Source: Demequina sediminicola (GTDB taxonomy: Bacteria; Actinomycetota; Actinomycetes; Actinomycetales; Demequinaceae). From it: a stretch of DNA of 64,000 bases. The stretch covers positions 565,751 through 629,750 of the forward strand of contig NZ_BBRB01000001.1 in NCBI RefSeq assembly GCF_000975055.1. Reading direction: 5' to 3'. Positions 1 through 64,000 of the stretch are shown here, piece by piece; position 1 is the first letter of the stretch, and every line of letters begins with the position of its first letter. The position numbers and the translations under genes are program-made. Under the pieces are notes generated by a model. It saw only the letters and a list, made by a program, of their open reading frames with translations, did not search any database and was not told where the DNA came from.

Positions 1-2
1 TC

Positions 3-1013
3 CTCGCCGCGGAGGAAGCCCGTGCCACCGGCCTCGGCGACCTCCGCTCGATGCTGCGCACCGTGATGATCGTGTCGTTCTCCGTGGAGTTCATCATTGC
101 CGCGGTGCTGTTCCCCCGCTACCTGATGCTCGACTACGGATTCTGGAAATCACTCGGCTACTCCGTGTTCTACGGCATCTCCGCATTCAACAACGCAGGG
201 TTCACACCAGATCCGGTGGGCCTCTACCCGTACTCGCATGACTTCTGGATCCTCGTACCGATCGGACTCGGTGTCTTCATTGGTGGACTGGGCTATCCGG
301 TCTACCTGAACCTGATCCGCCACTGGCGACGCCCCCGCACCTGGTCACTCCACACCAAGCTCACGCTGGTCATGGTCAGCGCACTCGCAGTGATCTCCGC
401 AGGCCTGCTCGCTATCTTTGAATGGTCGAACCCCAAGACGTTGGGTGACCACAGCGCCGCTGAGACCGCGGGCAACCTGTTCTTCCAGTCGATCAATCAA
501 CGCTCAGGCGGTTTCGCGTCCTTTGACATCGGCGATGCCCGTGAACAGACGTGGCTCCTCGAGGACGTCTTGATGTTCATTGGCGGCGGCTCTGGATCAA
601 CTGCAGGCGGTATCCGCGTCACCACCGTCGCGGTGCTGCTCCTCGCCATCGTGGCCGAGGCGCGTGGACGCCGCGACATGGAAGCGTTTGGCAAGCGCAT
701 CGGCACCGAGGTGCTGCGCGGAGCAGTGGCAATCACGATGATCGGAATCGCCGTGGTGATCATCGGTACCGGCATCTTCATGGCGCAGACGGACATCCCG
801 CTGGACCGGTCGCTGTACGAGGTGATCTCGGCATACGCGACATGCGGATTGTCGACGGGCATCACCGCAGACTTGCCCGACGATGCCAAAACGACGCTCA
901 TTGTGCTCATGTATGTGGGGCGTGTGGGATCCATGACCATGGCGGCAGCGCTAGCGTTGAACAAGCACCGCCGCGTTATTCGCTACCCGTCAGAAAGGCC
1001 GATCATTGGCTAG
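3..1013 (+). CDS. ktrB: TrkH/KtrB-family potassium channel subunit, 5'-truncated by window edge
   Basis: This is the membrane pore of a Trk/Ktr potassium uptake system. The reading frame is open to the left edge, so the N-terminus lies outside the window. All four selectivity-filter loops are visible: AFNNAGFTP, SINQRSGGF, GGGSGSTAGG and ATCGLSTG, each separated by hydrophobic helices. Only about one N-terminal helix pair is missing. The gene overlaps the downstream regulatory subunit by 8 bp, so the two are co-translated. Family assignment is firm; TrkH versus KtrB naming rests on the single-domain KtrA partner next to it. Confidence 0.93.
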   Translation, partial: LAAEEARATGLGDLRSMLRTVMIVSFSVEFIIAAVLFPRYLMLDYGFWKSLGYSVFYGISAFNNAGFTPDPVGLYPYSHDFWILVPIGLGVFIGGLGYPVYLNLIRHWRRPRTWSLHTKLTLVMVSALAVISAGLLAIFEWSNPKTLGDHSAAETAGNLFFQSINQRSGGFASFDIGDAREQTWLLEDVLMFIGGGSGSTAGGIRVTTVAVLLLAIVAEARGRRDMEAFGKRIGTEVLRGAVAITMIGIAVVIIGTGIFMAQTDIPLDRSLYEVISAYATCGLSTGITADLPDDAKTTLIVLMYVGRVGSMTMAAALALNKHRRVIRYPSERPIIG

Positions 1014-1671
1014 CAACGATTCCACCGCGTCAGGCGTCCTCGTCATTGGCCTGGGCCGGTTCGGCTCTGCCCTGGCGGACAACTTGGATGCCATGGATGT
1101 TGAGGTGTTGGCGATTGAACGCGATCCCGACCTTGTGGAGCGCTTCGCAAAGCGCATCCCCGTGGTGGAAGCCGATGCCGCTGACCCCCGCGCACTCGAA
1201 CAGATCGGCGCCAAGGAGTTCTCGGCGGCTGTGGTGGGTGTCGGTACCAGCCTTGAAGCTTCCGTGCTGATCACGGGAAACCTCGTGGACATCGGCATGC
1301 CGGAGATCTGGGCCAAGGCCATCTCCGACGAGCACGCTCGCATCCTGCGCCGCATCGGCGCCCACCACATCGTGCTCCCCGAGTCCGATGCTGGCGTTCG
1401 CGTTGCCCACTCCGTCGGCGGCCGCATGCTGGACTACATCGAGATCGACGAGGGCTTCACGATTGTGAAGATGAGCCCTCCCAAGGAGACGCACAACTTC
1501 ACGCTCCGTGAGCTCAACCTGCGGGAGCGCTACGGCATTCAGGTGATTGGTGTCATGAGCCCCGGCGAGGACTTTGAGTACGGCTCCAAAGAGACCGTGA
1601 TCCACGCCAACGACCTCCTCGTCATCGGTGGAAACGGTGACCTCGTGGAACGGTTCGCGCAGCGGCCGTGA
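1006..1671 (+). CDS. ktrA: KtrA/TrkA-type cytosolic K+ uptake regulator (RCK)
   Basis: This 221-residue protein is the nucleotide-binding gating subunit for the upstream channel. An RCK_N Rossmann domain opens with VIGLGRFGSALA and has the acidic end of beta-2 (AIERD). A C-terminal RCK_C domain follows (about residues 140-221, containing the RYGIQVIGV stretch). Its length matches single-RCK KtrA rather than the two-RCK TrkA of enterobacteria. The start is TTG with an AAAGG ribosome site about 8 bases upstream, inside the end of the channel gene. Its TGA overlaps the GTG of the next gene, which ties the potassium pair to the start of the glycan cluster. Confidence 0.93.
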   Translation: MASNDSTASGVLVIGLGRFGSALADNLDAMDVEVLAIERDPDLVERFAKRIPVVEADAADPRALEQIGAKEFSAAVVGVGTSLEASVLITGNLVDIGMPEIWAKAISDEHARILRRIGAHHIVLPESDAGVRVAHSVGGRMLDYIEIDEGFTIVKMSPPKETHNFTLRELNLRERYGIQVIGVMSPGEDFEYGSKETVIHANDLLVIGGNGDLVERFAQRP

Positions 1672-2882
1672 GCGGCGCCAACCTGAAGGGTCGCGTCCGG
1701 GCCATCCAATACGGTGCAGGCCCGCGCCTCAACCGTGTCATCGAGACCATCCGATGGCGGCCCATGAGGCGACGAGCGCGCACCGCAGCATCCCCGTGGG
1801 CCGGTGTTCCTGTCAGCGACGCTCAGCATCGGCTCCTGATTGCCCCGGCAAACTTTGCTGGCCAAGGTGCCGCGTGGGCGCACGCGCTGAACAGTCGGCA
1901 CCCCAACGTCGCAGCAGAAACGTGGACACACACCGCCGGGAGTGGCTTTGCGTTTCCGAGTACCCACACGAGCCCGCGGGACATTGCGGGCCTGCCCGCC
2001 GCGTGGCATCGGCGCGTCTTTGATGATGTGGCCACCCACTTCACACATGTGGTGATGGAATCGGGGCGGCCGCTCTTTGGTCCGCTCTTGGGCTTCGATC
2101 CGTTGGCAGAGGCACGAGCGCTCGCTGACAGGGGCGTCACGGTGGCGATGCTGTGGCACGGGACGGATATCCGTCAGCCGAGCATTGATGCACCAGCGAA
2201 CCCGCACTCCCCGTTCCATGACACGAGCCGCCGCGGCCACATCGCCGCACTGCAAGCTCGCGCACGCCGCAACCATGCACTGGCGGAGGCGTGGGAGGGC
2301 CCGCAACTGTTCACCACCCCTGACTTGGCCGCGCATGTGCCGCATGGCACGTGGGTCCCCGTCGTGGTTGATCCCGCACCGTGGACTGCGCTGACGCCGG
2401 CAGCGTGTGAACGGCCCTTGCGCGTGCTGCATTTGCCGTCAAATCCGTGGATTAAAGGCACCCATGATCTGGGCATCGCGGTTGAGTCCCTTGACCCGGA
2501 ACGTGTCTCGTGGCTGACGCCTGGTCGCATGGACGCCTCAGAGGTGCCCGCTGCGGTGGAGAGGGCCGATGTTGTCGCGGACCAGTTCCGCCTGAACCTG
2601 TACGGCGTGGCGGCCGTTGAGGCGATGTTCGCCGGACGTGCGGTCGTGGCGCTCGCTGGGGAACCATTGCGCGACGCGGTGCGGCGTGAGACTGGGGAAG
2701 AGCTCCCGATCGCGGCCACCACCCCAGCAGAGCTCGCAGACCGTCTCCACGAGTGGAGTGACGTCCCCGCGGCACCTCGTGAACTCGCCGCGCGTGCACG
2801 TGACTATGCGTTGCGTTGGCACGACGGGAAAGAGACCGCACGGCGACTCAGTCAAGCATTGGGGTTCGCACCGTCTAGGTGA
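1668..2882 (+). CDS. GT-B fold glycosyltransferase (family 4-like)
   Basis: This 404-residue protein resembles the GT4-like glycosyltransferases. The C-terminal half has the donor-binding layout: a LHLPSN strand with IKGT (residues about 255-265), then ADVVADQFRLNLYGVAAVEA, where an acidic/aromatic stretch precedes the conserved Glu, followed by AGRAVVAL. The N-terminal half is a Rossmann-like acceptor domain beginning about residue 48 (HRLLIAPANFAGQGAAW) after a basic leader. No signal peptide or membrane helix is seen. The GTG start overlaps the ktrA stop by 4 bp. It is the first of several glycosyltransferases here. The acceptor and sugar cannot be read from sequence. Confidence 0.8.
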   Translation: MSGANLKGRVRAIQYGAGPRLNRVIETIRWRPMRRRARTAASPWAGVPVSDAQHRLLIAPANFAGQGAAWAHALNSRHPNVAAETWTHTAGSGFAFPSTHTSPRDIAGLPAAWHRRVFDDVATHFTHVVMESGRPLFGPLLGFDPLAEARALADRGVTVAMLWHGTDIRQPSIDAPANPHSPFHDTSRRGHIAALQARARRNHALAEAWEGPQLFTTPDLAAHVPHGTWVPVVVDPAPWTALTPAACERPLRVLHLPSNPWIKGTHDLGIAVESLDPERVSWLTPGRMDASEVPAAVERADVVADQFRLNLYGVAAVEAMFAGRAVVALAGEPLRDAVRRETGEELPIAATTPAELADRLHEWSDVPAAPRELAARARDYALRWHDGKETARRLSQALGFAPSR

Positions 2883-2908
2883 CAGTTGCGCACCTTCTAG
2901 GTGACAGT
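2874..2908. repeat. 13-bp direct repeat spanning two convergent stop codons
   Basis: TCTAGGTGACAGT occurs at 2874-2886 and again at 2896-2908. The first copy contains the TGA of the + strand glycosyltransferase; the second contains the TAG of the - strand one. The 9 bases between are TGCGCACCT. No T-tract hairpin is visible, so the convergent genes lack an obvious intrinsic terminator. Confidence 0.7.
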
Positions 2909-4663
2909 GGGGGTTCCGTCAGCTGGTCCGGTTCCCAAGTCGCGTAGCCACTGCTCGAGGCGAGCGAGGTCGACCACTGTCGCGCCGCAGGTGTCCGCCA
3001 CCGCGAGCGCGAGCGGCACACTTTCCTCGCCTGCCGCGACAACAAGTGCGGGCGCTCGGCCCGCAAGCGCCGCGGAAACCTTGTCGCTGACGGCGCTCTG
3101 CACTCCCGGATCGGCTGCCGCGGTCTCCGCGAGGACGGCGCGGCGCCCCGACCGCCGGCGCTTCCAGCCGCGTTCAATCCGCGCGATCCAGCGTTCCGCA
3201 CCCACGGTGTAGCGCTCAACGGCCTTGGCGTTGCGTCCCACCAGCCGAGCCACACCTGACGCCACTGCGGCACCGGAACCTGGCAGAGCGTCCGCGAGCG
3301 CGGACTCCACGTGGATGCGGGTAACGGAGTTCCACGAGCGGGCGAGGTCGATCCCGTGTGCACCGGGGTCAAGCATTGCCATGGCGCTCGACCCGGTCAC
3401 GCCCACCAGGGTGGGGACGCCGGCACGGACCAATTCGGGAACCACGTACCGCACTTCGTGTGAGGCGTCGTCGGTCACGGCCACCACAATGACGTGATCC
3501 GCGGTAGGAGCCGGGGGCACCGCGCGGAACGGGAAGCCCTCTGAGGCGCGCCGTACACGTTCACCAAAGGCCGTGACACCGAAGGCCGCCACGACATCGG
3601 CCCGTGCGGCCTCAGCGTCACGGTGGCGCGCGTCGATGTCCTGCCAGGCATCTGCCACGACGTTCGCGTCCGCGTCGAGCGGCACCAGGACCGCTTGCCC
3701 GTGGCGCGCTGGCGCACGGAGCGTCTCTTCTGGCCCGGCACATGCGGTGACGATGACCGGCAGCCCCGTCGCGACGGCTTCAACGACGGTGAGCCCAAAC
3801 GTCTCGAACTGCGACAGATGCACCAGGACATCGTGTTGCCGCATGGTGTCCGCAACCTGGGAGGGCGTCAGCGGTCCTGGGAAGTCCACGACGTCGGAGA
3901 TCCCTGCCTGAGCGATGCGTGCCCGCAGTGTCTCTTCCAGCGGCCCTGACCCCACGAGAGTGAGTCTCAGTGGGCGCTCAGGGGCACGCTGGTGGGCCTC
4001 AATGAACGCCTCAACGAGGGTGTGCACGCCCTTGCGTTCAATGAAGTTACCGACGTAAAGCCACCGGTCGAGTGCGCCGACGGGCTGATCCCGCAGGCGG
4101 AACACATCTGTATCCACGGGATTGCCGACGGCGGCCACGCGCTCACGTAGGTCGGGGAAACGGTCTCTCACCATCCGTGCGGTGTCTTCACCCACAACGA
4201 GGTGCTGGTCGGTCGCCTCAAGCATGTCCCGGTAGGCCTGTGCAGCGGTGGGGTGGGCAAGCAGGGTGGGCAAGTATGTCGCGTGTTCAATGGTGAGGAA
4301 GCGCTGGTGGGGTGCGACGAGAGAGGCCACGGCAGCACCCGACGGCATACCAACGTGGGCATGGATAACGTCCGCCGCTTCGAGGAGCGGCAACACGTGA
4401 CGTGTGAGCTCCTCACGGTGTCGCGTGGCGGTCGCGGCGCGAGGCAGGGACGGCTCGTGGGCGACAGGCACGCGAACGAGCGTGCCCCAGTCATGCGCTT
4501 CAGTGACCACGGCGGCATCTGTTCCGGGTGCTACGTCGAGGCAGTGAACAATGGTGACGTCGTGAGCCGGCAACGCCATTGCTGCGGTCCACTGGCGCAC
4601 AAAAACACCGGTGTACGGCCGCTCCTCGTCAGGAAACCAGGGAGTGACCACCACAAGCTTCAT
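2897..4663 (-). CDS. GT4 glycosyltransferase with C-terminal extension domain
   Basis: This is a 588-residue glycosyltransferase. The N-terminal domain begins LVVVTPWFPDEERPYTGVF, the usual GT4 opening with a glycine-bearing loop. The C-terminal GT-B domain runs about residues 195-375 and carries LYVGNFIERKG, the strand LTLVGSGPLEE and the signature FETFGLTVVEA with its two conserved glutamates. Residues about 385-588 form an extra domain that starts with a hydrophobic strand (VIVVAVTDD) and is not part of the standard fold. The protein at 5885-7630 has the same architecture and similar N-termini, so the two are paralogues. The start overlaps the stop of the upstream gene by 4 bp, so they form one operon. 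Confidence 0.85.
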   Translation of the reverse strand: MKLVVVTPWFPDEERPYTGVFVRQWTAAMALPAHDVTIVHCLDVAPGTDAAVVTEAHDWGTLVRVPVAHEPSLPRAATATRHREELTRHVLPLLEAADVIHAHVGMPSGAAVASLVAPHQRFLTIEHATYLPTLLAHPTAAQAYRDMLEATDQHLVVGEDTARMVRDRFPDLRERVAAVGNPVDTDVFRLRDQPVGALDRWLYVGNFIERKGVHTLVEAFIEAHQRAPERPLRLTLVGSGPLEETLRARIAQAGISDVVDFPGPLTPSQVADTMRQHDVLVHLSQFETFGLTVVEAVATGLPVIVTACAGPEETLRAPARHGQAVLVPLDADANVVADAWQDIDARHRDAEAARADVVAAFGVTAFGERVRRASEGFPFRAVPPAPTADHVIVVAVTDDASHEVRYVVPELVRAGVPTLVGVTGSSAMAMLDPGAHGIDLARSWNSVTRIHVESALADALPGSGAAVASGVARLVGRNAKAVERYTVGAERWIARIERGWKRRRSGRRAVLAETAAADPGVQSAVSDKVSAALAGRAPALVVAAGEESVPLALAVADTCGATVVDLARLEQWLRDLGTGPADGTPTVT

Positions 4664-5730
4664 GAGTCACGGCCCAGCAACGTCACCATAGCCTCGGCCA
4701 AACGGACGCTTCCCTCAGCGTATTGAGGGGCGTTCGCGACCCAATCGACCGCGTTGTGAATACAAGTTTCGTGCGCATCCGGAGCGGCCTCCCAACTCTT
4801 CAGCGCTGCCACACTGCCCGCGATGTCGGTCACGACCACGCCCGCGCCCGCATCATTCACGATGCCGGCCTGCACGGGCAGGTCCGTTGCGACCACGGGA
4901 ATGCCGTGAGCCAGGTACTCATAAATCTTGGACGGGGCAGCATCCCTAAAAGCCGGGGTGTCGTGCAACAGGCTGAAGCCAACCCAGGCCCCATCGGCCA
5001 ATGCCCACGACGCATCAGGCCGCATTCGTCCGTGGATCCTGACGCGACCATCGAGCGCGGCAACACGCTCATGAGCCAGGGGCGCATCCTGCGGGGCAAC
5101 GGGCCCCACGAGGTCCAGTTCCCAGTGGGGACATTGCTCCACCACATCGAGCATGTCGAAGAGCCCACGGCTACGGCGGAGGTCACCAACATAGACGGCA
5201 CGCGGTTGCGGGTCCCGGGTGGCAGGCGCAGGCAAGTTGGGCACGTTGCGCACCACCACACGGTCCGGCACCTCAGTCATCAAATGGATGTCTGCCACGA
5301 CAGTCAGATCCGCGTTGGCCGCTGCCCGGTTCCCCAGACGCGCCAGAAGCGAACCACCCCAGCGAGCCACTCCCTTGGACCAGGTGCGGTCAGAGAGCAC
5401 GGCCACATAGTCTTCGTGCACATCAGCCACAAAGCGCTTGCCCGATTTTCGGGCCACGCTCCGGCACATGAAGGCGCTCTCGGGATCCAGAGAGATGAGG
5501 ACATCGCCGATGGCCTGACGGGCATACTCGCGCGCCAACGCCACCCGCTTCCACAAAGAAGGACGCGCGCGTGTCACGGCCCTAACCACGCCGTGGGGCG
5601 CGTCTTCCGCGTGACCCAGCGCAAGAACCTCGACGGTGAATCCCTGCTCGCGGAGAGCGGCAACGTGGCGGTGGAGACGCGCATCGGCGATGTCGTGTCC
5701 GGAGGTCACGATGCTGATGTCGGCAGACAT
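4660..5730 (-). CDS. GT-B glycosyltransferase
   Basis: This protein has 356 residues from the chosen ATG (MSADISIVTSG). An in-frame start 18 codons earlier adds only a non-conserved leader. The donor-domain strands include AVYVGDLRRSRGL and ELDLVGP, then FRDAAPSKIYEYLAHGIPVV, the typical motif in which Lys-x-x-Glu contacts the nucleotide sugar, followed by ATDLP. The N-terminal part has ALREQGFTVEVLALG and FVADVHEDY, as in GT4 enzymes that act on lipid-linked or surface glycans. It is translationally coupled (ATGA overlap) to the downstream 588-residue glycosyltransferase. The 154 bases between it and the next upstream gene show no hairpin or clear promoter. Confidence 0.83.
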   Translation of the reverse strand: MSADISIVTSGHDIADARLHRHVAALREQGFTVEVLALGHAEDAPHGVVRAVTRARPSLWKRVALAREYARQAIGDVLISLDPESAFMCRSVARKSGKRFVADVHEDYVAVLSDRTWSKGVARWGGSLLARLGNRAAANADLTVVADIHLMTEVPDRVVVRNVPNLPAPATRDPQPRAVYVGDLRRSRGLFDMLDVVEQCPHWELDLVGPVAPQDAPLAHERVAALDGRVRIHGRMRPDASWALADGAWVGFSLLHDTPAFRDAAPSKIYEYLAHGIPVVATDLPVQAGIVNDAGAGVVVTDIAGSVAALKSWEAAPDAHETCIHNAVDWVANAPQYAEGSVRLAEAMVTLLGRDS

Positions 5731-5884
5731 CGGGGTCGCCGATGACTGCGGCGTGCCTGTCGCGTCACGCAGCTCAACCACCAACCCTTCCAGCGCTTGT
5801 TCCGAGGATACTCAACAGGCGGCGGCGCGGAGACAACACCAGCGCTGCGCGCAGAGATGTGTGCGTGATTCGTGGGGGACGGAC

Positions 5885-7630
5885 TTAGCTACCCACCGTC
5901 ACGTCAACCACAGCCCGCGCACTGGGGAGAATGCGTTCCGCCTGGAAGCCATGCTGCTTTTCCAAAGCAGCCAGCAATCGTTCGGCAGGTCCATCGCATG
6001 CCATCCAGCGGGCACCATCCGTCAAAGATTCTGGGGCGACGGCCGCAACGGCGTGTCCGACTGGCGCACTCACCAGACGGAAGGGACCAGCGATCCCCGA
6101 GGGTTGAGATTTCAGGGCCCTGCGCTTCGCTTTCGCATTGCCCACACTCAAGCCGGCCTTACGGCGGACACCGCGCGCGACCTTGCCCACAGCCCCTGGG
6201 GCCTTGCCTGCACGCGCGGCAATCCACCGCACAGGCATGCCGACCGCAAGAACGGGAACCACGTAGCCCACCGTCAGATACGCGCCGGCACCGGGTGCAG
6301 TACCAAGCCCTGTCAGATCGACGCACAGAGCGCGCGGGTCCAGTGCGTCGAGCGCGGCCTTGGGCTGCATCACCACTACCGGCTGGGCATGGGAATCGAG
6401 GATCAGTGCAGACATCTGCTGTGCAAGCCGATTGCCTTTGCTGGAGGTCGACACGACCGTCACCCGTGGCTCACGCCCCGCAGACTGAAAGAAATCCCCA
6501 CCGGCCGATGCTCGCTGAAGCCTCTCGCCAAACGCGTGAGCGCCGTAGCGCTCACGCAGGTTCACGGCCGCCGAATCGTCGCTGTCCGCGAGTTCACCCG
6601 CAAGGTCGTCGAGGGCATCGAGATCATCGTCCTCAGGTGTCACCTCAAGAATACGAGCACGCCCAGTAGCCACTGCGATTGCAAGAGTGTCCTCGGGCCC
6701 ACCGCACGCTGTCGTCACCACCGGGGTTCCACACATCGCCGCTTCCACGACCGTCAAACCAAACGTTTCCTTGTGCGACAAATGGACCAGAACATCGGCC
6801 TGGCGCATCATGTCGCCAAGTTCTTGAGAGGTCCTCGAGCCAACACAGCGAATCTCGTCCGCCCATGCGCTCTTACGTGCCAAATCCTCAACGACCTCTT
6901 GTTCCGGACCCTGGCCCACGAGGGTGAAGGACCCCTCACGGTCAGGATGGCGGTCACGCCACGCAATGTAGAGCTCGACAGCGCGCTTAATGCCCTTGGC
7001 CTGAATGAGGTTCCCCGCGTAAAGCCAATGTTGAAGTTGGGTCGATGGAGTCTCACGCGGGAAGAACGCCGTGTCGTCCACCGGGTTTCCCACGCCAAAG
7101 ATCTTGTGTGAGTGCTGGGGCAGGTAGGAGCGAAGCATGCGAGCCTCGCGCTCCCCGGCAGCCAGATGCAACGCAGAACCATCGAGCATCTGCGCATACA
7201 TCGCGCGGGTCGCGTCCTGATTCATCAACGTCGTCAAATACGACGCATGTTCAATCGTCACGATGCGGGCACCCGCTGGCGGATGCTGAGTGACAGCCCA
7301 CGCTGTAGGCATTCCCACGTGGGCATGCACCACCTCGGCCGCGTAGTACTCCGGCGGTGCCTGAGTCTCGAGGGCATGCGCCTGAGCCTTGGCGACGTCG
7401 ACGCGTGAGGTGGCGGGGTCCAGCGGAATGGGGATCCGGACCACGGTGCCGAGGTCCGTGGTGCGGCGCTCCACCGTGGCATCGGCGTCGGGCGCGACCG
7501 TGTGGAGATGGATGATCGTCACCTCGGCTGGATCCCAGTGCATAGTGCGCGTCCACTGCGCCACGAAAATGCCCGCAAATGGGCTGTCAGGAGTGGCGAA
7601 CCACGGGGTCACGACAACAAGGTTCGGCAT
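5885..7630 (-). CDS. GT4 glycosyltransferase with C-terminal extension domain (paralogue)
   Basis: This 581-residue protein starts at MPNLVVVTPWF, which aligns with the start of the paralogue at 2897-4663. The longer in-frame start would add 32 unrelated residues and run into the divergent promoter region. The GT-B half has LYAGNLIQAKG, FTLVGQGPEQE and the signature KETFGLTVVEAAMCG. HVGMPTAWAV and TIEHASYLTTL are shared with the paralogue. After about residue 380 comes an extra domain of roughly 190 residues (VTVVSTSSKGNRLAQQ onward) with alternating strands and basic helices, matching the paralogue in position and length but diverged in sequence. It probably adds a different sugar in the same pathway. 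Confidence 0.85.
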   Translation of the reverse strand: MPNLVVVTPWFATPDSPFAGIFVAQWTRTMHWDPAEVTIIHLHTVAPDADATVERRTTDLGTVVRIPIPLDPATSRVDVAKAQAHALETQAPPEYYAAEVVHAHVGMPTAWAVTQHPPAGARIVTIEHASYLTTLMNQDATRAMYAQMLDGSALHLAAGEREARMLRSYLPQHSHKIFGVGNPVDDTAFFPRETPSTQLQHWLYAGNLIQAKGIKRAVELYIAWRDRHPDREGSFTLVGQGPEQEVVEDLARKSAWADEIRCVGSRTSQELGDMMRQADVLVHLSHKETFGLTVVEAAMCGTPVVTTACGGPEDTLAIAVATGRARILEVTPEDDDLDALDDLAGELADSDDSAAVNLRERYGAHAFGERLQRASAGGDFFQSAGREPRVTVVSTSSKGNRLAQQMSALILDSHAQPVVVMQPKAALDALDPRALCVDLTGLGTAPGAGAYLTVGYVVPVLAVGMPVRWIAARAGKAPGAVGKVARGVRRKAGLSVGNAKAKRRALKSQPSGIAGPFRLVSAPVGHAVAAVAPESLTDGARWMACDGPAERLLAALEKQHGFQAERILPSARAVVDVTVGS

Positions 7631-7718
7631 GGCGGGAATCATAACTGACCAGGGCCCGCTCCACCGGGCGGGCGCCCAATCCCCATCGTGTTCGCTAAGG
7701 GTGCAAGAATGGTTCACC

Positions 7719-9029
7719 GTGACCAAGCATCTGCTTTATATCGCGTGGGGCTTTGCCCCGGCCCGCACCGGGGGCGTGTACCGCGCTGTCGCCACCGCCA
7801 ACGCCTTTGTTGAGGCCGGGTGGAAAGTGACCGTGTTGGCTGCGCCCGAAGACTCATATGAGCGCTACATCGGCGTCGACATGTCCATGAACGACGCCGT
7901 CGACCCACGTGTCAACGTGGTCCGTGTGCCGTTTACGTGGGCTACCCAGGAAACCGACGTGCGAGAGTTCTCTCGCGCACGTGCATACCTCGGATCGCGC
8001 TCGTACAACCGGATCCGCAGCCGTCTGGACCGCATCCCCTTCCCCGAGCACAACTACGGGCAGTGGCGCGGAGCGCTTGAAGACGCCGTAGAAAAGGTGC
8101 ATGCCGAAGACCCGGTGGATCTCACGATCGCCACAGCAAACCCCAACGTCGACTTCCAAGGCGCGTATCACCTGAACCGCAAGGCTGGGGTGCCGTTCGT
8201 CATGGACTACCGCGACGGCTGGCGTCTTGACGTGTTCGATGGCGGCTACCTCTTCCCCGAGAAGTCTCGCGTCGCACGACTCGAGAAGCGCTACCTCGAG
8301 GCCGCGCAGGAGGCCTGGTTCGTCAACGACGCCATCCGCGTGTGGCACCAGAAGGAATACCCCTTCGCCGCAGACAAGATGCAGGTCGTCATGAACGGGT
8401 GGGACCCGGCGTTGTTTGGAGAGCGCGAAGCAGCGACGCCTCCCGCAGACGGGCCGATGCGCTTCGGTTACCTCGGCACCATCACCCCCAAGGTTCCACT
8501 CGAGTCCCTCATGAAGGGCTGGACTCTCGCCAAGGAACAAGGCCACCTCCCAGCAGACGCGACCCTCGAAGTCGGCGGCTACTTGGGATACTTCGCGACC
8601 CCCCGTGGCGACCTGGCCGCAGTGCTCGACGCCGCGCGCGACGCAGGGGTGACGTTTGTGGGTCAGGTACACAAGGGCCAGGTGCGCGATTTCTACGCAC
8701 GGCAAGACGCCCTTGTGCTTGCGCTCGGCGAGGGCCGCTACGTCACCAGTGGCAAGGTCTTCGAATACGCCGCGACAGGCAAACCGATCATCTCCGTTCA
8801 CGCCCCCACCAACGACTCCTCCAATGTGCTGCGCGAGTACCCCTTGTGGACCGCCGTGCCGGAGGTGACGCCAGAGGCCATCGCCACGACGCTTGGTGAG
8901 ACCGTCACCCAGCTCAAGCAGGCATCGGCCGAGGATTATGCCGCCGCGCTCACGTTCGGTGAAGCGCTACGGCGCGACGCGCAACTTGCCCCCCGTATCG
9001 ACGCTCTTGCCACGGAGGTGTCCGCGTGA
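7719..9029 (+). CDS. Glycosyltransferase (GT-B fold)
   Basis: This 436-residue protein starts at GTG with VTKHLLYIAWGFAPARTGG. Upstream codons in the same frame lie antisense to the divergent gene and are not conserved-looking. The N-terminal domain includes PARTGGVYRAVATANAF and an acceptor-side strand FVMDYRDGWRLDVF, seen in GT4 sugar transferases (DxRD motif). The donor half has FGYLGTI, a VGQVHKGQVRDFYARQDALVLAL stretch, and GKVFEYAATGKPII, where Lys and Glu are the nucleotide-sugar contacts. It is divergent from the paralogous pair, with 88 bp between starts, and translationally coupled to the short gene that follows. Confidence 0.83.
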   Translation: MTKHLLYIAWGFAPARTGGVYRAVATANAFVEAGWKVTVLAAPEDSYERYIGVDMSMNDAVDPRVNVVRVPFTWATQETDVREFSRARAYLGSRSYNRIRSRLDRIPFPEHNYGQWRGALEDAVEKVHAEDPVDLTIATANPNVDFQGAYHLNRKAGVPFVMDYRDGWRLDVFDGGYLFPEKSRVARLEKRYLEAAQEAWFVNDAIRVWHQKEYPFAADKMQVVMNGWDPALFGEREAATPPADGPMRFGYLGTITPKVPLESLMKGWTLAKEQGHLPADATLEVGGYLGYFATPRGDLAAVLDAARDAGVTFVGQVHKGQVRDFYARQDALVLALGEGRYVTSGKVFEYAATGKPIISVHAPTNDSSNVLREYPLWTAVPEVTPEAIATTLGETVTQLKQASAEDYAAALTFGEALRRDAQLAPRIDALATEVSA

Positions 9030-9454
9030 CCACTGTTGCCATCCTCAGCGCGATGGAACTGCGACGCTCCAGCGCCCTCCAGACCTATGTGGACCAATTT
9101 CGCGAAGCGGGAGCCGACGAGGTCACCATCATCACCCTTGGCCCACTCACGCACTGGCGCGAGGACGATCCCAAGCCGCTCGTACTCGATGCCGGAGTTG
9201 CAGCACGGCGACGGAGCCGCCGCCCGTGGAACAAAGCCAAGGCCGAGCGGCTGACGCTGCGCGGACCACGCTGGCGCATGGCACGGCTCCTGAAAAGCAA
9301 CGCCGCCGCACGCCGCATCATCGACGACGCCGACTACGTGTACGTCGACCAGCCGGCAGCGGTGCTGGGTGCCTGGAAGCTCGCTCAAAAGCGCAAGTCA
9401 ACGCCGTTCGTGACGAGCCCCACCCGCGTGATCCGCCTGCTCGAGAACCAGTAG
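9026..9454 (+). CDS. Short glycan-cluster protein, possibly a truncated glycosyltransferase
   Basis: This 142-residue protein of unknown function begins VAILSAMELRRSSALQTYV. A Rossmann-like first strand and helix are followed by a basic patch (ARRRSRRPWNKAKAERL) and the strand YVYVDQPAAVLGAW. It resembles the N-terminal half of a GT-B enzyme but has no donor-binding domain, so it is either a remnant or a small accessory partner. The GTG start overlaps the upstream stop by 4 bp. The frame is intact and a strong hairpin follows, which argues for a real expressed gene. I do not recognise a specific family. Confidence 0.6.
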   Translation: MTTVAILSAMELRRSSALQTYVDQFREAGADEVTIITLGPLTHWREDDPKPLVLDAGVAARRRSRRPWNKAKAERLTLRGPRWRMARLLKSNAAARRIIDDADYVYVDQPAAVLGAWKLAQKRKSTPFVTSPTRVIRLLENQ

Positions 9455-9466
9455 ATTCACCTGCAC

Positions 9467-9508
9467 ATGACGAAGGGGCAAGCGCCAGCGCGCTTGCCCC
9501 TTCGTCAT
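9467..9508. terminator. Bidirectional hairpin between convergent genes
   Basis: An 18-bp perfect stem (ATGACGAAGGGGCAAGCG and its complement) closes a 6-base loop between the short glycan protein and the converging epimerase gene. There is no long T-tract on either side. Its position between two stop codons fits a shared terminator. Confidence 0.75.
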
Positions 9509-9532
9509 TCGCGTATCGACGCGTCCGTGCCC

Positions 9533-10588
9533 TTAGGCTCCGGCGCGGTGAGCAGCGAGCGCCTGAACCGCGGCCACAGCCGCGTGACCGTCGCCGTACG
9601 GTGCCTGACGCGGTGCAGTAGGTCGAGGACGCGCGAGTGCAGAAGCGAGGTCCGCAGGGTCCGCGACCAGGACGTTCCATCCGTCGTGCAGGGTTTCCAC
9701 CCACTCGGTCTCGGTGCGCAACGTCGTGCACGGACGGTCCAGGAGGTACGCCTCCTTCTGCAAGCCACCAGAGTCAGTCACCACACCCACCGAGCCCAGC
9801 ACTGACGTCACCATCTCCGCATACGGCACGGGCGTACGCACGTCGATCGAACCGCGGTCAAGAGCGATACCAAACTCCTCCGCCTTTGCCCGCAAGCGCG
9901 GGTGAGCCAGGAGCCGCACCGGAACGGGAGCGTCAGCGAGGGCATCGATGATGGTGCGCAAACGCTCAGGATCGTCGGTGTTCTCAGCGCGGTGAATCGT
10001 CGACAGCAGATACGGCTCGCCCTCGTCCACTGCACCCTTCGCGAGAACCGCGTCGCGCACCGTGAAGCACACATCAACCATCACGTCACCCACCACCTCG
10101 GTGCGTTCCGCAAGGCCCTCAGTGGTGAGGTGTTCGCGCGCCACATCAGTAGGCGCCAACAGCAGGTCCGAGCAGTGGTCCGTCATGACGCGGTTGTGCT
10201 CCTCCGGCATACGGCGGTTAAAACTCCGCAGACCGGCCTCAAGGTGGGCCACCGGGATGTGGATCTTGACGGCCGCAAGGGCCGCAGCCAGCGTCGAATT
10301 GGTGTCGCCATACACCAGTACCCAATCGGGCTGGTGTTCCTGGAATACCGGTTCGAGCTGAGCCAGCATGGCACCCGTCTGCGTGGCGTGCGAACCGGAT
10401 CCCACCCCAAGGTGCACATCAGGCGTGGGGATGGACAAACCATCAAAAAACACGTCCGACATGTCGGCGTCATAGTGCTGACCTGTGTGCACGATGATGT
10501 GCTCCACGCCAGCCTCATCCATGGCCTGAGCCACAGGAGCAAGTTTCACGAACTGGGGCCGAGCGCCCACCACACTGATGACCTTCAT
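9533..10588 (-). CDS. wecB: UDP-N-acetylglucosamine 2-epimerase (non-hydrolysing)
   Basis: This 351-residue enzyme interconverts UDP-GlcNAc and UDP-ManNAc, supplying ManNAc units for surface polymers. Family motifs are present in order: GARPQFVK at the start, HTGQHYDADMS, GDTNST, HLEAGLRSF, PEEHNR, STIHRAEN, and TDSGGLQKEA near the donor site. The start is ATG at MKVISVVGARPQF; a longer in-frame extension runs antisense through dcd and is rejected. It sits at the end of the glycosyltransferase cluster on the opposite strand and likely provides that cluster's precursor sugar. Confidence 0.95.
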   Translation of the reverse strand: MKVISVVGARPQFVKLAPVAQAMDEAGVEHIIVHTGQHYDADMSDVFFDGLSIPTPDVHLGVGSGSHATQTGAMLAQLEPVFQEHQPDWVLVYGDTNSTLAAALAAVKIHIPVAHLEAGLRSFNRRMPEEHNRVMTDHCSDLLLAPTDVAREHLTTEGLAERTEVVGDVMVDVCFTVRDAVLAKGAVDEGEPYLLSTIHRAENTDDPERLRTIIDALADAPVPVRLLAHPRLRAKAEEFGIALDRGSIDVRTPVPYAEMVTSVLGSVGVVTDSGGLQKEAYLLDRPCTTLRTETEWVETLHDGWNVLVADPADLASALARPRPTAPRQAPYGDGHAAVAAVQALAAHRAGA

Positions 10589-10690
10589 GGTGGACAGCCT
10601 AGGCGCAAGCGGTCCCTCGCCCAAGAACCGCGCACACCAGTCTTCGGACGGGACTAACAATGCGAGGCCCTGGCCGATAGGATGCGAGCC

Positions 10691-12675
<1,985 letters not shown>

Positions 12676-12684
12676 TCAGGGGGA

Positions 12685-13095
12685 TTAGGTGACGGGCTGT
12701 GCCTTCACGATGGTGACGGTGCGTGCACCACGAGGCGCATCAATGGTGGCGGTGTCACCCTGGGACATGCCGTTAATGGCAGCACCCAGAGGTGAGGTCG
12801 GCGAATACACGGGCAAGTCGAGGTCGGGATCGAGGGCAAGCATGGAACGCTCGCCGAGGATGAACTCCATCGTCTCCGCACCGTCGTCAAAACTGACAGT
12901 CACACGCATGCCTGGCTCCACCAGCCCGTCGTCAGGCATCTGCGAGATCTCTACGCGCGCCAAGAGGTCGCGCAACTCCGCCAGTCGCACAATCTCGACG
13001 GCAGTGAGTTCACGTCCCTCAAGGGTCAGTTCGGCGAGTTCGTCGTTGAGCCGCTGGTGTGCAGCGGCAGTCATCCACACCACGTCTGTGGCCAT
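12685..13095 (-). CDS. Short GreA/GreB-like RNA polymerase secondary-channel factor
   Basis: This 136-residue protein is shorter than GreA (about 158). The C-terminal domain is clear: FILGERSMLALDPDLDLPVYSPTSPLGAAINGMSQGDTATI matches the GreA globular fold, including the SPLG..I.G...GD motif (quoted in parts here). The N-terminal helical region, about residues 9-55, is cut down and lacks the acidic tip (GDLSEN-like) that Gre factors use to stimulate RNA cleavage. It may therefore bind polymerase without cleavage activity, as reported for some mycobacterial Gre homologues. The start is ATG with an AAGGA site about 8 bases upstream. Confidence 0.75.
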   Translation of the reverse strand: MATDVVWMTAAAHQRLNDELAELTLEGRELTAVEIVRLAELRDLLARVEISQMPDDGLVEPGMRVTVSFDDGAETMEFILGERSMLALDPDLDLPVYSPTSPLGAAINGMSQGDTATIDAPRGARTVTIVKAQPVT

Positions 13096-13123
13096 GGGGC
13101 ATCGGTCCTTATATATGCGAGAA

Positions 13124-13139
13124 GCCCGGAATTCCGGGC
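13124..13139 (-). terminator. Palindromic hairpin between anti-sigma and Gre-like genes
   Basis: GCCCGGAATTCCGGGC is a perfect 16-bp palindrome. On the - strand it follows the anti-sigma gene by about 90 bases and precedes TTCTCGC. It probably separates the sigma operon from the Gre-like gene. Confidence 0.55.
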
Positions 13140-13230
13140 CTTTCTGCGAAGCCTACGCCCGTCTCAACAAAAGAGCCAATGGCGGTGTTTCGACGGGGTT
13201 CGCACGGCCTGAAGACGGCCGATGCCGGGG

Positions 13231-14007
13231 TTAGGTTTCGAGGACTCCGCGCGTCACAGAATCACCGGAGTGGGTAGGAACTCCGTCGGTGGGCTCAATC
13301 GAGATGTCGACGATTGGGAACAGTTCGACGTCAAACCCTTCAGGCAAGGTGAACTCGGTTCGGTCACCCGTGAGGTGCCCGAGGCTGACCATGCCGTCAA
13401 TGTCCTCATCGATCAGCCACACCTCAAGATAGGCGTCTGTCAGTTCCTCGTAGTCGGTCTCGACCACAAGGATTTGAGTGCCGTCTTCCCTCACCTCAAG
13501 GTCAGCAGTTCCAGCCGAGGACTCGGTCTGCAATTGAGCAAGCGGGGCGCTGGCCACCACATCCGCGGGCTCTCCCCCATCGGCTGAGGCAAGCGACACT
13601 CCCACGCCACCGACGACGACACCGGCTGCTGCGGCACCAGCGAGCGCCCACCAGGACGGGCCAGTGGAGCGACGAGCCCGGCGCTGTGCGAGCTCATCAG
13701 TGACACCTCCGGGTGCTGGCTCAGGCTCGGCAGCAGGCGCAAGCGTCGGTGCAGGCGCAGGCGCATCTGGTTGAGCAGACTCCGTCGACGCGTCCGCGCC
13801 AGTCGCAGCAGCGATCGACTTCCACACAGAGACGGGAGGCGTCTGCAGTTCGATGGTCCCGTCAAGAGCACCGAGCGACTGCGTGAGACGCTCGTAGTCG
13901 GCCACAGCAGTGGCGCAGGCTTCGCACTCGCGGGCGTGTACGGCATCGGCATCCGACCCGTCTCCCAACGCAATCGCGGCAAGCGACTCTTCATCAAGAT
14001 GCGACAT
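13231..14007 (-). CDS. RskA-like anti-sigma factor, single-pass membrane protein
   Basis: This 258-residue protein begins MSHLDEESLAAIALGD, with a cytosolic sigma-binding region holding HARECEACATA (a His-x3-Cys-x2-Cys zinc-type motif). A Pro/Ala-rich linker follows (about 75-105), then one membrane helix (WWALAGAAAAGVVVGGVGV, about 120-140) and an extracellular RskA domain ending about residue 250. It should hold the adjacent ECF sigma factor inactive at the membrane until released by proteolysis or a signal. The ribosome site GGGAGG lies 6 bases before the ATG, and the start overlaps the sigma gene by 14 bp, so the pair is co-translated. Confidence 0.88.
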   Translation of the reverse strand: MSHLDEESLAAIALGDGSDADAVHARECEACATAVADYERLTQSLGALDGTIELQTPPVSVWKSIAAATGADASTESAQPDAPAPAPTLAPAAEPEPAPGGVTDELAQRRARRSTGPSWWALAGAAAAGVVVGGVGVSLASADGGEPADVVASAPLAQLQTESSAGTADLEVREDGTQILVVETDYEELTDAYLEVWLIDEDIDGMVSLGHLTGDRTEFTLPEGFDVELFPIVDISIEPTDGVPTHSGDSVTRGVLET

Positions 14008-14542
14008 CTGACACCTCCCATCGGTGACGTAGTTCCTGCAAACTTCGGCGCAAGTGACTCTTGACTGTCCCTAGCGGCATATCAAGCTTTGCGGCGATCT
14101 GCTGGTGAGTAGCGCCTTCAAAGTACGCGAGGGCAACGATGGTCTTTCGTGGGTCGCCCAACGCTTCAACCTCGTACGCCAGCAAAACGTTGTCAGAGTC
14201 ATCGGACGTGATAGCTGTGACGTTTCCTTGCGCGGCCTCAGCCCGCCGAGCCTCACGTCCGCGAGCCGCGAGCGCATCGGCAATCCGTCGCTTGGCGATC
14301 CCCACAGTCCAACCGCGAAGGTCACCCCGGTCAGGGTCAAAACTCTCGCGCGCGTTCCACGCTGACACGAAGGTCTGTTGAGTGACGTCTTCAGCATCGG
14401 CCGGTGAACCCAGGGAACGCAACGCCATGGTGTAGACCAGGGCAGAGACGTCCTTGTAGAGCGACTCCAACGCACTGTGGTCGCCGGCCGCGAACGCATG
14501 CGCGCGCGCTGCGTCATTCACGACAGCCGGACCAGTGGTCAT
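13994..14542 (-). CDS. ECF RNA polymerase sigma factor (SigK-like)
   Basis: This 182-residue ECF sigma factor has region 2 at about residues 25-90 (LYKDVSALVYTMALRSLG, then DAEDVTQQTFVSAW, the -10 recognition helix). Region 4 is at about 120-175 (AYFEGATHQQIAAKLDMPLG followed by TVKSHLRRSLQEL). I chose the ATG at MTTGPAVVND because AGGAG lies 9 bases upstream; a GTG 14 codons earlier overlaps the sortase stop but has no ribosome site. It sits between its predicted anti-sigma partner and the sortase. The operon order DUF4397 protein, sortase, sigma, anti-sigma suggests it controls cell-surface functions and possibly itself. Confidence 0.9.
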   Translation of the reverse strand: MTTGPAVVNDAARAHAFAAGDHSALESLYKDVSALVYTMALRSLGSPADAEDVTQQTFVSAWNARESFDPDRGDLRGWTVGIAKRRIADALAARGREARRAEAAQGNVTAITSDDSDNVLLAYEVEALGDPRKTIVALAYFEGATHQQIAAKLDMPLGTVKSHLRRSLQELRHRWEVSDVAS

Positions 14543-14580
14543 TCGTGCGTCTCCTGGGTTGCGTACCAACTCGATGACGC

Positions 14581-15300
14581 TCACGATATGCCATCTGCCA
14601 GGACAGCGGTAACGATGACGTTGTCGTTGTAGTGTCCACGGTCACCATCCCACTGGCCTCCACACGTGACCAGAACCAGTTGACCAGGCCCTTCCGGCAC
14701 AAAGACTCCGGACAGATCTACCTCACGCTTGTCTGTCTGTTCCACCTCCACAACCTCGTAGATCAGCGTGTCGCCGCTTGCCGACTCGACGTCGATCTGA
14801 GCCCCCAGTTCCACATCCAGGAGCCGACTGAAAGGGCCAAGGCCTTCAAGCGAGTCGACGTGCGCCGCCATCACGGCGTTGCCGTTTTGCTCCGCTGGAG
14901 CAGGACCGTACTCGTACCATCCCGCCACATCGGCGTCATCGGGTATCTCCATTGCGCCGTCCGGTTCCACGCCGACGGAGGTGACCGGCATCTCGATACT
15001 GAGCGACGGCACGGACAATCGTTGCGGTTCATCGACCTGGGGAGCCGCTTGAGCTTCGGGTGCCGATGAGCGGATCGGGATGTCGAGCGCCACCGGCGAC
15101 GGGCTTGTGACAGGTGTCTGGCTTGGCGCCAGGTTTGTCGTGACGCTCGCGGCTGGGCTTGGCTCTGCAGCGGCGGTGATCTCGGCAGCCGTTCCCGCTC
15201 CCGAGCAACCAGAGACCACCACGGCCGCCACGAGCGCCAACGTGACACTCAGACGACGCGTTGAACGAGCATCGGCCCGATGCCTAGGTGACGTGGTCAT
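14581..15300 (-). CDS. Class F sortase, predicted lipoprotein
   Basis: This 239-residue protein has a basic N-terminus, a hydrophobic stretch and a lipobox-like end (VVVSGCSG, about residues 27-35), so it is predicted to be lipid-anchored outside the membrane. A Pro/Ser/Thr-rich spacer precedes the sortase domain at about 95-235. The catalytic triad is visible: His in MAAHVDS, Cys in LVTCGG, Arg in GDRGHYND. A GGGAG ribosome site lies 5 bases before the ATG. Sortases join LPxTG-like proteins to the cell wall; class F substrates are poorly known. The neighbouring DUF4397 protein lacks an LPxTG motif, so the substrate is not evident here. Confidence 0.88.
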   Translation of the reverse strand: MTTSPRHRADARSTRRLSVTLALVAAVVVSGCSGAGTAAEITAAAEPSPAASVTTNLAPSQTPVTSPSPVALDIPIRSSAPEAQAAPQVDEPQRLSVPSLSIEMPVTSVGVEPDGAMEIPDDADVAGWYEYGPAPAEQNGNAVMAAHVDSLEGLGPFSRLLDVELGAQIDVESASGDTLIYEVVEVEQTDKREVDLSGVFVPEGPGQLVLVTCGGQWDGDRGHYNDNVIVTAVLADGIS

Positions 15301-15322
15301 GGCGGCTCCCATCCGTGGTGGT

Positions 15323-15369
15323 CTAAAAAGGGAAACGGGGAGGGCGCGCGGCAACAGCGCGCCCTCCCC
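15323..15369 (-). terminator. Strong intrinsic terminator after the DUF4397 gene
   Basis: A 13-bp perfect stem (GGGGAGGGCGCGC and complement) with a 7-base loop is followed on the - strand by CGTTTCCCTTTTTAGA. It separates the surface-protein gene from the sortase-sigma genes, so the former may be expressed at a higher level than the latter. Confidence 0.85.
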
Positions 15370-15385
15370 TCGTCAGGGGACAGTG

Positions 15386-16189
15386 TTAGCGACGTGCGTA
15401 GCGCACACCCAGGCCTGCAAGGCCAAGCAGGGCGAGCACTGCAGCAACGGCGGGCAGTGGCGAGGAGCCTTCGTCAGCAAAGCCGTACTGGCCGGCCTCC
15501 ACTGCGGTGGGCGATGCCGAGTGAACGTCGACGGTCTGGACCGCGAGGTCAAGGTTGCCGTCTTCAGCGGAACCCCAGGCGTAAACGATGGTGTTCACGC
15601 CGTCAGCGATGTCCACGTCTGTGGGGCCAAGCACCGGGTCAGTTTCGCCTGTGAGCGACACTGCTGCCTCGTAGGTTCCTGCGGGGACGTCACCCATGGT
15701 CTCGTTGGGGTTGGCGAGGTTCTCAAAGAGGACGCTGCCGTCTGCCCAGATGTCTACTGCAGGTGCGGCGGCCACGTGGCGTACCGTGAGGCGTCCTTCA
15801 CCAGCAGCGGTTTCCGAGATGTCGTTGGTGAAGAGGTTCGCGGTGGGCATGCCGTCGGCGTCGAGGTGAGCGACTGCGGTGTAGCTCATGCCTTCTTCAA
15901 CGGTGATGTCGATGGGGCCCAGGGCGGGGTCAGAGTCGTCGGCGGCATCGGATGCGGTCAGTGCGACCGAGTAGGTTCCGGGTGCCAGGTCGAGTGGGCC
16001 GGCGAGGTCGCCGGGGGCGAAGTCGTCGATGGTGTTGGCGCCGTCAACGTAGACGTCAACGGTCATGTCGGGGATGCCGTGCAGAACGGACAGTTCTGCC
16101 ATTCCGTCCTCGACGGCGAGGGCGGGCGCTGCAAAGCCAGCGGCGAGGAGCGTGCCGGCTGCGGCGCCGGCGATCAGTGACGTGCGCAT
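15386..16189 (-). CDS. DUF4397 surface protein with C-terminal membrane anchor
   Basis: This 267-residue protein has a signal peptide with Ala-x-Ala cleavage (about residue 25, ALAVEDG). Two DUF4397 repeats follow: ELSVLHGIPDMTVDVYVDG (about 32) and LTVRHVAAAPAVDIWADG (about 132), each ending in a short beta-rich segment with TYSVAL or TYEAAV. The C-terminus has a hydrophobic helix (LPAVAAVLALLGLAGLG) ending in YARR, a sorting-signal-like tail, but no LPxTG. It is the first gene of the sortase/ECF region. DUF4397 function is unknown; these are usually secreted proteins. An AAGGAG ribosome site precedes the ATG. Confidence 0.87.
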   Translation of the reverse strand: MRTSLIAGAAAGTLLAAGFAAPALAVEDGMAELSVLHGIPDMTVDVYVDGANTIDDFAPGDLAGPLDLAPGTYSVALTASDAADDSDPALGPIDITVEEGMSYTAVAHLDADGMPTANLFTNDISETAAGEGRLTVRHVAAAPAVDIWADGSVLFENLANPNETMGDVPAGTYEAAVSLTGETDPVLGPTDVDIADGVNTIVYAWGSAEDGNLDLAVQTVDVHSASPTAVEAGQYGFADEGSSPLPAVAAVLALLGLAGLGVRYARR

Positions 16190-16319
16190 GATGCTCTCCT
16201 TCAGTAGTACGTTCCGAGGCCACCGGGGTGTGACCTCTTATGAACCACTTCCGACTGAGGGATGCGTTTGGATGCGGCGATCTCAAATTATGCTCACAGC
16301 GAACCTCCCCCACCCCGCC

Positions 16320-16373
16320 AAATGGCTCCATTTCGCTGTCTAGAGGCGCCAAAACAGCGGAATATTGCCACTT
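16320..16373. repeat. Family A palindromic repeat, copy 1 (decayed)
   Basis: The left arm AAATGGCTCCATTTCGCTGT is intact, but the right arm has several mismatches (ACAGCGGAATATTGCC...). The other copies are at 17469 and 59514. It lies in the 285-base gap between the DUF4397 protein start and the DUF4349 start. The rest of that gap holds a run of related G/T-rich words (TTTGCAGGG-like) at about 16381-16425 and no clear promoter. Confidence 0.8.
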
Positions 16374-16474
16374 CGCAAGGGTTTGCAGGGCTTTGCAGGG
16401 GTTCGCAAGTGTTTGCCACAGGGATCACGGTTGTCTCACCCCAACGGTTTGCTACCCGTGGTCGTCGACCTTGT

Positions 16475-17416
16475 ATGGACACCTTCACCCCGACCCACAG
16501 CTTCCCGGCCCCGCAGCGCCAACTCATACGACTCCGCGCCGGCGTCCTCGGTGCCGTGCTCATACTCGCGGCCTTGCTCATGACGGGATGCTCTGCGAGT
16601 AGCGAGGACAGCAGCTCGGCCTACTCGGGTCAGGATGACGCGCTCGTTGATCGCGAAGCGCTGACGACGGAAGAGTCCATGGCTGACGCCTCGGGCGGCG
16701 GCGACATCGGCATTGAGCAAACCGAGAGCGTGGTGGATGACCGCTCGGTGATTGTCACCGGGTCGATGTTCATGACTGTTGACGACCCCGTTGCTGTCGC
16801 GGACGACGCGGCAGCAATTGTCACCGATGCGGGTGGTCGTATCGATGGACGTAGTGAGACTGCCCCGACGGACTACGACGGCGGCTCGGCCTGGATGACG
16901 CTCCGCATCCCCTCGGATCAACTCGACGCCGTGGTTGACGACCTTCGCGCACTTGGCAGCGTCGACGAGTTCAACACCCACACGCTCGACGTCACCCGCG
17001 AGGTCACCGACCTTGACGCGGAGATCTCTACGCTCACCGCATCCACGGATCGCATCGAGGCGCTGCTTGATCAGGCGGAGGACATCGAGGACATCATCGC
17101 GCTGGAGTCGGAACTCGATAGCCGCCGCTCGGAACTTGAGAGCCTGGAAGCACGCCAACGTGGCCTCAGCGATCAAGTGTCAATGTCGACGGTTGACCTC
17201 TCGCTCACCACGGAACCGGCTGTACTCGTAGACGACTCGCCCAGCACCTTCCTGGGCGGTATTGAGACTGGCTGGAACGCGCTCACGGGATTCGCGTCGG
17301 CAGCCCTTGTGTCTCTCGGAGTCCTCTTGCCCTGGCTTGCCGTGCTTGGCATCGTGGCAGCGGCCGTGATCGTTCTGGTGCGTCGCCGCCGAGTAAAGCG
17401 GACACACACGGCGTAA
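16475..17416 (+). CDS. DUF4349 lipoprotein
   Basis: This 313-residue protein has an N-terminal hydrophobic helix with lipobox LLMTGCSAS (Cys at about residue 31). A DUF4349 domain follows (about 80-250), with the MTVDDPVAVADDAA and GGSAWMTLRIPSDQLD strands and a coiled coil (EVTDLDAEISTLTASTDRIE through LESELDSRRSELESLE). A second helix near the C-terminus (LPWLAVLGIVAAAVIVLV) ends in RRRRVKR, so the protein is anchored at both ends. The start is ATG at MDTFTPTHSF; the longer frame runs through the upstream repeat. The role of DUF4349 is unknown; a membrane-stress or envelope role is guesswork. Confidence 0.85.
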   Translation: MDTFTPTHSFPAPQRQLIRLRAGVLGAVLILAALLMTGCSASSEDSSSAYSGQDDALVDREALTTEESMADASGGGDIGIEQTESVVDDRSVIVTGSMFMTVDDPVAVADDAAAIVTDAGGRIDGRSETAPTDYDGGSAWMTLRIPSDQLDAVVDDLRALGSVDEFNTHTLDVTREVTDLDAEISTLTASTDRIEALLDQAEDIEDIIALESELDSRRSELESLEARQRGLSDQVSMSTVDLSLTTEPAVLVDDSPSTFLGGIETGWNALTGFASAALVSLGVLLPWLAVLGIVAAAVIVLVRRRRVKRTHTA

Positions 17417-17468
17417 CCCAGGCATCGGCTGGGCTCACTGCCCGACCTCATTCGCCCCCACCCATGCC

Positions 17469-17522
17469 AAATGGCTCCTTTTCGCTGTCTTGCCGGGGCA
17501 TAACAGCGAAAAGGAGCCATTT
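17469..17522. repeat. Family A palindromic repeat, copy 2, acting as shared terminator
   Basis: Perfect 20-bp arms at 17469-17488 and 17503-17522 enclose a 14-base loop. They lie between the convergent DUF4349 and cellobiose phosphorylase genes. Compared with the copy at 59514, one stem pair is changed on both sides (A-T to T-A), so pairing is preserved. The position suggests a bidirectional terminator. Confidence 0.88.
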
Positions 17523-17540
17523 CGCAGAAAGAGGGTGAGG

Positions 17541-19964
17541 CTAGACGGTGACCTCAACCTTGACCGTCGAACCGGCCGATGCGTAAGGCACCACAGTGCC
17601 GTCGATCGCTTCGCCGTCAACGGTCAACGAAGCATCGGCGCCACCGGAATTCGTGACGGACACCTCGTACGTAGCACCACGAATCACACGCGTCACGGTG
17701 TACTCACCGATCTCGGCGCCAATGCGCGGCTCAACGATCAAGCCGTCATAGCCGGGACGCACACCCAGAAGGTACTGGGAAATGGCCACGAAATTCCACG
17801 ACGCCGTTCCTGTCAACCAGGAGTTCTTGGCCTCGCCGTGACGCACTGCGTCCTTGCCCGCAATCATCTGGGCATACACATACGGCTCAGTGCGGTGCAC
17901 TTCGGACTGGTCCTCGCGGAATGCGGGGGCAATCTGCTTCCAGTACTCCCACGCGTACTCGGTGCGCCCCAGCATGGCCTCACCGATGATCACCCACGGG
18001 TTGTTGTGGCAGAAGATGCCTGCGTTCTCCTTGTAGCCCGGCGGGTAGGTCGTGACTTCACCCAGCTCCACGTGGTACTCGGTGTACGCGGGGTTCAGCA
18101 GCACGATGCCGTGGGGAGTGTTGAGGCGTTCACGCACAGAATCCAGCGCGGCCACAGCCTTGCCGTCCTCGACGCCGACTCCACCCATGACGGCCCAGCC
18201 CTGCGGCTCGATCCAGATTTGACCTTCAGCGGTCTCGTGCGTGCCGACCTTGTCGCCAAAGTAGTCGTAGGCACGCAGGAACCATTCGCCGTCCCAGCCG
18301 TGCTCGGCGGTCGCGGTGCGCATCTGCTCGATGGCCGCATCGGCACGGTCTGCTTCAGCGGTGTCTCCACGGCGGCGTGCGAGCTCGGCGTACTCGGGGC
18401 CGATGGCGCAGAACATCGCGGCGATCATGACGGACTCGGCAACGCCACCAGTGCGGTTCCCGGTGGTCTGGAAGGACTCACCGGGCTCGGTGGAGAAGCA
18501 GTTGAGGTTCAGGCAGTCGTTCCAGTCCGCGCGTCCAATGAGCGGCAGTCCGTGAGGTCCAGCCTTCTCCAGTGGGTGGTTGAACGAACGGCGCAGGTGC
18601 TCCATGAGCGTGTCTGCCTGCGATTCGTCGTTGTCGAACGGCACCATCTCGTCGAGGATCGACTCGTCGCCGGTTTCCTTGATGTAGGCCGCGACGCCCA
18701 GGATGAGCCACAGCGGGTCGTCGTTAAAGCCGGAGCCCAGCGTGTGGTTTCCACGCTTGGTCAGCGGCTGGTACTGGTGATACGCACTGCCGTCGGGGAA
18801 CTGTGTGGCCGCGATATCGAGGATGCGCTCGCGGGCACGCTCGGGCACCAAGTGCACGAAGCCCAGGAGGTCCTGGCTGGAGTCGCGGAAGCCCATGCCG
18901 CGTCCCATGCCGGTCTCAAAGTAGGAGGCCGAGCGGGACATGTTGTAGGTCACCATGCACTGGTACTGGTTCCAGATGTTGACCGAGCGGTCGAGGCGCT
19001 CTTCGCCGGAGGTCACGGTGTACGAGCCGAGGACGTCGTCCCAGTACTCCTGGAGGCGCGCGAACTCTGCGTCGGCAGCTTCGGAGGTGGAGAAGCGGTC
19101 GAGGAGTGCCTTGGCTCCGGTCTTGTTGACGACGCCTGGGGATTCCCACTTGTCGTCGCGGTCGTTCTCGAGGTAGCCGAGCGTGAAGACGTACTGCTTG
19201 GATTCGCCGGGCGCGAGTTCTGCCTTGAGGTGGTGTGAGCCCACGGGGTACCAGCCCGATGCGACCGAGTCTCCGCTTTCGCCAGCGTGCGGGACGGCTG
19301 CGTCATGGAAGCCGTTTCCGAATCCGAGGAAGGTGTCGCGGTCGGTGTCGAATCCGTCGACAGGTGCGTTAACGCCGTAGACGGCGTAGTGGTCGCGGCG
19401 CTCGCGGTATTCGGTGACGTGGTAGATCGCACTGCCATCAACTTCAACCTCGCCGATGGACAGGTTGCGCTGGTAGTTGGTCTGGTCGTCTTCCGCGTTC
19501 CACAGGCAGAACTCGACAAAGGAGAACAGCGAGACCGACTTGGGGGCGTCGGACGTGTTGGTCAGCGTGACGTGGTGGATTTCCGCGGTGGTCTCGACGG
19601 GCACAAAGAACAGGACCGATGCTTCGAGGCCGTTGCGTTCACCGGTGATCCGGGTGTAGCCCAGTCCGTGACGGGTTTCGAAGCGGTCGAGTTCCGTCTT
19701 GTAGGGGCGGTATGAGGGGCTCCACACGTCGCCGCCGTCGTTGATGGAGAAGATGCGGCCGCCGTCGTCCACGGGGGTGTTGTTGTAGCGGTAGCGAGTG
19801 AGGCGGCGCAGCTTGGCGTCGCGGTAGAAGCTGTAGCCACCACCGGTGTGCGAGACGAGCGAGAAGAAGTCCTGTGTCCCCAGGTAGTTGATCCACGGGT
19901 AGGGAGTGTGGGGGGTCGTCACAACATACTCGCGTGCGCCGTCATCGAAGTGGCCGAACTTCAT
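17541..19964 (-). CDS. cbp: Cellobiose phosphorylase (GH94)
   Basis: This 807-residue cytosolic enzyme splits cellobiose with phosphate into glucose 1-phosphate and glucose. The start ATG at [14 protein letters not shown] is preferred: GGAAGG lies 7 bases upstream, and the N-terminus matches Cellulomonas CBP as I remember it. The beta-sandwich N-domain has [17 protein letters not shown]; the (alpha/alpha)6 domain has [15 protein letters not shown] and the catalytic Asp in [14 protein letters not shown]. Near the end, [26 protein letters not shown] and [12 protein letters not shown] are all GH94 hallmarks. No transporter or beta-glucosidase gene is nearby. Its promoter region carries an inverted repeat that may bind a LacI-type regulator. 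Confidence 0.96.
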
Positions 19965-20010
19965 CGTCATACCTTCCGGAAAAGTGGAGAACTAGGGACA
20001 TACTAGTCAC

Positions 20011-20054
20011 GGAATCGAAACGTTGCGACTCTTCCCTCGGATCGTTTCGATTCC
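20011..20054. promoter_or_regulatory. 12-bp inverted repeat upstream of cellobiose phosphorylase
   Basis: GGAATCGAAACG (20011-20022) and its exact complement CGTTTCGATTCC (20043-20054) are 20 bases apart, between the end of the TetR gene and the cbp start. The left half continues as TCGAAACGTTGCGA, a near-palindrome centred on CG as in LacI-family operators. It could be two operator half-sites, one looped operator pair, or the terminator of the TetR gene (12-bp stem, 20-base loop, no T-tract). The operator reading is favoured because of the central CG. Confidence 0.6.
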
Positions 20055-20109
20055 GATGCCAAAGCCGGCCTCCGGACGGCCGCGATTGAGCCTTGCGAGA
20101 GCGACGCGA

Positions 20110-20664
20110 TCACACGGTCGCGAGCGCCACGGCAGAGGCCCGCGCTCGCTTCACTGGCACCGATGTGCCTGCGGCTTTAGCGGCGATGGTTGCGCCGTCA
20201 TAGAGCATGGCAATGGTCTCCGCCACGGGCTCGTCGCCGGTAATCCCAGTGAGGTGAGCCACGAGGTCGGCCGAGTGCTCTCGAACCACCTCCATCGCTT
20301 CCGCGTTCCCCGGGACTTCAATCGCGGCCTTGGCAAACGGGCAGCCGTGAAAGCGCTCGGCCTCGATGTCACCGAGGAGCGCATCGAAGATCGCAGCTAC
20401 GCGCGCGCCGTCGGTTGCGCTGGGGTCGTCGTTTGCCGCGAGCCGCTCGCGAGAGCCGCGGAGCTTTCCACGGAGATACTCGGCAACGAGCTGATCCTTG
20501 CTACGGAAGTTGTTGTAGAGCGTGGCTTTGGTCACGCCGGCCTTCGTGGCAACCGCATCGACACCCGTGGTGTTGATGCCCTGCGCATAAAACAGTTCAC
20601 CTGCGGCGTCCAGTAGGCGCTCGCGTGCACTCCCCCTGGGGGTCGAAGCGGTGTCGGCGGCCAT
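20110..20664 (-). CDS. TetR-family regulator of the DsrE gene
   Basis: This 184-residue repressor has an HTH at about residues 12-58: ARERLLDAAGELFYAQGINT, TTGVDAVATKAGVTKATLYN and NFRSKDQLV, a standard TetR_N. The ligand domain contains FHGCPFAKAAIEV, in which a Cys sits in a motif often found in reactive-species or electrophile sensing relatives. The start ATG at MAADTAST is chosen because earlier in-frame codons overlap the operators. It is divergent from the DsrE-family gene, and two matching palindromes lie between their starts, so it likely represses both itself and that gene. Confidence 0.88.
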   Translation of the reverse strand: MAADTASTPRGSARERLLDAAGELFYAQGINTTGVDAVATKAGVTKATLYNNFRSKDQLVAEYLRGKLRGSRERLAANDDPSATDGARVAAIFDALLGDIEAERFHGCPFAKAAIEVPGNAEAMEVVREHSADLVAHLTGITGDEPVAETIAMLYDGATIAAKAAGTSVPVKRARASAVALATV

Positions 20665-20674
20665 GACTTGACTA

Positions 20675-20716
20675 TACCGATCGGTACATCTAGAGTCCAA
20701 CTATACCGACCGGTAT
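20675..20716. promoter_or_regulatory. Two TetR-type operators between divergent starts
   Basis: TACCGATCGGTA (20675-20686) is a perfect palindrome. ATACCGACCGGTAT (20703-20716) is palindromic except at its central bases. Both share the form ACCGAYCGGT and lie about 29 bases apart centre to centre, in the gap between the tetR ATG and the DsrE ATG. This is the expected layout for autorepression plus control of the divergent gene. Confidence 0.85.
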
Positions 20717-20739
20717 GTTCACCAACGAAAGGACACCTC

Positions 20740-21096
20740 ATGTCTGACAACAAGATTGCAGTCGTCATCTACGAGCCCGACTCTGGCGACCTCTCACGCG
20801 TCTTCCGTGGCCTCAAGGTGGCGTCCGAGTTCAAGTCCGCAGGCGACGACGTCGTCGTGGTCTTCGACGGCTCCGGCGTGGAATCCCTCGCCGCACTGAG
20901 CAACTCCGACCACAAGCTCCACGCTCTCCTTGAGTCCCTCCGCGACAACGTGCACGGAGCCTGCGCCTACTGCGCCAACGGCCACGGCGTGAAGGACCAG
21001 ATCGAGGCTGCTGGCTACGCACTGAAGGCTGACGCCGACGGAGAGGTCAGCATCCGCGACCTCGTCAACGACGGCCGCCAGGTACTCAACTACTAA
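20740..21096 (+). CDS. DsrE-family protein
   Basis: This 118-residue protein has the DsrE/F fold: KIAVVIYEPDSGDLSRVFRG, then ASEFKSAGDDVVVVFDG, and a Cys pair in HGACAYCANGHGVKDQI (about residues 73-88), where sulfur-carrying family members place their active cysteine. A GAAAGGA ribosome site precedes the ATG. It is divergent from and very likely controlled by the neighbouring TetR protein. The family includes sulfur-transfer subunits and many proteins of unknown role; a part in handling reactive sulfur or electrophiles is inferred only from the cysteines and regulator type. A strong terminator follows. Confidence 0.85.
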   Translation: MSDNKIAVVIYEPDSGDLSRVFRGLKVASEFKSAGDDVVVVFDGSGVESLAALSNSDHKLHALLESLRDNVHGACAYCANGHGVKDQIEAAGYALKADADGEVSIRDLVNDGRQVLNY

Positions 21097-21162
21097 CCAG
21101 GTGCTCAACTAACCAGCAGCACCTCTCAGCGACGAGGTACTGCCTCGGCGCGCTCGATTGAA

Positions 21163-21208
21163 CGGCCGGTCCGCCCGCATTTCGATGCGGACGGGCCGGC
21201 CGTTGTTG
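21163..21208 (+). terminator. Intrinsic terminator after the DsrE gene
   Basis: An 18-base stem (CGGCCGGTCCGCCCGCAT and its complement, 21163-21202) with a TTCG tetraloop is followed by TTGTTGCG. It insulates the DsrE gene from the riboswitch-controlled thiamine operon. Confidence 0.85.
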
Positions 21209-21228
21209 CGCGCTATGCTGGCCAGACA

Positions 21229-21348
21229 CGACAGGGGAGTGCTTCGCCCAACCGATCGCAGCATCGGCTAGACGAAATAGAGCGCTGAGAGTGCGGAACC
21301 GCCGCAGACCCTCGAACCTGATCCGGATCATGCCGGTGGAGGAAGTCG
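21229..21348 (+). promoter_or_regulatory. TPP (THI-box) riboswitch
   Basis: The conserved core is plain: ACAGGGGAGTGC at the 5' side, GCTGAGAGTGCGGAACCGCC in the middle, and GAACCTGATCCGGATCATGC near the 3' side, closed by a CGAC/GTCG P1 stem. Downstream, CCCCTCC (about 21357) can pair with the GGGAGG ribosome site just before the thiB start, so control is probably at translation initiation. A TATGCT -10-like box lies at 21214. It should turn off the thiamine transporter genes when thiamine pyrophosphate is plentiful. Confidence 0.95.
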
Positions 21349-21384
21349 AGACTCGTCCCCTCCTTTTACCTGGGAGGTTCACCC

Positions 21385-22476
21385 ATGCGCACCTTGCGCA
21401 CCACGGCCATCGCGGCCCTATCCATGTCCACACTTGCCCTCGCGGCATGCTCGACCGACTCCACCGACGCCGACACATCGCCCACGGAGAGCACCTCGGC
21501 TACCGCAGCCGCCAAGGCCGACTTCACCGGACAAGAAGTCACGGTCGTCACACACGACTCCTTCGCTGTCCCCGACGACGTCCTTGCCGCATTTGAGGAC
21601 GAGACCGGCCTGACTGTCGAGTTTGCGGCCCCGGGCGACGCAGGCAGCCTCGTCAACCAACTGGTCCTCACCAAGGATGCGCCGCTCGGCGACGTGGTCT
21701 TTGGCATCGACAACTCCTTCGCCTCGCGCGCCATTGAGGAAGGCGTGCTCGCGGACTACACCTCTGAGGTTCCCGCCGCAGCAGACGCAGCCGCGTACGC
21801 GATCCCCGGATCCGAAGCACTCACGGCCATCGACTACTCGGACGTCTGCCTCAACTACGACATCGCCGCGTTCGAAGGCGACGTCGAGCTCCCCACGGAG
21901 CTCGCGGATCTCACCGACCCCGCCTACGCAGGGATGCTGTCCGTCACCAACCCCGCCACCTCCTCCCCCGGCCTCGCCTTTGTGCTCGCTACCGTCGCTG
22001 AGTTCGGCGATGACTGGGAGCAGTACTGGACGGACCTTGCCGCCAACGACGTACGCGTCACCGCATCGTGGTCGGACACCTATTACACGGACTTCTCCGC
22101 CCCCAACTACGGCGGCGACTACCCGCTGGTGCTGTCGTACGCATCGTCCCCGCCCTACGAGGTCATTGACGACGAGCCCACCACGGCCGCGCTGCTCGAC
22201 ACCTGCTTCCGTCAGGTCGAATACGCCGGTGTCCTTGAAGGCGCTCGCAACCCCGAGGCTGGCCAGGCAGTGATCGACTGGATGCTGTCGGACGACTTCC
22301 AGGCAGCAATCCCAGAGAACATGTACGTCTACCCCGTCTCCGAGCAGATTGAGGTCCCCGCCGAGTGGGCCGAATACGCTCCCCTCGCTGAGGACCCGCA
22401 CACCCTCGACCCAGAAGAAATCGCCGCCAACCGCGACGAATGGATCGAGACCTGGAACAGCATCGTCCTGGGCTAA
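21385..22476 (+). CDS. thiB: Thiamine ABC transporter, substrate-binding lipoprotein
   Basis: This 363-residue lipoprotein has a basic N-terminus, a hydrophobic helix and lipobox LALAACSTD (Cys at about residue 22). The mature part is a periplasmic-binding-protein-like fold of the iron/thiamine/spermidine class: VTVVTHDSFAVPDDVLAAFE, then GDVVFGIDNSFASRA, DYSDVCLNYD and LVLSYASSPPYEV, the strands that form the thiamine pocket in ThiB. The start is ATG with GGGAGG 9 bases upstream, a site that lies in the expression platform of the riboswitch. It is the first gene of thiBPQ. Confidence 0.94.
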   Translation: MRTLRTTAIAALSMSTLALAACSTDSTDADTSPTESTSATAAAKADFTGQEVTVVTHDSFAVPDDVLAAFEDETGLTVEFAAPGDAGSLVNQLVLTKDAPLGDVVFGIDNSFASRAIEEGVLADYTSEVPAAADAAAYAIPGSEALTAIDYSDVCLNYDIAAFEGDVELPTELADLTDPAYAGMLSVTNPATSSPGLAFVLATVAEFGDDWEQYWTDLAANDVRVTASWSDTYYTDFSAPNYGGDYPLVLSYASSPPYEVIDDEPTTAALLDTCFRQVEYAGVLEGARNPEAGQAVIDWMLSDDFQAAIPENMYVYPVSEQIEVPAEWAEYAPLAEDPHTLDPEEIAANRDEWIETWNSIVLG

Positions 22477-22499
22477 TCCCCCACGACTGAAGCCGGGGA

Positions 22500-24146
22500 A
22501 TGCCAGTGCACGCCCGCCACTCACGCCGCCACCTCCTGTGGTGGTCTGTGGCCGCGCTCCCACTGGCATTCCTCGGCATTTTCTTTTTCTGGCCGCTCAT
22601 CACAGTTCTGGTGCGCGGCCTGTGGGATGGGGGCTTCGACTGGCCCGGCACCTGGGCCGTCGTGGTGGATCCGCGCACAGTCGACGCAGTGCTCACCACC
22701 GCGGGGCTCGCGACACTGGGCACGCTGGGCTCGCTCGCGCTCGGCATCCCCGGCGCGTATGTGCTGTACCGCCTCCGCTGGCGCGGCCAGGCAACGGTGC
22801 GAGGCATTGCGTCCGTGCCATTTGTGCTCCCCACAATCGTGGTCGCCACCGCATTCACCGCGCTGTTTGGCCGTTCCGGGCCTCTAGGTTTTCTGGGCTG
22901 GGACCAGACCGTCTGGGCGATCGCACTCGCGATGGTCTTCTACAACACGTCGGTGGTGTTGCGCATTGTGGGCGGGACATGGGCGGCGCTTGATCCGCGG
23001 ACGGCCGATGCCGCACGCACCCTGGGTGCCAACCGACGCCAAGCGTTCACTCACGTCACGCTCCCGGCTCTTGTGCCTGCAATCGCGTCAGCGGCCTCGG
23101 TGGTGTTCCTTTTTTGCGCCACGGCGTTTGGCATTGTCCTCGTCATGGGCGGTACGCGGATCAATACGCTCGAGACGGAGATCTGGCTGCAGGTCAACCA
23201 GTTCCTCGACATGCGGGCAGCTGCCGTCCTGGCCATTCTGCAACTGCTCTTTGTGATCGGGATTCTGGCGGCCTCCGCCTGGGCACGCCGCCGCCGCGAG
23301 CGCGTCCTGGGGACACGCACTGTCGACGGCACCCGAGCCGCACAGCGCCGCGACCTCGCCCTGACCATCCCCGTGCTGACGGTGCTGGGACTCCTGATGG
23401 CCGCCCCGCTGTTCGCCCTCATTGAACGGTCACTGCGCACTCCAGACGGCTACAGCTTTGACTACTACGCCGCCTTGTTCACTGACCCACCCGCCGCGGT
23501 GCTCCCCGTGAGTGTGTGGCAGGCAACACTGAACTCGTTGACCACCGCCGCCATTGCAGCCGTGGTCGCCACCGGACTCGGGCTCATCGTGGCGTCGCTC
23601 CTTGCACGGCGCGGCCGGAGGGCGGCGGTACTCGATGCACTCGTCATGATGCCGTTGGGCGTCAGCGCCGTCGTCGTGGGTCTAGGAATGCTGCTGACTT
23701 TGAACCGTGTGGTGTTGGGCGTGGACCTGCGCGGCTCCTGGTGGCTAGTTCCCATGGCACAAGCTGTGGTCGCACTACCGCTCGTGGTCCGCACCCTCGT
23801 GCCGCCCGCGAAAGCCATCGACCCCCGCATGAAAGCCGCCGCGCGCACTCTTGGCGCAGGACCCACCCGGGAATGGGCCACCGTTGAATGGCCACTCCTG
23901 CGACGCCCGTTTGGGCTCGCACTCGGGTTCGCCTTCGCCATCTCCATGGGCGAGTTCGGCGCAACCTCGTTCGTCGCCCGCCCCGACCGACCCACCTTGC
24001 CAACAGCGATCTACCGGCTCCTCGGCAGACCCGGGCCCGAAAACATCGGCATGGCGTTCGCCGCCGCCGTGCTGCTTGCAGTGTTGACCGCGTCCGTGAT
24101 GATGGTCTCGGAGCGTATGCGCACCCAAATAGGAGGAGACCTATGA
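22500..24146 (+). CDS. thiP: Thiamine ABC transporter, fused permease
   Basis: This 548-residue membrane protein holds two homologous permease halves of six helices each, as in ThiP. The coupling helices carry the EAA-like loops: LDPRTADAARTLGANRRQAF (about 165) and IDPRMKAAARTLGAGPTREW (about 440), which dock on the ATPase. Helix segments start at ALPLAFLGIFFFW. The ATG start has GGGGA immediately upstream; a GTG two codons later has better spacing. Its stop overlaps the ATPase start by 4 bp. It imports thiamine together with ThiB and ThiQ. Confidence 0.94.
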   Translation: MPVHARHSRRHLLWWSVAALPLAFLGIFFFWPLITVLVRGLWDGGFDWPGTWAVVVDPRTVDAVLTTAGLATLGTLGSLALGIPGAYVLYRLRWRGQATVRGIASVPFVLPTIVVATAFTALFGRSGPLGFLGWDQTVWAIALAMVFYNTSVVLRIVGGTWAALDPRTADAARTLGANRRQAFTHVTLPALVPAIASAASVVFLFCATAFGIVLVMGGTRINTLETEIWLQVNQFLDMRAAAVLAILQLLFVIGILAASAWARRRRERVLGTRTVDGTRAAQRRDLALTIPVLTVLGLLMAAPLFALIERSLRTPDGYSFDYYAALFTDPPAAVLPVSVWQATLNSLTTAAIAAVVATGLGLIVASLLARRGRRAAVLDALVMMPLGVSAVVVGLGMLLTLNRVVLGVDLRGSWWLVPMAQAVVALPLVVRTLVPPAKAIDPRMKAAARTLGAGPTREWATVEWPLLRRPFGLALGFAFAISMGEFGATSFVARPDRPTLPTAIYRLLGRPGPENIGMAFAAAVLLAVLTASVMMVSERMRTQIGGDL

Positions 24147-24793
24147 GTGGCCTTCAGGTATCCGATCTGACCGTCAAGTACGGCGGCGCACACCCCGTGA
24201 CAGCCGTGGACGGCGTGTCGCTCGACGTCACGGCCGGTGAGACCGTCGCCCTGCTTGGCCCCTCTGGTTGCGGCAAGTCCTCTTTGCTCGGAGCCATCGT
24301 GGGCATCGTGGACGTTGCGTCCGGCGCCATCACCTGGGACGGCGACGATGTCACCGAGGTCCCCGTGCATCGGCGCAACTTCGGCCTGGTCTTCCAAGAC
24401 GGACAACTCTTCCCCCACCGCTCGGTCGCCCGCAACATCGGCTTCGGGTTAGAGATGGAGGGCCTACCGCTAGACGCACGGCGCGAACGCGTTGAGGAGA
24501 TGTTGACGCTGGTGGGGCTCGAAGGCTACGGCTCACGCGCCGTCACCGATCTCTCCGGCGGACAGCGTCAGCGGGTGGCGCTCGCACGATCGTTGGCCCC
24601 GCGACCACGACTGCTTGCACTCGACGAGCCGCTCTCCGCACTCGATGCGGACTTGCGCGGGCGCCTCGCCGTTGAGGTCCGCGACATCCTGGCAGCGGCC
24701 GGCACCACCGCCATCGTCGTCACACACGACCCCTCCGAAGCCGACGTCATGGCATCACGCGTGCTCCGCATGGAGGAAGGACAACTGGTCTAG
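24143..24793 (+). CDS. thiQ: Thiamine ABC transporter, ATPase
   Basis: This 216-residue ATPase has Walker A GPSGCGKSS (about residue 38), Q-loop FQDGQLFPH, signature LSGGQRQRVALAR, Walker B LLALDEPLSALD and the switch histidine in VVTHDPSEA. It is shorter than general sugar or iron importers because it lacks the C-terminal regulatory domain, which is typical of ThiQ. AGGAGG lies 6 bases before the ATG, within the end of thiP. A single transcript controlled by the TPP riboswitch covers all three genes. Confidence 0.94.
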   Translation: MSGLQVSDLTVKYGGAHPVTAVDGVSLDVTAGETVALLGPSGCGKSSLLGAIVGIVDVASGAITWDGDDVTEVPVHRRNFGLVFQDGQLFPHRSVARNIGFGLEMEGLPLDARRERVEEMLTLVGLEGYGSRAVTDLSGGQRQRVALARSLAPRPRLLALDEPLSALDADLRGRLAVEVRDILAAAGTTAIVVTHDPSEADVMASRVLRMEEGQLV

Positions 24794-24829
24794 CGCCTCC
24801 CGCGCGCTACCGGTTGCCGCCTCCCGCGC

Positions 24830-24889
24830 GCCAGCGGTGGCTTAGTGCCCAAAATCCCCCGATGTGAACACTGAGACACCGCTAGCGCA
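24830..24889. repeat. Family B palindromic repeat, copy 1
   Basis: GCCAGCGGTGGCTTAGTGCCC pairs imperfectly with CACTGAGACACCGCTAGCGC across about 20 bases. The related copies are at 28385, 29512 and 29631. It lies between thiQ and the converging rhodanese gene, and may help end transcription there. Just upstream, the word GCCTCCCGCGCGC occurs twice (about 24796 and 24819). Confidence 0.8.
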
Positions 24890-24900
24890 CATGCGCGAGG

Positions 24901-25425
24901 TCAGCAGTCGCAGGCGATCCGTCCAGTACCCCCGCCCAGAGCCGCTGCCCCCGGCGTGACCAGTCCAGCCCCAGCATCGTCCCTCTGCAGGGTTACGGGC
25001 GCCGTCAACGGGTCGGGCGCACGGGTAGCGTCCACGGCCACTTCATGACCATGCTCGTCTGCCACCACACGGTCCACGTCGAACCCTTCGCGAGCCCAGT
25101 ACTCGAACCCGCCAATCATCTCTTTCACCGCGTAACCGAGCTCAGAAATGATCAGGCCCGCACGGGTGGCGCCATTACAACCTGGACCCCAGCAGTACAC
25201 AACGAACCGTGTGCCAATGGGGTACTCGGGGATACGCGACGCCATCTCTGGCTTGGGCATGTGGACGGCACCGCGGGCGTGCCCCTGCTTCCACGCATGC
25301 TCGTTCCGGGTGTCGACGAAGACAAAGTCTGCAGTGCCGCCCTCGAGAGCGGCAGCAACGTCGGACGGGTCCGTCTCAAAGGCGAGCTTGGAGCGGAAGT
25401 GTGCCGCAGCATCGGCTGTATTCAT
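24901..25425 (-). CDS. Rhodanese-like domain protein
   Basis: This 174-residue protein has one rhodanese domain at about residues 20-120: FVFVDTRNEHAWKQGHARGA, HMPKPEMASRIPEYPIG and the active-site loop FVVYCWGPGCNGATRAGLI, whose first or second Cys would carry sulfane sulfur. The C-terminal 50 residues are extra and end in CDC, a possible second redox or metal site. A VxYCWGPGC loop with an inserted WGP is seen in some stress-related rhodaneses. It is transcribed alone. The octamer GCATCGGC lies immediately upstream of the start codon, with an inverted copy 12 bases further out. Confidence 0.85.
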   Translation of the reverse strand: MNTADAAAHFRSKLAFETDPSDVAAALEGGTADFVFVDTRNEHAWKQGHARGAVHMPKPEMASRIPEYPIGTRFVVYCWGPGCNGATRAGLIISELGYAVKEMIGGFEYWAREGFDVDRVVADEHGHEVAVDATRAPDPLTAPVTLQRDDAGAGLVTPGAAALGGGTGRIACDC

Positions 25426-25509
25426 AGGGCCGATGCTAGTTGTTCAGTATCGGTGCCAGAGGGGCCAAAGTGGCTGGTTCTGGCCACCTGCCGCGGATGA
25501 TGCGCGCCG

Positions 25510-26082
25510 TTAGTCGACCTGGGTTGACACTGCCACGTCCTTGAAGTCCGCCAAGACCTCAGGTGACAACGCCTCTTCGGAGATCAGACGCCCCACCACT
25601 GTGACGTCGGGGGCAAAGATATAGAAGACCGCTTCTCCCCGATCGGGTCCGTACTCGGCCATATCCGAGGACACGACGAGGACTTCATAGCCCTGATCAC
25701 TGGTGAGCACCTCATGGTCAAGTTCCGCGCCCTCGTCGATCGAGGCACCCAGCACCTGCTCGTAATACTCAGAAGCAGTCAAGCGGGGTTCGCGCGGTGC
25801 GACACGTTCAAGAGTCACATCGTGCTCAACACCGCCTGGCACCTCGACAATCCACGATCCCTCTGCGCCCTCGTTGCCCTCCACATCACTGGACGCGGTG
25901 GGTTCCGGCGAAGGCTCCCAGTCCTCGGGAACTATCGCCACCACACTTGCCTCCGGAGCAGGGGCAATGCTCTCTTGCCACGATGTCGTCTCAGAGTTAT
26001 CGGGATCCGCATCAGTGCTTCCCGTGCATCCCGTCGCCACCAAAACGAGCCCGGCCAGACTTGCCCCAACCCAACGTGTCAA
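25510..26082 (-). CDS. Predicted lipoprotein of unknown function
   Basis: This 190-residue protein has a short basic N-terminus, a hydrophobic helix and lipobox VLVATGCTGS (Cys at about residue 19). It then has a long acidic Ser/Thr/Glu-rich spacer to about residue 75. The folded part begins about 78 with SWIVEVPGGVEHDVTLERV and ends with GRLISEEALSPEVLADFKDVA. No recognised domain is visible. It is on the surface side of the membrane by prediction. The gene is convergent with nothing close and its start faces the LGFP-repeat gene across about 160 bases. Confidence 0.75.
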   Translation of the reverse strand: MTRWVGASLAGLVLVATGCTGSTDADPDNSETTSWQESIAPAPEASVVAIVPEDWEPSPEPTASSDVEGNEGAEGSWIVEVPGGVEHDVTLERVAPREPRLTASEYYEQVLGASIDEGAELDHEVLTSDQGYEVLVVSSDMAEYGPDRGEAVFYIFAPDVTVVGRLISEEALSPEVLADFKDVAVSTQVD

Positions 26083-26243
26083 CGGAATTCCTCCTCGATA
26101 TGAGATTCAGCACAACTTTCGCACACGCGCCGCGTGATGCAGACGCGACACCTTACAACGCTTATCCTTACCCAATCACTGCCCAGAACCTTTTTTGGGC
26201 CATTTCGTGTCACGGCGGCATTGCTGCCATTTGAGAGGTATGC

Positions 26244-28328
26244 ATGTTTCGAACGATTGCGCGCCGCGTTTCGCTCCTCGGCGTCATGATCGCGATGGCT
26301 GTGGCAGGTATGGCTCCCGCGGCCAACGCCCAGCTCAACGGCGATGACTTCGACCCCGGATTCATCATCTCTGATGCCGACTTCTTTGCCGGCTCGGCAA
26401 TGTCGTCTTCGCAAGTGCAAGCCTTCCTCAACGCCAAGGTGCCCGAGTGCGCCAGCGGGTACGTCTGCCTGAAGGACTACCGCCAACACACCCCCAACAT
26501 TCCTGCAGACAACTACTGCGATGGATACAGCGGCCGGTCCAACGAGTCCGCGGCGACAATCATCGCGAGGGTGGGTCAGTCCTGCGGTGTCTCGCAGAAG
26601 GTCCTTCTTGTCCTCATGCAAAAGGAAATGAGCCTCGTCACGCACACGTGGCCCAGTAGTTGGCGTTATGACAAAGCGACAGGATTTGCATGCCCTGACA
26701 CGGCGCCCTGCGATTCCACCTATGGCGGATTCATTTACCAGCTGTTCTATGCGGCACGTCAATACCAGCTCTACGCCGCTTTTCCTGACCGCTACCGCCA
26801 CCAGGCAGGCACCACTGAGAACGTCTACTGGCACCCGAACGCAAGCTGCGGAACCGGCAAGGTCTACATCGTCAACCAGGCAACCGCTGGTCTCTACAAC
26901 TACACGCCGTACCAGCCGAACGCTGCAGCACTAAACAACCTTTACGGAACGGGCAACAGCTGCTCCTCCTACGGAAACCGTAACTTCTGGCGCATCTACA
27001 CCGAGTGGTTCGGCGACTCTCAGGGTGGCGGTCACGAAGACATCGCCCTCCACTGGAAGGCCAACAGCTGGCTCGGAAGCCCCACCTCCAGCATCACCGA
27101 GTACGACTACAACGGCGGAGGCCTGGTTCAGGGCTACGCGAACGGCGCAATCACGTGGACCTCGTCGTCCGGCGCTGCGACACTGTCCGGCGCAATCCGC
27201 ACGTACTACGGCTCACACTCGGGAGTCCGCGGAGACTTTGGATGGCCGGCCGATGACCCGGTCACCAGCAGCGTTTCCGGCGGCGGTACTGCACAGGAGT
27301 TCGACAACGCCTCCATTTGGGAGTCGCCGGCCGGAGTGTTCCACTCTGAAGGAAGCCTGCGCACTGCCTACAAGCGCTACAACTCTTACAAAGGTGGCTT
27401 GGGTTGGCCTACCAGCAACGCCTACACGGACTCCACCACCGGCTTTGCTGCCCAGAACTTCCAAAACGGAACGATGCTGACGAGCGGCTCGAAGTATGGA
27501 TGGACTCGTACGGCAGACATTCCGGCCTTGGTCTCGATGGGTGCCTTCACCGGTAGCCTCGGCTGGCCCGCGGGTGATGTGAACTCCACGACCGCTTCCG
27601 GTGGCGGAACAGTCCAGGCCTTCACCGGCGGCGCCGTCACACGTGCAAAGAACTCGTCACAGATGTTCCTTCTCACTGGCGACTTGCGTAGCGCGTTTGG
27701 TGATGAAGGCGGACTGGGCGGCGAACTCGGTTGGCCCACCAGCAACGCCTACACCGAAACCGCCACCGGCTTTGCTGCCCAGGACTTCCAGGGCGGAACG
27801 CTCCTGATCGACGGCTCCAAGTCCGCCATCGTGGACCCTGCAGACCTACCCGAACTGGTCAACCTCGGCGCCTTCACCGGTTCCCTGGGATGGCCAGCCG
27901 GACCGGTCAACACCAACACCTCCTCCGGAGGCGGAACAGTCCAGGCCTTCACCGGCGGCGCCGTCACCCAAGCCAACGGCTCCGACTCGAAGTACTACAT
28001 CACCGGAACCCTGCGCACCGCATTCGGTAAGACCGGCGGACTCGCAGGCGAACTCGGCTGGCCCACAAGCAACGCCTACACCGAAACCGCCACCGGCTTT
28101 GCTGCCCAGGACTTCCAAGGCGGAACGCTCACGCTGACGCCTGAAGGTGCAGTGATGACTCCGGTGGCCGCGGCGGCGTCGCGTTCGGCATCTCCTGATT
28201 CGGATGTGTCAGACCAGAAGGCATCTCCGAGCCCCTCGCCTAGCGCGAGCTCGTCGGCGAGCCCGAGCCCGTCGTCGGCGCTCAGCCCGTCTCCGTCGGC
28301 GAGCCCAAGTGTGAGCCCGAAGCCTTAG
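26244..28328 (+). CDS. Secreted LGFP-repeat cell-wall protein
   Basis: This 694-residue secreted protein has a signal peptide ending near APAANAQ (about residue 29). Residues 35-265 form a domain with HTPNIPADNYC, LVLMQKEMSLVT and STYGGFIYQLFYAARQYQLY that I recognise from other actinobacterial surface proteins but cannot name. From about 290 to 630 are LGFP-type repeats (LGWPTSNAYT, GFAAQDFQGGT, SLGWPAG, repeated), thought to bind the cell wall or its mycolate/arabinogalactan relatives. The C-terminus is a Ser/Pro/Ala-rich tail without LPxTG. Three repeat copies are almost identical at DNA level. The ATG follows GAGAGG. Confidence 0.85.
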   Translation: MFRTIARRVSLLGVMIAMAVAGMAPAANAQLNGDDFDPGFIISDADFFAGSAMSSSQVQAFLNAKVPECASGYVCLKDYRQHTPNIPADNYCDGYSGRSNESAATIIARVGQSCGVSQKVLLVLMQKEMSLVTHTWPSSWRYDKATGFACPDTAPCDSTYGGFIYQLFYAARQYQLYAAFPDRYRHQAGTTENVYWHPNASCGTGKVYIVNQATAGLYNYTPYQPNAAALNNLYGTGNSCSSYGNRNFWRIYTEWFGDSQGGGHEDIALHWKANSWLGSPTSSITEYDYNGGGLVQGYANGAITWTSSSGAATLSGAIRTYYGSHSGVRGDFGWPADDPVTSSVSGGGTAQEFDNASIWESPAGVFHSEGSLRTAYKRYNSYKGGLGWPTSNAYTDSTTGFAAQNFQNGTMLTSGSKYGWTRTADIPALVSMGAFTGSLGWPAGDVNSTTASGGGTVQAFTGGAVTRAKNSSQMFLLTGDLRSAFGDEGGLGGELGWPTSNAYTETATGFAAQDFQGGTLLIDGSKSAIVDPADLPELVNLGAFTGSLGWPAGPVNTNTSSGGGTVQAFTGGAVTQANGSDSKYYITGTLRTAFGKTGGLAGELGWPTSNAYTETATGFAAQDFQGGTLTLTPEGAVMTPVAAAASRSASPDSDVSDQKASPSPSPSASSSASPSPSSALSPSPSASPSVSPKP
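27411..28120 (+). repeat. Tandem 327-bp near-identical repeats inside the LGFP gene
   Basis: The words starting ACCAGCAACGCC (27411), ACCAGCAACGCC (27738) and ACAAGCAACGCC (28065) mark a period of exactly 327 bases (109 codons). Following segments such as GGCTTTGCTGCCCAG are identical in all three. Perfect periodicity with few silent differences suggests recent duplication or gene conversion, so copy number could vary between strains. Confidence 0.85.
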
Positions 28329-28350
28329 GCCTCTGCAGCCTCACCCTGAT

Positions 28351-28382
28351 CCGCTGAGAGTCCCTACGGGGACCCTCAGCGG
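28351..28382 (+). terminator. Terminator after the LGFP gene
   Basis: CCGCTGAG and CTCAGCGG flank an inner GTCC/GGGAC pair around a short CTAC loop. It lies 23 bases past the stop codon, directly before the family B repeat. No T-tract follows. Confidence 0.65.
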
Positions 28383-28384
28383 TT

Positions 28385-28444
28385 GCTAGCGGTGTCTGAG
28401 TGCCCAATCGGGCAGCATCTGGGCACTCAGGGACCGCTAGCGCG
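28385..28444. repeat. Family B palindromic repeat, copy 2
   Basis: GCTAGCGGTGTCTGAGTGCCC pairs almost perfectly with GGGCACTCAGGGACCGCTAGC across ATCGGGCAGCATCT-like loop bases. It is the best-paired of the four copies. It occupies most of the 180-base gap between the LGFP gene and the AbiEi/DUF559 gene. Confidence 0.85.
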
Positions 28445-28509
28445 CGAGCACTATCCACAGATGCTCGTGACTCTTACCGTTGCACAGGAGCGCTCACTTC
28501 ACTGGGTGC

Positions 28510-29430
28510 ATGAGACTTCTCCCTAGGCTCACCTTGCAGGACGCACCGCTGGCGGACTTTCTCGGCGCAAATTGCCACGCATTCACCCGCGGGGAGCTGA
28601 TTACTGGCTGGTCGCGGCGCCAGCTCGATGCCTGCCTACGCGACGGGCTGTGCGTCAGGATCGCTCCCGGCGTCTACGCGGCGACAACCCACGCAAACGC
28701 GCCGGCGGTTCGCGGCGAGGCACTCGCACTGTGGCAACCGCGAGCCCTCGTCACCGGGTCGCTCGCGCTGCACTTGGCAGACAATCGGATCAGCCATCGC
28801 AACCGCGCAGACCTCATCCTGGCAGCGAACACTCACCGGATCGGCCCGGGTTGGGCTCAACTCCATCGCACGGGGCCGGTCAGGATCCGCACCGACCATG
28901 ACGGCGTCCCCTGCGTGACGGCAGAGAGGGCGCTCCTTGATGCCTGGCGCTACGCGCTCCGTCCACAGCGGCGCGACGTTGTGTGGGAAGCACTCTGGAC
29001 GCGGGTCTGCACCTGGCGGCAATTGGCTCGGGAACTCGATCGCGCCGAACGGGTTGCCGGCCGGCGAGATTTGGAGCGGATGCTCGGATGGTTTGAGGGC
29101 GGAGCGACCACGCCGTTGGAGGTGCGCGCTCAGCATGAGGTGTTCACGGGGCCGCAGTTTCGTGGCTTCGAATGGCAGGCAGCGGTGAGCGCGGGATCCA
29201 GGAGGGCGGTGGTGGACATGCTTCACAGGGGCGCTTGTGTTGCAGTGGAACTGGATGGCGACCGGTATCACTCAACACGCGAGGCTCGCGACGCTGACCG
29301 CGAGCGGCAGACTGATCTTGCTGCGGCGGGACTTGTGGTGCTCCGCTTTGGGTGGAACGACATTGCCGGGCGGCCTGAGTGGTGCCGCGAGAAGGTTCTG
29401 GAGGTACTCGCGCGGCGATCTGTTGCGTGA
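28510..29430 (+). CDS. AbiEi-like winged-helix plus DUF559 (Vsr-like) nuclease-fold protein
   Basis: This 306-residue protein has an N-terminal AbiEi-antitoxin-like part (about 15-60, FTRGELITGWSRRQLDACLR and GVYAATTHAN) and a C-terminal DUF559 domain of the very-short-patch-repair endonuclease fold (about 210-300). The latter has AVVDMLHRGACVAVELDGDR, then YHSTREARDADRERQTDLAA and GLVVLRFGWNDI, including the Glu-x-Asp and Gln/Arg positions of the nuclease-like core. This fusion is widespread in Micrococcales and mostly uncharacterised. No toxin partner (AbiEii) is adjacent. The ATG at MRLLPRLTLQD is preferred over one 10 codons earlier. The gene is flanked by palindromic repeats on both sides. 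Confidence 0.8.
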   Translation: MRLLPRLTLQDAPLADFLGANCHAFTRGELITGWSRRQLDACLRDGLCVRIAPGVYAATTHANAPAVRGEALALWQPRALVTGSLALHLADNRISHRNRADLILAANTHRIGPGWAQLHRTGPVRIRTDHDGVPCVTAERALLDAWRYALRPQRRDVVWEALWTRVCTWRQLARELDRAERVAGRRDLERMLGWFEGGATTPLEVRAQHEVFTGPQFRGFEWQAAVSAGSRRAVVDMLHRGACVAVELDGDRYHSTREARDADRERQTDLAAAGLVVLRFGWNDIAGRPEWCREKVLEVLARRSVA

Positions 29431-29444
29431 CAGGAGTCTGCGAG

Positions 29445-29507
29445 GGTGGCAGGGACGTTCGCGTGGGTGACAGGGACGTTCGCGTGCGTGACAGGGACGT
29501 TCGCGTG
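29445..29507. repeat. Three tandem 21-bp repeats
   Basis: The unit GGTGACAGGGACGTTCGCGTG is present three times without spacers (29445-29465, 29466-29486, 29487-29507), with one or two changes per unit. It starts 14 bases after the AbiEi/DUF559 stop codon. There are no spacers between units, so it is not a CRISPR array. Confidence 0.85.
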
Positions 29508-29511
29508 CGTC

Positions 29512-29569
29512 GCAGCGGTGGCTGAGTGCCCATTAGCGGGTCCGGCGAGCACTCAGGCACCGCCAGCGC
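29512..29569. repeat. Family B palindromic repeat, copy 3
   Basis: GCAGCGGTGGCTGAGTGCCC pairs with GAGCACTCAGGCACCGCCAGC. With the next copy it forms a tandem duplication: similarity continues on both sides (TGCGTC before, GAGAG...GCCGATGCTGGGGC after), with a period of 119 bases. The 500-base gap from 29431 to 29937 is otherwise repeats up to about 29735, then the dnaK promoter. Confidence 0.85.
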
Positions 29570-29630
29570 GTGGAGAGCCGATGCTGGGGCTGGGCCTACC
29601 GGGCGGCGGTAGGTGGGCGGGGACTGCGTC

Positions 29631-29688
29631 GCAGCGGTGGCTGAGTGCCCAATAGAGGGTCCGACGAGCACTCAGGCACCGCCAGCGC
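29631..29688. repeat. Family B palindromic repeat, copy 4
   Basis: This is nearly identical to the copy 119 bases upstream, with loop changes (CAATAGAGGGTCCGACGAG versus CATTAGCGGGTCCGGCGAG). It is followed by GAGAGGGCCGATGCTGGGGC, again shared with copy 3, which puts the abundant octamer GCCGATGC at the same offset in each unit. Confidence 0.85.
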
Positions 29689-29784
29689 GTAGAGAGGGCC
29701 GATGCTGGGGCGGCGGTAGGTGGGCGCGTCGTGCCGTGTCGAGCCGAGGGCGTGCCGGACCTCACAAATTCGCCTACGGCAGAA

Positions 29785-29867
29785 GTTGAGCAGGGTTCAC
29801 TCAACTTTCACGTTTTCCACTTGACATCCCCGCCGGGGCGTGGATACTTGAGTGTAGGCGGCTCAAC
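29785..29867 (+). promoter_or_regulatory. dnaK promoter with two HAIR operators for HspR
   Basis: Two HAIR-type inverted repeats are visible: GTTGAGC-N7-ACTCAAC at 29785-29805 and CTTGAGT-N7-GCTCAAC at 29847-29867, close to the known CTTGAGT-N7-ACTCAAG consensus. A -35 TTGACA (29821-29826) and -10 GATACT (29843-29848), 16 bases apart, lie between and overlap the second site. HspR, encoded at the end of the same operon, should repress here until heat or unfolded protein frees the promoter. Confidence 0.93.
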
Positions 29868-29937
29868 TTTGACGAAGCCGGCACCAATTCACGGCGCGAC
29901 CTCCCGGCCACGCCTCACGAACCAAGGAGGACATTCA

Positions 29938-31815
29938 ATGTCACGTGCAGTAGGTATTGACTTGGGAACCACGAACTCCGTGGTGACCGTTCTTGAAGGT
30001 GGCGAGCCCACCGTCATCGCAAACGCCGAGGGCGCACGCACCACCCCGTCGGTGGTCGCATTCTCGAAGACCGGCGAAGTTCTGGTGGGCGAGATCGCGA
30101 AGCGCCAGGCCGTCACCAACATCGACCGCACGATCACCTCCGTCAAGCGCCACATGGGCACTGACTGGTCCAAGGAGATCGACGGCAAGAAGTACTCCGC
30201 ACAGGAGATTTCCGCTCGTATCCTCGGCAAGCTCAAGCGTGACGCCGAGGAGTACTTGGGCGAGAAGGTCACTGAAGCAGTCATCACTGTTCCCGCGTAC
30301 TTCAACGACGCCGAGCGTCAGGCCACCAAGGACGCCGGTGAGATCGCAGGCCTCAAGGTCCAGCGCATCGTCAACGAGCCCACCGCGGCAGCACTCGCAT
30401 ACGGCCTCGACAAGGGCAAGGAAGACGAGCTCATTCTGGTCTTCGACCTCGGTGGCGGTACGTTCGACGTCTCACTCCTCGAGGTGGGCAAGGACGAGGA
30501 CGACTTCTCGACCATTCAGGTCCGCGCCACCGCCGGTGACAACCGCCTCGGTGGAGACGACTGGGACAGCCGCGTTGTCGACTTCCTGATCAAGGAAGTC
30601 AAGAACAGCGAGGGCGTTGACCTGTCGAAGGACAAGGCCGCTGTGCAGCGTCTGCGTGAAGCAGCCGAGCAGGCCAAGAAGGAACTGTCCTCGGCCACCA
30701 GTACCAACATTTCGCTCCAGTACCTGAGCATCGGCGAGAACGGCCCTGTCCACATGGACACCCGCCTGACCCGTGCGAAGTTCCAGGAACTCACCGAGGA
30801 CCTGATCGAGCGCACCAAGGCTCCGTTCCAGCAGGTCATCAAGGACGCTGGCATCCAGTTGTCCGAGATTGACCACGTGGTTCTCGTGGGTGGCTCGACC
30901 CGTATGCCTGCTGTCACCGACGTGGTCAAGGACCTCACCGGTGGCCGCGAGCCCAACAAGGGCGTGAACCCCGACGAGGTTGTCGCCGTGGGTGCAGCGC
31001 TGCAGGCCGGTGTCATCTCCGGTGAGCGCAAGGACGTGCTGCTCATTGACGTCACTCCCCTGAGCCTCGGCATCGAGACCAAGGGCGGCGTCATGACCAG
31101 CCTGATCGAGCGCAACACCGCGATCCCGACCAAGTCGTCTGAGGTCTTCTCGACCGCCGATGACAACCAGCCATCCGTGCTGGTGCAGGTCTACCAGGGT
31201 GAGCGCCAGTTTGCTCGCGACAACAAGCTCCTCGGAACCTTTGAGTTGGGCGGCATCGCACCGGCTCCTCGTGGAGTTCCGCAGATCGAGGTCACGTTCG
31301 ACATCGACGCCAACGGCATTGTGCACGTGGGCGCCAAGGATCGCGGCACCGGTAAGGAGCAGTCCATCACCGTGACCGGCGGCTCGGCCCTGTCCAAGGA
31401 AGACATCGAGCAGATGGTCAAGGACGCTGAAGAGCACGAGGCCGAGGACAAGGCACGTCGCGAAGCACAGGAGACTCGCAACAACGCGGAGACCTTCGCT
31501 TACTCGACCGAGAAGATCTTGTCCGAGAACGAGGACAAGGTTCCTGCCGACGTTGCTGAAGACGTCAAGGGCGCGATCGCTGAAGTGAAGACCGCTCTCG
31601 AAGGCGACGACGACGAAGCCGTGAAGACTGCGCACGACTCCCTCGTGGAGAAGGCACAGAAGATCGGCGAGGCCGTGTACGCCGCTCAGCAGGCCGAGGA
31701 AGCAGCCGGCGACGGCGCTCCCGCAGGCGATGAGTCCGCACAGGAGTCCTCTGACGAGGACGTGGTGGACGCTGAGATCGTCGACGACGAGACCGACGAG
31801 AACGACAAGAAGTAA
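29938..31815 (+). CDS. dnaK: Hsp70 chaperone DnaK
   Basis: This 625-residue cytosolic chaperone has ATPase motifs [36 protein letters not shown] and [11 protein letters not shown], a substrate domain with [18 protein letters not shown] and a long charged lid ending [13 protein letters not shown]. Length and order are those of actinobacterial DnaK. The start is ATG at [10 protein letters not shown] with AAGGAGG 7 bases upstream. It is the first gene of dnaK-grpE-dnaJ-hspR, the classic HspR operon. A short hairpin after the stop may help set the higher level of DnaK over the later genes. Confidence 0.98.
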
Positions 31816-31830
31816 CAACCCGACTGCGGA

Positions 31831-31850
31831 GGGCCGATGCACATCGGCCC
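31831..31850 (+). other. Hairpin between dnaK and grpE
   Basis: GGGCCGAT and ATCGGCCC pair around a GCAC loop, 15 bases after the dnaK stop. There is no T-tract, so it is more likely an RNA processing or stability element than a full terminator. It contains the octamer GCCGATGC. Confidence 0.6.
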
Positions 31851-31878
31851 TCCGCTACGGTCGCTCACGGAGGCCAAC

Positions 31879-32442
31879 ATGACAGACCAGAACCCCACAC
31901 CCGAACAGGGTGATGACCAGGATCCACTCGCTGAGGCAGAGTCGATCATCAACGAGGCAGCACAGCGTGCGGAAGCCGCTGGCGAGGCCGTCGAGGCCGA
32001 GGTCGCTGATCTCGAAAGCGCGGCGGAACTGCGTGCCGCCGAGCACCTCGCTGACCTGCAACGCCTTCAGGCGGAGTACGTCAACTACCGCAAGCGCGTC
32101 GATCGCGACCGGGAGGCCGCCAGTGGACTCGCGACCACGAAGGTCGTCGAATCTCTCATTCCGATCCTCGACGACATTGCCGCAGCACGCGAGCACGGCG
32201 AACTCGACGAGGGCCCATTCGCGTCGATCGCGAACAAGCTCGAGGAGACGCTCGGCCGTCTGGGTTGGGAAAGTTACGGAGCCGTGGGCGACGAGTTCGA
32301 CCCTCAACTTCACGAGGCTTTGACCTCCCAGCCGTCGACCGAGGTCGAGGTTCCCACCGTGCAACTGGTGGCACAGCCCGGCCACCGTATCGGTGACCGT
32401 GTGGTCCGCCCCGCACGAGTCATCGTTGCCCAACCTGAATAA
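31879..32442 (+). CDS. grpE: Nucleotide exchange factor GrpE
   Basis: This 187-residue protein has an acidic, disordered N-terminus, a long coiled coil (about 25-100, [20 protein letters not shown] to [13 protein letters not shown]) and a compact beta-rich C-terminal domain with [14 protein letters not shown] and a final [17 protein letters not shown]. It releases ADP from DnaK. The start is ATG at [10 protein letters not shown] with ACGGAGG about 6 bases upstream; an earlier start is in a poor context. Genes before and after are also chaperones of the HspR operon. Confidence 0.96.
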
Positions 32443-32468
32443 CACCACCCACGAAAGGAGGCGCTCGC

Positions 32469-33437
32469 ATGTCGAGTCAGGATTGGTTCACTAAGGACTT
32501 TTACAAGACGTTGGGCGTCTCCAAGGACGCGTCACAAGACGAGGTCAAGAAGGCGTACCGCAAACTCGCCCGCGATCTCCACCCGGACCGTAACCCCGGC
32601 GACTCTGCCTCCGAGCAGAAGTTCAAAGAGGTGGGCGAGGCGTACGGCGTTCTGTCTGACAAAGAACAACGTCAACAGTACGATGCCGTTCGCGCCATGG
32701 GAGGCGGAGGCCCGCGCTTCCAGGCCGGTGGGCCCGGAGGTCAAGGCGGCGCTGGGTTCGAGGACGCGTTCTCGAACATGTTCGGTGGCGGGGGCCGTGG
32801 CGCGGGAGGAACCGGCCAGCAATACCGTGCCCAGGGCTTCGAAGACATGCTGTCCAACATGTTTGGCGGTGGATTCCAGCGCGGACCACAAAAGGGCACC
32901 GACGTTGCCGCAGCCACGGAAGTCAGTTTCCGTCAAGCCGCACAGGGCGAGACCGTTTCGCTGCGCACCTCCACCGGCACCATCAACACCCGCCTGCCAG
33001 TCGGCGTCTCCAGCGGCAAGAAGATCCGTATCGCAGGCAAGGGCCGGCCTGGCACCAACGGCGGACCTGCCGGTGACCTGATCCTGACGGTCCACGTCGC
33101 CAAGCACCCGGTGTTCACCATGGACGGCAACAATCTGCGGATGTCCCTGCCCGTGACGTTTGATGAGGCTGCGCTCGGTGCCACGGTGGAAGTGCCCACA
33201 CTCGAAGGCGACCGCGTGAAGGTCAAGGTACCGAGCGGCACTACCTCGGGCACGACGCTGCGGGTCAAGGGCCGCGGACTGCAAGCAAAGTCCGGCACCG
33301 GCGACCTCTTAGTCACGGTCCACGTCGACGTCCCCCGCAAACTGGGCCGCAAAGCTAAAGAAGCACTCCAAGCGTTTGCACTGGCATCGTCAAAACACGA
33401 TCCTCGCTCACGCCTCTACGACGACGCAGCCAAGTAG
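32469..33437 (+). CDS. dnaJ: DnaJ-family co-chaperone without zinc finger
   Basis: This 322-residue protein has a J-domain at residues about 9-75 ([20 protein letters not shown], and the HPD motif in DLHPDRNPG). A Gly/Phe/Met-rich linker with two FEDxxSNMFGGG repeats runs to about 145, then two beta-barrel substrate domains. There is no CxxCxGxG zinc-finger block, so it is a CbpA-like (type II) J-protein even though it sits in the canonical dnaJ place. AAAGGAGG lies before the ATG. It stimulates DnaK ATPase and delivers substrate. Confidence 0.94.
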
Positions 33438-33486
33438 CAATACCGTGGGACTACAGGCTCACTGACGAGGCTTAAGGAGGACTGCC

Positions 33487-33933
33487 GTGCAACAACCCGA
33501 CGTCGACGAACCGGTCTTTCTGATCTCGGCTGCCGCGGAACTCGCCGGCATGCACGCTCAAACCCTCCGTCAATACGACCGCATGGGGTTAGTCGTCGCC
33601 CGCCGGCGAGCCGGTGGAGGACGCCGCTACTCGTTGCGCGATGTGGCCGTGCTTCGCGAGATCCAGCGCATGAGCCAGGAAGAGGGCATCAACCTCGCCG
33701 GCATCAAGCGCATCCTGGACCTTCAGCACAAGGTTGACCGTCTCACCGCTGAAGTAGAAAAGTTGCGCCCCCGCGCCGACACCGGCTCACGGGTCTTTAC
33801 CTCAGGCCCCGCCGGGCACGTGGTCATCGTGGAACGCGGACGCCGTGTCCGCCGCAACGAGGGACGCTCCATGGTGCTGTGGCGCGATGTCGGGCAAGAC
33901 GACGACGGTCGCGGGGAGATCCCGCGCGCCTGA
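33487..33933 (+). CDS. hspR: Heat-shock repressor HspR (MerR family)
   Basis: This 148-residue protein has a MerR-type winged helix at residues about 10-80: FLISAAAELAGMHAQTLRQY, DRMGLVVARRRAGGGRRYS and DVAVLREIQRMSQEEGINLA. A short coiled coil (HKVDRLTAEVEKL) and a hydrophobic C-terminal tail (HVVIVERGRRVRR) follow, as in other HspR proteins that need DnaK as co-repressor. The start is GTG, with AAGGAGG about 6 bases upstream. It is the last gene of the operon it should repress through the two HAIR sites, giving feedback. Confidence 0.95.
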   Translation: MQQPDVDEPVFLISAAAELAGMHAQTLRQYDRMGLVVARRRAGGGRRYSLRDVAVLREIQRMSQEEGINLAGIKRILDLQHKVDRLTAEVEKLRPRADTGSRVFTSGPAGHVVIVERGRRVRRNEGRSMVLWRDVGQDDDGRGEIPRA

Positions 33934-33958
33934 AAAGTCGGAGCGCTACCGTGAGTTC

Positions 33959-34327
33959 ATGGCCGACTCCGAGAACCCTCACACCCACCACGCACCGGAC
34001 TATGTCGAGATACCGGCAACAGATCTCGAGGCATCCGCACAGTTCTATCGAGACGCATTCGGGTGGCGTTTGACGGCCTACGGTCCCGGGTACTACGGAT
34101 ACACGTGCGCCGATGGCAAGGAACACGGCGGCATCTCCCAGGTAGGGGAAGTCAAGCCGGGAGGAGCACTCGTGGTGCTGTTCTCGCGCGACCTCGAGGC
34201 ATCACTTCAGGACGTGGTGAACGCCGGCGGCACCATCAGCCACCCCATCTTCGACTTCCCAGGTGGTAGGCGCTTCCACTTCATGGATCCCAGTGGCCTC
34301 GAACTCGCCGTGTGGGGTCTGCCGTAA
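33959..34327 (+). CDS. VOC-family (glyoxalase/bleomycin-resistance fold) protein
   Basis: This 122-residue protein has one VOC domain with metal-site style residues: YVEIPATDLEASAQFYRDAF and GWRLTAYGPGYYGYTCADG near the N-terminus, and FHFMDPSGLELAVW at the end, where Glu is the expected ligand. It lies 25 bases after hspR on the same strand, so it may be read through from the heat-shock operon. The ribosome site is weak. Substrate is unknown. It ends just before a bidirectional terminator. Confidence 0.85.
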   Translation: MADSENPHTHHAPDYVEIPATDLEASAQFYRDAFGWRLTAYGPGYYGYTCADGKEHGGISQVGEVKPGGALVVLFSRDLEASLQDVVNAGGTISHPIFDFPGGRRFHFMDPSGLELAVWGLP

Positions 34328-34339
34328 TCCATCGACCAA

Positions 34340-34380
34340 AAAAGAAGTCCGGTACCGCCCTCAGCTCGGTACCGGACCTC
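34340..34380. terminator. Bidirectional terminator between VOC gene and GGDEF-like gene
   Basis: The 11-bp stem GTCCGGTACCG/CGGTACCGGAC (34347-34357 and 34367-34377) has a 9-base loop. On the - strand it is followed by CTTCTTTTTTGG, a good T-tract; on the + strand by CTCTCGTGTTT. It serves both converging genes. Confidence 0.88.
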
Positions 34381-34397
34381 TCGTGTTTCTCACCTCG

Positions 34398-35162
34398 TTA
34401 GCGCTGAAATCCCTCAATAACGGCGGGAACGAAAGAGTGAGTTTCTGGCAGCGATTCCACCCACACACGAGGTGGCTGTCGCAGCAAGTCATCGACGCGC
34501 ATCTGCACTGCGCGATCAGAAATGTGATTCCGGAGTTCAGCGAGGCCCTCGCCGAGAGCATCGTCCCTCGCTACCAAGACGGCGTAGAGACCGTTGCCCA
34601 AGCGAGCGATAGGGAAACCAGGGCCGTACGCCCCGAGGAGCGCGTCACCGATGGCGGCATTGCGCGTCATCCGCTTCCACGGATCCGCATCTCCAGTGCT
34701 GACATCAACCATGATGAGCGCATGCGTGCGCGGTACGCGAGTCCCTTCGCGAGCGGCGGCGCCATACACCTCGGCAAGGCGCTGTACGAGGTATTCACTC
34801 GTACCCAAACCAGACTCGGCGTCCTTCATCGCGGGCGGCCCCGTCACGTCGGGCGAGCCCTCGGTCCAGCCCTGGCACAGTGCCCTGACGAAAGAGACAG
34901 GAGCGGATCCGTATCCGGCCGATTCAAACAGGACGCCCACATCGTCAATGGCTTCTGTAATCCCCACACCAGCAGCAGCGCGAGCCTGACCCAAGCGATA
35001 CACCGCAGGCGCGGCGTCAAGGTTCGCTGCAAGCGCCTCAGTCACGGCTTCCGCAGCAGGCGTATACCAATCACCGGGGCGCAACCAGACCCGATCCATG
35101 CTCGCCGACTCCCAGCGACGCAGCAACACATTGCCGGCCGTCGGAGCTTCAAGGTGACTCAT
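34398..35162 (-). CDS. Degenerate GGDEF-domain protein
   Basis: This 254-residue cytosolic protein has an N-terminal part (about 1-110) that is alpha/beta and unrecognised. The C-terminal part (about 114-225) looks like a GGDEF domain: DAESGLGTSEYLVQRLAEVY matches the opening D-x-LTGL-x-NR helix, ALIMVDVS the metal-Asp strand, and ARLGNGLYAVLV stands where RxGGDEFxxL should be. The signature is lost (LGNGLY), so diguanylate cyclase activity is unlikely; nucleotide binding is possible. The ATG at MSHLEAP is chosen over a TTG two codons earlier. It is divergent from the membrane sigma-factor gene, with 170 bp between starts. Confidence 0.65.
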   Translation of the reverse strand: MSHLEAPTAGNVLLRRWESASMDRVWLRPGDWYTPAAEAVTEALAANLDAAPAVYRLGQARAAAGVGITEAIDDVGVLFESAGYGSAPVSFVRALCQGWTEGSPDVTGPPAMKDAESGLGTSEYLVQRLAEVYGAAAREGTRVPRTHALIMVDVSTGDADPWKRMTRNAAIGDALLGAYGPGFPIARLGNGLYAVLVARDDALGEGLAELRNHISDRAVQMRVDDLLRQPPRVWVESLPETHSFVPAVIEGFQR

Positions 35163-35332
35163 ACACAATGAGACGGCCTGGTCCCCGGCCTATGACGCGG
35201 TTTCACAAGAAACTTTTCACAACACCCACGCGGCAGGTGTGAGCAATTGGGCAGACCAAAGCCTTGCTTTCACAGGTATAGCCAGGAAGCATAGGGGTTT
35301 AACTGTATTTGTAGGCGAGAAAGGCTGTCCCC

Positions 35333-38284
35333 ATGAGCTCCGAAGCGATCGCGATATGGACGGAAACGTCCAGCGATCCTGAGCTGATCGCTGGTGTGCG
35401 CGCCGGCGATCCGGGTGCCTTTGGCGTGCTCTACGAACGTCACGTGGATGCCGCCCGCAAGGTCGCGACGCAGTACACCAACTCCCCCTCCGACGTCGAT
35501 GACGTGGTGTCCGAGTCGTTCTCCCGCATCCTGCGCGCGTTGCAGCGGGGAGATGGCCCGGACCTCGCATTCCGCGCTTACCTCTTCACCATCGTCCGCC
35601 GCACAGGCATGGACATCATCAACAAGGGGATCCGCACCAAGCCACGCGACGACATGTCGCCCTACGAGGCCGCCCTGGGCCACGAAGCGTCCTCCGACGA
35701 GCCCGCATTGGCCGGCTTTGAACAGTCGATGGTGGCCGACGCATTCCGTTCCCTTCCCGAGCGTTGGCAAGCCGTTCTCTGGTACACCGAGGTCGAGAAG
35801 AAAAGCCCGAAGGAAATCGCCCCGCTGCTGGGACTGAGCGCCAACGGCACGGCCGCGCTCGCCTACCGCGCACGCGAAGCACTGCGTCAGGCATACCTGC
35901 AGGAGCACCTCAATACGTCCGACGAGATTGGCTGCATGGAAGCCAACTCTCAGCTCGGCACTTATGTACGTGGCGGACTTTCCAAGCGTGAACACCAGCG
36001 TGTAGATGACCACGTGAACCAGTGCGCGCGATGCGCCGCTCTGGTGGTCGAGCTTCAGGACGTCAACCGCGGCATGCGCGCCGTCATTGCTCCCCTCATG
36101 CTCGGCACGATCGGCATGGGCGCGCTCCAGGGTGGCCTACCTATTGGAGGCGCTTGGGGCCCAGGCGGCGCAGCTGCAGGCTCGGGTTCCGCGGCCACTG
36201 CTGGCGGTGGGGTCGCCGCGACGACGGGCACCGGCGTGCTCAACAGCTTTGGTGCTGCAGGCATCATGGGCACCCTCACACAACTCGCGCTCCCCACTGC
36301 GGCCGTCGTAGGCGCGGGCGCACTCGTGTTCGGTGGGGTTCAACTCTTAGGGTCGAACGGCGACGTTTCCAATGACAGCGCACTTACGGACGGTGAGCCA
36401 GACAAGATCGTGCACGTGCTCGGCGATGACGAGTTCCCAGCAGACGGCAACGGCGACTCCGCCAGCACGGATGCTGGCACGGATACCGCCAGCGACGCCT
36501 CAACCGATGCCGATGAGAACGATGCCGCCAGCGACGCTATCGGCAACGACACGTCCCCCGGCGGCGCTACGGGCCCCGGCTCAACGCAGGGCGGCTCAGC
36601 ATACGTGCCCGGTTTCGGAACCCACAGTGGTGCCAATACGAATAGCGGCGCCGGAACGAACAGTGGCTCTGGCATCGTCCCTAACTCGGAACCAGACGGC
36701 GCCACGGGCGGCTCAGGTACGGGCAGCGACTCCTCTACACCAGGCGACAACTCTGAAACCCCAGACACAGGCACCAGCACGGGACCAGACCCCGCACCTC
36801 AGCCAGATCCTGACCCGGACCCGACCACCGACCCGACCGCGGACCCCGCCCCCGTCCCTCGCGACGCGTTGCGAATCAGCCGTTCTAGCCTCGACTTCCT
36901 CGAGATTCCACGAGACGCTCCAAGCATCGCTATGGAACTGTCGAACATCTCCTCCGTCTCCGTGGATGACGTCACCGCATCAATCAAGCTTCCCGATGGC
37001 CTGACCTTCGGCCTCGGAGGCGGCGGCGGTGGCAACGTCGCCGGCGATAGCGTTGCGCTCCAACGCAGCGTCTCAGCAGCGACCGCAGCAACGTTCGCAG
37101 TTGGCGACTGGGACTGCACCCTGTCAACGGATTCACAAACCGCGCTGTGCACCTCACCCCAGGTCGCTGCCGGCACCACGACAAGCCTCGACTTCCCCAT
37201 CGGCATCACTGCCGATGAACTGGCGGCCGATGCCGCAACCCTGTTCACGGTCAATGCAGGCGACGTGAGCGACACCTACTCGCTCCGTACCGGCCTGCGC
37301 ACCACCGACGATGACCTCGACGACGGCTTCGAAGATCAGGGCGGCCTCGCCGTCTCCCACTTCGGTGCACCCCTCATGGGATGTGAGCCTGAAACCGACA
37401 GATGCGACGAGACCATGGGTAGCAGCACACACCCCAACTCTGTCCTGGCCATCGACAACAACGCGGTCGCCATGGTGCCTCTACGTGACCTCGATGACCA
37501 ACGCAACGGCGGCACCACCACTGTCGAACTCCCCGAAGGCGCAGTCGTGACTCACGCCATCCTCGAATGGTCCGCCAACCGTCACGCACCCGGTACCGGC
37601 AACTCCTCGCGATACGGCGACGACTCCTGGGATGGCGCACTTGATTCGGCACTTCTCCGTGTGCCAGGCGGCGACTTCGCCCAGGTCGAAGGCGTCGAAG
37701 TCGAACTCATCAATCAGGGAGGGCGTGAGTACTATCGCTCGCGCGCCGACGTCACCGCGCTCGTCGAAGCCGCAGGCGACGGCGACTACTCACTCGCAGA
37801 CGTGGCACAGGCCGCATCGCAACTCGACGACGTTCCCACCTACTACTCGGGCTTCGCGCTCACCATCGTCTACGAGGACCCCGCAGTCCCCGCCACCACA
37901 GCCGTCAAGCTGCTCGAAGGCCCCCACTGGGTGTCGACGTCCGCACCCGTGCAGCGTGCGCTAGAAACCCAAAACGCCGCCGACGTGACCGTCTCATGGA
38001 CAGCATTCGAGACGGATTATGGCAACCGCGGCGACTCCGTCAAGGTCGACCGCACAGCGTTGACCCCGCTGCGCGGTGATTCGCTCGGATCCTCGAACAA
38101 CGCCGGCGACTCCTTCGCCAATGGCTCGGTGTTCGCCAACTCGCTCGGCACCGACGCGAAGAGCTTCTCCCCCATTCACGTTGAAGCTGGCTCACACACA
38201 GTGACCGTGGCCACCTCCGGGGACAACTTCTTTGTCGGCACACTCGCGATCACCATCGCGCCCGAATCGACTGAAGCACCCTAG
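35333..38284 (+). CDS. Membrane-spanning ECF sigma factor fused to anti-sigma zinc finger and extracellular domain
   Basis: This is one 983-residue polypeptide. Residues about 15-110 are ECF region 2 (DPELIAGVRAGDPGAFGVLY, DVDDVVSESFSRILRAL). About 138-195 is region 4 (FRSLPERWQAVLWYTEVEKK, SPKEIAPLLGLSANGTAALA). About 200-240 is a zf-HC2 anti-sigma finger (DDHVNQCARCAALV, His-x3-Cys-x2-Cys). A Gly/Ala-rich hydrophobic stretch leads to a membrane helix (about 315-340). Then comes an acidic Ser/Thr/Gly/Pro-rich stalk (about 345-507) and a large beta-rich domain to the end (AILEWSANRHAPGTGN, EGVEVELINQGGREYY). The ATG follows GAGAAAGG. The frame is open throughout with uniform codon use, so the fusion is real. 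It resembles the fused ECF53-type sigma factors as I recall them. Release of the sigma part would need proteolysis. Confidence 0.9.
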   Translation: MSSEAIAIWTETSSDPELIAGVRAGDPGAFGVLYERHVDAARKVATQYTNSPSDVDDVVSESFSRILRALQRGDGPDLAFRAYLFTIVRRTGMDIINKGIRTKPRDDMSPYEAALGHEASSDEPALAGFEQSMVADAFRSLPERWQAVLWYTEVEKKSPKEIAPLLGLSANGTAALAYRAREALRQAYLQEHLNTSDEIGCMEANSQLGTYVRGGLSKREHQRVDDHVNQCARCAALVVELQDVNRGMRAVIAPLMLGTIGMGALQGGLPIGGAWGPGGAAAGSGSAATAGGGVAATTGTGVLNSFGAAGIMGTLTQLALPTAAVVGAGALVFGGVQLLGSNGDVSNDSALTDGEPDKIVHVLGDDEFPADGNGDSASTDAGTDTASDASTDADENDAASDAIGNDTSPGGATGPGSTQGGSAYVPGFGTHSGANTNSGAGTNSGSGIVPNSEPDGATGGSGTGSDSSTPGDNSETPDTGTSTGPDPAPQPDPDPDPTTDPTADPAPVPRDALRISRSSLDFLEIPRDAPSIAMELSNISSVSVDDVTASIKLPDGLTFGLGGGGGGNVAGDSVALQRSVSAATAATFAVGDWDCTLSTDSQTALCTSPQVAAGTTTSLDFPIGITADELAADAATLFTVNAGDVSDTYSLRTGLRTTDDDLDDGFEDQGGLAVSHFGAPLMGCEPETDRCDETMGSSTHPNSVLAIDNNAVAMVPLRDLDDQRNGGTTTVELPEGAVVTHAILEWSANRHAPGTGNSSRYGDDSWDGALDSALLRVPGGDFAQVEGVEVELINQGGREYYRSRADVTALVEAAGDGDYSLADVAQAASQLDDVPTYYSGFALTIVYEDPAVPATTAVKLLEGPHWVSTSAPVQRALETQNAADVTVSWTAFETDYGNRGDSVKVDRTALTPLRGDSLGSSNNAGDSFANGSVFANSLGTDAKSFSPIHVEAGSHTVTVATSGDNFFVGTLAITIAPESTEAP

Positions 38285-38312
38285 AAGCCTCGCGGGCGGT
38301 CGGGCCTGTGGG

Positions 38313-38918
38313 CTAGCGCGCGGGGCGCGGACTCCAGTCCATATCGAGCTGACGTGCTGTGGCGGTGGCAAGTTCTTCATCCACGAGGCGGCTCACCACG
38401 TGAAGCGCCATGTGAATCCCTGACGTCAAACCACCGCTGGTGATGACATCGCCTGCATCAACCCAACGCACTCCCGCGACGGACTCGGAAACGTTCTCTT
38501 CCGCGAGGCCGTCAACATCCTCCCAGTGCGAGGTGGCAGGAAGACCCTGCAACGCTCCAGCTCGTGCGAACAAGAATGACCCCGTGCACACCGACGTTGG
38601 CAACACCGATTCCGCTGCAAGGTGCCGCACGGCCGCAAGCAAAGGCTCATTCGACAGCGCCACACCCAGGTCAATAGTGCCCGGGACCACAAGGACGTCG
38701 AGATCACTGACGGTGTTGGTGTCGACCAACTGCGTGAGCGTCATGCCACCAAACGCCGTGACGTCCTTGCCGCCCGGGCTCATCATGACGACCTCGAATG
38801 GTGCTTCCATACCGGCGCGTTCACGCAGTCGCGATGCCGTGAGGAACACCTCATACGGCCCGCCAGCATCGATCAGGTCAAAGTCGTCAAAGACCAAAAT
38901 TCCCACGCGCAGTGTCAT
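38313..38918 (-). CDS. DJ-1/PfpI-family protein
   Basis: This 201-residue protein has the DJ-1/PfpI fold: LRVGILVFDDFDLIDAGGPY at the start, VLVVPGTIDLG in the middle, and the nucleophile-elbow cysteine in LPTSVCTGSFLFARAG followed by the AGDVITSGGLTSGIHMALHV segment of the isonitrile-hydratase/AraC-linked branch. Members include amidases, isonitrile hydratases and glyoxalase-like stress proteins; the exact reaction cannot be told. It follows the MFS exporter gene by 30 bases on the same strand, so the two are probably one operon. Confidence 0.88.
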   Translation of the reverse strand: MTLRVGILVFDDFDLIDAGGPYEVFLTASRLRERAGMEAPFEVVMMSPGGKDVTAFGGMTLTQLVDTNTVSDLDVLVVPGTIDLGVALSNEPLLAAVRHLAAESVLPTSVCTGSFLFARAGALQGLPATSHWEDVDGLAEENVSESVAGVRWVDAGDVITSGGLTSGIHMALHVVSRLVDEELATATARQLDMDWSPRPAR

Positions 38919-38948
38919 GGCCCAAGCCTATGACCTTCAGCGGTGCTG

Positions 38949-40214
38949 CTAGACGATGACGGCGCTGGTAGTGCGCGGACGCACCACGAACCACAGTGAC
39001 GCAGCACCGATGAGGAGCGCACCGATCATGACGGTCGCCATCGAGAGCGCGGACATGCCGAGCACACCGATCAGTGGCGTCACAGCACCAGCAACGACGT
39101 TGTTGCCGGCACCGATCAGCGATGCGGCGGTGCCGGCCTCGGCACCGTGACCGTTGAGTGCCATCACCTGGACGGATGGCATCACCAGTCCGAGCGGCGG
39201 CACAATGAAGAACAGCGGCACGATGACGCCGATGAGGCCTACGTCCACGATGGAGCAGATCGCCAATGCGATAGCGCCGAGCGTCATGAGCGTGATGCCA
39301 ATACCGGCGACGGCTCGTGGTGCGAGGACACGCATGAGCCGGCTCGCGATTTGCGTGCAGGCAATCTGTCCGGCGGCATTGATGCCGAAGATCACACCGA
39401 ACTGCTGCGCCGAGACGCCGTACTGATCCTGGAGGACGAATGACGAGGAGGACAGGTAGCTGAACAGGGCCGTGAATCCCATGGCGCCCACGATGGCGAT
39501 TCCCACGAAGGCGCCGTCTCCGAGCAAACGTCGATAGCGTCGGGCGACTTCGCCCATGGTCTGCTTGCCGCGCATGTGGGCTGGACGGGTCTCGTGGAGT
39601 GCGAACTTTGCCACCAGCAACATCAGCACACCGTAGGCGGCGAGGACCACGAAGATTTCGCGCCAGTCGACGACCCGCAGCAGTTGCGAGCCGATGACGG
39701 GTGCGATGACCGGGGCAACGCCGGTCACGAGCGCCATGTTGGCGAGCATTCGAATGAGCGCTTGGCCGTGGAACATGTCGCGCACCATAGCCATCGCGAC
39801 GACGGCACCACCTGCAGCGCCGATGCCTTGGAACACGCGTGCCACCATGACCCACTCGACGGTAGGTGCGAACACCACTGCGAGCGACGCGAGGACGTGG
39901 ACTGACGTGGCGATCAGCAGGGGCCGCTTCCGGCCAACGGCGTCGGAGAGCGGTCCCACAATGAGCTGGCCCAGCCCGAAACCGATCATGGTCGCGGTGA
40001 GCGTCATTTGGATTGCCGCGTCAGAGGCTTGAAGGTCTGCCGCGACGGTGGGGAAAGCCGGGAGGTACAGGTCGACGGTGAATGGCCCGAGGGCGATGAG
40101 TGCACCGAGGATCAGCACGTACGCCAGTCGGCGTCGTTTGGTGATTCCGCCCGGGTTGGTGACGGGAACGTCAACGCTGGGGGCGACCTGCGTGGGGGCA
40201 GACAAAGGGCACAC
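38949..40214 (-). CDS. Bcr/CflA-type MFS drug efflux transporter
   Basis: This 421-residue membrane protein has twelve predicted helices. The N-half has LGPFTVDLYLPAFPTVAADL and the loop GPLSDAVGRKRPLL (motif A), then VFQGIGAAGGAVVAMAMVRD, a hallmark of the Bcr/CflA subfamily of the drug:H+ antiporter-1 group. The C-half ends in WFVVRPRTTSAVIV. The start is GTG with a weak purine site upstream. It lies downstream of the nrdB terminator and upstream of the DJ-1/PfpI gene. Substrate is unknown. Confidence 0.92.
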   Translation of the reverse strand: MCPLSAPTQVAPSVDVPVTNPGGITKRRRLAYVLILGALIALGPFTVDLYLPAFPTVAADLQASDAAIQMTLTATMIGFGLGQLIVGPLSDAVGRKRPLLIATSVHVLASLAVVFAPTVEWVMVARVFQGIGAAGGAVVAMAMVRDMFHGQALIRMLANMALVTGVAPVIAPVIGSQLLRVVDWREIFVVLAAYGVLMLLVAKFALHETRPAHMRGKQTMGEVARRYRRLLGDGAFVGIAIVGAMGFTALFSYLSSSSFVLQDQYGVSAQQFGVIFGINAAGQIACTQIASRLMRVLAPRAVAGIGITLMTLGAIALAICSIVDVGLIGVIVPLFFIVPPLGLVMPSVQVMALNGHGAEAGTAASLIGAGNNVVAGAVTPLIGVLGMSALSMATVMIGALLIGAASLWFVVRPRTTSAVIV

Positions 40215-40384
40215 TCTTTCGAGAAGAAGGGAACATCATCGGTTTGCGTCGGCCGGTCTCGGCTCGAGGGGGACTCCTGTGCCAACGCTGTTGCTGCTCA
40301 GTCTAATCCCGACCAGTTGGTAAAAAGTACCTTGACTTGCTCTTGCCTCGCCTATGGCGAGCCGGCCGGGTGCTGGTTGGTGAA

Positions 40385-40439
40385 ACGCAACGCAGCGAGG
40401 GGCCCCAGCATGATGCTGGGGCCCCTCGCTGCGTTGCGT
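40385..40439 (-). terminator. Very long terminator hairpin after nrdB
   Basis: A 27-base perfect inverted repeat (arms 40385-40411 and 40413-40439) surrounds a single central base. It contains GAGGGGCCCCAGCAT in the left arm and its complement on the right. It lies 16 bases past the nrdB stop. On the - strand TTTCACCAACC follows. The stem is unusually long and perfect for a simple terminator. Confidence 0.88.
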
Positions 40440-40454
40440 CTGCGCTGGTGTGCG

Positions 40455-41441
40455 CTACTTCTTGGTGGCCTGTGCGTTGACCTCGTAGGAGGTGTTGGTG
40501 GCTTCGAAGAAGTTCACCAACTGCAGGGTGTCGTTGGCGGTGGCCATCCACTTGGCGGGGTTGGACACGTTGTAGTGCGCTTCGAAACCGAGCTCTTCCA
40601 GGCGGCGGTCTGCGAGGTATCGCACGTACTGGTTCACATAGTCGGCGTTGAGGCCGAGGATGCCCTTGGGCAGGAGGTCGTGGTTGTACTTCTCTTCCAT
40701 CTCCACGGCGCCCAGGATCATCTGGCGAATCTCTTCGGCGAATTCTGGGTCCTGCAGGTCTTCGTTTTCTTCGAGGACAGTCAGGATCAGGTTGATGCCG
40801 AACTGGAGGTGCAGTGACTCGTCACGGATCACCCAGTCCATGAGCGATCCGAAGTTGCGCAGCAGGTTTCGCTGGCGGAACGAGAGCGCCACCATGAAGC
40901 CTGAGTAGAACCAGATGCCTTCAAGGATGACGTTGTAGGCCACGAGGTTGCGGACGAAGTCCTTCTTGCCCTCGGTGGTGGAGATGTCGAGCGTCTCCTC
41001 CGTCATGCGCTTGATGAACTTGACCTCGAACTCTTCCTTGGCCGCCATCGAAGGCACGGTCACGTGGGACTCGTAGGCTGCTTCGCGGTCCAGCGGGAAC
41101 GTCTCAAGGACGTACTCGAAGGACATGCAGTGGTTCGCTTCTTCCCACATCTGCTTGGCCAAGTACAGGTGGCACTCGGGGGCGTTGATGTACGGGTACA
41201 CGCCAAAGGCGAGTGCCTTGTTGACGAGCAGCTCGTTGGGGTTGAAGTAGGACATCAGGAAGGTGACGGCGTGCTTTTCTTCGTCCGTCATCTTCTTGAA
41301 GTCTGCGAGGTCTTCACCCAACTGGATCTCGTTGGGGAACCACGTGTTGGCTACGGCCTGGTTGTACAGGTCGTATGCCCACGGGTAGGTGATGGGCTTG
41401 AGGAGCAGCCCGTCCTGAATGCCGGTGCCAAGAATTGCCAT
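40455..41441 (-). CDS. nrdB: Ribonucleotide reductase small subunit, class Ic-like (Phe at radical site)
   Basis: This 328-residue R2 subunit has metal ligands Glu70, Glu101, His104, Glu174, Glu208 and His211. In EEANHCMSFEYV the position four after His104, where standard R2 has the radical Tyr, is Phe108. The first ligand is Glu, not Asp. The spacings (31, 3, 70, 34, 3) are those I recall for chlamydial R2c, which uses a Mn/Fe cofactor instead of a tyrosyl radical. So this is predicted to be a class Ic enzyme. It starts 29 bases after nrdA. The C-terminal tail (YEVNAQATKK) lies outside the metal domain and would bind NrdA. Confidence 0.92.
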   Translation of the reverse strand: MAILGTGIQDGLLLKPITYPWAYDLYNQAVANTWFPNEIQLGEDLADFKKMTDEEKHAVTFLMSYFNPNELLVNKALAFGVYPYINAPECHLYLAKQMWEEANHCMSFEYVLETFPLDREAAYESHVTVPSMAAKEEFEVKFIKRMTEETLDISTTEGKKDFVRNLVAYNVILEGIWFYSGFMVALSFRQRNLLRNFGSLMDWVIRDESLHLQFGINLILTVLEENEDLQDPEFAEEIRQMILGAVEMEEKYNHDLLPKGILGLNADYVNQYVRYLADRRLEELGFEAHYNVSNPAKWMATANDTLQLVNFFEATNTSYEVNAQATKK

Positions 41442-41470
41442 GACTGTGCGTTCCTTTTCCGTCTGCCGAC

Positions 41471-44386
41471 TTACTGGCAGGACTCACATTGAAGAGCTTC
41501 CATCGGGTCTACTGGGCAGGCGACGCCGTCGACAACCTCCGTGTCTCCGATGGTCACTACAGAGGGGCCAGCGACGCTTGCTGCTGCGGCAGGAGCAGCG
41601 CTTACTGACTCAGGCTCTGGGTTCGTTGCCGGCAGAGACGTCGGCGGGACCTCGGGCTGCTGCTGCGGCGGAGTGGCCAAAGCAGCGGGCGCGGCTGCGG
41701 GAGCGGCGGCAACAGCGCCGAATCCCTTGCGGGGAGCCGATGCTGTGGCTGGCGCCGAGGCGGGAGCAGGCGCTGCGCTCTCAGCGGCGGGAGCAGCAAC
41801 GGGTGCTGCTTCTGCCTCTACTGCTGCGGAGGGTGCCGACGCTGCGGGTGCCGAGGCGGTCGCTGGCGCGGCAGCCTTTGCTGCACCGAAGCCCTTGCGA
41901 GCACCAAAGCCACGTCGCGACGGGCCACCTGCTGCTGCGCCCGTGCCGGAGCCGGATGCCTTGTTGAGCTTTTCCGTCTTGTTGACGCGCACCGTGGACT
42001 GCTCCGCGGTGTGGCGGGGCTTCATGTGCAGGTAGTAGGTGGTCTTGACGCCACGCTCCCACGCGGAGGTGTAGAGGTCCATCATGTTGTCTACGTCGCG
42101 GTCTGCGAGGTAGATGTTGCGGCTGATGGCCTGGTCGATCCACTTCTGCGCACGCGCTGCGACCTCGATGAAGGCGTAGGGCGAGAGCTGGAAGGACGTC
42201 TTGTAGACCTCCTGGAGGTGTGCCGGAACGTTGTCGAGTTGCGACAGGTCGCCCTGTGCTTCAAGAAGGCTGTCACGGGTCTCTTCCCAGATACCAAGTT
42301 CCTGCAGGTCTCGAACCAGGTTGCGGTTGACCTCGAGGAACTTACCCGAGGAGGTTGCGCGGGAGAAGATCTGTGAGAACTGGGGGTCGAAGCCTGGCGT
42401 GGTGCCAGCGACAAGACCGATCGATGCGGTGGGAGCGACTGCCATCAGCGTGGCGTTGCGGATGCCGCCCTTGACCTTTTCGCGGAGCACGTCCCAGTCG
42501 TGACGCATGGTGCGGTTGACCTTGATTTCGACGCCACGGTCGGCCTCCGTCGTGGCGATGGTGTCGAACGGCACCATGCCCTTGGACCAGCCGGAGCCTT
42601 CGAAGTTGCTGTAGGAGCCGCGCTCACGGGCGAGATCTGCGGAGGCGTCGATCGCGTGGTACGACACGAACTCCATGATCTCGTCGATGAGGTCGTAGCC
42701 CTCTTCAGACTCGTAGGCCATGCCCAGGCGCTCGGTGAGGTCCGTGTAGCCCATAACGCCCAGACCGATGGCCCGGTTCTCACGGTTGGCGAACTCGGAT
42801 TCAGGCACGGAGGACAGCGTGATGTCGACGAGGTTGTCGAGCTGACGCACTGCGAGGCGCACTGACTTCTCCATGCGGTCCCAGTCGATCTTGCCGTCGA
42901 CGAGGTGGGTGGAGAGGTTGACCGATGCCAGGTTGCAGACTGCGATGTTCTCGCGGTCCTGCGGTAGGCAGATCTCGGTGCACAGGTTGGACAGGTGGAT
43001 GGTGCCGGTGTTGGTGTTCAGGGCACGGTTGTTGATGGTGTCCTTCCACGTCAGCCAGGGGTGCGACGTGGTCTGCAGCATGATGAGGATCGACTTGTAC
43101 TGCTCGCGTGCCTTCATCTTCTTGAAGGAGCGAATCTTGCCGGCCTCAGCCTGCTGCACGTAGTGCGCGTAGCGAGCGGAGAACTCGGAGCCGGTCAGTT
43201 CAACGAGGTCGGGTGCCTCGGCGGGGTCGAAGAGGTACCAGTCGTCGTCTGCCTGGACGCGCTTCATGAACTCGTCCGAGATCCATACTGCGGTGTTCGC
43301 GGTACGGGTACGGCGGTAGGGGTCACCGGAGTTCTGGCGCAGGTCGAGGAACTGCGCGAAGTCCATGTGCCAGTTCTCCATGTAGAAGCACAGGGCGCCG
43401 AACTTCTTGCCACCGCGGGACACTGCGCGCAGCGTCGAGTCGATGGTGTGCATGAAGGGGATGGGGCCGGTCGAGGTGGTGTTGTTCGACTTGATCGGCG
43501 AGCCTTCGGAGCGCAGTTTGGTGACTGACAGGCCGATGCCGCCGGTGCCCTTGGTGAGCCACATGACGTCGCGCACGGACTTAGCGATGTGCTCGATGTC
43601 GTCTTCCATCTGCATCACGAAGCAGTTGGAGAGCTGCGGGTACGAGGTTCCTGCGTTCACCAGCGTGGAACCGGCGGGCAGGTAGTCGAGGCGCGAGATC
43701 TTTTCGTAGAAGGAGATTGCGGCCTCGGTGGGGTTGGCCTCGTTGAGCGACAGGCCCATGGAGACACGCATCCAGAAGTACTGGGGAACCTCAAGCGCCT
43801 TACCGTGCAGATCCGTGATCATGTAGCGGTTGCGCATGGTGACGGTGCCGATGTACTTGAGCAGGTCGTCACGCTCGTGGTCGAGGGCTGCTGCGAGTGC
43901 GTCGAGGTCGAAGATCTGCTCGAGACGCGTATCCAGGAGTCCTTCTTCGACGGCGTCGCGGATGTAGCCGGGGAAGCGTGCCTGGTGCAGGAGTGCGAGT
44001 TCCAGGTTGGTTTCGTAGCCGCCTAGGACGCGCTTGTAGATGACCTTGCGCAGCAGGCGGGCAGCGATGACATCGAAGCCCGGGTCGTCCTTAACGTTCT
44101 GGATGGCGACACCGATGGCTGCTTCATCGAGCTGCTCGGTGGTGATGCCGTCGAAGAGCGTGATCGCGAGCTCGGAGGCCACCTGGGTGACCATGGAGAT
44201 GCGGTCATCCAGACCTTCGGCTGCACGCTCGATCGCCTTGTTAATGCGGTCTGCGTTGTAGGGCTCACGCGTGCCATCGCGCTTAGTGACATGAATGCCG
44301 GTGCGGGACGGATTTGCCTCTGCGACCGCCTCAGCAACAGCGGCGCCATTGACGCTGTTCTGAGCGGTGTTCTCCGTAATCGTCAC
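41471..44386 (-). CDS. nrdA: Ribonucleotide reductase large subunit with Ala/Pro-rich C-terminal linker
   Basis: This 971-residue catalytic subunit reduces ribonucleotides with NrdB. After an ATP-cone (HVTKRDGTREPYNADRINKA, about 29-110), the barrel has active-site cysteines in QLSNCFVMQ, LSNLCTEI and ENIAVCNLASVNL, the phosphate loop VAPTASIG and the Tyr pair in KTTYYLHMK. From about residue 820 to 950 comes an Ala/Pro/Ser-rich linker with two ARKGFGAAK-like repeats (GFGARKGFG, PRKGFGAVA), then a C-terminal ALQCESCQ with the redox Cys pair. GTG start at VTITENTAQ is chosen for its GGGGAG site; upstream ATG adds 29 codons. NrdR-like boxes precede it. Confidence 0.94.
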   Translation of the reverse strand: MTITENTAQNSVNGAAVAEAVAEANPSRTGIHVTKRDGTREPYNADRINKAIERAAEGLDDRISMVTQVASELAITLFDGITTEQLDEAAIGVAIQNVKDDPGFDVIAARLLRKVIYKRVLGGYETNLELALLHQARFPGYIRDAVEEGLLDTRLEQIFDLDALAAALDHERDDLLKYIGTVTMRNRYMITDLHGKALEVPQYFWMRVSMGLSLNEANPTEAAISFYEKISRLDYLPAGSTLVNAGTSYPQLSNCFVMQMEDDIEHIAKSVRDVMWLTKGTGGIGLSVTKLRSEGSPIKSNNTTSTGPIPFMHTIDSTLRAVSRGGKKFGALCFYMENWHMDFAQFLDLRQNSGDPYRRTRTANTAVWISDEFMKRVQADDDWYLFDPAEAPDLVELTGSEFSARYAHYVQQAEAGKIRSFKKMKAREQYKSILIMLQTTSHPWLTWKDTINNRALNTNTGTIHLSNLCTEICLPQDRENIAVCNLASVNLSTHLVDGKIDWDRMEKSVRLAVRQLDNLVDITLSSVPESEFANRENRAIGLGVMGYTDLTERLGMAYESEEGYDLIDEIMEFVSYHAIDASADLARERGSYSNFEGSGWSKGMVPFDTIATTEADRGVEIKVNRTMRHDWDVLREKVKGGIRNATLMAVAPTASIGLVAGTTPGFDPQFSQIFSRATSSGKFLEVNRNLVRDLQELGIWEETRDSLLEAQGDLSQLDNVPAHLQEVYKTSFQLSPYAFIEVAARAQKWIDQAISRNIYLADRDVDNMMDLYTSAWERGVKTTYYLHMKPRHTAEQSTVRVNKTEKLNKASGSGTGAAAGGPSRRGFGARKGFGAAKAAAPATASAPAASAPSAAVEAEAAPVAAPAAESAAPAPASAPATASAPRKGFGAVAAAPAAAPAALATPPQQQPEVPPTSLPATNPEPESVSAAPAAAASVAGPSVVTIGDTEVVDGVACPVDPMEALQCESCQ

Positions 44387-44529
44387 GATTCTCCCCTCGC
44401 TTGCGAGCGACGTTTGCGACCCCGTGAAGGTCGCGGTTAGTACATGGGCTTTGGTGCCTCCGACCGGGGTCATGCACGTCCTTGTGAGACGTGCCTGCCA
44501 ACTTCGGGGGTGTGTTCACAGTAACGCAC

Positions 44530-44590
44530 CACACCCCGGCTAGCAACTAGATATAGGGGTGTGTTTTCGGTCGAGACCCTACATCTTGTG
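44530..44590 (-). promoter_or_regulatory. Two NrdR-type boxes upstream of nrdA
   Basis: Read on the - strand, CACAAGATGTAGGG (44577-44590) and CCCTATATCTAGTT (44545-44558) resemble the NrdR consensus ACACTATATATAGTGT. Their centres are 32 bases apart, three helical turns, as expected for a pair bound by NrdR. The second box is flanked by an inverted CACACCCC/GGGGTGTG (44530-44563). A TGTGGATAC word (44618-44626), one mismatch from a DnaA box, lies further up. No NrdR gene is in the window. Confidence 0.65.
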
Positions 44591-44743
44591 GTGCTGTGGA
44601 GAAACCTGTGAACTTCCTGTGGATACATCGGCGTGTCCTCCACAGCCACGCGCCATACCTGGGGAACACTCCGGCTCCACGTCGAAAATGTCACATCCAC
44701 AGACTCTCACCGGGGTCTGACATCGGCCCGCACACATAAAGAA

Positions 44744-44769
44744 GGAGCCGGGGCGATAGCCCCGGCTCC
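44744..44769 (-). terminator. Terminator after upp
   Basis: An 11-bp stem GGAGCCGGGGC/GCCCCGGCTCC closes a GATA loop; on the - strand it is followed by TTCTTTATGTG. It separates upp from the nrdA promoter. The roughly 445 bases between upp and nrdA hold this hairpin, the NrdR boxes and a GC-rich leader of about 140 bases with two small hairpins, but no gene. Confidence 0.85.
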
Positions 44770-44832
44770 TGACTTCTCAATGCCCATGCAGCACCAGCAT
44801 CGGCCCAATGCCGAAAGTTCGTGGAGCGCTCC

Positions 44833-45474
44833 TTACAGGTCGACGATCCCGTACAGCCGGTCGCCAGCGTCGCCGAGCCCGGGCACGATGTAGCCCTGCT
44901 CATTGAGCTTCTCGTCAACCTGCGCGACGACGACCTTGACGTCGGCACGGTCCCCGACCGCATCTTGCACATTCTGGATTCCCTCGGGCGCTGCGAGCAG
45001 GCACACGCACGTCACGTCTGTGGCGCCACGCTCCAATACGTAGTCGATCGCCATGATCAGCGATCCACCGGTGGCCAGCATCGGGTCGATGAGAAACACC
45101 TGACGACCTGTGAGGTCCTCGGGAAGACGGTTCGCGTACGTGATGATCTCAAGGGTTTCCTCGTTGCGCTTCATTCCCAGGAAGCCCACCTCGGCACTCG
45201 GGATGAGGCGCTGCATTCCGTCAAGCATGCCCAGGCCGGCGCGAAGAATTGGCACGATGATGGGCGCGGGGTCCGCGATCTTGGTGCCGACCGTTGGAAT
45301 CAGCGGGGTTTCCACCTGGCAGTCCACCACGCGCACTTCTCGGGTTGCCTCATACGCCAGGAGCGTCACCAATTCGTCGACCAGCAGGCGAAATGTCGGG
45401 GACGGGGTGTCCTTATTGCGCAGCACCGTAACTTTGTGACGGATGAGCGGGTGATCGGCAACGTGCAGTTCCAT
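44833..45474 (-). CDS. upp: Uracil phosphoribosyltransferase
   Basis: This 213-residue enzyme makes UMP from uracil and PRPP in salvage. Motifs: [14 protein letters not shown] (PRPP region start), [18 protein letters not shown] (PRPP-binding loop, with the Asp and Thr-Gly-Gly), and the uracil-binding C-terminal [16 protein letters not shown]. Length and order match other bacterial Upp proteins. It is transcribed alone, divergent from tadA with about 83 bases between them. Confidence 0.97.
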
Positions 45475-45557
45475 AGCCCTACGGTACCTGGGCTACGCGG
45501 GCTCCGACGTGTGCGCCCCACGGGGAACGCGCCCTGAGCGCCGGTAACCTGGAAGGC

Positions 45558-46022
45558 GTGAACACTTGGGAAGGGCCGATGCTCGAGGCACTTGATCTCG
45601 CGGCCCAGGCACGCGATGGGGACGATGTCCCCGTGGGCGCCGTTGTGGTCGACGCGAGCGGTGCCGTGATTGGCCGCGGGCTTAACCTCCGCGAAGCATC
45701 AGGGGACCCCACAGCTCACGCCGAAGTGGTCGCTTTGCGCGAGGCAGCAGCCACCCGTGGCCAATGGCGACTCGATGACTGCACCCTCGTTGTCACCCTC
45801 GAACCGTGCCTGATGTGTGCTGGTGCGGTCCTCGCGGCGCGTGTCCCACGCATCGTCATTGGCGCCTGGGACGCCAAGGCCGGTGCCACCGGCTCCCAGT
45901 GGGACGTGGTCAGGGATGCCCGCATCGGCTCCAAGGTAGAAGTCATCTCGGGCGTTCTCGAACACGAATGCGGCTCCATCCTCACAGAGTTCTTTGCAGC
46001 CCGCCGGCAGGCACCGCAATAG
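45558..46022 (+). CDS. tadA: tRNA-specific adenosine deaminase TadA
   Basis: This 154-residue enzyme converts the wobble adenosine of tRNA-Arg(ACG) to inosine. The zinc and catalytic motifs are present: HAEVVAL (His, Glu) and EPCLMCAGAVL (Pro-Cys-x2-Cys), with VPVGAVVVDASG ahead of them. The start used is GTG at MNTWEGPM; the ATG at MLEALDLA, seven codons later, is a plausible alternative. It is the only such deaminase here. A FUSC transporter gene follows 8 bases after it and is probably co-transcribed. Confidence 0.94.
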   Translation: MNTWEGPMLEALDLAAQARDGDDVPVGAVVVDASGAVIGRGLNLREASGDPTAHAEVVALREAAATRGQWRLDDCTLVVTLEPCLMCAGAVLAARVPRIVIGAWDAKAGATGSQWDVVRDARIGSKVEVISGVLEHECGSILTEFFAARRQAPQ

Positions 46023-46030
46023 CCGCGCCG

Positions 46031-47173
46031 ATGCCACCGTCACCTACCTCTGCCCCCGACCCTCGGGAGCCCGCACCCAAACGCCTCGACCTATGGCGTT
46101 CCGGAGCCCGCCGAGCCGTGGCGAGCCTGGGCACCATCTCACCAGCAGCCGAGCCACGTTGGCCCATCGCACTCCAAGCGGCCATCACGCTGATGATTCC
46201 GTTGCTCGTGGGTATCGCTGTTGACCGCATCGACCTCGGACTACTCGCCTGCGTCGGCGCTTTCACCGTGCCCTACTTCTCGTCACTCCCCCGGCTCGAA
46301 CGTCTACGCCTACGCCCCATCGCAGGCCTAGTGCTAGTCGCGAGCGCCGCACTCGGCGCAGTACTCGGACCGCACCCCGCCGCCGCGGCATTCGGTCTCG
46401 CGACCGTGGCAATCGCCGTGGGCCTCGCCGTGCACGGATACCGACTCGGCCCGCCAGGACCCCTCTTCCCCGTCATCGTCTACGGCATGTCTGCGCACGC
46501 CACCGGTGAAGGTGTGCCAGCGACCACAGTGATCGCCTGCGTGGCTGCCGGCTGCGCACTAGCCGTCGTCGTCAGCATCGTCCCTCTGCTGCGCAGCAAA
46601 CACTGGAAGATCACCCCGCGGCCACTGTCGGTACTCCTCGCCCGTCCCGTCTGGGATGCCGGGGCCAAAGAACTCGCACTCCGCACCACCATTGTTGCCG
46701 TGGCAGGCACGCTCCTCAGCGTCCTGTACGTCGACCCCGAACGCGCCTACTGGACGGTTGCGGCCGGAGTGGTGGTCGTTGGCGTGGTGCCCGGACGCGG
46801 CCCCGCCGTCAGTCGCGGACTCCACCGCACCGTGGGCACCGTGGCCGGCCTCGGACTCTATGTGGCCGTCACGACGCCACCGTTCCCGGCCGTGGTCATC
46901 GCGATCATCCTTGGCGTCCTCCAGTTCGTTACAGAAGTAGCAATCACGCGCCACTACGCCATTGCCACAGCAGCCGTCACGCCCCTCTCGCTTATTCTCG
47001 TGAGCTCAGCAGCAGGCGACCTCGGAGCCACTGAGTTCGTGAGCGAAAGGCTCTTCGACACCCTCGTCGGTGCAGGTATCGCCGTGGCCACCGCCCTCAT
47101 CCACCGACCCGCAGCACCAGACCCCCACCACCGCTTCGCACCCCCACATCCCCACCCCAAGTCCACCGATTAG
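46031..47173 (+). CDS. FUSC/aromatic-acid-exporter-like membrane protein
   Basis: This 380-residue membrane protein has two sets of helices, the FUSC layout. Set one runs about 45-180 (ALQAAITLMIPLLVGIAVDR, VPYFSSLPRLERLRLRPI); set two about 215-345 (YWTVAAGVVVVGVVPGRGPA, LHRTVGTVAGLGLYVAV). The N-terminus is basic and Pro-rich and the C-terminus ends in a Pro/His-rich tail (PDPHHRFAPPHPHPKS). Relatives export aromatic carboxylates or related compounds, but most are unassigned. It lies 8 bases after tadA. No ribosome site is obvious, so translation may be coupled to tadA. Confidence 0.82.
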   Translation: MPPSPTSAPDPREPAPKRLDLWRSGARRAVASLGTISPAAEPRWPIALQAAITLMIPLLVGIAVDRIDLGLLACVGAFTVPYFSSLPRLERLRLRPIAGLVLVASAALGAVLGPHPAAAAFGLATVAIAVGLAVHGYRLGPPGPLFPVIVYGMSAHATGEGVPATTVIACVAAGCALAVVVSIVPLLRSKHWKITPRPLSVLLARPVWDAGAKELALRTTIVAVAGTLLSVLYVDPERAYWTVAAGVVVVGVVPGRGPAVSRGLHRTVGTVAGLGLYVAVTTPPFPAVVIAIILGVLQFVTEVAITRHYAIATAAVTPLSLILVSSAAGDLGATEFVSERLFDTLVGAGIAVATALIHRPAAPDPHHRFAPPHPHPKSTD

Positions 47174-47206
47174 GTCTCACGCGGGCAGGCAGGTATTCTT
47201 TTTCGC

Positions 47207-47297
47207 GGTGACGTGTCCGAGCGGCCGAAGGTGCAGCACTCGAAATGCTGTGTACGGCAACCCCGTACCGTGGGTTCAAATCCCACCGTCACCGCCA
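47207..47297 (+). tRNA. tRNA-Ser (anticodon CGA)
   Basis: The acceptor stem GGTGACG pairs with CGTCACC, followed by discriminator G and an encoded CCA. The anticodon stem CAGCA/TGCTG holds loop CTCGAAA, so the anticodon is CGA. A long variable arm (TACGGCAACCCCGTA) and the TPsiC arm (GGGTTCAAATCCC) confirm serine. A GC-rich terminator starts 4 bases after CCA. Confidence 0.97.
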
Positions 47298-47300
47298 CTG

Positions 47301-47353
47301 AGAAGGGCCTGTTGTTCCTGAGTTTCCAGGGAGAACGGGCCCTTCTTTTCTTC
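47301..47353 (+). terminator. Terminator after tRNA-Ser(CGA)
   Basis: AGAAGGGCC pairs with GGCCCTTCT, with further pairs inside (GTT...AAC, CCT...AGG), and is followed by TTTTCTT. The rest of the gap to the LURP-one gene is about 85 bases without further features. Confidence 0.9.
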
Positions 47354-47438
47354 CGGGCCACCGCATTTCCGATGCGCCGATCTATCCGTGCACTGCGCTT
47401 TCTCGCTACTGTGAACTCAGACCCGAGGAGAGGAAGCC

Positions 47439-47951
47439 ATGGCCATCCCCCCAGCACCCGAGGGCTTTGCCCGGTTCGTCATGAAGAGCAAGTTTGGCGC
47501 GGGGCGTGACTTCCGTGTCCTGGATCCTCAGACTGAGGCAGAGTTGTACTACGTCGACGGGCACATCGGGACTCGCCCTAAGGCCGAGGTTCTCGACCCC
47601 CAAAAGAATGCGCTGTACTCAGTGCGTGGCAAGTTGTTCGGCATCCCCAAGCGCATGGACATCACGGACGCCGCCGGGCAGCAGATCGCACACCTGCACT
47701 CGCCCGCCTTCAACTTCGTGAAGGACAAGATCGAGATCACGATGGAGTCCGGTGAGCAGTTGCTCCTCAAGGGCAACATCATCGAGAAGGACTACAAGGT
47801 GCACGATGCCCAGGGTGCGATGCGTATGCAGATCACCCAAAAGTGGGTGACGATCCGTGACAGCTACACGGTCGACGTTGACGCCACTGTTGCCCCTGCC
47901 CTCGCTTTTGCGCTGGTCTGGGCGATTGACCGCTGGGTCGAGCGCGACTAA
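47439..47951 (+). CDS. LURP-one-related (tubby-like) protein
   Basis: This 170-residue protein has a twelve-strand tubby-like barrel by family: FVMKSKFGAGRDFRVLDPQT, ALYSVRGKLFGIPKRMDI, and WVTIRDSYTVDVDATVAPAL near the C-terminus. LURP-one proteins share the fold with phospholipid scramblases; the bacterial role is unknown. GGAGAGGAAG precedes the ATG. It is a single gene after the tRNA and stands alone before the hip locus. No signal peptide is evident, so it is probably cytosolic or membrane-associated. Confidence 0.85.
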   Translation: MAIPPAPEGFARFVMKSKFGAGRDFRVLDPQTEAELYYVDGHIGTRPKAEVLDPQKNALYSVRGKLFGIPKRMDITDAAGQQIAHLHSPAFNFVKDKIEITMESGEQLLLKGNIIEKDYKVHDAQGAMRMQITQKWVTIRDSYTVDVDATVAPALAFALVWAIDRWVERD

Positions 47952-48060
47952 GCCGGGGCACCGAAGCATCGAGCGGACGGTGGCGGAGGCGTGCCACTAG
48001 CACCGCTCGTACAGACACGGGCATGTCGTGCCGGCGCCGCTTCTTGCGAAGCCTCGTCAC

Positions 48061-48118
48061 TATGTTCAGGTTCCTGGCCTTTAATACTCTTAATGGCTAC
48101 AATTGTGAACATAGGAGG
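48061..48118 (+). promoter_or_regulatory. AT-rich hipBA promoter with inverted repeat
   Basis: TATGTTCA (48061-48068) and its complement TGAACATA (48106-48113) flank an AT-rich stretch (TTTAATACTCTTAATGG), unlike the surrounding GC-rich DNA. A strong AGGAGG ribosome site (48113-48118) is 5 bases before hipB. The inverted repeat is a candidate operator for the HipB antitoxin, though the arms are about 37 bases apart. Confidence 0.65.
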
Positions 48119-48123
48119 TCCAG

Positions 48124-48411
48124 ATGGCCGGCTACAGGATCGATCGTCAGATGCACGAGTTTGGAGAGCACGTGCGCGGCTGGCGGATGGTGCTCAACCT
48201 CACCGCCCAGCAGGTATGCGAGCGCGCAGACATTTCGCGGACCACACTTCGGAAGATCGAGTCGGGCGACGGCGGCGTGAGTTTCGCCTCGATGGCTCAG
48301 GTTCTGCGCGCACTGGGGCAACTCGATAGCGTCCTCGATGCCCTGGATCCGCTGAACAGTGACGTTGGCCGACTACGCGCGGATAGTCTCACCAGGAAGC
48401 GGGCTCGATGA
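48124..48411 (+). CDS. hipB: HipB-type antitoxin (XRE helix-turn-helix)
   Basis: This 95-residue DNA-binding protein has an XRE helix-turn-helix at about residues 15-70: WRMVLNLTAQQVCERADISR, then TTLRKIESGDGGVSFASMAQ and VLRALGQ. It has the size of HipB antitoxins. It ends with a basic tail (TRKRAR). Its stop overlaps the hipA start by 4 bp. It should bind the HipA kinase and the upstream operator to repress the operon. Confidence 0.88.
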   Translation: MAGYRIDRQMHEFGEHVRGWRMVLNLTAQQVCERADISRTTLRKIESGDGGVSFASMAQVLRALGQLDSVLDALDPLNSDVGRLRADSLTRKRAR

Positions 48412-49643
48412 CGACTATCGAGACACTCATCGAGATCGACGGCCGCACGCGCCTCGTTGGGCGCGCTGACTTCACACGCTCGCGCGGCACCGTTTCCACC
48501 ACGTTCCGCTACGACTCCGGGTATCTTTCAGACCGCAACGGCGTCAACGTTGACCCTGTGCTGCAGCTCGTCGAAGGCGCTCAGCATGTCTCGGGCCTAC
48601 TGCCCGCTTTCGCGGACACCGCACCAGATCGCTGGGGGCGCGGCCTCGTCGACAAGGCGGAGCGCGCACGGGCGCTCGAGCAGAACCGTCGGCCGCGCGC
48701 CATGGACGATGTCGATTATCTCCTCGCAGTCTCCGACAACACCCGGCAAGGGGCACTGCGCTTCCGGCTACCCGGTGGCTCCAGTTTTGTAGGTGAAGAC
48801 TCGGTGGTTCCGAAGCGGGTTGCGCTACCGCATCTTCTCCATGCCAGTGACCAGGTCACGGCCAACGCTGTTCCCGCTGCGGCCGTCAAGGAACTGCTCG
48901 ACACTGGCACTACCGGACTCGGTGGCGCCCGCCCCAAAGCATCAGTACTACTCGCAGACGAGAGCCTTGCGATCGCCAAGTTGCCGCATGCAAGCGATCG
49001 CTGGGATGTCATGGCGTGGGAGGCCGCCGCGCTGGAGCTCCTTAGCAAGGCAGGCGTAGCCGTCCCGCCACATCGCCTGGTGCGCGTCTCCGATCGAAGC
49101 GTGTTGCTGGTGCGCCGTTTTGACCGCGGCCCGGCCGGCCACCGGCTCCCGTACGTCTCGGCGATGACCGCGACAGGCTCGCGCGACGGCGACCAGCGTG
49201 ACTACGTCGACATCCTCGACGCCATGCGTGACATGAGCACCCGACCGCGCCAGCAAGCAGCGTCGCTGTACGACCGCATCGTCGGGTCGGTTGCCCTCGG
49301 AAATACGGACGACCATCTGCGCAACCATGGCTTCATTAGCGATGGCGTTCGATGGAGGCTCAGCCCTGTCTTCGACGTCAACCCCAACCCAGACCTCGCC
49401 AAGGCTCGGTCCACCTCGATCGCCGGGGCGAGCACCATCGGCGACGAGGCGGAGGGCCTCCTCGCACTCGCCGGCGACGCAGGCCTTACTCTCGATCACG
49501 CCCGTCAACGCATAGCCGAGATCGTGAACACGCTGAGCGACTGGCGCGACGTAGCACAGGGCCACCAGATCGCGTCGCGGGAAGTAACGATGATGGCCGA
49601 GGCGATAGAGCCGCGGCTCGAGAAACTGTCGGCGCTGGGCTAA
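48408..49643 (+). CDS. hipA: HipA-type serine/threonine kinase toxin
   Basis: This 411-residue kinase has an N-terminal HipA-N domain (about 1-110) and a kinase core. TGLGGARPKASVLLADESL holds the P-loop-like segment, SVLLVRRFDRG follows, and the catalytic motif is GNTDDHLRNHGFI, with Asp and Asn, then SPVFDVNPNPDL with the metal-binding Asp. All key residues seem intact, so the toxin is predicted active. Related enzymes phosphorylate aminoacyl-tRNA synthetases and cause dormancy; the target here is unknown. No duplicate hip locus is in the window. Confidence 0.9.
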   Translation: MTTIETLIEIDGRTRLVGRADFTRSRGTVSTTFRYDSGYLSDRNGVNVDPVLQLVEGAQHVSGLLPAFADTAPDRWGRGLVDKAERARALEQNRRPRAMDDVDYLLAVSDNTRQGALRFRLPGGSSFVGEDSVVPKRVALPHLLHASDQVTANAVPAAAVKELLDTGTTGLGGARPKASVLLADESLAIAKLPHASDRWDVMAWEAAALELLSKAGVAVPPHRLVRVSDRSVLLVRRFDRGPAGHRLPYVSAMTATGSRDGDQRDYVDILDAMRDMSTRPRQQAASLYDRIVGSVALGNTDDHLRNHGFISDGVRWRLSPVFDVNPNPDLAKARSTSIAGASTIGDEAEGLLALAGDAGLTLDHARQRIAEIVNTLSDWRDVAQGHQIASREVTMMAEAIEPRLEKLSALG

Positions 49644-49729
49644 AACGCGCGTCGACGCGAGGCTACCGAGAGCGCTGAGCCCCCTCCCCCGACCAAGGAG
49701 CCACGGAGACCTCTATTGATAGAGCGCTT

Positions 49730-51148
49730 CTAGTGAGTTTTCCGACCACCTACTACTTTGCGCCCAGTAATCGCCTGTGTCTTGCGGCGGCCATAGGGCG
49801 GGCGGACCACCGGGGTGAAGTCGAGGCCACGTGTCTTGCGAAGGATGGAGCGGTCGTGGCTGAACGTCTCTACGCTGGCCTCGCCGTGATACGCCCCCAT
49901 GCCGCTGGCTCCCACCCCGCCGAACGGCAACTTGGCGACGCTCAGTTGCACCACGGACGTGTTGAACGTGAGCCCCCCGGAACTCGTCCGCGCCTCGAAC
50001 GCCTTCCGAGTCTTGCGCTGGCGCGTGTACGCATAGAGCGCCAGTGGTTTGGGCCGGGCGTTGATGAAGTCGATGGCGGCATCGGGGCCATCGACAATGA
50101 CGATGGGAAGGATGGGGCCAAAGATCTCGTCTTGCATGACTGCGGCGTCGGGGGCCACATCCAAGAGCACGGTGGGCGCAACATACTTGGCCGCAACATC
50201 GGCAACTCCCCCGGTGACTACCTGGCCACTGGTTGAGTCTCCGTCGTCGAGCAACCCAGCGAGGCGTTCAGCGTGGCGCTCGTTGATGATGCGCCCGTAG
50301 TCCTTGGACTGGCGCGGGTCTGTGCCGTAGAACTCTTCGATGGCCTTCGAAACCTCATCAGCGAGTTCCGCGCCGACGTCCGCAGTGGCGAGCACATAGT
50401 CCGGGGCCACGCACGTTTGACCACAGTTGGTGAACTTGCCCCACGCAATGCTGCGGGCGGCTTTTTTGATTGACACGCTGCTGTCGATCCACAGTGGCGA
50501 CTTGCCTCCGAGCTCGAGAGTCACGGGCGTGAGGTGTTCCGCAGCGGCCTTCAGCACAATGGAGCCCACCGCGCCGTTGCCGGTATAGAAGATGTGGTCC
50601 CACGCATGCTCGAGCAGCTCGGTGGTCTCGTCGACTCCGCCTTCAACCACCTGGATAGCGTCACGGTCCAAATACTGGGGCACCAGTTCTGCCAGGAGTG
50701 CGGAGCATGCGGGCGCCATCTCGCTGGGCTTCAGCACCACCGAGTTTCCGGCCGCGATGGCTCCGGCGAGTGGCATGAGCATGAGGTGCAGTGGATAGTT
50801 CCAGGGCCCGATGATGAGGACGGTTCCCAACGGTTGACGTTGCACCGAGGCACGGGAGGTCCCCATGAGCGCCGACGACCTCACGCGCCGAGTTTTGGTC
50901 CACGATTTGAGGTTCCTCAGCAGGAGCGACACTTCCATTGATACGGCTCGCACCTCAGTAAGGTGCGCTTCCGCCGAGTTCTTCCCCAGGTCCTCCACGA
51001 CCGCCTGCTCGATCCGCTCCGCAGATTCACTCAGCATCGTCCCCATCGCGCGTAACTGCTCCCGGCGCCATTTCAATGGAACGGTGCGCCCGGATGCGAA
51101 GGCTTCGCGGGTTTCGTCGATGGTCTGGGGGATCGTCGGTATCGTCAT
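49730..51148 (-). CDS. Aldehyde dehydrogenase (class 3-like)
   Basis: This 472-residue NAD(P)-dependent aldehyde dehydrogenase has the nucleotide-binding LIIGPWNYPLHLMLMPLAG, AIAAGNSVVLKPSEMAPACS, FYTGNGAVGS, the general-base Glu in TLELGGKSPL, and the catalytic Cys in NCGQTCVAPDYVL. EIFGPILPIV and FGGVGASGMGAYHGE complete the family set. Its length and FxNCGQTC motif place it with class 3-type or coniferyl-aldehyde-type enzymes. The start overlaps the stop of the upstream SulP gene by 4 bp, so the two are one operon. Substrate is unknown. About 85 plain bases separate it from hipA. Confidence 0.93.
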   Translation of the reverse strand: MTIPTIPQTIDETREAFASGRTVPLKWRREQLRAMGTMLSESAERIEQAVVEDLGKNSAEAHLTEVRAVSMEVSLLLRNLKSWTKTRRVRSSALMGTSRASVQRQPLGTVLIIGPWNYPLHLMLMPLAGAIAAGNSVVLKPSEMAPACSALLAELVPQYLDRDAIQVVEGGVDETTELLEHAWDHIFYTGNGAVGSIVLKAAAEHLTPVTLELGGKSPLWIDSSVSIKKAARSIAWGKFTNCGQTCVAPDYVLATADVGAELADEVSKAIEEFYGTDPRQSKDYGRIINERHAERLAGLLDDGDSTSGQVVTGGVADVAAKYVAPTVLLDVAPDAAVMQDEIFGPILPIVIVDGPDAAIDFINARPKPLALYAYTRQRKTRKAFEARTSSGGLTFNTSVVQLSVAKLPFGGVGASGMGAYHGEASVETFSHDRSILRKTRGLDFTPVVRPPYGRRKTQAITGRKVVGGRKTH

Positions 51149-52842
51149 TCCTCGCGCTGTTCCTCCTCGGCAAGCTCCAGGTCCGCGATGGCTTCCCGAT
51201 TGGTGGGGTAAATCGCATAGTCATCGATCAGACCCATCCGGTCGAGCCTGTCAATCGCGTCGTCACGAACCCGGCTGAAGCTCATCACAATATCTTGCTC
51301 CACCAGCCACCGTTGAAGAGCCTCGAACGACTCGGCACCTGTGACATCAATGTCGGTGACGGCTTCCATGTCCACCACCAAGTAGTCGACGTTCTCGACA
51401 CCGGCGGCATGAATGGACTTCTTGACGGCCTGCGAGAAGACGTCGGCATTCGCAAAGAAGAGAGGGGCAGCCAGACGCACCACAATCACTCCGGGTGCGG
51501 TGGTGTCCCCGCGAGGAGCGTCTTCAAGCAATGATTCACCGGGGTCACCCGAGTGTTCGAGCACGTCAATGGCCGGGTTTGACGCCCGCCGTGCAAGGTT
51601 GGTCAGCGCGAGCACAAAGGCGACGAGGATCCCCGGAATCGATCCCACAAGCAATGTGACCAGAAAGCACACGACCCCAATAAAGAACTCGGTGCGGTCG
51701 CGGTGCCACAGATCTTGGAAGTCACGGAATCCAAGAAGCGGGATGATCGCCACAGCGACGATGGCGCCGATCGCCGGAGAGGGAATGTCGGCTAACAGGG
51801 ACGTGCCAAACACCACAAGCAGTAGCGTGCCGGCCGCCAGGACGATCGACGGCAACTGGGTGCGCGACCCTGCTTGGTCCATCGCGGCGGTGCGCGACGT
51901 GGACGAACCGACAGTGAGACTCGCAGAGAGTCCAGCGACGATGTTGCTCGCGCCGTACGCGAAAAGGTCCCGGTTGGGTTTGACGGGGTAGCCGTTCTTT
52001 TCACTGTAGGCGCGGGAAATCAAGAGACCCTCAGCAGTGGTGATCATGGTGAGCGCCAGTGCCGAGGGGATGAGCGCGAGCCACATCGACCAGTCCAGCA
52101 CTGGGAGGGTGAACTCCGGCGGACCTGACGGCACTTCCCCCAGCACGTCGATGCCTGACTCCTCAGCGCCCACCGCGACCACGATCACGGTTGCAACAAT
52201 GAGCACCACGAGGGCCCACGGCACCATGGGCCTCCAGCGGCGGCCGAGCAGCAAGATGGCCACAGCAATCGCGGACAGCACCAGTGACCACACATGGAAC
52301 TCACCCATGTCCCCCACCAGCGTGGACACCTTGTCAATGAACTTGCTCCCGGCCTCCTGGGAAATGCCGAACATCTTGGAGACCTGGCTCACCATGATGT
52401 CGAGCGCCAGACCGCCCACGAATCCCACGAGGATGGGTTTGGACAAGAAGTTCGCCAGGAAGCCCAACTTGAAGTAGGACAGCGCCAGGAACATGACGCC
52501 GACGATGATGGCTTGAGCAAGGGCGAGCGTCGAGTAGTCCTCGCTTCCTGCGACAGCCAAACCACCCAACGACGATGCCACCAGGGCGGCGGCCGCTGCA
52601 TCGGGCGATGCCACCACTTGCCGCGATGAGACGGTCAGCGCATAGACGATCGTGGGCAGGATCAAGGCATAGAGCCCTGCTGTCACAGGCAGTCCCGCGA
52701 TCTGCGCATAACCAATGTTCAGAGGCACGGCGATGGCGATCAACGTGACGCCTGCCATGACCTCCCGCGGGAGGTTGTCGCGCGTCAGCCCAGGCAAGAA
52801 CCGACGCCGCGCCGCTGTGTCCCCTTCGACCGCATCGGCCAT
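51145..52842 (-). CDS. SulP-family anion transporter with STAS domain
   Basis: This 565-residue membrane protein has a SulP transport domain of about 14 half-helix elements (PREVMAGVTLIAIAVPLNIG, YAQIAGLPVTAGLYALILPT, SPDAAAAALVASSLGG; later GYPVKPNRDLFAYGASNIVA and SSTSRTAAMDQAGSRTQLP). A C-terminal STAS domain (about 425-555, YLVVDMEAVTDIDVTGAESF) follows. Members carry sulfate, bicarbonate or other anions. ATG at MADAVEGD is chosen because AAGGCGGG is 6 bases upstream; the alternative nine codons earlier has no site. Coupling with the aldehyde dehydrogenase is conserved here by overlap only. Confidence 0.9.
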   Translation of the reverse strand: MADAVEGDTAARRRFLPGLTRDNLPREVMAGVTLIAIAVPLNIGYAQIAGLPVTAGLYALILPTIVYALTVSSRQVVASPDAAAAALVASSLGGLAVAGSEDYSTLALAQAIIVGVMFLALSYFKLGFLANFLSKPILVGFVGGLALDIMVSQVSKMFGISQEAGSKFIDKVSTLVGDMGEFHVWSLVLSAIAVAILLLGRRWRPMVPWALVVLIVATVIVVAVGAEESGIDVLGEVPSGPPEFTLPVLDWSMWLALIPSALALTMITTAEGLLISRAYSEKNGYPVKPNRDLFAYGASNIVAGLSASLTVGSSTSRTAAMDQAGSRTQLPSIVLAAGTLLLVVFGTSLLADIPSPAIGAIVAVAIIPLLGFRDFQDLWHRDRTEFFIGVVCFLVTLLVGSIPGILVAFVLALTNLARRASNPAIDVLEHSGDPGESLLEDAPRGDTTAPGVIVVRLAAPLFFANADVFSQAVKKSIHAAGVENVDYLVVDMEAVTDIDVTGAESFEALQRWLVEQDIVMSFSRVRDDAIDRLDRMGLIDDYAIYPTNREAIADLELAEEEQREE

Positions 52843-52933
52843 GTGCCCGCCTTCCGCTCCATCACGCATCCACTACGAGTGGTTTTCAGCGTAGCCAGCA
52901 GGCGGGCTGTCCGCGCGGTGGCGGCGGGAGTGA

Positions 52934-53797
52934 TTACTGGGCGGGGGCCCACACTTCTGCACGGTCGCGCACGTATTCGGCCATGGTGGTTGCCGGGGAT
53001 CCCGTCAGCTTGCGGATCTTCCTATTGGGGAAAGCCGAGACGTTCATCCGCACCACACGGTGGATCATCTTTTGCACTGCGATGTAGTCCTCGGGATACC
53101 CCTGGCGGCGAAGGTCATGCAGGTATGACTCCTCCGAGGGGCGGTTGTACACGATGGGGCGTCCCAGTTGTGCGCTCATGATCTCTGCAACCTTGGCGTA
53201 GGTCAGCGACTGTTCTCCCGACAGCGTGTACGCCTTGCGAACGTGACCGGGCTCGGCGAGCACTGCCGCAGCGACACGCCCAATGTCGCGAGCGTCAATG
53301 AAGGCCGTGCGTGAACGCCCTGCGGGCACAAAGATCTCGCCGCGCTCGCGAATGCTCGTCACATATGCGGTCTCGAGGTTCTGCATAAAGAAGTTGGGGC
53401 GCAGCATGGTGTAGGGCGCCTTGACCTTGCGTAGGTATGCCTCGACGGCGTGGTGCGGGGTGCTGCGGTTGCCCTGAACGCCTTGCAACGAGAGAAACGC
53501 GACCTGCTTCATGCGCGCACGCTTGGCCGCATCGATTGTGGGAAACAGGTACGTTTGGACGTCCTCAATTGGCGGCGGGCGCATGAGGAACATGCGGTCG
53601 CAGCCTTCCATGGCGGCGTCGAGGTCGGCATCGGGTGACCCGAACTCAAAGAGACGCACTTCGACACCCTCGGGCAGGACCGCGGCGTCGTCCAATGACC
53701 GCACCCCCGCCACGACCTCTTGACCACGTTCCAGCAGGTTCGTCACCGTCGGGAGTCCTACGGTTCCTGTGGGTCCAGTGACAAATACTTTGCTCAT
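52934..53797 (-). CDS. NmrA-like NAD(P)-binding protein
   Basis: This 287-residue atypical short-chain dehydrogenase has the cofactor loop VFVTGPTGTVGLPTVTNLLE at the start, DRMFLMRPPPIED in the substrate region, and LRPNFFMQNLETAY, typical for NmrA/quinone-oxidoreductase-like proteins. The active-site Tyr/Lys pair of classical SDRs is not clear, so it may sense redox state rather than catalyse. It shares a 4-bp overlap with the upstream marR-type gene and is the last gene of the operon. No terminator is obvious after its end. Confidence 0.87.
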   Translation of the reverse strand: MSKVFVTGPTGTVGLPTVTNLLERGQEVVAGVRSLDDAAVLPEGVEVRLFEFGSPDADLDAAMEGCDRMFLMRPPPIEDVQTYLFPTIDAAKRARMKQVAFLSLQGVQGNRSTPHHAVEAYLRKVKAPYTMLRPNFFMQNLETAYVTSIRERGEIFVPAGRSRTAFIDARDIGRVAAAVLAEPGHVRKAYTLSGEQSLTYAKVAEIMSAQLGRPIVYNRPSEESYLHDLRRQGYPEDYIAVQKMIHRVVRMNVSAFPNRKIRKLTGSPATTMAEYVRDRAEVWAPAQ

Positions 53798-54225
53798 CGT
53801 TGCTCCTCGGTGGTGCGGGTCAGGGTGTGGGCGAGGTGGTCAAGCTCCTCGTCATCGAGTCTGCTGAAGTGTGGTGCCAACGCGGCCTGGGCATCGGCTT
53901 CAAAGTCCCGGACGATGCCGCGGGCACGTTCCGTCAGCCGAACGACCTTGGATCGAGCATCGGTGGGGTGCGGGGCGAGTTCCACGAGCTCCTCGCGTGC
54001 GAGCGGCTCGATGGTTTGGGTGATGGCGCCTCGGGTCACGCCGATGTGGGTTGCCAATCGTCCCGGCGTGACGTCAGTGGGTCCGTGGGCAAGCGCGAAC
54101 AGCAGGTCGATCTGAGACCTGGTGAGCGAGATGCCGTCGAAGGGGCGTCCAGGAAGGGAGGCAAGGCGGCGCTGCCACCAGACCAGCGATTCGAGGACCT
54201 CGGCAATGCTGTCCGCGCGGGCCAT
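53794..54225 (-). CDS. MarR-family regulator
   Basis: This 143-residue regulator has a winged helix: ALAHGPTDVTPGRLATHIGV, TRGAITQTIEPLAREELVEL and HPTDARSKVVRLTERARGIV, the usual MarR order with a beta-wing at DARSKVVRL. The start at MARADSIAEV is one base after the stop of the upstream gene; a longer frame reads antisense to it. It lies between two NAD(P)-binding genes. A palindrome before the first gene is its probable operator, giving autoregulation. Confidence 0.88.
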   Translation of the reverse strand: MARADSIAEVLESLVWWQRRLASLPGRPFDGISLTRSQIDLLFALAHGPTDVTPGRLATHIGVTRGAITQTIEPLAREELVELAPHPTDARSKVVRLTERARGIVRDFEADAQAALAPHFSRLDDEELDHLAHTLTRTTEEQR

Positions 54226-54226
54226 G

Positions 54227-54856
54227 TCAGGCGCTAATGAACGGCATCTGGTGCACGTATGTGGTGTCATCCACTTGTGTGACCAAGAAGTCTGCCAGGT
54301 CGTCACGGCTGATCTGGGTGCTGGCGTTCACGCCAACCCAGCCCACGCGGTACGTGCCCTTGCCCGGGTTTTCTGTGAGGCGCGGTCCGCGTGCGACGGT
54401 CCATTGCAGGGCCGATGCTTGAAGGACTTCGAGGTGACCCTCAGCGTCTGCAAGGACGTGTCCCGCCATGATCTTCAGCAGCGTGCGGATGATGCGGTCG
54501 GGCACGCCAGGCTTGTCTTGCGCTGCGCGGAGACCTCCCCCAGAGAGGGTGACGAGGCGCGTGACCCCGGCTTCGTCCATCGCCGTCACGATGTTGGTAG
54601 TGCCGCGGGTTTGCAGGTCCTTCTCGGAGCCTTTGACTTGGCCGAAGAGGCTGAGGACGGCGTCTGTGCCTTCGATGGTGGAGGCGACGGCGGCCGCGTC
54701 AAGGACGTTGCCTTCGATCACGGTGAGGTTGTCGTGTGTGGGAATGCGGGAGGCGTCACGTGCGAGGGCACGGACGGTGTCGCCGCGTTCGAGTAGACGG
54801 GTCAGGACGCGCGAACCGGTCTTACCGGTCGCGCCGAAGAGTGCAATAGTAGCCAT
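54227..54856 (-). CDS. NAD(P)H-binding protein (SDR-like)
   Basis: This 209-residue protein has the dinucleotide loop IALFGATGKTGSRVLTRLLE, the strand LTVIEGNVLDAAAV and RLVTLSGGGLRAAQ in the position of the SDR core. It is of the NAD(P)H-binding (NmrA-like/flavin reductase) group and shorter than full SDRs. It is the first gene of a three-gene operon with a MarR regulator and an NmrA-like protein, suggesting a response to electrophiles or quinones. The ATG is only 7 bases from the palindromic operator. Confidence 0.86.
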   Translation of the reverse strand: MATIALFGATGKTGSRVLTRLLERGDTVRALARDASRIPTHDNLTVIEGNVLDAAAVASTIEGTDAVLSLFGQVKGSEKDLQTRGTTNIVTAMDEAGVTRLVTLSGGGLRAAQDKPGVPDRIIRTLLKIMAGHVLADAEGHLEVLQASALQWTVARGPRLTENPGKGTYRVGWVGVNASTQISRDDLADFLVTQVDDTTYVHQMPFISA

Positions 54857-54863
54857 ATAAGTA

Positions 54864-54878
54864 GTTTAGCGACTAAAC
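54864..54878 (-). promoter_or_regulatory. Probable MarR operator
   Basis: GTTTAG-CGA-CTAAAC is a perfect 6-bp inverted repeat with a 3-base centre, 7 bases upstream of the first start codon of the MarR operon. Binding there would block transcription or initiation. No Shine-Dalgarno sequence is visible, so the transcript may be nearly leaderless. Confidence 0.7.
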
Positions 54879-54979
54879 CATCTAGGCGCTGGGACTCAAG
54901 GCCCAGGCGTCGTGAAGCCCGCTGAGATGCTCGCGGTGACGCCTGACATGACGGCTGTTGTGACGCCATCACGAGGCGA

Positions 54980-55672
54980 CTATCCCTCGCTTGGCTCCGG
55001 TGAAGGCTCAGGACTAATCGTCGCGAGCGGGTTAGCAGGCAGGTCACCTGGTGCGAGCCGCGCCTCCACGCCATCGACGGGAAGGCAGGTCTCACTAGCG
55101 GACAAGTTGAGTTCCGGATCCAGTTCCGGCGCCGACTCGCTCCGCAGACCCGGGCTTGTCGCGTAGGCCTCTCCAAGAATGAGGTCAAGCGTCACATCTT
55201 CTCGCTGGTCAAGCGTGAGCTCCGCCGCGGTGAACTGAAGTGCAAGGGTGTATGCCTCAGCCACACCGTTCTCCCCAAAGAGAATCCGCACTGTGCCGTC
55301 GTAGGTACGCGACCAGTTCTGCGAACCCACCACCCGGAAGCCGCGACTATCCAGCGCCGTCGCCGTCGTCCCGGCCAAGCCACTGGTCTCGGTGGCGTTG
55401 TTCACGCGCACCACGACCTGATCAGCAGCAACAGGCTTGGTGTCAGGAGGCGGGCACACAAGGTTCGATTCCGTCTTAATGACTCCTGCGGGAGTGTGAA
55501 TAGCCACGCTGAACGGGCCGTCTGCGCTGCCACGATAGATCGCGAGCGAAGCGATGGTGAGTGCTGTCAGCACAATGATGACAACGCCGAACACGACAAG
55601 TTGGCGTTCGCGGCGCCGGCGGCGCGTTACCGAGGCAGGCTTGACCTTGCCAGGAGTGGGGGCGTCTGTCAC
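54980..55672 (-). CDS. Membrane-anchored LytR C-terminal-domain protein
   Basis: This 230-residue protein has a basic cytosolic start (SVTRRRRRERQ), one membrane helix (LVVFGVVIIVLTALTIASLA, about 25-45) and an extracellular LytR_C domain (about 75-170, VVVRVNNATETSGLAGTTAT, ALDSRGFRVVG and GENGVAEAYTLAL). A Pro/Ser-rich tail ends in PEPSPEPSEG. LytR_C domains accompany LCP cell-wall ligases or occur alone; the role is unknown. The start GTG at VTDAPTPGK has GAGGTGG 5 bases upstream; a longer frame reads through the tRNA. It is directly after tRNA-Ser(GGA) on the same strand. Confidence 0.87.
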   Translation of the reverse strand: MTDAPTPGKVKPASVTRRRRRERQLVVFGVVIIVLTALTIASLAIYRGSADGPFSVAIHTPAGVIKTESNLVCPPPDTKPVAADQVVVRVNNATETSGLAGTTATALDSRGFRVVGSQNWSRTYDGTVRILFGENGVAEAYTLALQFTAAELTLDQREDVTLDLILGEAYATSPGLRSESAPELDPELNLSASETCLPVDGVEARLAPGDLPANPLATISPEPSPEPSEG

Positions 55673-55710
55673 GTGTTCCACCTCTTGAGCAGGGCGCGTC
55701 GGGGACGTCT

Positions 55711-55800
55711 TGGCGGAGGATAGGGGATTCGAACCCCTGAGGGCTTTAACACCCAACACGCTTTCCAAGCGTGCGCACTAGGCCACTATGCGAATCCTCC
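55711..55800 (-). tRNA. tRNA-Ser (anticodon GGA)
   Basis: On the - strand, acceptor GGAGGAT pairs with ATCCTCC, then G and an encoded CCA. Anticodon stem CACGC/GCGTG holds loop TTGGAAA, so the anticodon is GGA. The long variable arm (TTGGGTGTTAAAGCCCTCA) and GGGGTTCGAATCCCC T-arm fit serine. It is the second serine tRNA in the window. Confidence 0.97.
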
Positions 55801-55883
55801 AGGCGACGAAATGCTACCCGAGCATCGGCTGAACTCCTAACTGAGCCGAATTTGGCACGCGGAAACAACCGGCTACACTGAAG

Positions 55884-55973
55884 CCAACCCCCCACGTGGC
55901 GATATCTCGCCCAACTCCCCCAGGGCAGGAATGCAGCAAGGGTAAGCGGGCTCTTTCGGGTGCGTGGGGGGCC
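55884..55973 (+). ncRNA. ffs: Signal recognition particle 4.5S RNA
   Basis: CCCCCCACG (55888-55896) pairs with CGTGGGGGG (55963-55971), closing a rod-like RNA of about 90 bases. The conserved apical domain, CAGGGCAGGAATGCAGCAAG followed by GGTAAGCGGGC, with its symmetric and asymmetric internal loops that bind Ffh, is present. It ends in GCCTTTTC, a terminator-like run. The gene lies just upstream of dnaX, a common actinobacterial neighbourhood. Together with Ffh it targets membrane proteins. Confidence 0.94.
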
Positions 55974-56046
55974 TTTTCATGCCCGGGTGCAGCGACGTTG
56001 TGCACGGCCGATGCGCGTGTCACTGGGGAGGGTTAGGCTCAGTCCC

Positions 56047-58131
56047 GTGACTCAAGCCTTGTATCGCCGCTACCGCCCCGACACCTTCGCCGATGTCGTG
56101 GGGCAGGAACACGTCACCACGCCTCTCATGCAGGCGCTGCGTTCTGACAAGGTCAACCACGCATACCTGTTCTCCGGTCCCCGCGGCTGCGGAAAGACCA
56201 CCTCCGCCCGCATCCTCGCACGTTGCCTCAACTGCGTCGAAGGCCCCACCGATACTCCGTGCGGCAGCTGTGCATCATGCGTAGAACTCGCACGCGGCGG
56301 TGCCGGGTCGATGGACGTGGTGGAGATCGACGCGGCCTCACACAACGGTGTCGACGACGCTCGTGAACTTCGCGAGCGCGCGGCTTTCGCTCCCGCACGC
56401 GACCGCTACAAGATCTTCATCCTCGATGAGGCACACATGGTGACCACGCAGGGCTTCAACGCTCTGCTGAAGCTCGTCGAAGAACCCCCACCCCACGTGC
56501 GTTTCATCTTCGCCACCACCGAGCCCGACAAAGTCATCGGCACCATCCGCTCGCGCACCCACCACTATCCGTTCCGATTGGTGCCGCCCGCCGTCCTCAC
56601 GGACTACCTCGGCACTCTGTGCGAAGCGGAGAACGTCCCCGTCGCCTCCGGAGTCCTCCAACTCGTGGTGCGCGCCGGCGGTGGATCAGTGCGCGACACG
56701 CTCTCCGTGCTCGACCAACTCGTCGCCGGCTCCGACGCCAACGGCGTGACCTACGAGGGCGCGATTGCACTCCTGGGCTTCACCGATGCGACGCTGCTCG
56801 ACGACACCATCGATGCACTCGCAGCCAGTGACGGCGCGTCTCTCTTCAATGTCGTGAACCGGGTCATTTCCACCGGGCATGAACCCCGGCGCTTTGTCGA
56901 AGACCTCCTCGAACGCATCCGCGATCTCCTGGTGTTGGCCGCCGCTGGGCCCGCAGGTGCGGGAGCCCTGGGCGAGGTCCCTGAAGACCAACTCGAACGC
57001 ATGGTCGATCAGAGCCGACGCGTCGGACTGGCACGGGCATCTCGGGCAGGCGACCTCGTCAACGACGCGCTCACGAGCATGATCGGCGCCACCTCTCCCC
57101 AACTTCACCTCGAACTCATGTGCGCCAGGCTCCTCGCCACGGACGCCGCCCCAGCCCCGATCGCCCCCGCTGCTCCCATCGCTGGAGCCGCCTCGCAGTC
57201 CGCGGTGACGGCACCTGCACCACCGTCGACTCCCGACGACGGCCTCACCCCCGCCCAACGCGCCAAGGCCGCAGTCGCAGCGGCTCGCCCCCAAGCGCAA
57301 GCCCCCCAAGCGCAAGGCCCGGAGAGCGCCGCGCCTCAAGCCTCGGCCCAGCCAGCATCGGCCGCTCCCTCACGCCCCGCTCCGTGGGATGACCCCGAGG
57401 AAGTCCCGGAACAACCTCAAAAGGCCTCCCCCGCAACTTCATCCGCACCGCCTGCCCCCACACCGGCAGCCTCGCCAGCCCCCGCTAGCGCGCCGGCACC
57501 AGCCAGTGCTCCTGTCGCGGCTAGTGCGCCAGTCACAGCCAGTGCCCCGGCACCCGCGACTGCCCAGGAATCGCCTTTGGCTCCCGCCGGAGCCACAGCA
57601 GGAGCCGACGACGCCGAACTGGTGCGCCGCCGCTGGCCCGAGGTCCTTGGCACTCTCGAACGCCGTCGCGTCACATGGTCGATGGTCTCGCAGAGCGCAC
57701 AGGTGGCAAGTGTCGACAGCGGCGTCCTCACCCTTGCCTTCGATAACAGCGGACTTGCCGGACGATTCGCCGGCTCCGCTCACGCAGAGAACGTTGCCCT
57801 TGCCGTACGCGAGACGCTTGGACTCACCGTGCGCGTCGAAGCAACCACCGGTCCAGTCTCGCCACCGCCCGGCGCTTCCGCCGCAGCCGCAGCACCCCCT
57901 GCGGGCGCCGCCAGCGCCCCCGCGTCCCGTGCGGCATCGGCCCCAGCGCCCGCAAGCAGCCCATACTCGGCCTCGTCCGTGCCACTCCAGGAATCGGCAC
58001 CGCCCGTCGACGATGGCTACCCAGAAGAAGAGATCATTTCGGCCGACGATGAGGCTGCGCCGGACGCTCAATTATCAGGAACCGACGTAGTCGCAAAGAT
58101 GCTCGGCGGCACCGTCATCGACAACCCGTAG
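56047..58131 (+). CDS. dnaX: DNA polymerase III subunits gamma and tau
   Basis: This 694-residue clamp-loader subunit has Walker A SGPRGCGKTTSARILARCLN (about 40-60), zinc-binding CGSCASCVELA plus the first Cys (LNCVEG), Walker B FILDEAHMVTT and sensor 1 IFATTEPDKVIGTIRSRTH. After the three clamp-loader domains (to about 360) comes a long Ala/Pro-rich linker and a small C-terminal domain (about 520-600). GTG start at VTQALYRRYRPDTFADVVGQ is chosen because this is the family N-terminus. An in-frame upstream extension passes into the SRP RNA and is rejected. No clear frameshift signal (A6G run) is seen. Confidence 0.95.
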   Translation: MTQALYRRYRPDTFADVVGQEHVTTPLMQALRSDKVNHAYLFSGPRGCGKTTSARILARCLNCVEGPTDTPCGSCASCVELARGGAGSMDVVEIDAASHNGVDDARELRERAAFAPARDRYKIFILDEAHMVTTQGFNALLKLVEEPPPHVRFIFATTEPDKVIGTIRSRTHHYPFRLVPPAVLTDYLGTLCEAENVPVASGVLQLVVRAGGGSVRDTLSVLDQLVAGSDANGVTYEGAIALLGFTDATLLDDTIDALAASDGASLFNVVNRVISTGHEPRRFVEDLLERIRDLLVLAAAGPAGAGALGEVPEDQLERMVDQSRRVGLARASRAGDLVNDALTSMIGATSPQLHLELMCARLLATDAAPAPIAPAAPIAGAASQSAVTAPAPPSTPDDGLTPAQRAKAAVAAARPQAQAPQAQGPESAAPQASAQPASAAPSRPAPWDDPEEVPEQPQKASPATSSAPPAPTPAASPAPASAPAPASAPVAASAPVTASAPAPATAQESPLAPAGATAGADDAELVRRRWPEVLGTLERRRVTWSMVSQSAQVASVDSGVLTLAFDNSGLAGRFAGSAHAENVALAVRETLGLTVRVEATTGPVSPPPGASAAAAAPPAGAASAPASRAASAPAPASSPYSASSVPLQESAPPVDDGYPEEEIISADDEAAPDAQLSGTDVVAKMLGGTVIDNP

Positions 58132-58180
58132 GGACCCGACTGCCTGTCACATGTGAGTACATGGCTGGTACATTCTGAGC

Positions 58181-58801
58181 ATGTCCGAGCGCGATGAGGA
58201 AGTCTCGTCACGGCCGCCCAACAAGTTTGAGTTGCGGCGAGCCAAAACCCGATCAGATCTCCTCCTCCTCGGAGTGCAGCGCTTCCCCATCAAGGGGTAC
58301 GGCCCCACGACCATCGAAGACATCGTGCGTGATTCGCGCTACACACGAGGTGCGTTCTACTTCCACTTTGACTCCAAAGAAGAGTTCTTTCTCGAGGTCA
58401 TTCGCACCCGACCACGTGTGTACGGCGACTGGGTCTCCGTGGTCCACGACCCCGCAGTCACGGACCTCCGCTCGGCGCTCCTGGCGGTCGTCATGCGCTT
58501 CCGGGCAGCCGAACCCGATGCCCCAAACTGGACCCTGTTGATTGCCGCGTTCGTAGAAGCCAACAGGCACAATGACGAACTCATTGCTCAACTGCGCGGC
58601 TTCTATGCGGGCTGGATCGAGGACCTCTCACCGCTCATTCCAGCTCTCCAGGAACGCGGTTTCTGTCGGACAGACCTGACCCCTGAGCAAGCAAGTCACC
58701 AGCTCCTTGCCGTGACCGAAGGCTTCGGCGCGCTCGACAGCCTCTACGGCGCGGGACTCGAGATGATGATGGACGTCTACGTCCGCCTCCTCGAGCCATA
58801 G
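58181..58801 (+). CDS. TetR-family regulator
   Basis: This 206-residue protein has a TetR helix-turn-helix at about residues 20-65: LRRAKTRSDLLLLGVQRFPI, KGYGPTTIEDIVRDSRYTRG and AFYFHFDSKEEFFLEVIRT. The ligand domain (about 75-200) gives no clear substrate hint. It lies between dnaX and recR, where many relatives have ybaB/ebfC instead. GTACAT words 12 bases apart (58158 and 58169) lie just upstream and could be promoter or operator parts, with no clear palindrome. No partner gene is adjacent, so its target is unknown. Confidence 0.88.
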   Translation: MSERDEEVSSRPPNKFELRRAKTRSDLLLLGVQRFPIKGYGPTTIEDIVRDSRYTRGAFYFHFDSKEEFFLEVIRTRPRVYGDWVSVVHDPAVTDLRSALLAVVMRFRAAEPDAPNWTLLIAAFVEANRHNDELIAQLRGFYAGWIEDLSPLIPALQERGFCRTDLTPEQASHQLLAVTEGFGALDSLYGAGLEMMMDVYVRLLEP

Positions 58802-58890
58802 GGTCCGTCCCGGCATTCACTCCGCACCGCCTCAACGGAGGCGTGCGCGCCTGGTCGTGAGTGTGGGTGCCGCCGCCTACTCTTAGTCCC

Positions 58891-59487
58891 ATGTATGACG
58901 GCGCAGTGCAGGACCTGATCGATGAGCTTGGCTACCTTCCCGGGGTGGGCCCCAAGAGTGCTCAGCGCATCGCGTTCCACCTTCTCTCTGCTGATGCAAC
59001 GGACGTCCGCCGGCTTGCAGACGCGATCATCACCGTGAAGGAGAAGGTGCGTTTCTGTGACACCTGCGGCAATGTCGCTGAGTCAGAGCAGTGCCGCATT
59101 TGTGCTGACACTCGGCGCTCCGATGACGTCCTGTGCGTGGTTGAAGAGCCCAAGGACGTGGTGGTCATCGAGCGCACCCGGGAGTATCGCGGGCGCTATC
59201 ACGTCCTCGGTGGCGCGATCGATCCGATGAGTGGCGTGGGGCCTGATGATCTGCGGATTCGTGAACTGCTGACGCGTCTAGGTGATGGCACGGTGCAGGA
59301 AGTCATCATTGCGACCGACCCGAACATTGAGGGCGAGGCCACCGCGACGTACCTGACACGCATGTTGGTCCCCATGGGTGTGACGGTGTCGCGTCTGGCA
59401 TCCGGACTTCCTGTGGGTGGCGACCTTGAGTATGCGGACGAGGTGACTTTGGGTCGCGCGTTCGAAGGCCGCCGCCAAGTCTCCTAA
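58891..59487 (+). CDS. recR: Recombination mediator RecR
   Basis: This 198-residue protein helps load RecA at gaps and binds RecO. It has the HhH segment [20 protein letters not shown], the zinc-finger [20 protein letters not shown], and the TOPRIM domain [20 protein letters not shown] then [20 protein letters not shown]. The C-terminal motif [15 protein letters not shown] is complete. ATG at [14 protein letters not shown] is the family start; an earlier ATG adds 10 non-conserved residues. It is followed by a perfect family A hairpin before the convergent ABC transporter permease. Confidence 0.97.
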
Positions 59488-59513
59488 CCCCCTCCCCCCG
59501 TTTCTTTCATGCG

Positions 59514-59567
59514 AAATGGCTCCATTTCGCTGTTTTGAGGTGCCTAGACAGCGAAATGGAGCCATTT
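59514..59567. repeat. Family A palindromic repeat, copy 3, at a convergent gene end
   Basis: AAATGGCTCCATTTCGCTGT (59514-59533) and its perfect complement (59548-59567) enclose a 14-base loop. They lie 27 bases after recR and 7 bases before the ABC permease end. It uses the same stem as the copy at 17469 with one compensatory pair change. It probably terminates both genes. Confidence 0.9.
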
Positions 59568-59573
59568 GGCGAG

Positions 59574-60860
59574 TTAGGCGACGCGGGTTCCTTTGCGGAG
59601 TTTCTTGTAGGGGACGCGTAGGCGCTGAATCACCAAGGCCATCGACCCGAAGAGCAACACCACACAGACAGCGACACCTGGCCAAGGCGCCGGGGCTGTC
59701 GTCGCAACCGCGCGCTCATACTCCTGCCAGTCCTGCTCCTCCAGCGCCCACTCGGCTTCCAGTTCCTCGGCGGTCTGCGCGTCGGCTTCCTCGCCCGCTC
59801 CTGCACCGTCACCCGTGCCGAAGATTTCCGCGCATTCGTCCCACTGGGTCACGTTTCCCAGGTCGTCCTCGAATGGGCCCACCCGTGCACCGGACACCGC
59901 CGTGTGGATACCTGAGAACAGTCCAGGGGCGGCGCGCCCGTCACGGATGTACGTCTCCGGATCCACGACTGGAGCGGTTTCCGCAACCATGACTGCGGGG
60001 TTGAGCAAGAGGATCCACGCTACGCGCTCGGTGTGGGCTACACCCGACGTGTATTCATGTTCCGTGCATGTGTAGTCGGCTGGGTCAAGCGAACTGTAGT
60101 CACCTGACACGTATGCCGCGTCGAGGGCTTGTGCTTCCTCTTCGGACAGCTGTTCCCAATCGATGTAACGGTCGGTGTATGTGACCGTGTCGGTGACGGC
60201 GATGCTCGCGACGCCGTACAACACCAGAGTGCCGATCAGCAGCACGCCGGTCGTCAGGTGCGCGAGTGCCACAGATGCCACTGCCCGCGCAGCCAGTGAC
60301 GACCACGCCAGCCCTACTGCAGTGAGCGCGAGGACCACTAGGAGCACGGCGGCAATGGTGACGAGGAGCTCGTCGAGGTGCCATCCGGACTTCAAGAAGG
60401 CGTAGACCAAGAATGGCGAGAGCGCCAGGAGCGCGATGACGGCCACACACCAGGACGCCAGGAGCTTGCCGACGGCGATGTCGCCGGCAGTCAGGTGGGA
60501 CATTTGAAGGGGTGCGAGGACGCCCTCCGTCGAGTCACCGTTCACGGAGGTGGCGGACAGCGACGGTGCAATCAGTGCGCCGACGCCCATCACGAGGATG
60601 AGCGCGAGTTCCAGCGGCACGGATGTGAGCTCTGACGTGTCCATCACTGCGGCGAGAATGCAGATGCCAATGGTCACGGCGAAGGTCAGACCGTAGAACA
60701 CGTACCCCTTGACGGTGGGCCTGCGCCGCCGCAGTTCGATGCGCGCCATGAGGCCGACGCCGTGCCAGGTTGGCGCCCAGGGGTTACCCCGGCGCGGTGG
60801 GGGCGATACGGGGGCGTGGGCGGGAGCGACGGCTCCGGGTTCAGTCGTGACGGTGCTCAT
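59574..60860 (-). CDS. ABC-2-type transporter permease
   Basis: This 428-residue membrane protein has an N-terminal cytosolic part and helices starting at GYVFYGLTFAVTIGICILAA. The ABC-2 fold of six helices runs through ALILVMGVGALIAPSLSATS, NGDSTEGVLAPLQMSHLTAG and further segments to about residue 230. Two hydrophilic stretches (about 225-330, with acidic CTEHEYTSG and a Glu-rich region near 345-375) are exposed. A last helix (about 390-412) ends in VPYKKLRKGTRVA. It overlaps the ATPase gene by 4 bp. Substrate is not evident. Confidence 0.86.
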   Translation of the reverse strand: MSTVTTEPGAVAPAHAPVSPPPRRGNPWAPTWHGVGLMARIELRRRRPTVKGYVFYGLTFAVTIGICILAAVMDTSELTSVPLELALILVMGVGALIAPSLSATSVNGDSTEGVLAPLQMSHLTAGDIAVGKLLASWCVAVIALLALSPFLVYAFLKSGWHLDELLVTIAAVLLVVLALTAVGLAWSSLAARAVASVALAHLTTGVLLIGTLVLYGVASIAVTDTVTYTDRYIDWEQLSEEEAQALDAAYVSGDYSSLDPADYTCTEHEYTSGVAHTERVAWILLLNPAVMVAETAPVVDPETYIRDGRAAPGLFSGIHTAVSGARVGPFEDDLGNVTQWDECAEIFGTGDGAGAGEEADAQTAEELEAEWALEEQDWQEYERAVATTAPAPWPGVAVCVVLLFGSMALVIQRLRVPYKKLRKGTRVA

Positions 60861-61798
60861 CGTCGCTCCTCATTCATTGCCATGTACGTCTGTTCCAATG
60901 CGGAGCCCACTGGTCCGAACTGGTGGATAGCCACACCGTGCTCGACGATCCAGGACAAGGACTGCGCGGCGTGATCTTGGCTTTCCACACGGACGATGGC
61001 CCCGCCGGCTTCCGGCTCGAAGGCCACCTGGTATTGGGTGAGGAGGGCTTGCAGTTGCGCCGGGTTGGTAGCGCCGATGCGGTAGCGGGTTTTGGCGTCG
61101 GCGACCATGGCAGCGGCGTCGTCGCCGAGTGTGCGGCCTTGGGACATGAAGATGGCATCGTCGACCATCTCGTCCAGCTCCGCGAGCACGTGGCTGGAGA
61201 CGAGGACGGCGCGCCCTTCGGCTGCGAATTCACGCACGAGTTCGCGCAGTTCGATCCGGGAACGTGGATCGAGTCCGTTGGCAGGTTCGTCCAGGAGCAA
61301 TACGGCGGGGTCGTGAACCAGAGCACGGGCAAGGGACAGCCGCTGCTTCTGACCGCGGGAGAGCACACGCGCGGGACGCTCGGCAAACTCTGTCAGGTGG
61401 ACCCGTGCAAGCAGTTCCATACCGCGAGTTCGAGCGGTAGCTCGTGGAATGCGGTAGGCCTCGCCCATGAGGGTCAGGGTCTGGAGGCACGTGAGGTTGT
61501 CCCACGAGCCGAGTTGGTCCGGCATCCATCCAATGGACGCACGTACTGCAGCGGCGTCTGTCCGGGGGTCACAACCGGCGACGGTGATAGTTCCACTGTC
61601 GGGGCGCAGGAGCCCCGACAACATCAGCATGAGGGTGGTCTTGCCGCAGCCGTTGGGACCGATGAGCGCGGTCACTGAGCCGGCCGGCACGGTCAACGTC
61701 GCGTCGGTCACGGCGTGAACTGAGCCGAATCGACGCGCGACGCCCGTGGCGACAATTGCCTCACGCACGGGCGCGGGTGCCAGTGCTGGTGAAGTCAT
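60857..61798 (-). CDS. ABC transporter ATPase
   Basis: This 313-residue ATPase has Walker A IGPNGCGKTTLMLMLSG, signature LSRGQKQRLSLARALVH (LSRGQ variant), Walker B VLLLDEPANGLDPRSRIEL and the H-loop VLVSSHVLAE. A C-terminal domain of about 80 residues (ALLTQYQVAFEPEAGGAIVR) follows, as in DrrA-like exporters. The start at MTSPALAP overlaps nothing; the gene is upstream of and coupled to the permease. The divergent TetR gene 180 bases upstream, with two palindromes between, probably regulates it. Confidence 0.92.
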   Translation of the reverse strand: MTSPALAPAPVREAIVATGVARRFGSVHAVTDATLTVPAGSVTALIGPNGCGKTTLMLMLSGLLRPDSGTITVAGCDPRTDAAAVRASIGWMPDQLGSWDNLTCLQTLTLMGEAYRIPRATARTRGMELLARVHLTEFAERPARVLSRGQKQRLSLARALVHDPAVLLLDEPANGLDPRSRIELRELVREFAAEGRAVLVSSHVLAELDEMVDDAIFMSQGRTLGDDAAAMVADAKTRYRIGATNPAQLQALLTQYQVAFEPEAGGAIVRVESQDHAAQSLSWIVEHGVAIHQFGPVGSALEQTYMAMNEERR

Positions 61799-61874
61799 GG
61801 TTCTCCTGTCTCGGGGATGGCGCGCCCCCTGCGCGCCGATAGGGACACCCTTTCAGTGGTCAGGCACTATCGGT

Positions 61875-61934
61875 ATCAGGGACGTCCCTGATTTTTTGGC
61901 GTGTCGCGTCGGTGTACGTGATACCGCGGTGTCA
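61875..61934. promoter_or_regulatory. Two palindromes between ABC operon and TetR gene
   Basis: ATCAGGGACGTCCCTGAT (61875-61892) is a perfect 18-bp palindrome, followed by TTTTT. TGATACCGCGGTGTCA (61919-61934) is palindromic except for one pair. Both lie between divergent start codons (61798 and 61981), which is the usual place for TetR-type operators. The first could instead act as a short terminator, but no gene ends there. Confidence 0.7.
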
Positions 61935-61980
61935 TAGTGAGTGAACCGACTACTCGACGACTGCCACTTCTGGAGGCACC

Positions 61981-62523
61981 ATGCCCCGCAACCCGTCAGA
62001 CAAGCGCGAACGCCTCACTGCTGCGGCCATCCGGTTGGCACGGACGCAGGGACTCGACGCGACCACGATTGCAGCCATCGCCGCAGAGGCCGGAGTGCCA
62101 TCGGGAAGCGTCTACTACTACTTCAAAACCAAGGACGATGTCGCGGCCGGCGTCGCGCAAGGCATTGCCGATGCGCTCGCCGCGCAGGCCGCGGAACACG
62201 ACGCCATCGGCGACGCCAAAGCTGCGCTGACGGCCTTCCTCGAAAGCTACCTCGAGGAGTCCACCACTATCGTCGAGTTCGGCACCGTGTTGTCCACGGC
62301 TGCACGCGCCGGATACAGCGGTCCTCACGAAGCGACACTTGAGTGGCTCGCGGAACGCTTCTCCGACATCGGCTTTGCCGAAGCTGCCGCCTCCGCCCGT
62401 GCCCAGCACCTGCTTGCAGGCGTTGAAGGCGGCTCAGCCGTGGCATCGGCTCTGGGCGATGCCACTCCCCTGCAACGCGAGGTTGCACAGCTGACGCGCT
62501 GGGTCGCGAACGCCTCGGCCTGA
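61981..62523 (+). CDS. TetR-family regulator
   Basis: This 180-residue regulator has HTH residues about 8-55: DKRERLTAAAIRLARTQGLD, ATTIAAIAAEAGVPSGSVYY and YFKTKDDVAAGVAQGI. The ligand domain has FGTVLSTAARAGYSGPHEAT and a final LTRWVANASA. It is divergent from the ABC exporter pair, so it probably represses that transporter and senses its substrate. lysC starts about 110 bases downstream with its own upstream stretch. Confidence 0.88.
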   Translation: MPRNPSDKRERLTAAAIRLARTQGLDATTIAAIAAEAGVPSGSVYYYFKTKDDVAAGVAQGIADALAAQAAEHDAIGDAKAALTAFLESYLEESTTIVEFGTVLSTAARAGYSGPHEATLEWLAERFSDIGFAEAAASARAQHLLAGVEGGSAVASALGDATPLQREVAQLTRWVANASA

Positions 62524-62634
62524 ACCGTCACCAGCTCCTGACCACAGGAATAGGCCATTTGGCGCGTTTTCACTAGAATGAACCGCGCGTCCGAGGCCGG
62601 GCGTGCCATCCCTGAAATTTTACGGAGTCAACCC

Positions 62635-63903
62635 ATGCCGCTCGTCGTGCAAAAGTACGGCGGGTCCTCCGTGTCGGACGCAGAAGCGATCCAGCGCGTA
62701 GCCCGCCGCATTGTTGAGACTAAGCGCGCCGGCAACGATGTTGTCGTCGCTGTGTCTGCAATGGGCGACACGACGGACGACCTCCTCGACCTCGCCAATG
62801 CCGTCACCGATGACCCGGCGCCCCGCGAGATGGACATTCTCCTCACGGCTGGCGAGCGCATCTCCATGGCACTGCTCGCGATGGCTATCCGCCACCTCGG
62901 CGTGGGCGCACAAGCATTCACCGGCCCCCAGGCTGGAGTCATCACTACCGAGCACCACGGGCGCGCGCGCATCATCGATGTGGCTCCCGGACGCCTCCAG
63001 AAAGCCGTGAGCGATGGCGACGTCGCTATCGTGGCCGGATTCCAGGGCCTGCACCCAGAAACTCAGGACGTCACGACGCTCGGCCGCGGCGGCTCCGACA
63101 CCACGGCCGTAGCGCTGGCTGCTGCACTTGAGGCAGACGTATGCGAGATCTACACGGATGTTGACGGCGTCTTCACTGCCGACCCGCGCATCGTCCCCTC
63201 TGCCCGCAAACTCGATCGCATCTCTTACGAAGAGATGCTTGACCTTGCCGCATCGGGCGCCAAGGTCCTCATGCCGCGCTGTGTTGAATACGCGCGCCGG
63301 TTCGAAGTACCGATCCACGTGCGCTCGTCCTTCTCAGGTCTTGAAGGGACCTGGGTGACGGGTGCTGTTGAAGGAGAAGACATGGAAGACCCGATCATCG
63401 CCGGAGTTGCGCACGACCGCTCCGAGGCCAAGATCACGGTCATCGGCGTCCCCGACGTCCCCGGCTCTGCTGCTCGCCTGTTCGAGGCCGTCGCCACGGC
63501 AGACGTCAACATCGACATGATTGTGCAGAACGTTTCCGCGACCGTCACGGGTGTGACAGACATCTCGTTCACGCTCCCCGCAGACACCGTGCCGCGCGCC
63601 ACCGCCGCTATCGAAGCCGACCACGCTGGCATCGGCTACGCGGAGCTGTCGACGGATGACGCCATTGGCAAGCTTTCCTTGGTGGGCGCCGGAATGCGCT
63701 CCAACTCGGGAGTGAGCGCCAAGTTCTTCACCGCATTGCGTGACGCGGGAATCAACATCGAGATGATCACCACCTCGGATATCCGCATCTCTGTGGTGAC
63801 GCGCGCCGAGAAGCTCGATGAAGCCGTGCGCGCAGTGCACAGCGCATTTGACCTGGACTCAAAGGACGGCGAAGCCGTCGTGTACGGAGGTACCGGACGA
63901 TGA
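62635..63903 (+). CDS. lysC: Aspartokinase (alpha form)
   Basis: This 422-residue kinase phosphorylates aspartate, the first step to lysine, threonine, methionine and diaminopimelate. N-terminal [20 protein letters not shown], then TTDDLLDLA, and ATP/substrate motifs [20 protein letters not shown] and [20 protein letters not shown]. Two ACT domains (about 265-422, e.g. [17 protein letters not shown]-like segment) form the allosteric lysine/threonine site. The ATG follows GGAG; a longer frame is unlikely. An internal start with its own ribosome site encodes a beta form. The stop overlaps asd by 4 bp. Confidence 0.97.
63382..63903 (+). CDS. Aspartokinase beta form from an internal start
   Basis: In frame within lysC, ATG ([12 protein letters not shown]) is preceded by AAGGAG 5 bases upstream (63371-63376). 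It would encode a 173-residue protein holding both ACT domains. In Corynebacterium a very similar in-frame beta subunit of about 172 residues is known to combine with the full-length form. The strength of the internal ribosome site supports the same organisation here. Confidence 0.8.
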
Positions 63904-64000
63904 CTCTGACAGTTGCTGTTGTAGGCGCCACCGGCATGGTGGGCACCGTCATGCGCACGCTGGTTGCCGACCGCTTCCCCGAAGCGAACGTCCGCTTCTT
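63900..64000 (+). CDS. asd: Aspartate-semialdehyde dehydrogenase, start only
   Basis: The gene starts at ATG overlapping the lysC TGA (ATGA) and is cut by the window end after 33 codons. The visible part reads [20 protein letters not shown] followed by [12 protein letters not shown], the NADP-binding loop (VGATGxVG) and first helix of Asd. It follows lysC in the usual lysC-asd order. Confidence 0.93.

Follow-up and report, generated by a model that had tools for sequence, protein, structure and literature searches.

The locus analysed here raises the question of whether one polypeptide can carry a signal from outside the cell to a promoter and, if so, which promoters it would serve. It lies in a 64,000-nucleotide stretch of the Demequina sediminicola genome (contig NZ_BBRB01000001.1), which is referred to as the window and within which all coordinates are given. 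A first-pass annotation had described a single intact 983-codon frame with sigma regions 2 and 4, a zf-HC2 finger, a membrane helix, a stalk and a large C-terminal part, and had suggested signalling by proteolytic release. Translation, Pfam and TIGR02937 searches and hydropathy confirm this fused architecture, with a C-terminal part of two domains, as a genuine feature of the gene: the frame runs from an ATG start, with AAAGG ahead of it, through 983 residues to a single stop. The gene and its parts are:

35333..38284, forward strand: fused ECF sigma/anti-sigma/membrane/ectodomain gene, 983 codons (translation, Pfam, TIGR02937, alignment of relatives)
35429..35614, forward strand: sigma region 2, residues 33-94 (Pfam Sigma70_r2, 47.1 bits, cut-off 24)
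35732..35884, forward strand: sigma region 4, residues 134-184 (Sigma70_r4_2, 24.0 bits, just below the cut-off of 25.7, within the TIGR02937 match)
35933..36037, forward strand: zinc-finger anti-sigma (ZAS-like) domain, residues 201-235 (zf-HC2, 26.8 bits, cut-off 22.2)
36263..36349, forward strand: membrane helix, about residues 311-339 (hydropathy peak; helix 311-340 in a low-confidence AlphaFold2 model)
36350..36847, forward strand: acidic S/T/G-rich stalk, nearly K/R-free, residues 340-505 (composition; 22% median identity)
36848..37300, forward strand: ectodomain 1, DUF11/Ig-like beta-sandwich, residues 506-656 (AlphaFold2 model, fold matches, DUF11 in relatives)
37301..38281, forward strand: ectodomain 2, DUF3344-like beta domain, residues 657-983 (DUF3344 matches in relatives, profile A1)

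Both sigma regions are covered by a match to TIGR02937 (sigma70-ECF) at residues 29-187, which at 69.8 bits exceeds the curated cut-off of 42.9 and places the protein in the ECF sigma family. The finger is of the ZAS type, combining Hx3Cx2C and an upstream cysteine with a zf-HC2 match above cut-off; C201, H227, C231 and C234 are present in 28/28 Demequina-type rows, and the H, C and C of H-x3-C-x2-C are invariant in 77/77 other fused proteins. Of the seven cysteines in the protein, the finger contributes three and the ectodomain the other four, as two pairs; all seven are found in all 28 rows. AlphaFold2 modelled residues 1-345 with low confidence (pTM 0.38), and docking of the finger on the sigma part was neither shown nor excluded by this model. 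The membrane helix predicted between finger and C-terminal domain contains the most hydrophobic 19-residue window of the protein (318-336, 1.90). It is followed by a stalk consisting of 43% S/T/G and 19% D/E, in which K/R content drops to 0.6%, compared with 11% in the sigma part.

The C-terminal domain had been described as one that could not be named. It can be named as a probable DUF11/Ig-like domain followed by a DUF3344-like domain, types known from secreted and fibrillar-adhesin-like proteins. The structure prediction proposed for this part yielded a confident beta model (residues 501-983, pLDDT 89.5, pTM 0.88), in which ectodomain 1 matched 1edy (VIA-align, Z 10.5) and the adhesin CLIPPER domain 9ifr (Z 9.1). 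DUF11 was detected at E <= 0.1 in 17/28 members (best 6.2e-6) and DUF3344 in 2/28 (best 3.2e-4). The window protein has no DUF11 or DUF3344 match, no Pfam match over cut-off in its C-terminal part, and no glycosyl hydrolase or carbohydrate-binding domain recognized by Pfam; since its relative L134 lies above the DUF3344 cut-off (31.6 vs 27.2 bits), ectodomain 2 was named DUF3344-like. Profile A1, built on the ectodomain, matches fused and unfused proteins alike; of the unfused relatives with a DUF3344-like domain, the two examined carry signal-like sequences at their N-termini. Elsewhere in this sigma family, fused proteins have C-terminal matches to NPCBM, ricin-B lectin, Ig, Big_6 or DUF11, and NPCBM_assoc occurs in 2 of the 28 C-termini of profile A1 (E <= 0.1). 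The ectodomain is an exchangeable module, whereas the sigma/anti-sigma core to which it is attached is conserved. A search of the ectodomain profile against PDB sequences gave nothing useful (one chain, E 0.57). A CBM6E structure (8j3x, Z 7.7, model 357-475) was too weak a match to be adopted for ectodomain 2, the structure-match list being filled by ectodomain 1, and whole integrins and clumping factors found with Foldseek (TM-scores of about 0.2) share common beta-sandwiches only. In the relevant part of a survey of fibrillar adhesins, DUF11 is termed a stalk domain, and DUF3344 overlaps cluster 23, which comprises N-terminal regions of predicted fibrillar-adhesin-like proteins; its function is called ambiguous by the authors, a catalytic role being possible as the best DALI match is a P_proprotein domain (PMC9210967).

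The nearest named relatives of the fused protein are found in Demequina. Sigma and C-terminal parts share one uninterrupted frame in 27 of the 31 named loci, which rules out a sequencing artefact or frameshift fusion; of the remaining four, L049 and L056 run off the contig, and L054 and L059 are broken. The 27 uninterrupted loci and the window protein make up the 28-row alignment, in which the median identities to the window protein are 85% for the sigma part, 70% for the finger, 40% for the membrane segment (aligned rows), 22% for the stalk and 38-39% for the C-terminal domains. A chance open reading frame is ruled out by the conservation of the sigma part. No Rfam match was obtained for positions 34000-39000.

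The region upstream of the fused gene contains three features relevant to the question of its targets:

34398..35162, reverse strand: divergent partner gene for a degenerate GGDEF-like protein, 254 codons (conserved pair; remote profile match)
35169..35198, reverse strand: predicted ECF-type promoter of the partner gene (GCGTCAT at 35198-35192, 16 bases, CGTCTCA at 35175-35169)
35199..35220, reverse strand: A/T-rich stretch, candidate UP element (consensus gaAAA.tTttt, upstream of the partner promoter)

The partner gene lies upstream of the fused gene in 31/31 named loci. It was found in 17 of 24 chosen genomes, in all 17 of which it adjoins the fused sigma gene divergently, and the pair extends from Demequina to seven further families; three genomes with fused sigma factors (G110, G076 and G291) gave no partner match. 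Pfam and NCBIfam returned no matches for the window's partner protein. Its profile remotely matched GGDEF structures (7e6g, E 7.7e-4; 6zxb, E 3.2e-3), and the GG[DE]EF catalytic motif occurs in 0/24 partner rows, so that the partner is described, from this remote profile match, as a probable degenerate GGDEF-like protein.

The main new result suggested by the analysis is regulatory, namely a putative promoter motif with a small set of candidate target genes. In the window, the predicted partner promoter ends 6 bases before the start codon. GCGTCAY is directed towards the partner in 16/17 pairs (1.15 expected; 3 on the other strand), and a second conserved block is located exactly 16 bases downstream of it at 28/33 Demequina and 22/38 other sites, for which reason GCGTCAT is more likely the -35 element. 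CGTC-type -10 elements and 16-base spacing are of the ECF type. Across 41 Demequina genomes, GCGTCAT-N16-C[CG]TCTCA occurs at 88 sites (39/41 genomes), compared with 0 reversed-control sites, and precedes the partner gene in 37 genomes. The full motif was found upstream of 54/111 fused genes pointing away from them and of 4 pointing towards them, with 0 in reversed controls. Reading GCGTCAT as a -10 element with gaAAArTTT as the -35 was dropped (5 matches genome-wide vs 2 in controls). Relaxing the motif to GCGTCAY-N15-17-CSTCT yielded 10 matches vs 8 in controls in the window's genome, so only the strict motif was used. The A/T-rich consensus, taken from an alignment of 31 rows (the window plus 30 loci, L044 having yielded none), is possibly an UP element.

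The gene pair with GCGTCAY between its members is kept in Demequina and in loci of families f9, f20, f45, f46, f39 and f35. Upstream of fused genes, the strict promoter is missing in several families (f37 0/8, f38 0/5, f31 0/4, f13 0/5, f11 0/2, f7 0/2, f6 0/4) and occurs in 1/12 in f35; it is therefore not common to all fused sigma factors. In Demequina it points at the fused gene itself in 0/32 cases, leaving autoregulation unsupported. Elsewhere in Demequina genomes the motif precedes genes for a conservon kinase, LRV-repeat, bldC-like and secreted proteins. When 71 sites were read downstream, 66 preceded one of seven gene classes recurring in at least 2 genomes, 3 preceded single cases and 2 had no assigned gene; the conservon genes comprise a NIT-HAMP histidine kinase, Robl_LC7 and DUF742.

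Taken together, we consider it probable that the fused protein acts as a one-protein transducer. The zinc-finger anti-sigma domain would keep the N-terminal ECF sigma inactive at the membrane, which a single helix would span, and the low-complexity stalk would place the adhesin-type DUF11-like and DUF3344-like ectodomain in the wall or further out. A stimulus from outside, which might be a ligand, contact with a surface or strain on the wall, would set the sigma part free, regulated intramembrane proteolysis being the likeliest means. Once released, the sigma would transcribe from GCGTCAT-N16-C[CG]TCTCA promoters, that of the divergent degenerate-GGDEF partner first and, depending on the species, those of the conservon, LRV-repeat, bldC-like or secreted-protein genes.

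The last step could also be ascribed to another sigma factor, the fused one merely adjoining one of its targets. We regard this as somewhat unlikely, although ten Sigma70_r2 matches occur in the window's genome, the fused gene included, and the strict motif is upstream of only 1/12 f35 and 0/4 f6 fused genes. The pair and its GCGTCAY are kept together in all the loci named above, as for an ECF sigma and its target, and the -10 type and spacing are those of ECF promoters; the fused sigma is the probable reader of the motif.

The earlier proposal that the C-terminal domain lies outside the cell still appears the likeliest topology, given one clear helix, invariant cysteine pairs in the ectodomain and relatives with secreted or lectin-like domains. 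With two membrane passes (251-269 and 311-339) these domains would be cytoplasmic and the protein would not be a surface sensor. Segment 251-269 is indeed fairly hydrophobic (1.47, the runner-up window), many fused relatives show comparable or higher hydropathy at the matching segment, and the extensions of ECF48, ECF52 and ECF53 are given as one to two helices in the relevant part of PMC8999054. This arrangement is nevertheless highly improbable, as 251-269 directly follows the finger, is well conserved (I252, P254 and G258 invariant in 28 rows) and resembles more closely a sigma-contacting anti-sigma helix, and as the same cysteine pairs and relatives argue for an external domain. For an outward-facing ectodomain, ligand or tension might shift the finger conformationally, the sigma working while tethered; finger and sigma being one chain, a local switch would suffice, and no cleavage site was identified. 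Activation of this kind seems unlikely to us, since proteolysis is expected for ECF48, ECF52 and ECF53 and IutY offers a shown precedent in the part of PMC8999054 concerned. The window's genome encodes site-2 protease homologues at two loci, which says little because they occur in all 14 control genomes as well. In the aligned rows the sequences of stalk and membrane segment are little constrained, which is easier to reconcile with a tether than with a precise lever. Proteolytic release of the sigma part is plausible.

A more tentative possibility, which we hold with some doubt, is that an adhesin-like receptor is here the sigma factor itself, contact or wall binding by the ectodomain freeing a sigma with its own promoter class and switching on the partner, bldC-like, conservon and secreted-protein genes. 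If true, this would be a one-protein route from touch to transcription in actinobacteria outside the classical developers. The motif would connect a sensor of adhesin type with conservons, a GGDEF-like protein and a bldC-like gene; being sharp and nearly free of background, with a short recurrent gene list, it makes this branch directly testable.

As to known systems, the fused sigma/anti-sigma design is not new in kind, contrary to what the first-pass annotation implied in calling separate proteins the norm; its mention of ECF53-like fused groups was right. The sigma and finger part was matched in 47/149 genomes of the order (E <= 1e-20), and the relevant parts of PMC8999054 and PMC5826349 present ECF48, ECF52 and ECF53 as fused, membrane-bound groups for which proteolytic activation is expected. 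Such factors have been catalogued for years, SCO4117 and IutY being the only ones with experimental work behind them in those parts of the two sources. ECF53 and ECF48, compared by description rather than by group sequences, resemble the window protein in having C-terminal fusions, a zinc finger, one to two membrane helices and expected proteolysis (PMC8999054, PMC10766802, in part), and predicted glycosyl hydrolase or carbohydrate-binding domains are described for some ECF52 and ECF53 proteins (PMC10766802, in part). IutY of Pseudomonas putida (ECF243) likewise joins sigma and membrane-bound anti-sigma in one polypeptide with proteolytic activation shown, but belongs to Gram-negative iron-starvation, aerobactin-responsive cell-surface signalling, and the section of PMC8999054 on it does not mention an adhesin-like ectodomain.

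The closest parallel in part order is the likewise actinobacterial SCO4117 of Streptomyces coelicolor (ECF52), with ECF sigma, zinc finger, membrane region, low-complexity stretch and outer domain (PMC5826349, in part). The window protein shares the ECF52 trait, as defined there, of an ECF sigma extended by a finger, a membrane helix and a long C-terminal part, and SCO4117-type proteins (family f37; the label reflects their architecture only) share about 43-45% identity with it over the sigma-finger part. Their ectodomain is NPCBM, instead of DUF11-like plus DUF3344-like; no NPCBM match was obtained for the window protein (E <= 1) or for any of the 28 A1 C-termini (E <= 0.1). In the sigma phylogeny, SCO4117-type rows fall outside a 49-row group holding Demequina (SH-aLRT 91), and an exclusive clade with them was rejected (p-AU 0.0026, in a quick tree and for a group chosen post hoc from that tree). 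Lacking NPCBM and not being sister to SCO4117 types, the protein was not filed as ECF52. The putative SCO4117 motif, CSGYN-17-SRHA, which is all that the part of PMC5826349 concerned gives on its targets, is unlike that of Demequina, and the f37 genome that was searched (G291) and the eight f37 upstream regions lacked partner and strict promoter, respectively. With fibrillar-adhesin-like proteins, as described in the relevant part of PMC9210967, the window ectodomain has its domain types in common, but here the DUF3344-like domain forms the outer end of a sigma factor.

The fused gene encodes 983 residues in an unbroken reading frame, with Sigma70_r2 (33-94) and zf-HC2 (201-235) above their Pfam cut-offs, Sigma70_r4_2 (134-184) slightly under its own (24.0 bits, cut-off 25.7), and TIGR02937 covering residues 29-187 far above cut-off. 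The hydrophobicity maximum (318-336; a weaker segment lies at 251-269) precedes a stalk (340-505) made up of 43% S/T/G, 19% D/E and 0.6% K/R. The first-pass annotation had described this anatomy accurately, from the intact frame to the acidic stalk. The seven cysteines, three in the finger (C201, C231, C234) and two C-terminal pairs (C595/C606, C684/C691), are each retained in 28/28 aligned rows. Because of the single clear helix, the charge bias, the cysteine pairs and the secreted-type relatives, a C-terminus outside the cell is the likelier reading of the topology. The predicted model of residues 1-345 was poor (pTM 0.38).

Features of the window
35333-38284, + strand: fused gene (ECF sigma, zinc finger, membrane helix, stalk, ectodomain)
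34398-35162, - strand: partner gene, 254 codons, upstream of and divergent from the fused gene
35169-35198, - strand: predicted partner promoter; the start codon follows after 6 bases
35232-35300, + strand: possible promoter and operator of the sigma gene itself, formed by a conserved box resembling GTGTGACCAAT and a CTTGC...GGAA.ATAG block that lie upstream of it
29731-33933: dnaK-grpE-dnaJ-hspR cluster just upstream, its order kept next to the gene pair in the Demequina loci reaching it

The closest named relatives belong to Demequina. The sigma and C-terminal parts share one uninterrupted frame in 27 of 31 named loci, in agreement with the earlier claim of an intact frame, for which a frameshift or stop had been the refuting observation. 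Two of the other copies stop at a contig end (L049, L056), and two are broken (L054, D. sediminis; L059, D. litorisediminis). In the latter (8001-9317 and 7956-9809, respectively), frame changes leave the sigma-finger portion intact; these breaks may reflect sequencing error or a true loss of the ectodomain. Across the 27 unbroken loci, median identity to the window is 85% for sigma, 70% for the finger, 40% for the membrane segment, 22% for the stalk and 38-39% for the C-terminal domains.

The C-terminal domain, which the first-pass annotation could not name, can be called DUF11-like and DUF3344-like through its relatives and fold matches. At E ≤ 0.1, 17/28 members match DUF11 (best 6.2e-6) and 2/28 match DUF3344 (best 3.2e-4); in the same search the window protein itself matched neither. 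The structure prediction that had been proposed gave a confident AlphaFold2 model of residues 501-983 (28 rows, pLDDT 89.5, pTM 0.88), whose first domain matches Ig-like beta-sandwiches: the receptor-binding domain of alpha-macroglobulin (115 residues at rmsd 2.9, Z 10.5), the fibrillar-adhesin CLIPPER domain (Z 9.1) and integrin alpha chains (Z about 8 to 9). The ectodomain profile matches 34/246 genomes of the class, including L134, a fused sigma factor of the same sigma group that is also above the DUF3344 cut-off, and unfused proteins, of which the two read both begin with signal-like sequences. The window's genome (2.46 Mb, 11 contigs) holds a further large surface protein, DUF11-like by eye, whose frame runs to 984 residues or more (contig C8, near 240115; L231). 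According to PMC9210967, DUF3344 overlaps a cluster from predicted fibrillar-adhesin-like proteins, whose function its authors consider ambiguous and whose top structural match is a P_proprotein domain; the label adhesin-like, not adhesin, is therefore used here.

Fusion of sigma and anti-sigma parts proved less unusual than first assumed: residues 1-268 match 47/149 genomes of the order (E ≤ 1e-20), and such groups have been published. At class level 87/246 genomes match (E ≤ 1e-15), the weaker matches including short frames that resemble ordinary sigma factors. From 80 stretches fetched round selected matches, 77 fused proteins were analysed; L182 was set aside as a partial match, and L112 and L177 for their open ends. 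All 77 keep the H, C and C of Hx3Cx2C without exception, and zf-HC2 matches 67/77 (E ≤ 0.001). C-terminal matches among the 77 comprise Big_6 (9), ricin-B lectin (8), NPCBM, Ig_3, I-set and DUF11 (5 each) and DUF3344 (3); the ectodomain is a changing module on a constant sigma/finger core.

In 31/31 named loci a match to the partner precedes the sigma gene and runs on the other strand; it lies on the sigma side of hspR in 30/31, the stretch of L057 not containing hspR. Searching 24 chosen genomes, 20 that carry a fused sigma and 4 that lack one, recovered the partner in 17, representing seven further families (f9, f20, f6, f46, f39, f45, f35), and in 17/17 it adjoins and diverges from a fused sigma gene; in G107 that gene is the third of its fused genes, and the G061 match is split in two pieces. 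The search gave no match in the four genomes without a fused sigma, nor in three with one (G110, G076 and the f37 genome G291). The partner profile weakly matches GGDEF structures (7e6g, E 7.7e-4; 6zxb, 3.2e-3); Pfam GGDEF_2 matches 3/24 partner rows, a DPxTGL-like motif occurs in 24/24 and GG[DE]EF in 0/24. By its sequence, the partner is probably a degenerate, non-catalytic GGDEF-like protein.

In Demequina, the intergenic alignment contains, on the partner's strand, a CGTCAT block that is invariant and a further block, TCTCA; CGTC-type -10 elements mark ECF promoters. In 17 pairs from other families (omitting L228, which repeats the G061 pair), GCGTCAY points towards the partner in 16, where shuffled sequence would give 1.15, and in the opposite direction in 3. 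A CGTC-like block follows at exactly 16 bases in 28/33 Demequina and 22/38 other sites, the next commonest distance accounting for 4 and 3. Applied to at most 300 bases ahead of each sigma gene, the rule GCGTCAY-N16-NSTC (S = C or G) gives a site pointing away from the gene in 54 of 111 cases and one pointing towards it in 4 (reversed controls 0 and 0). Sites pointing away occur in f1, Demequina's own family (32/32), f9 (8/13), f45 (7/13), f20 (2/3), f46 (1/1), f39 (1/1), f19 (2/6) and f35 (1/12); the rule found none in f37 (8), f38 (5), f31 (4), f13 (5), f11 (2), f7 (2) or f6 (4). Since the start codon lies 6 bases past the predicted promoter, the partner mRNA would fit a leaderless transcript.

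The strict form, GCGTCAT-N16-CSTCTCA, occurs at 88 sites in 39/41 Demequina genomes (reversed pattern 0). Downstream sequence was read at 71, and classes rest on translated matches to seeds from the sites themselves (all E ≤ 1e-8), a simple ORF caller having chosen the wrong frame at some sites.

Genes after strict sites (n = 71)
Partner: 20
LRV-repeat protein: 15
NIT-HAMP-histidine kinase: 13
bldC-like HTH: 8
Second repeat type: 4
SipW-like-class secreted proteins: 4
DUF2510: 2
Tat-type secreted protein: 1
Other single cases: 2
Without class: 2

Sites in classes present in two or more genomes number 66/71, because three single cases match their own seed only. Of the remaining 17 sites, 12 have coordinates that place them next to the fused gene and five are letter-identical to partner promoters of named loci, so the strict partner site is present in 37/41 genomes. 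The kinases follow the promoter in 13 Demequina genomes; in the single stretch read further (L310, 358-5974), a 1570-aa kinase is followed by Robl_LC7 and DUF742 genes, a set we take to be a conservon. The bldC-like genes (Pfam label HTH_17/MerR) presumably belong to the BldC family, and one secreted-protein class is assumed to be SipW-like, a signal peptidase lying behind one of its four members. The window's genome has three sites: one precedes the partner, one a Tat-type secreted protein and one a bldC-like gene. At the second (L233, 1634-2841; contig C10, downstream of 135120), two successive Tat-type frames follow by eye, the first without a Pfam match.

Computation establishes the anatomy, the gene pair and the promoter; topology, inhibition, release, ligand and the match of sigma to promoter are inferred. 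On the preferred reading, the sigma factor would be membrane-tethered and self-inhibited, its adhesin-like ectodomain would sense something outside, and release, most likely by proteolysis, would allow it to transcribe the divergent partner together with a small number of other regulators and secreted proteins. For a specialist, the useful starting points are the promoter and its short regulon.

The fused ECF groups mentioned in the first-pass annotation are indeed published: PMC8999054 expects activation by proteolysis for ECF48, ECF52 and ECF53, and PMC5826349 describes ECF52 as an ECF joined to a zinc finger, a membrane region, a proline-rich extension and a carbohydrate-binding domain, SCO4117 being the first member studied. 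Five SCO4117-type proteins (f37, so called for NPCBM within the same frame as sigma) fall outside the 49-row group containing Demequina (90-row tree, SH-aLRT 91). A forced clade of 11 Demequina-type rows with these five was rejected (p-AU 0.0026, on a quick tree and with the group named only once the tree had been seen). The window protein is therefore not filed as ECF52, while in our reading it would work like ECF52/53. The kind of system is already known, and the ectodomain combination is a variant of it.
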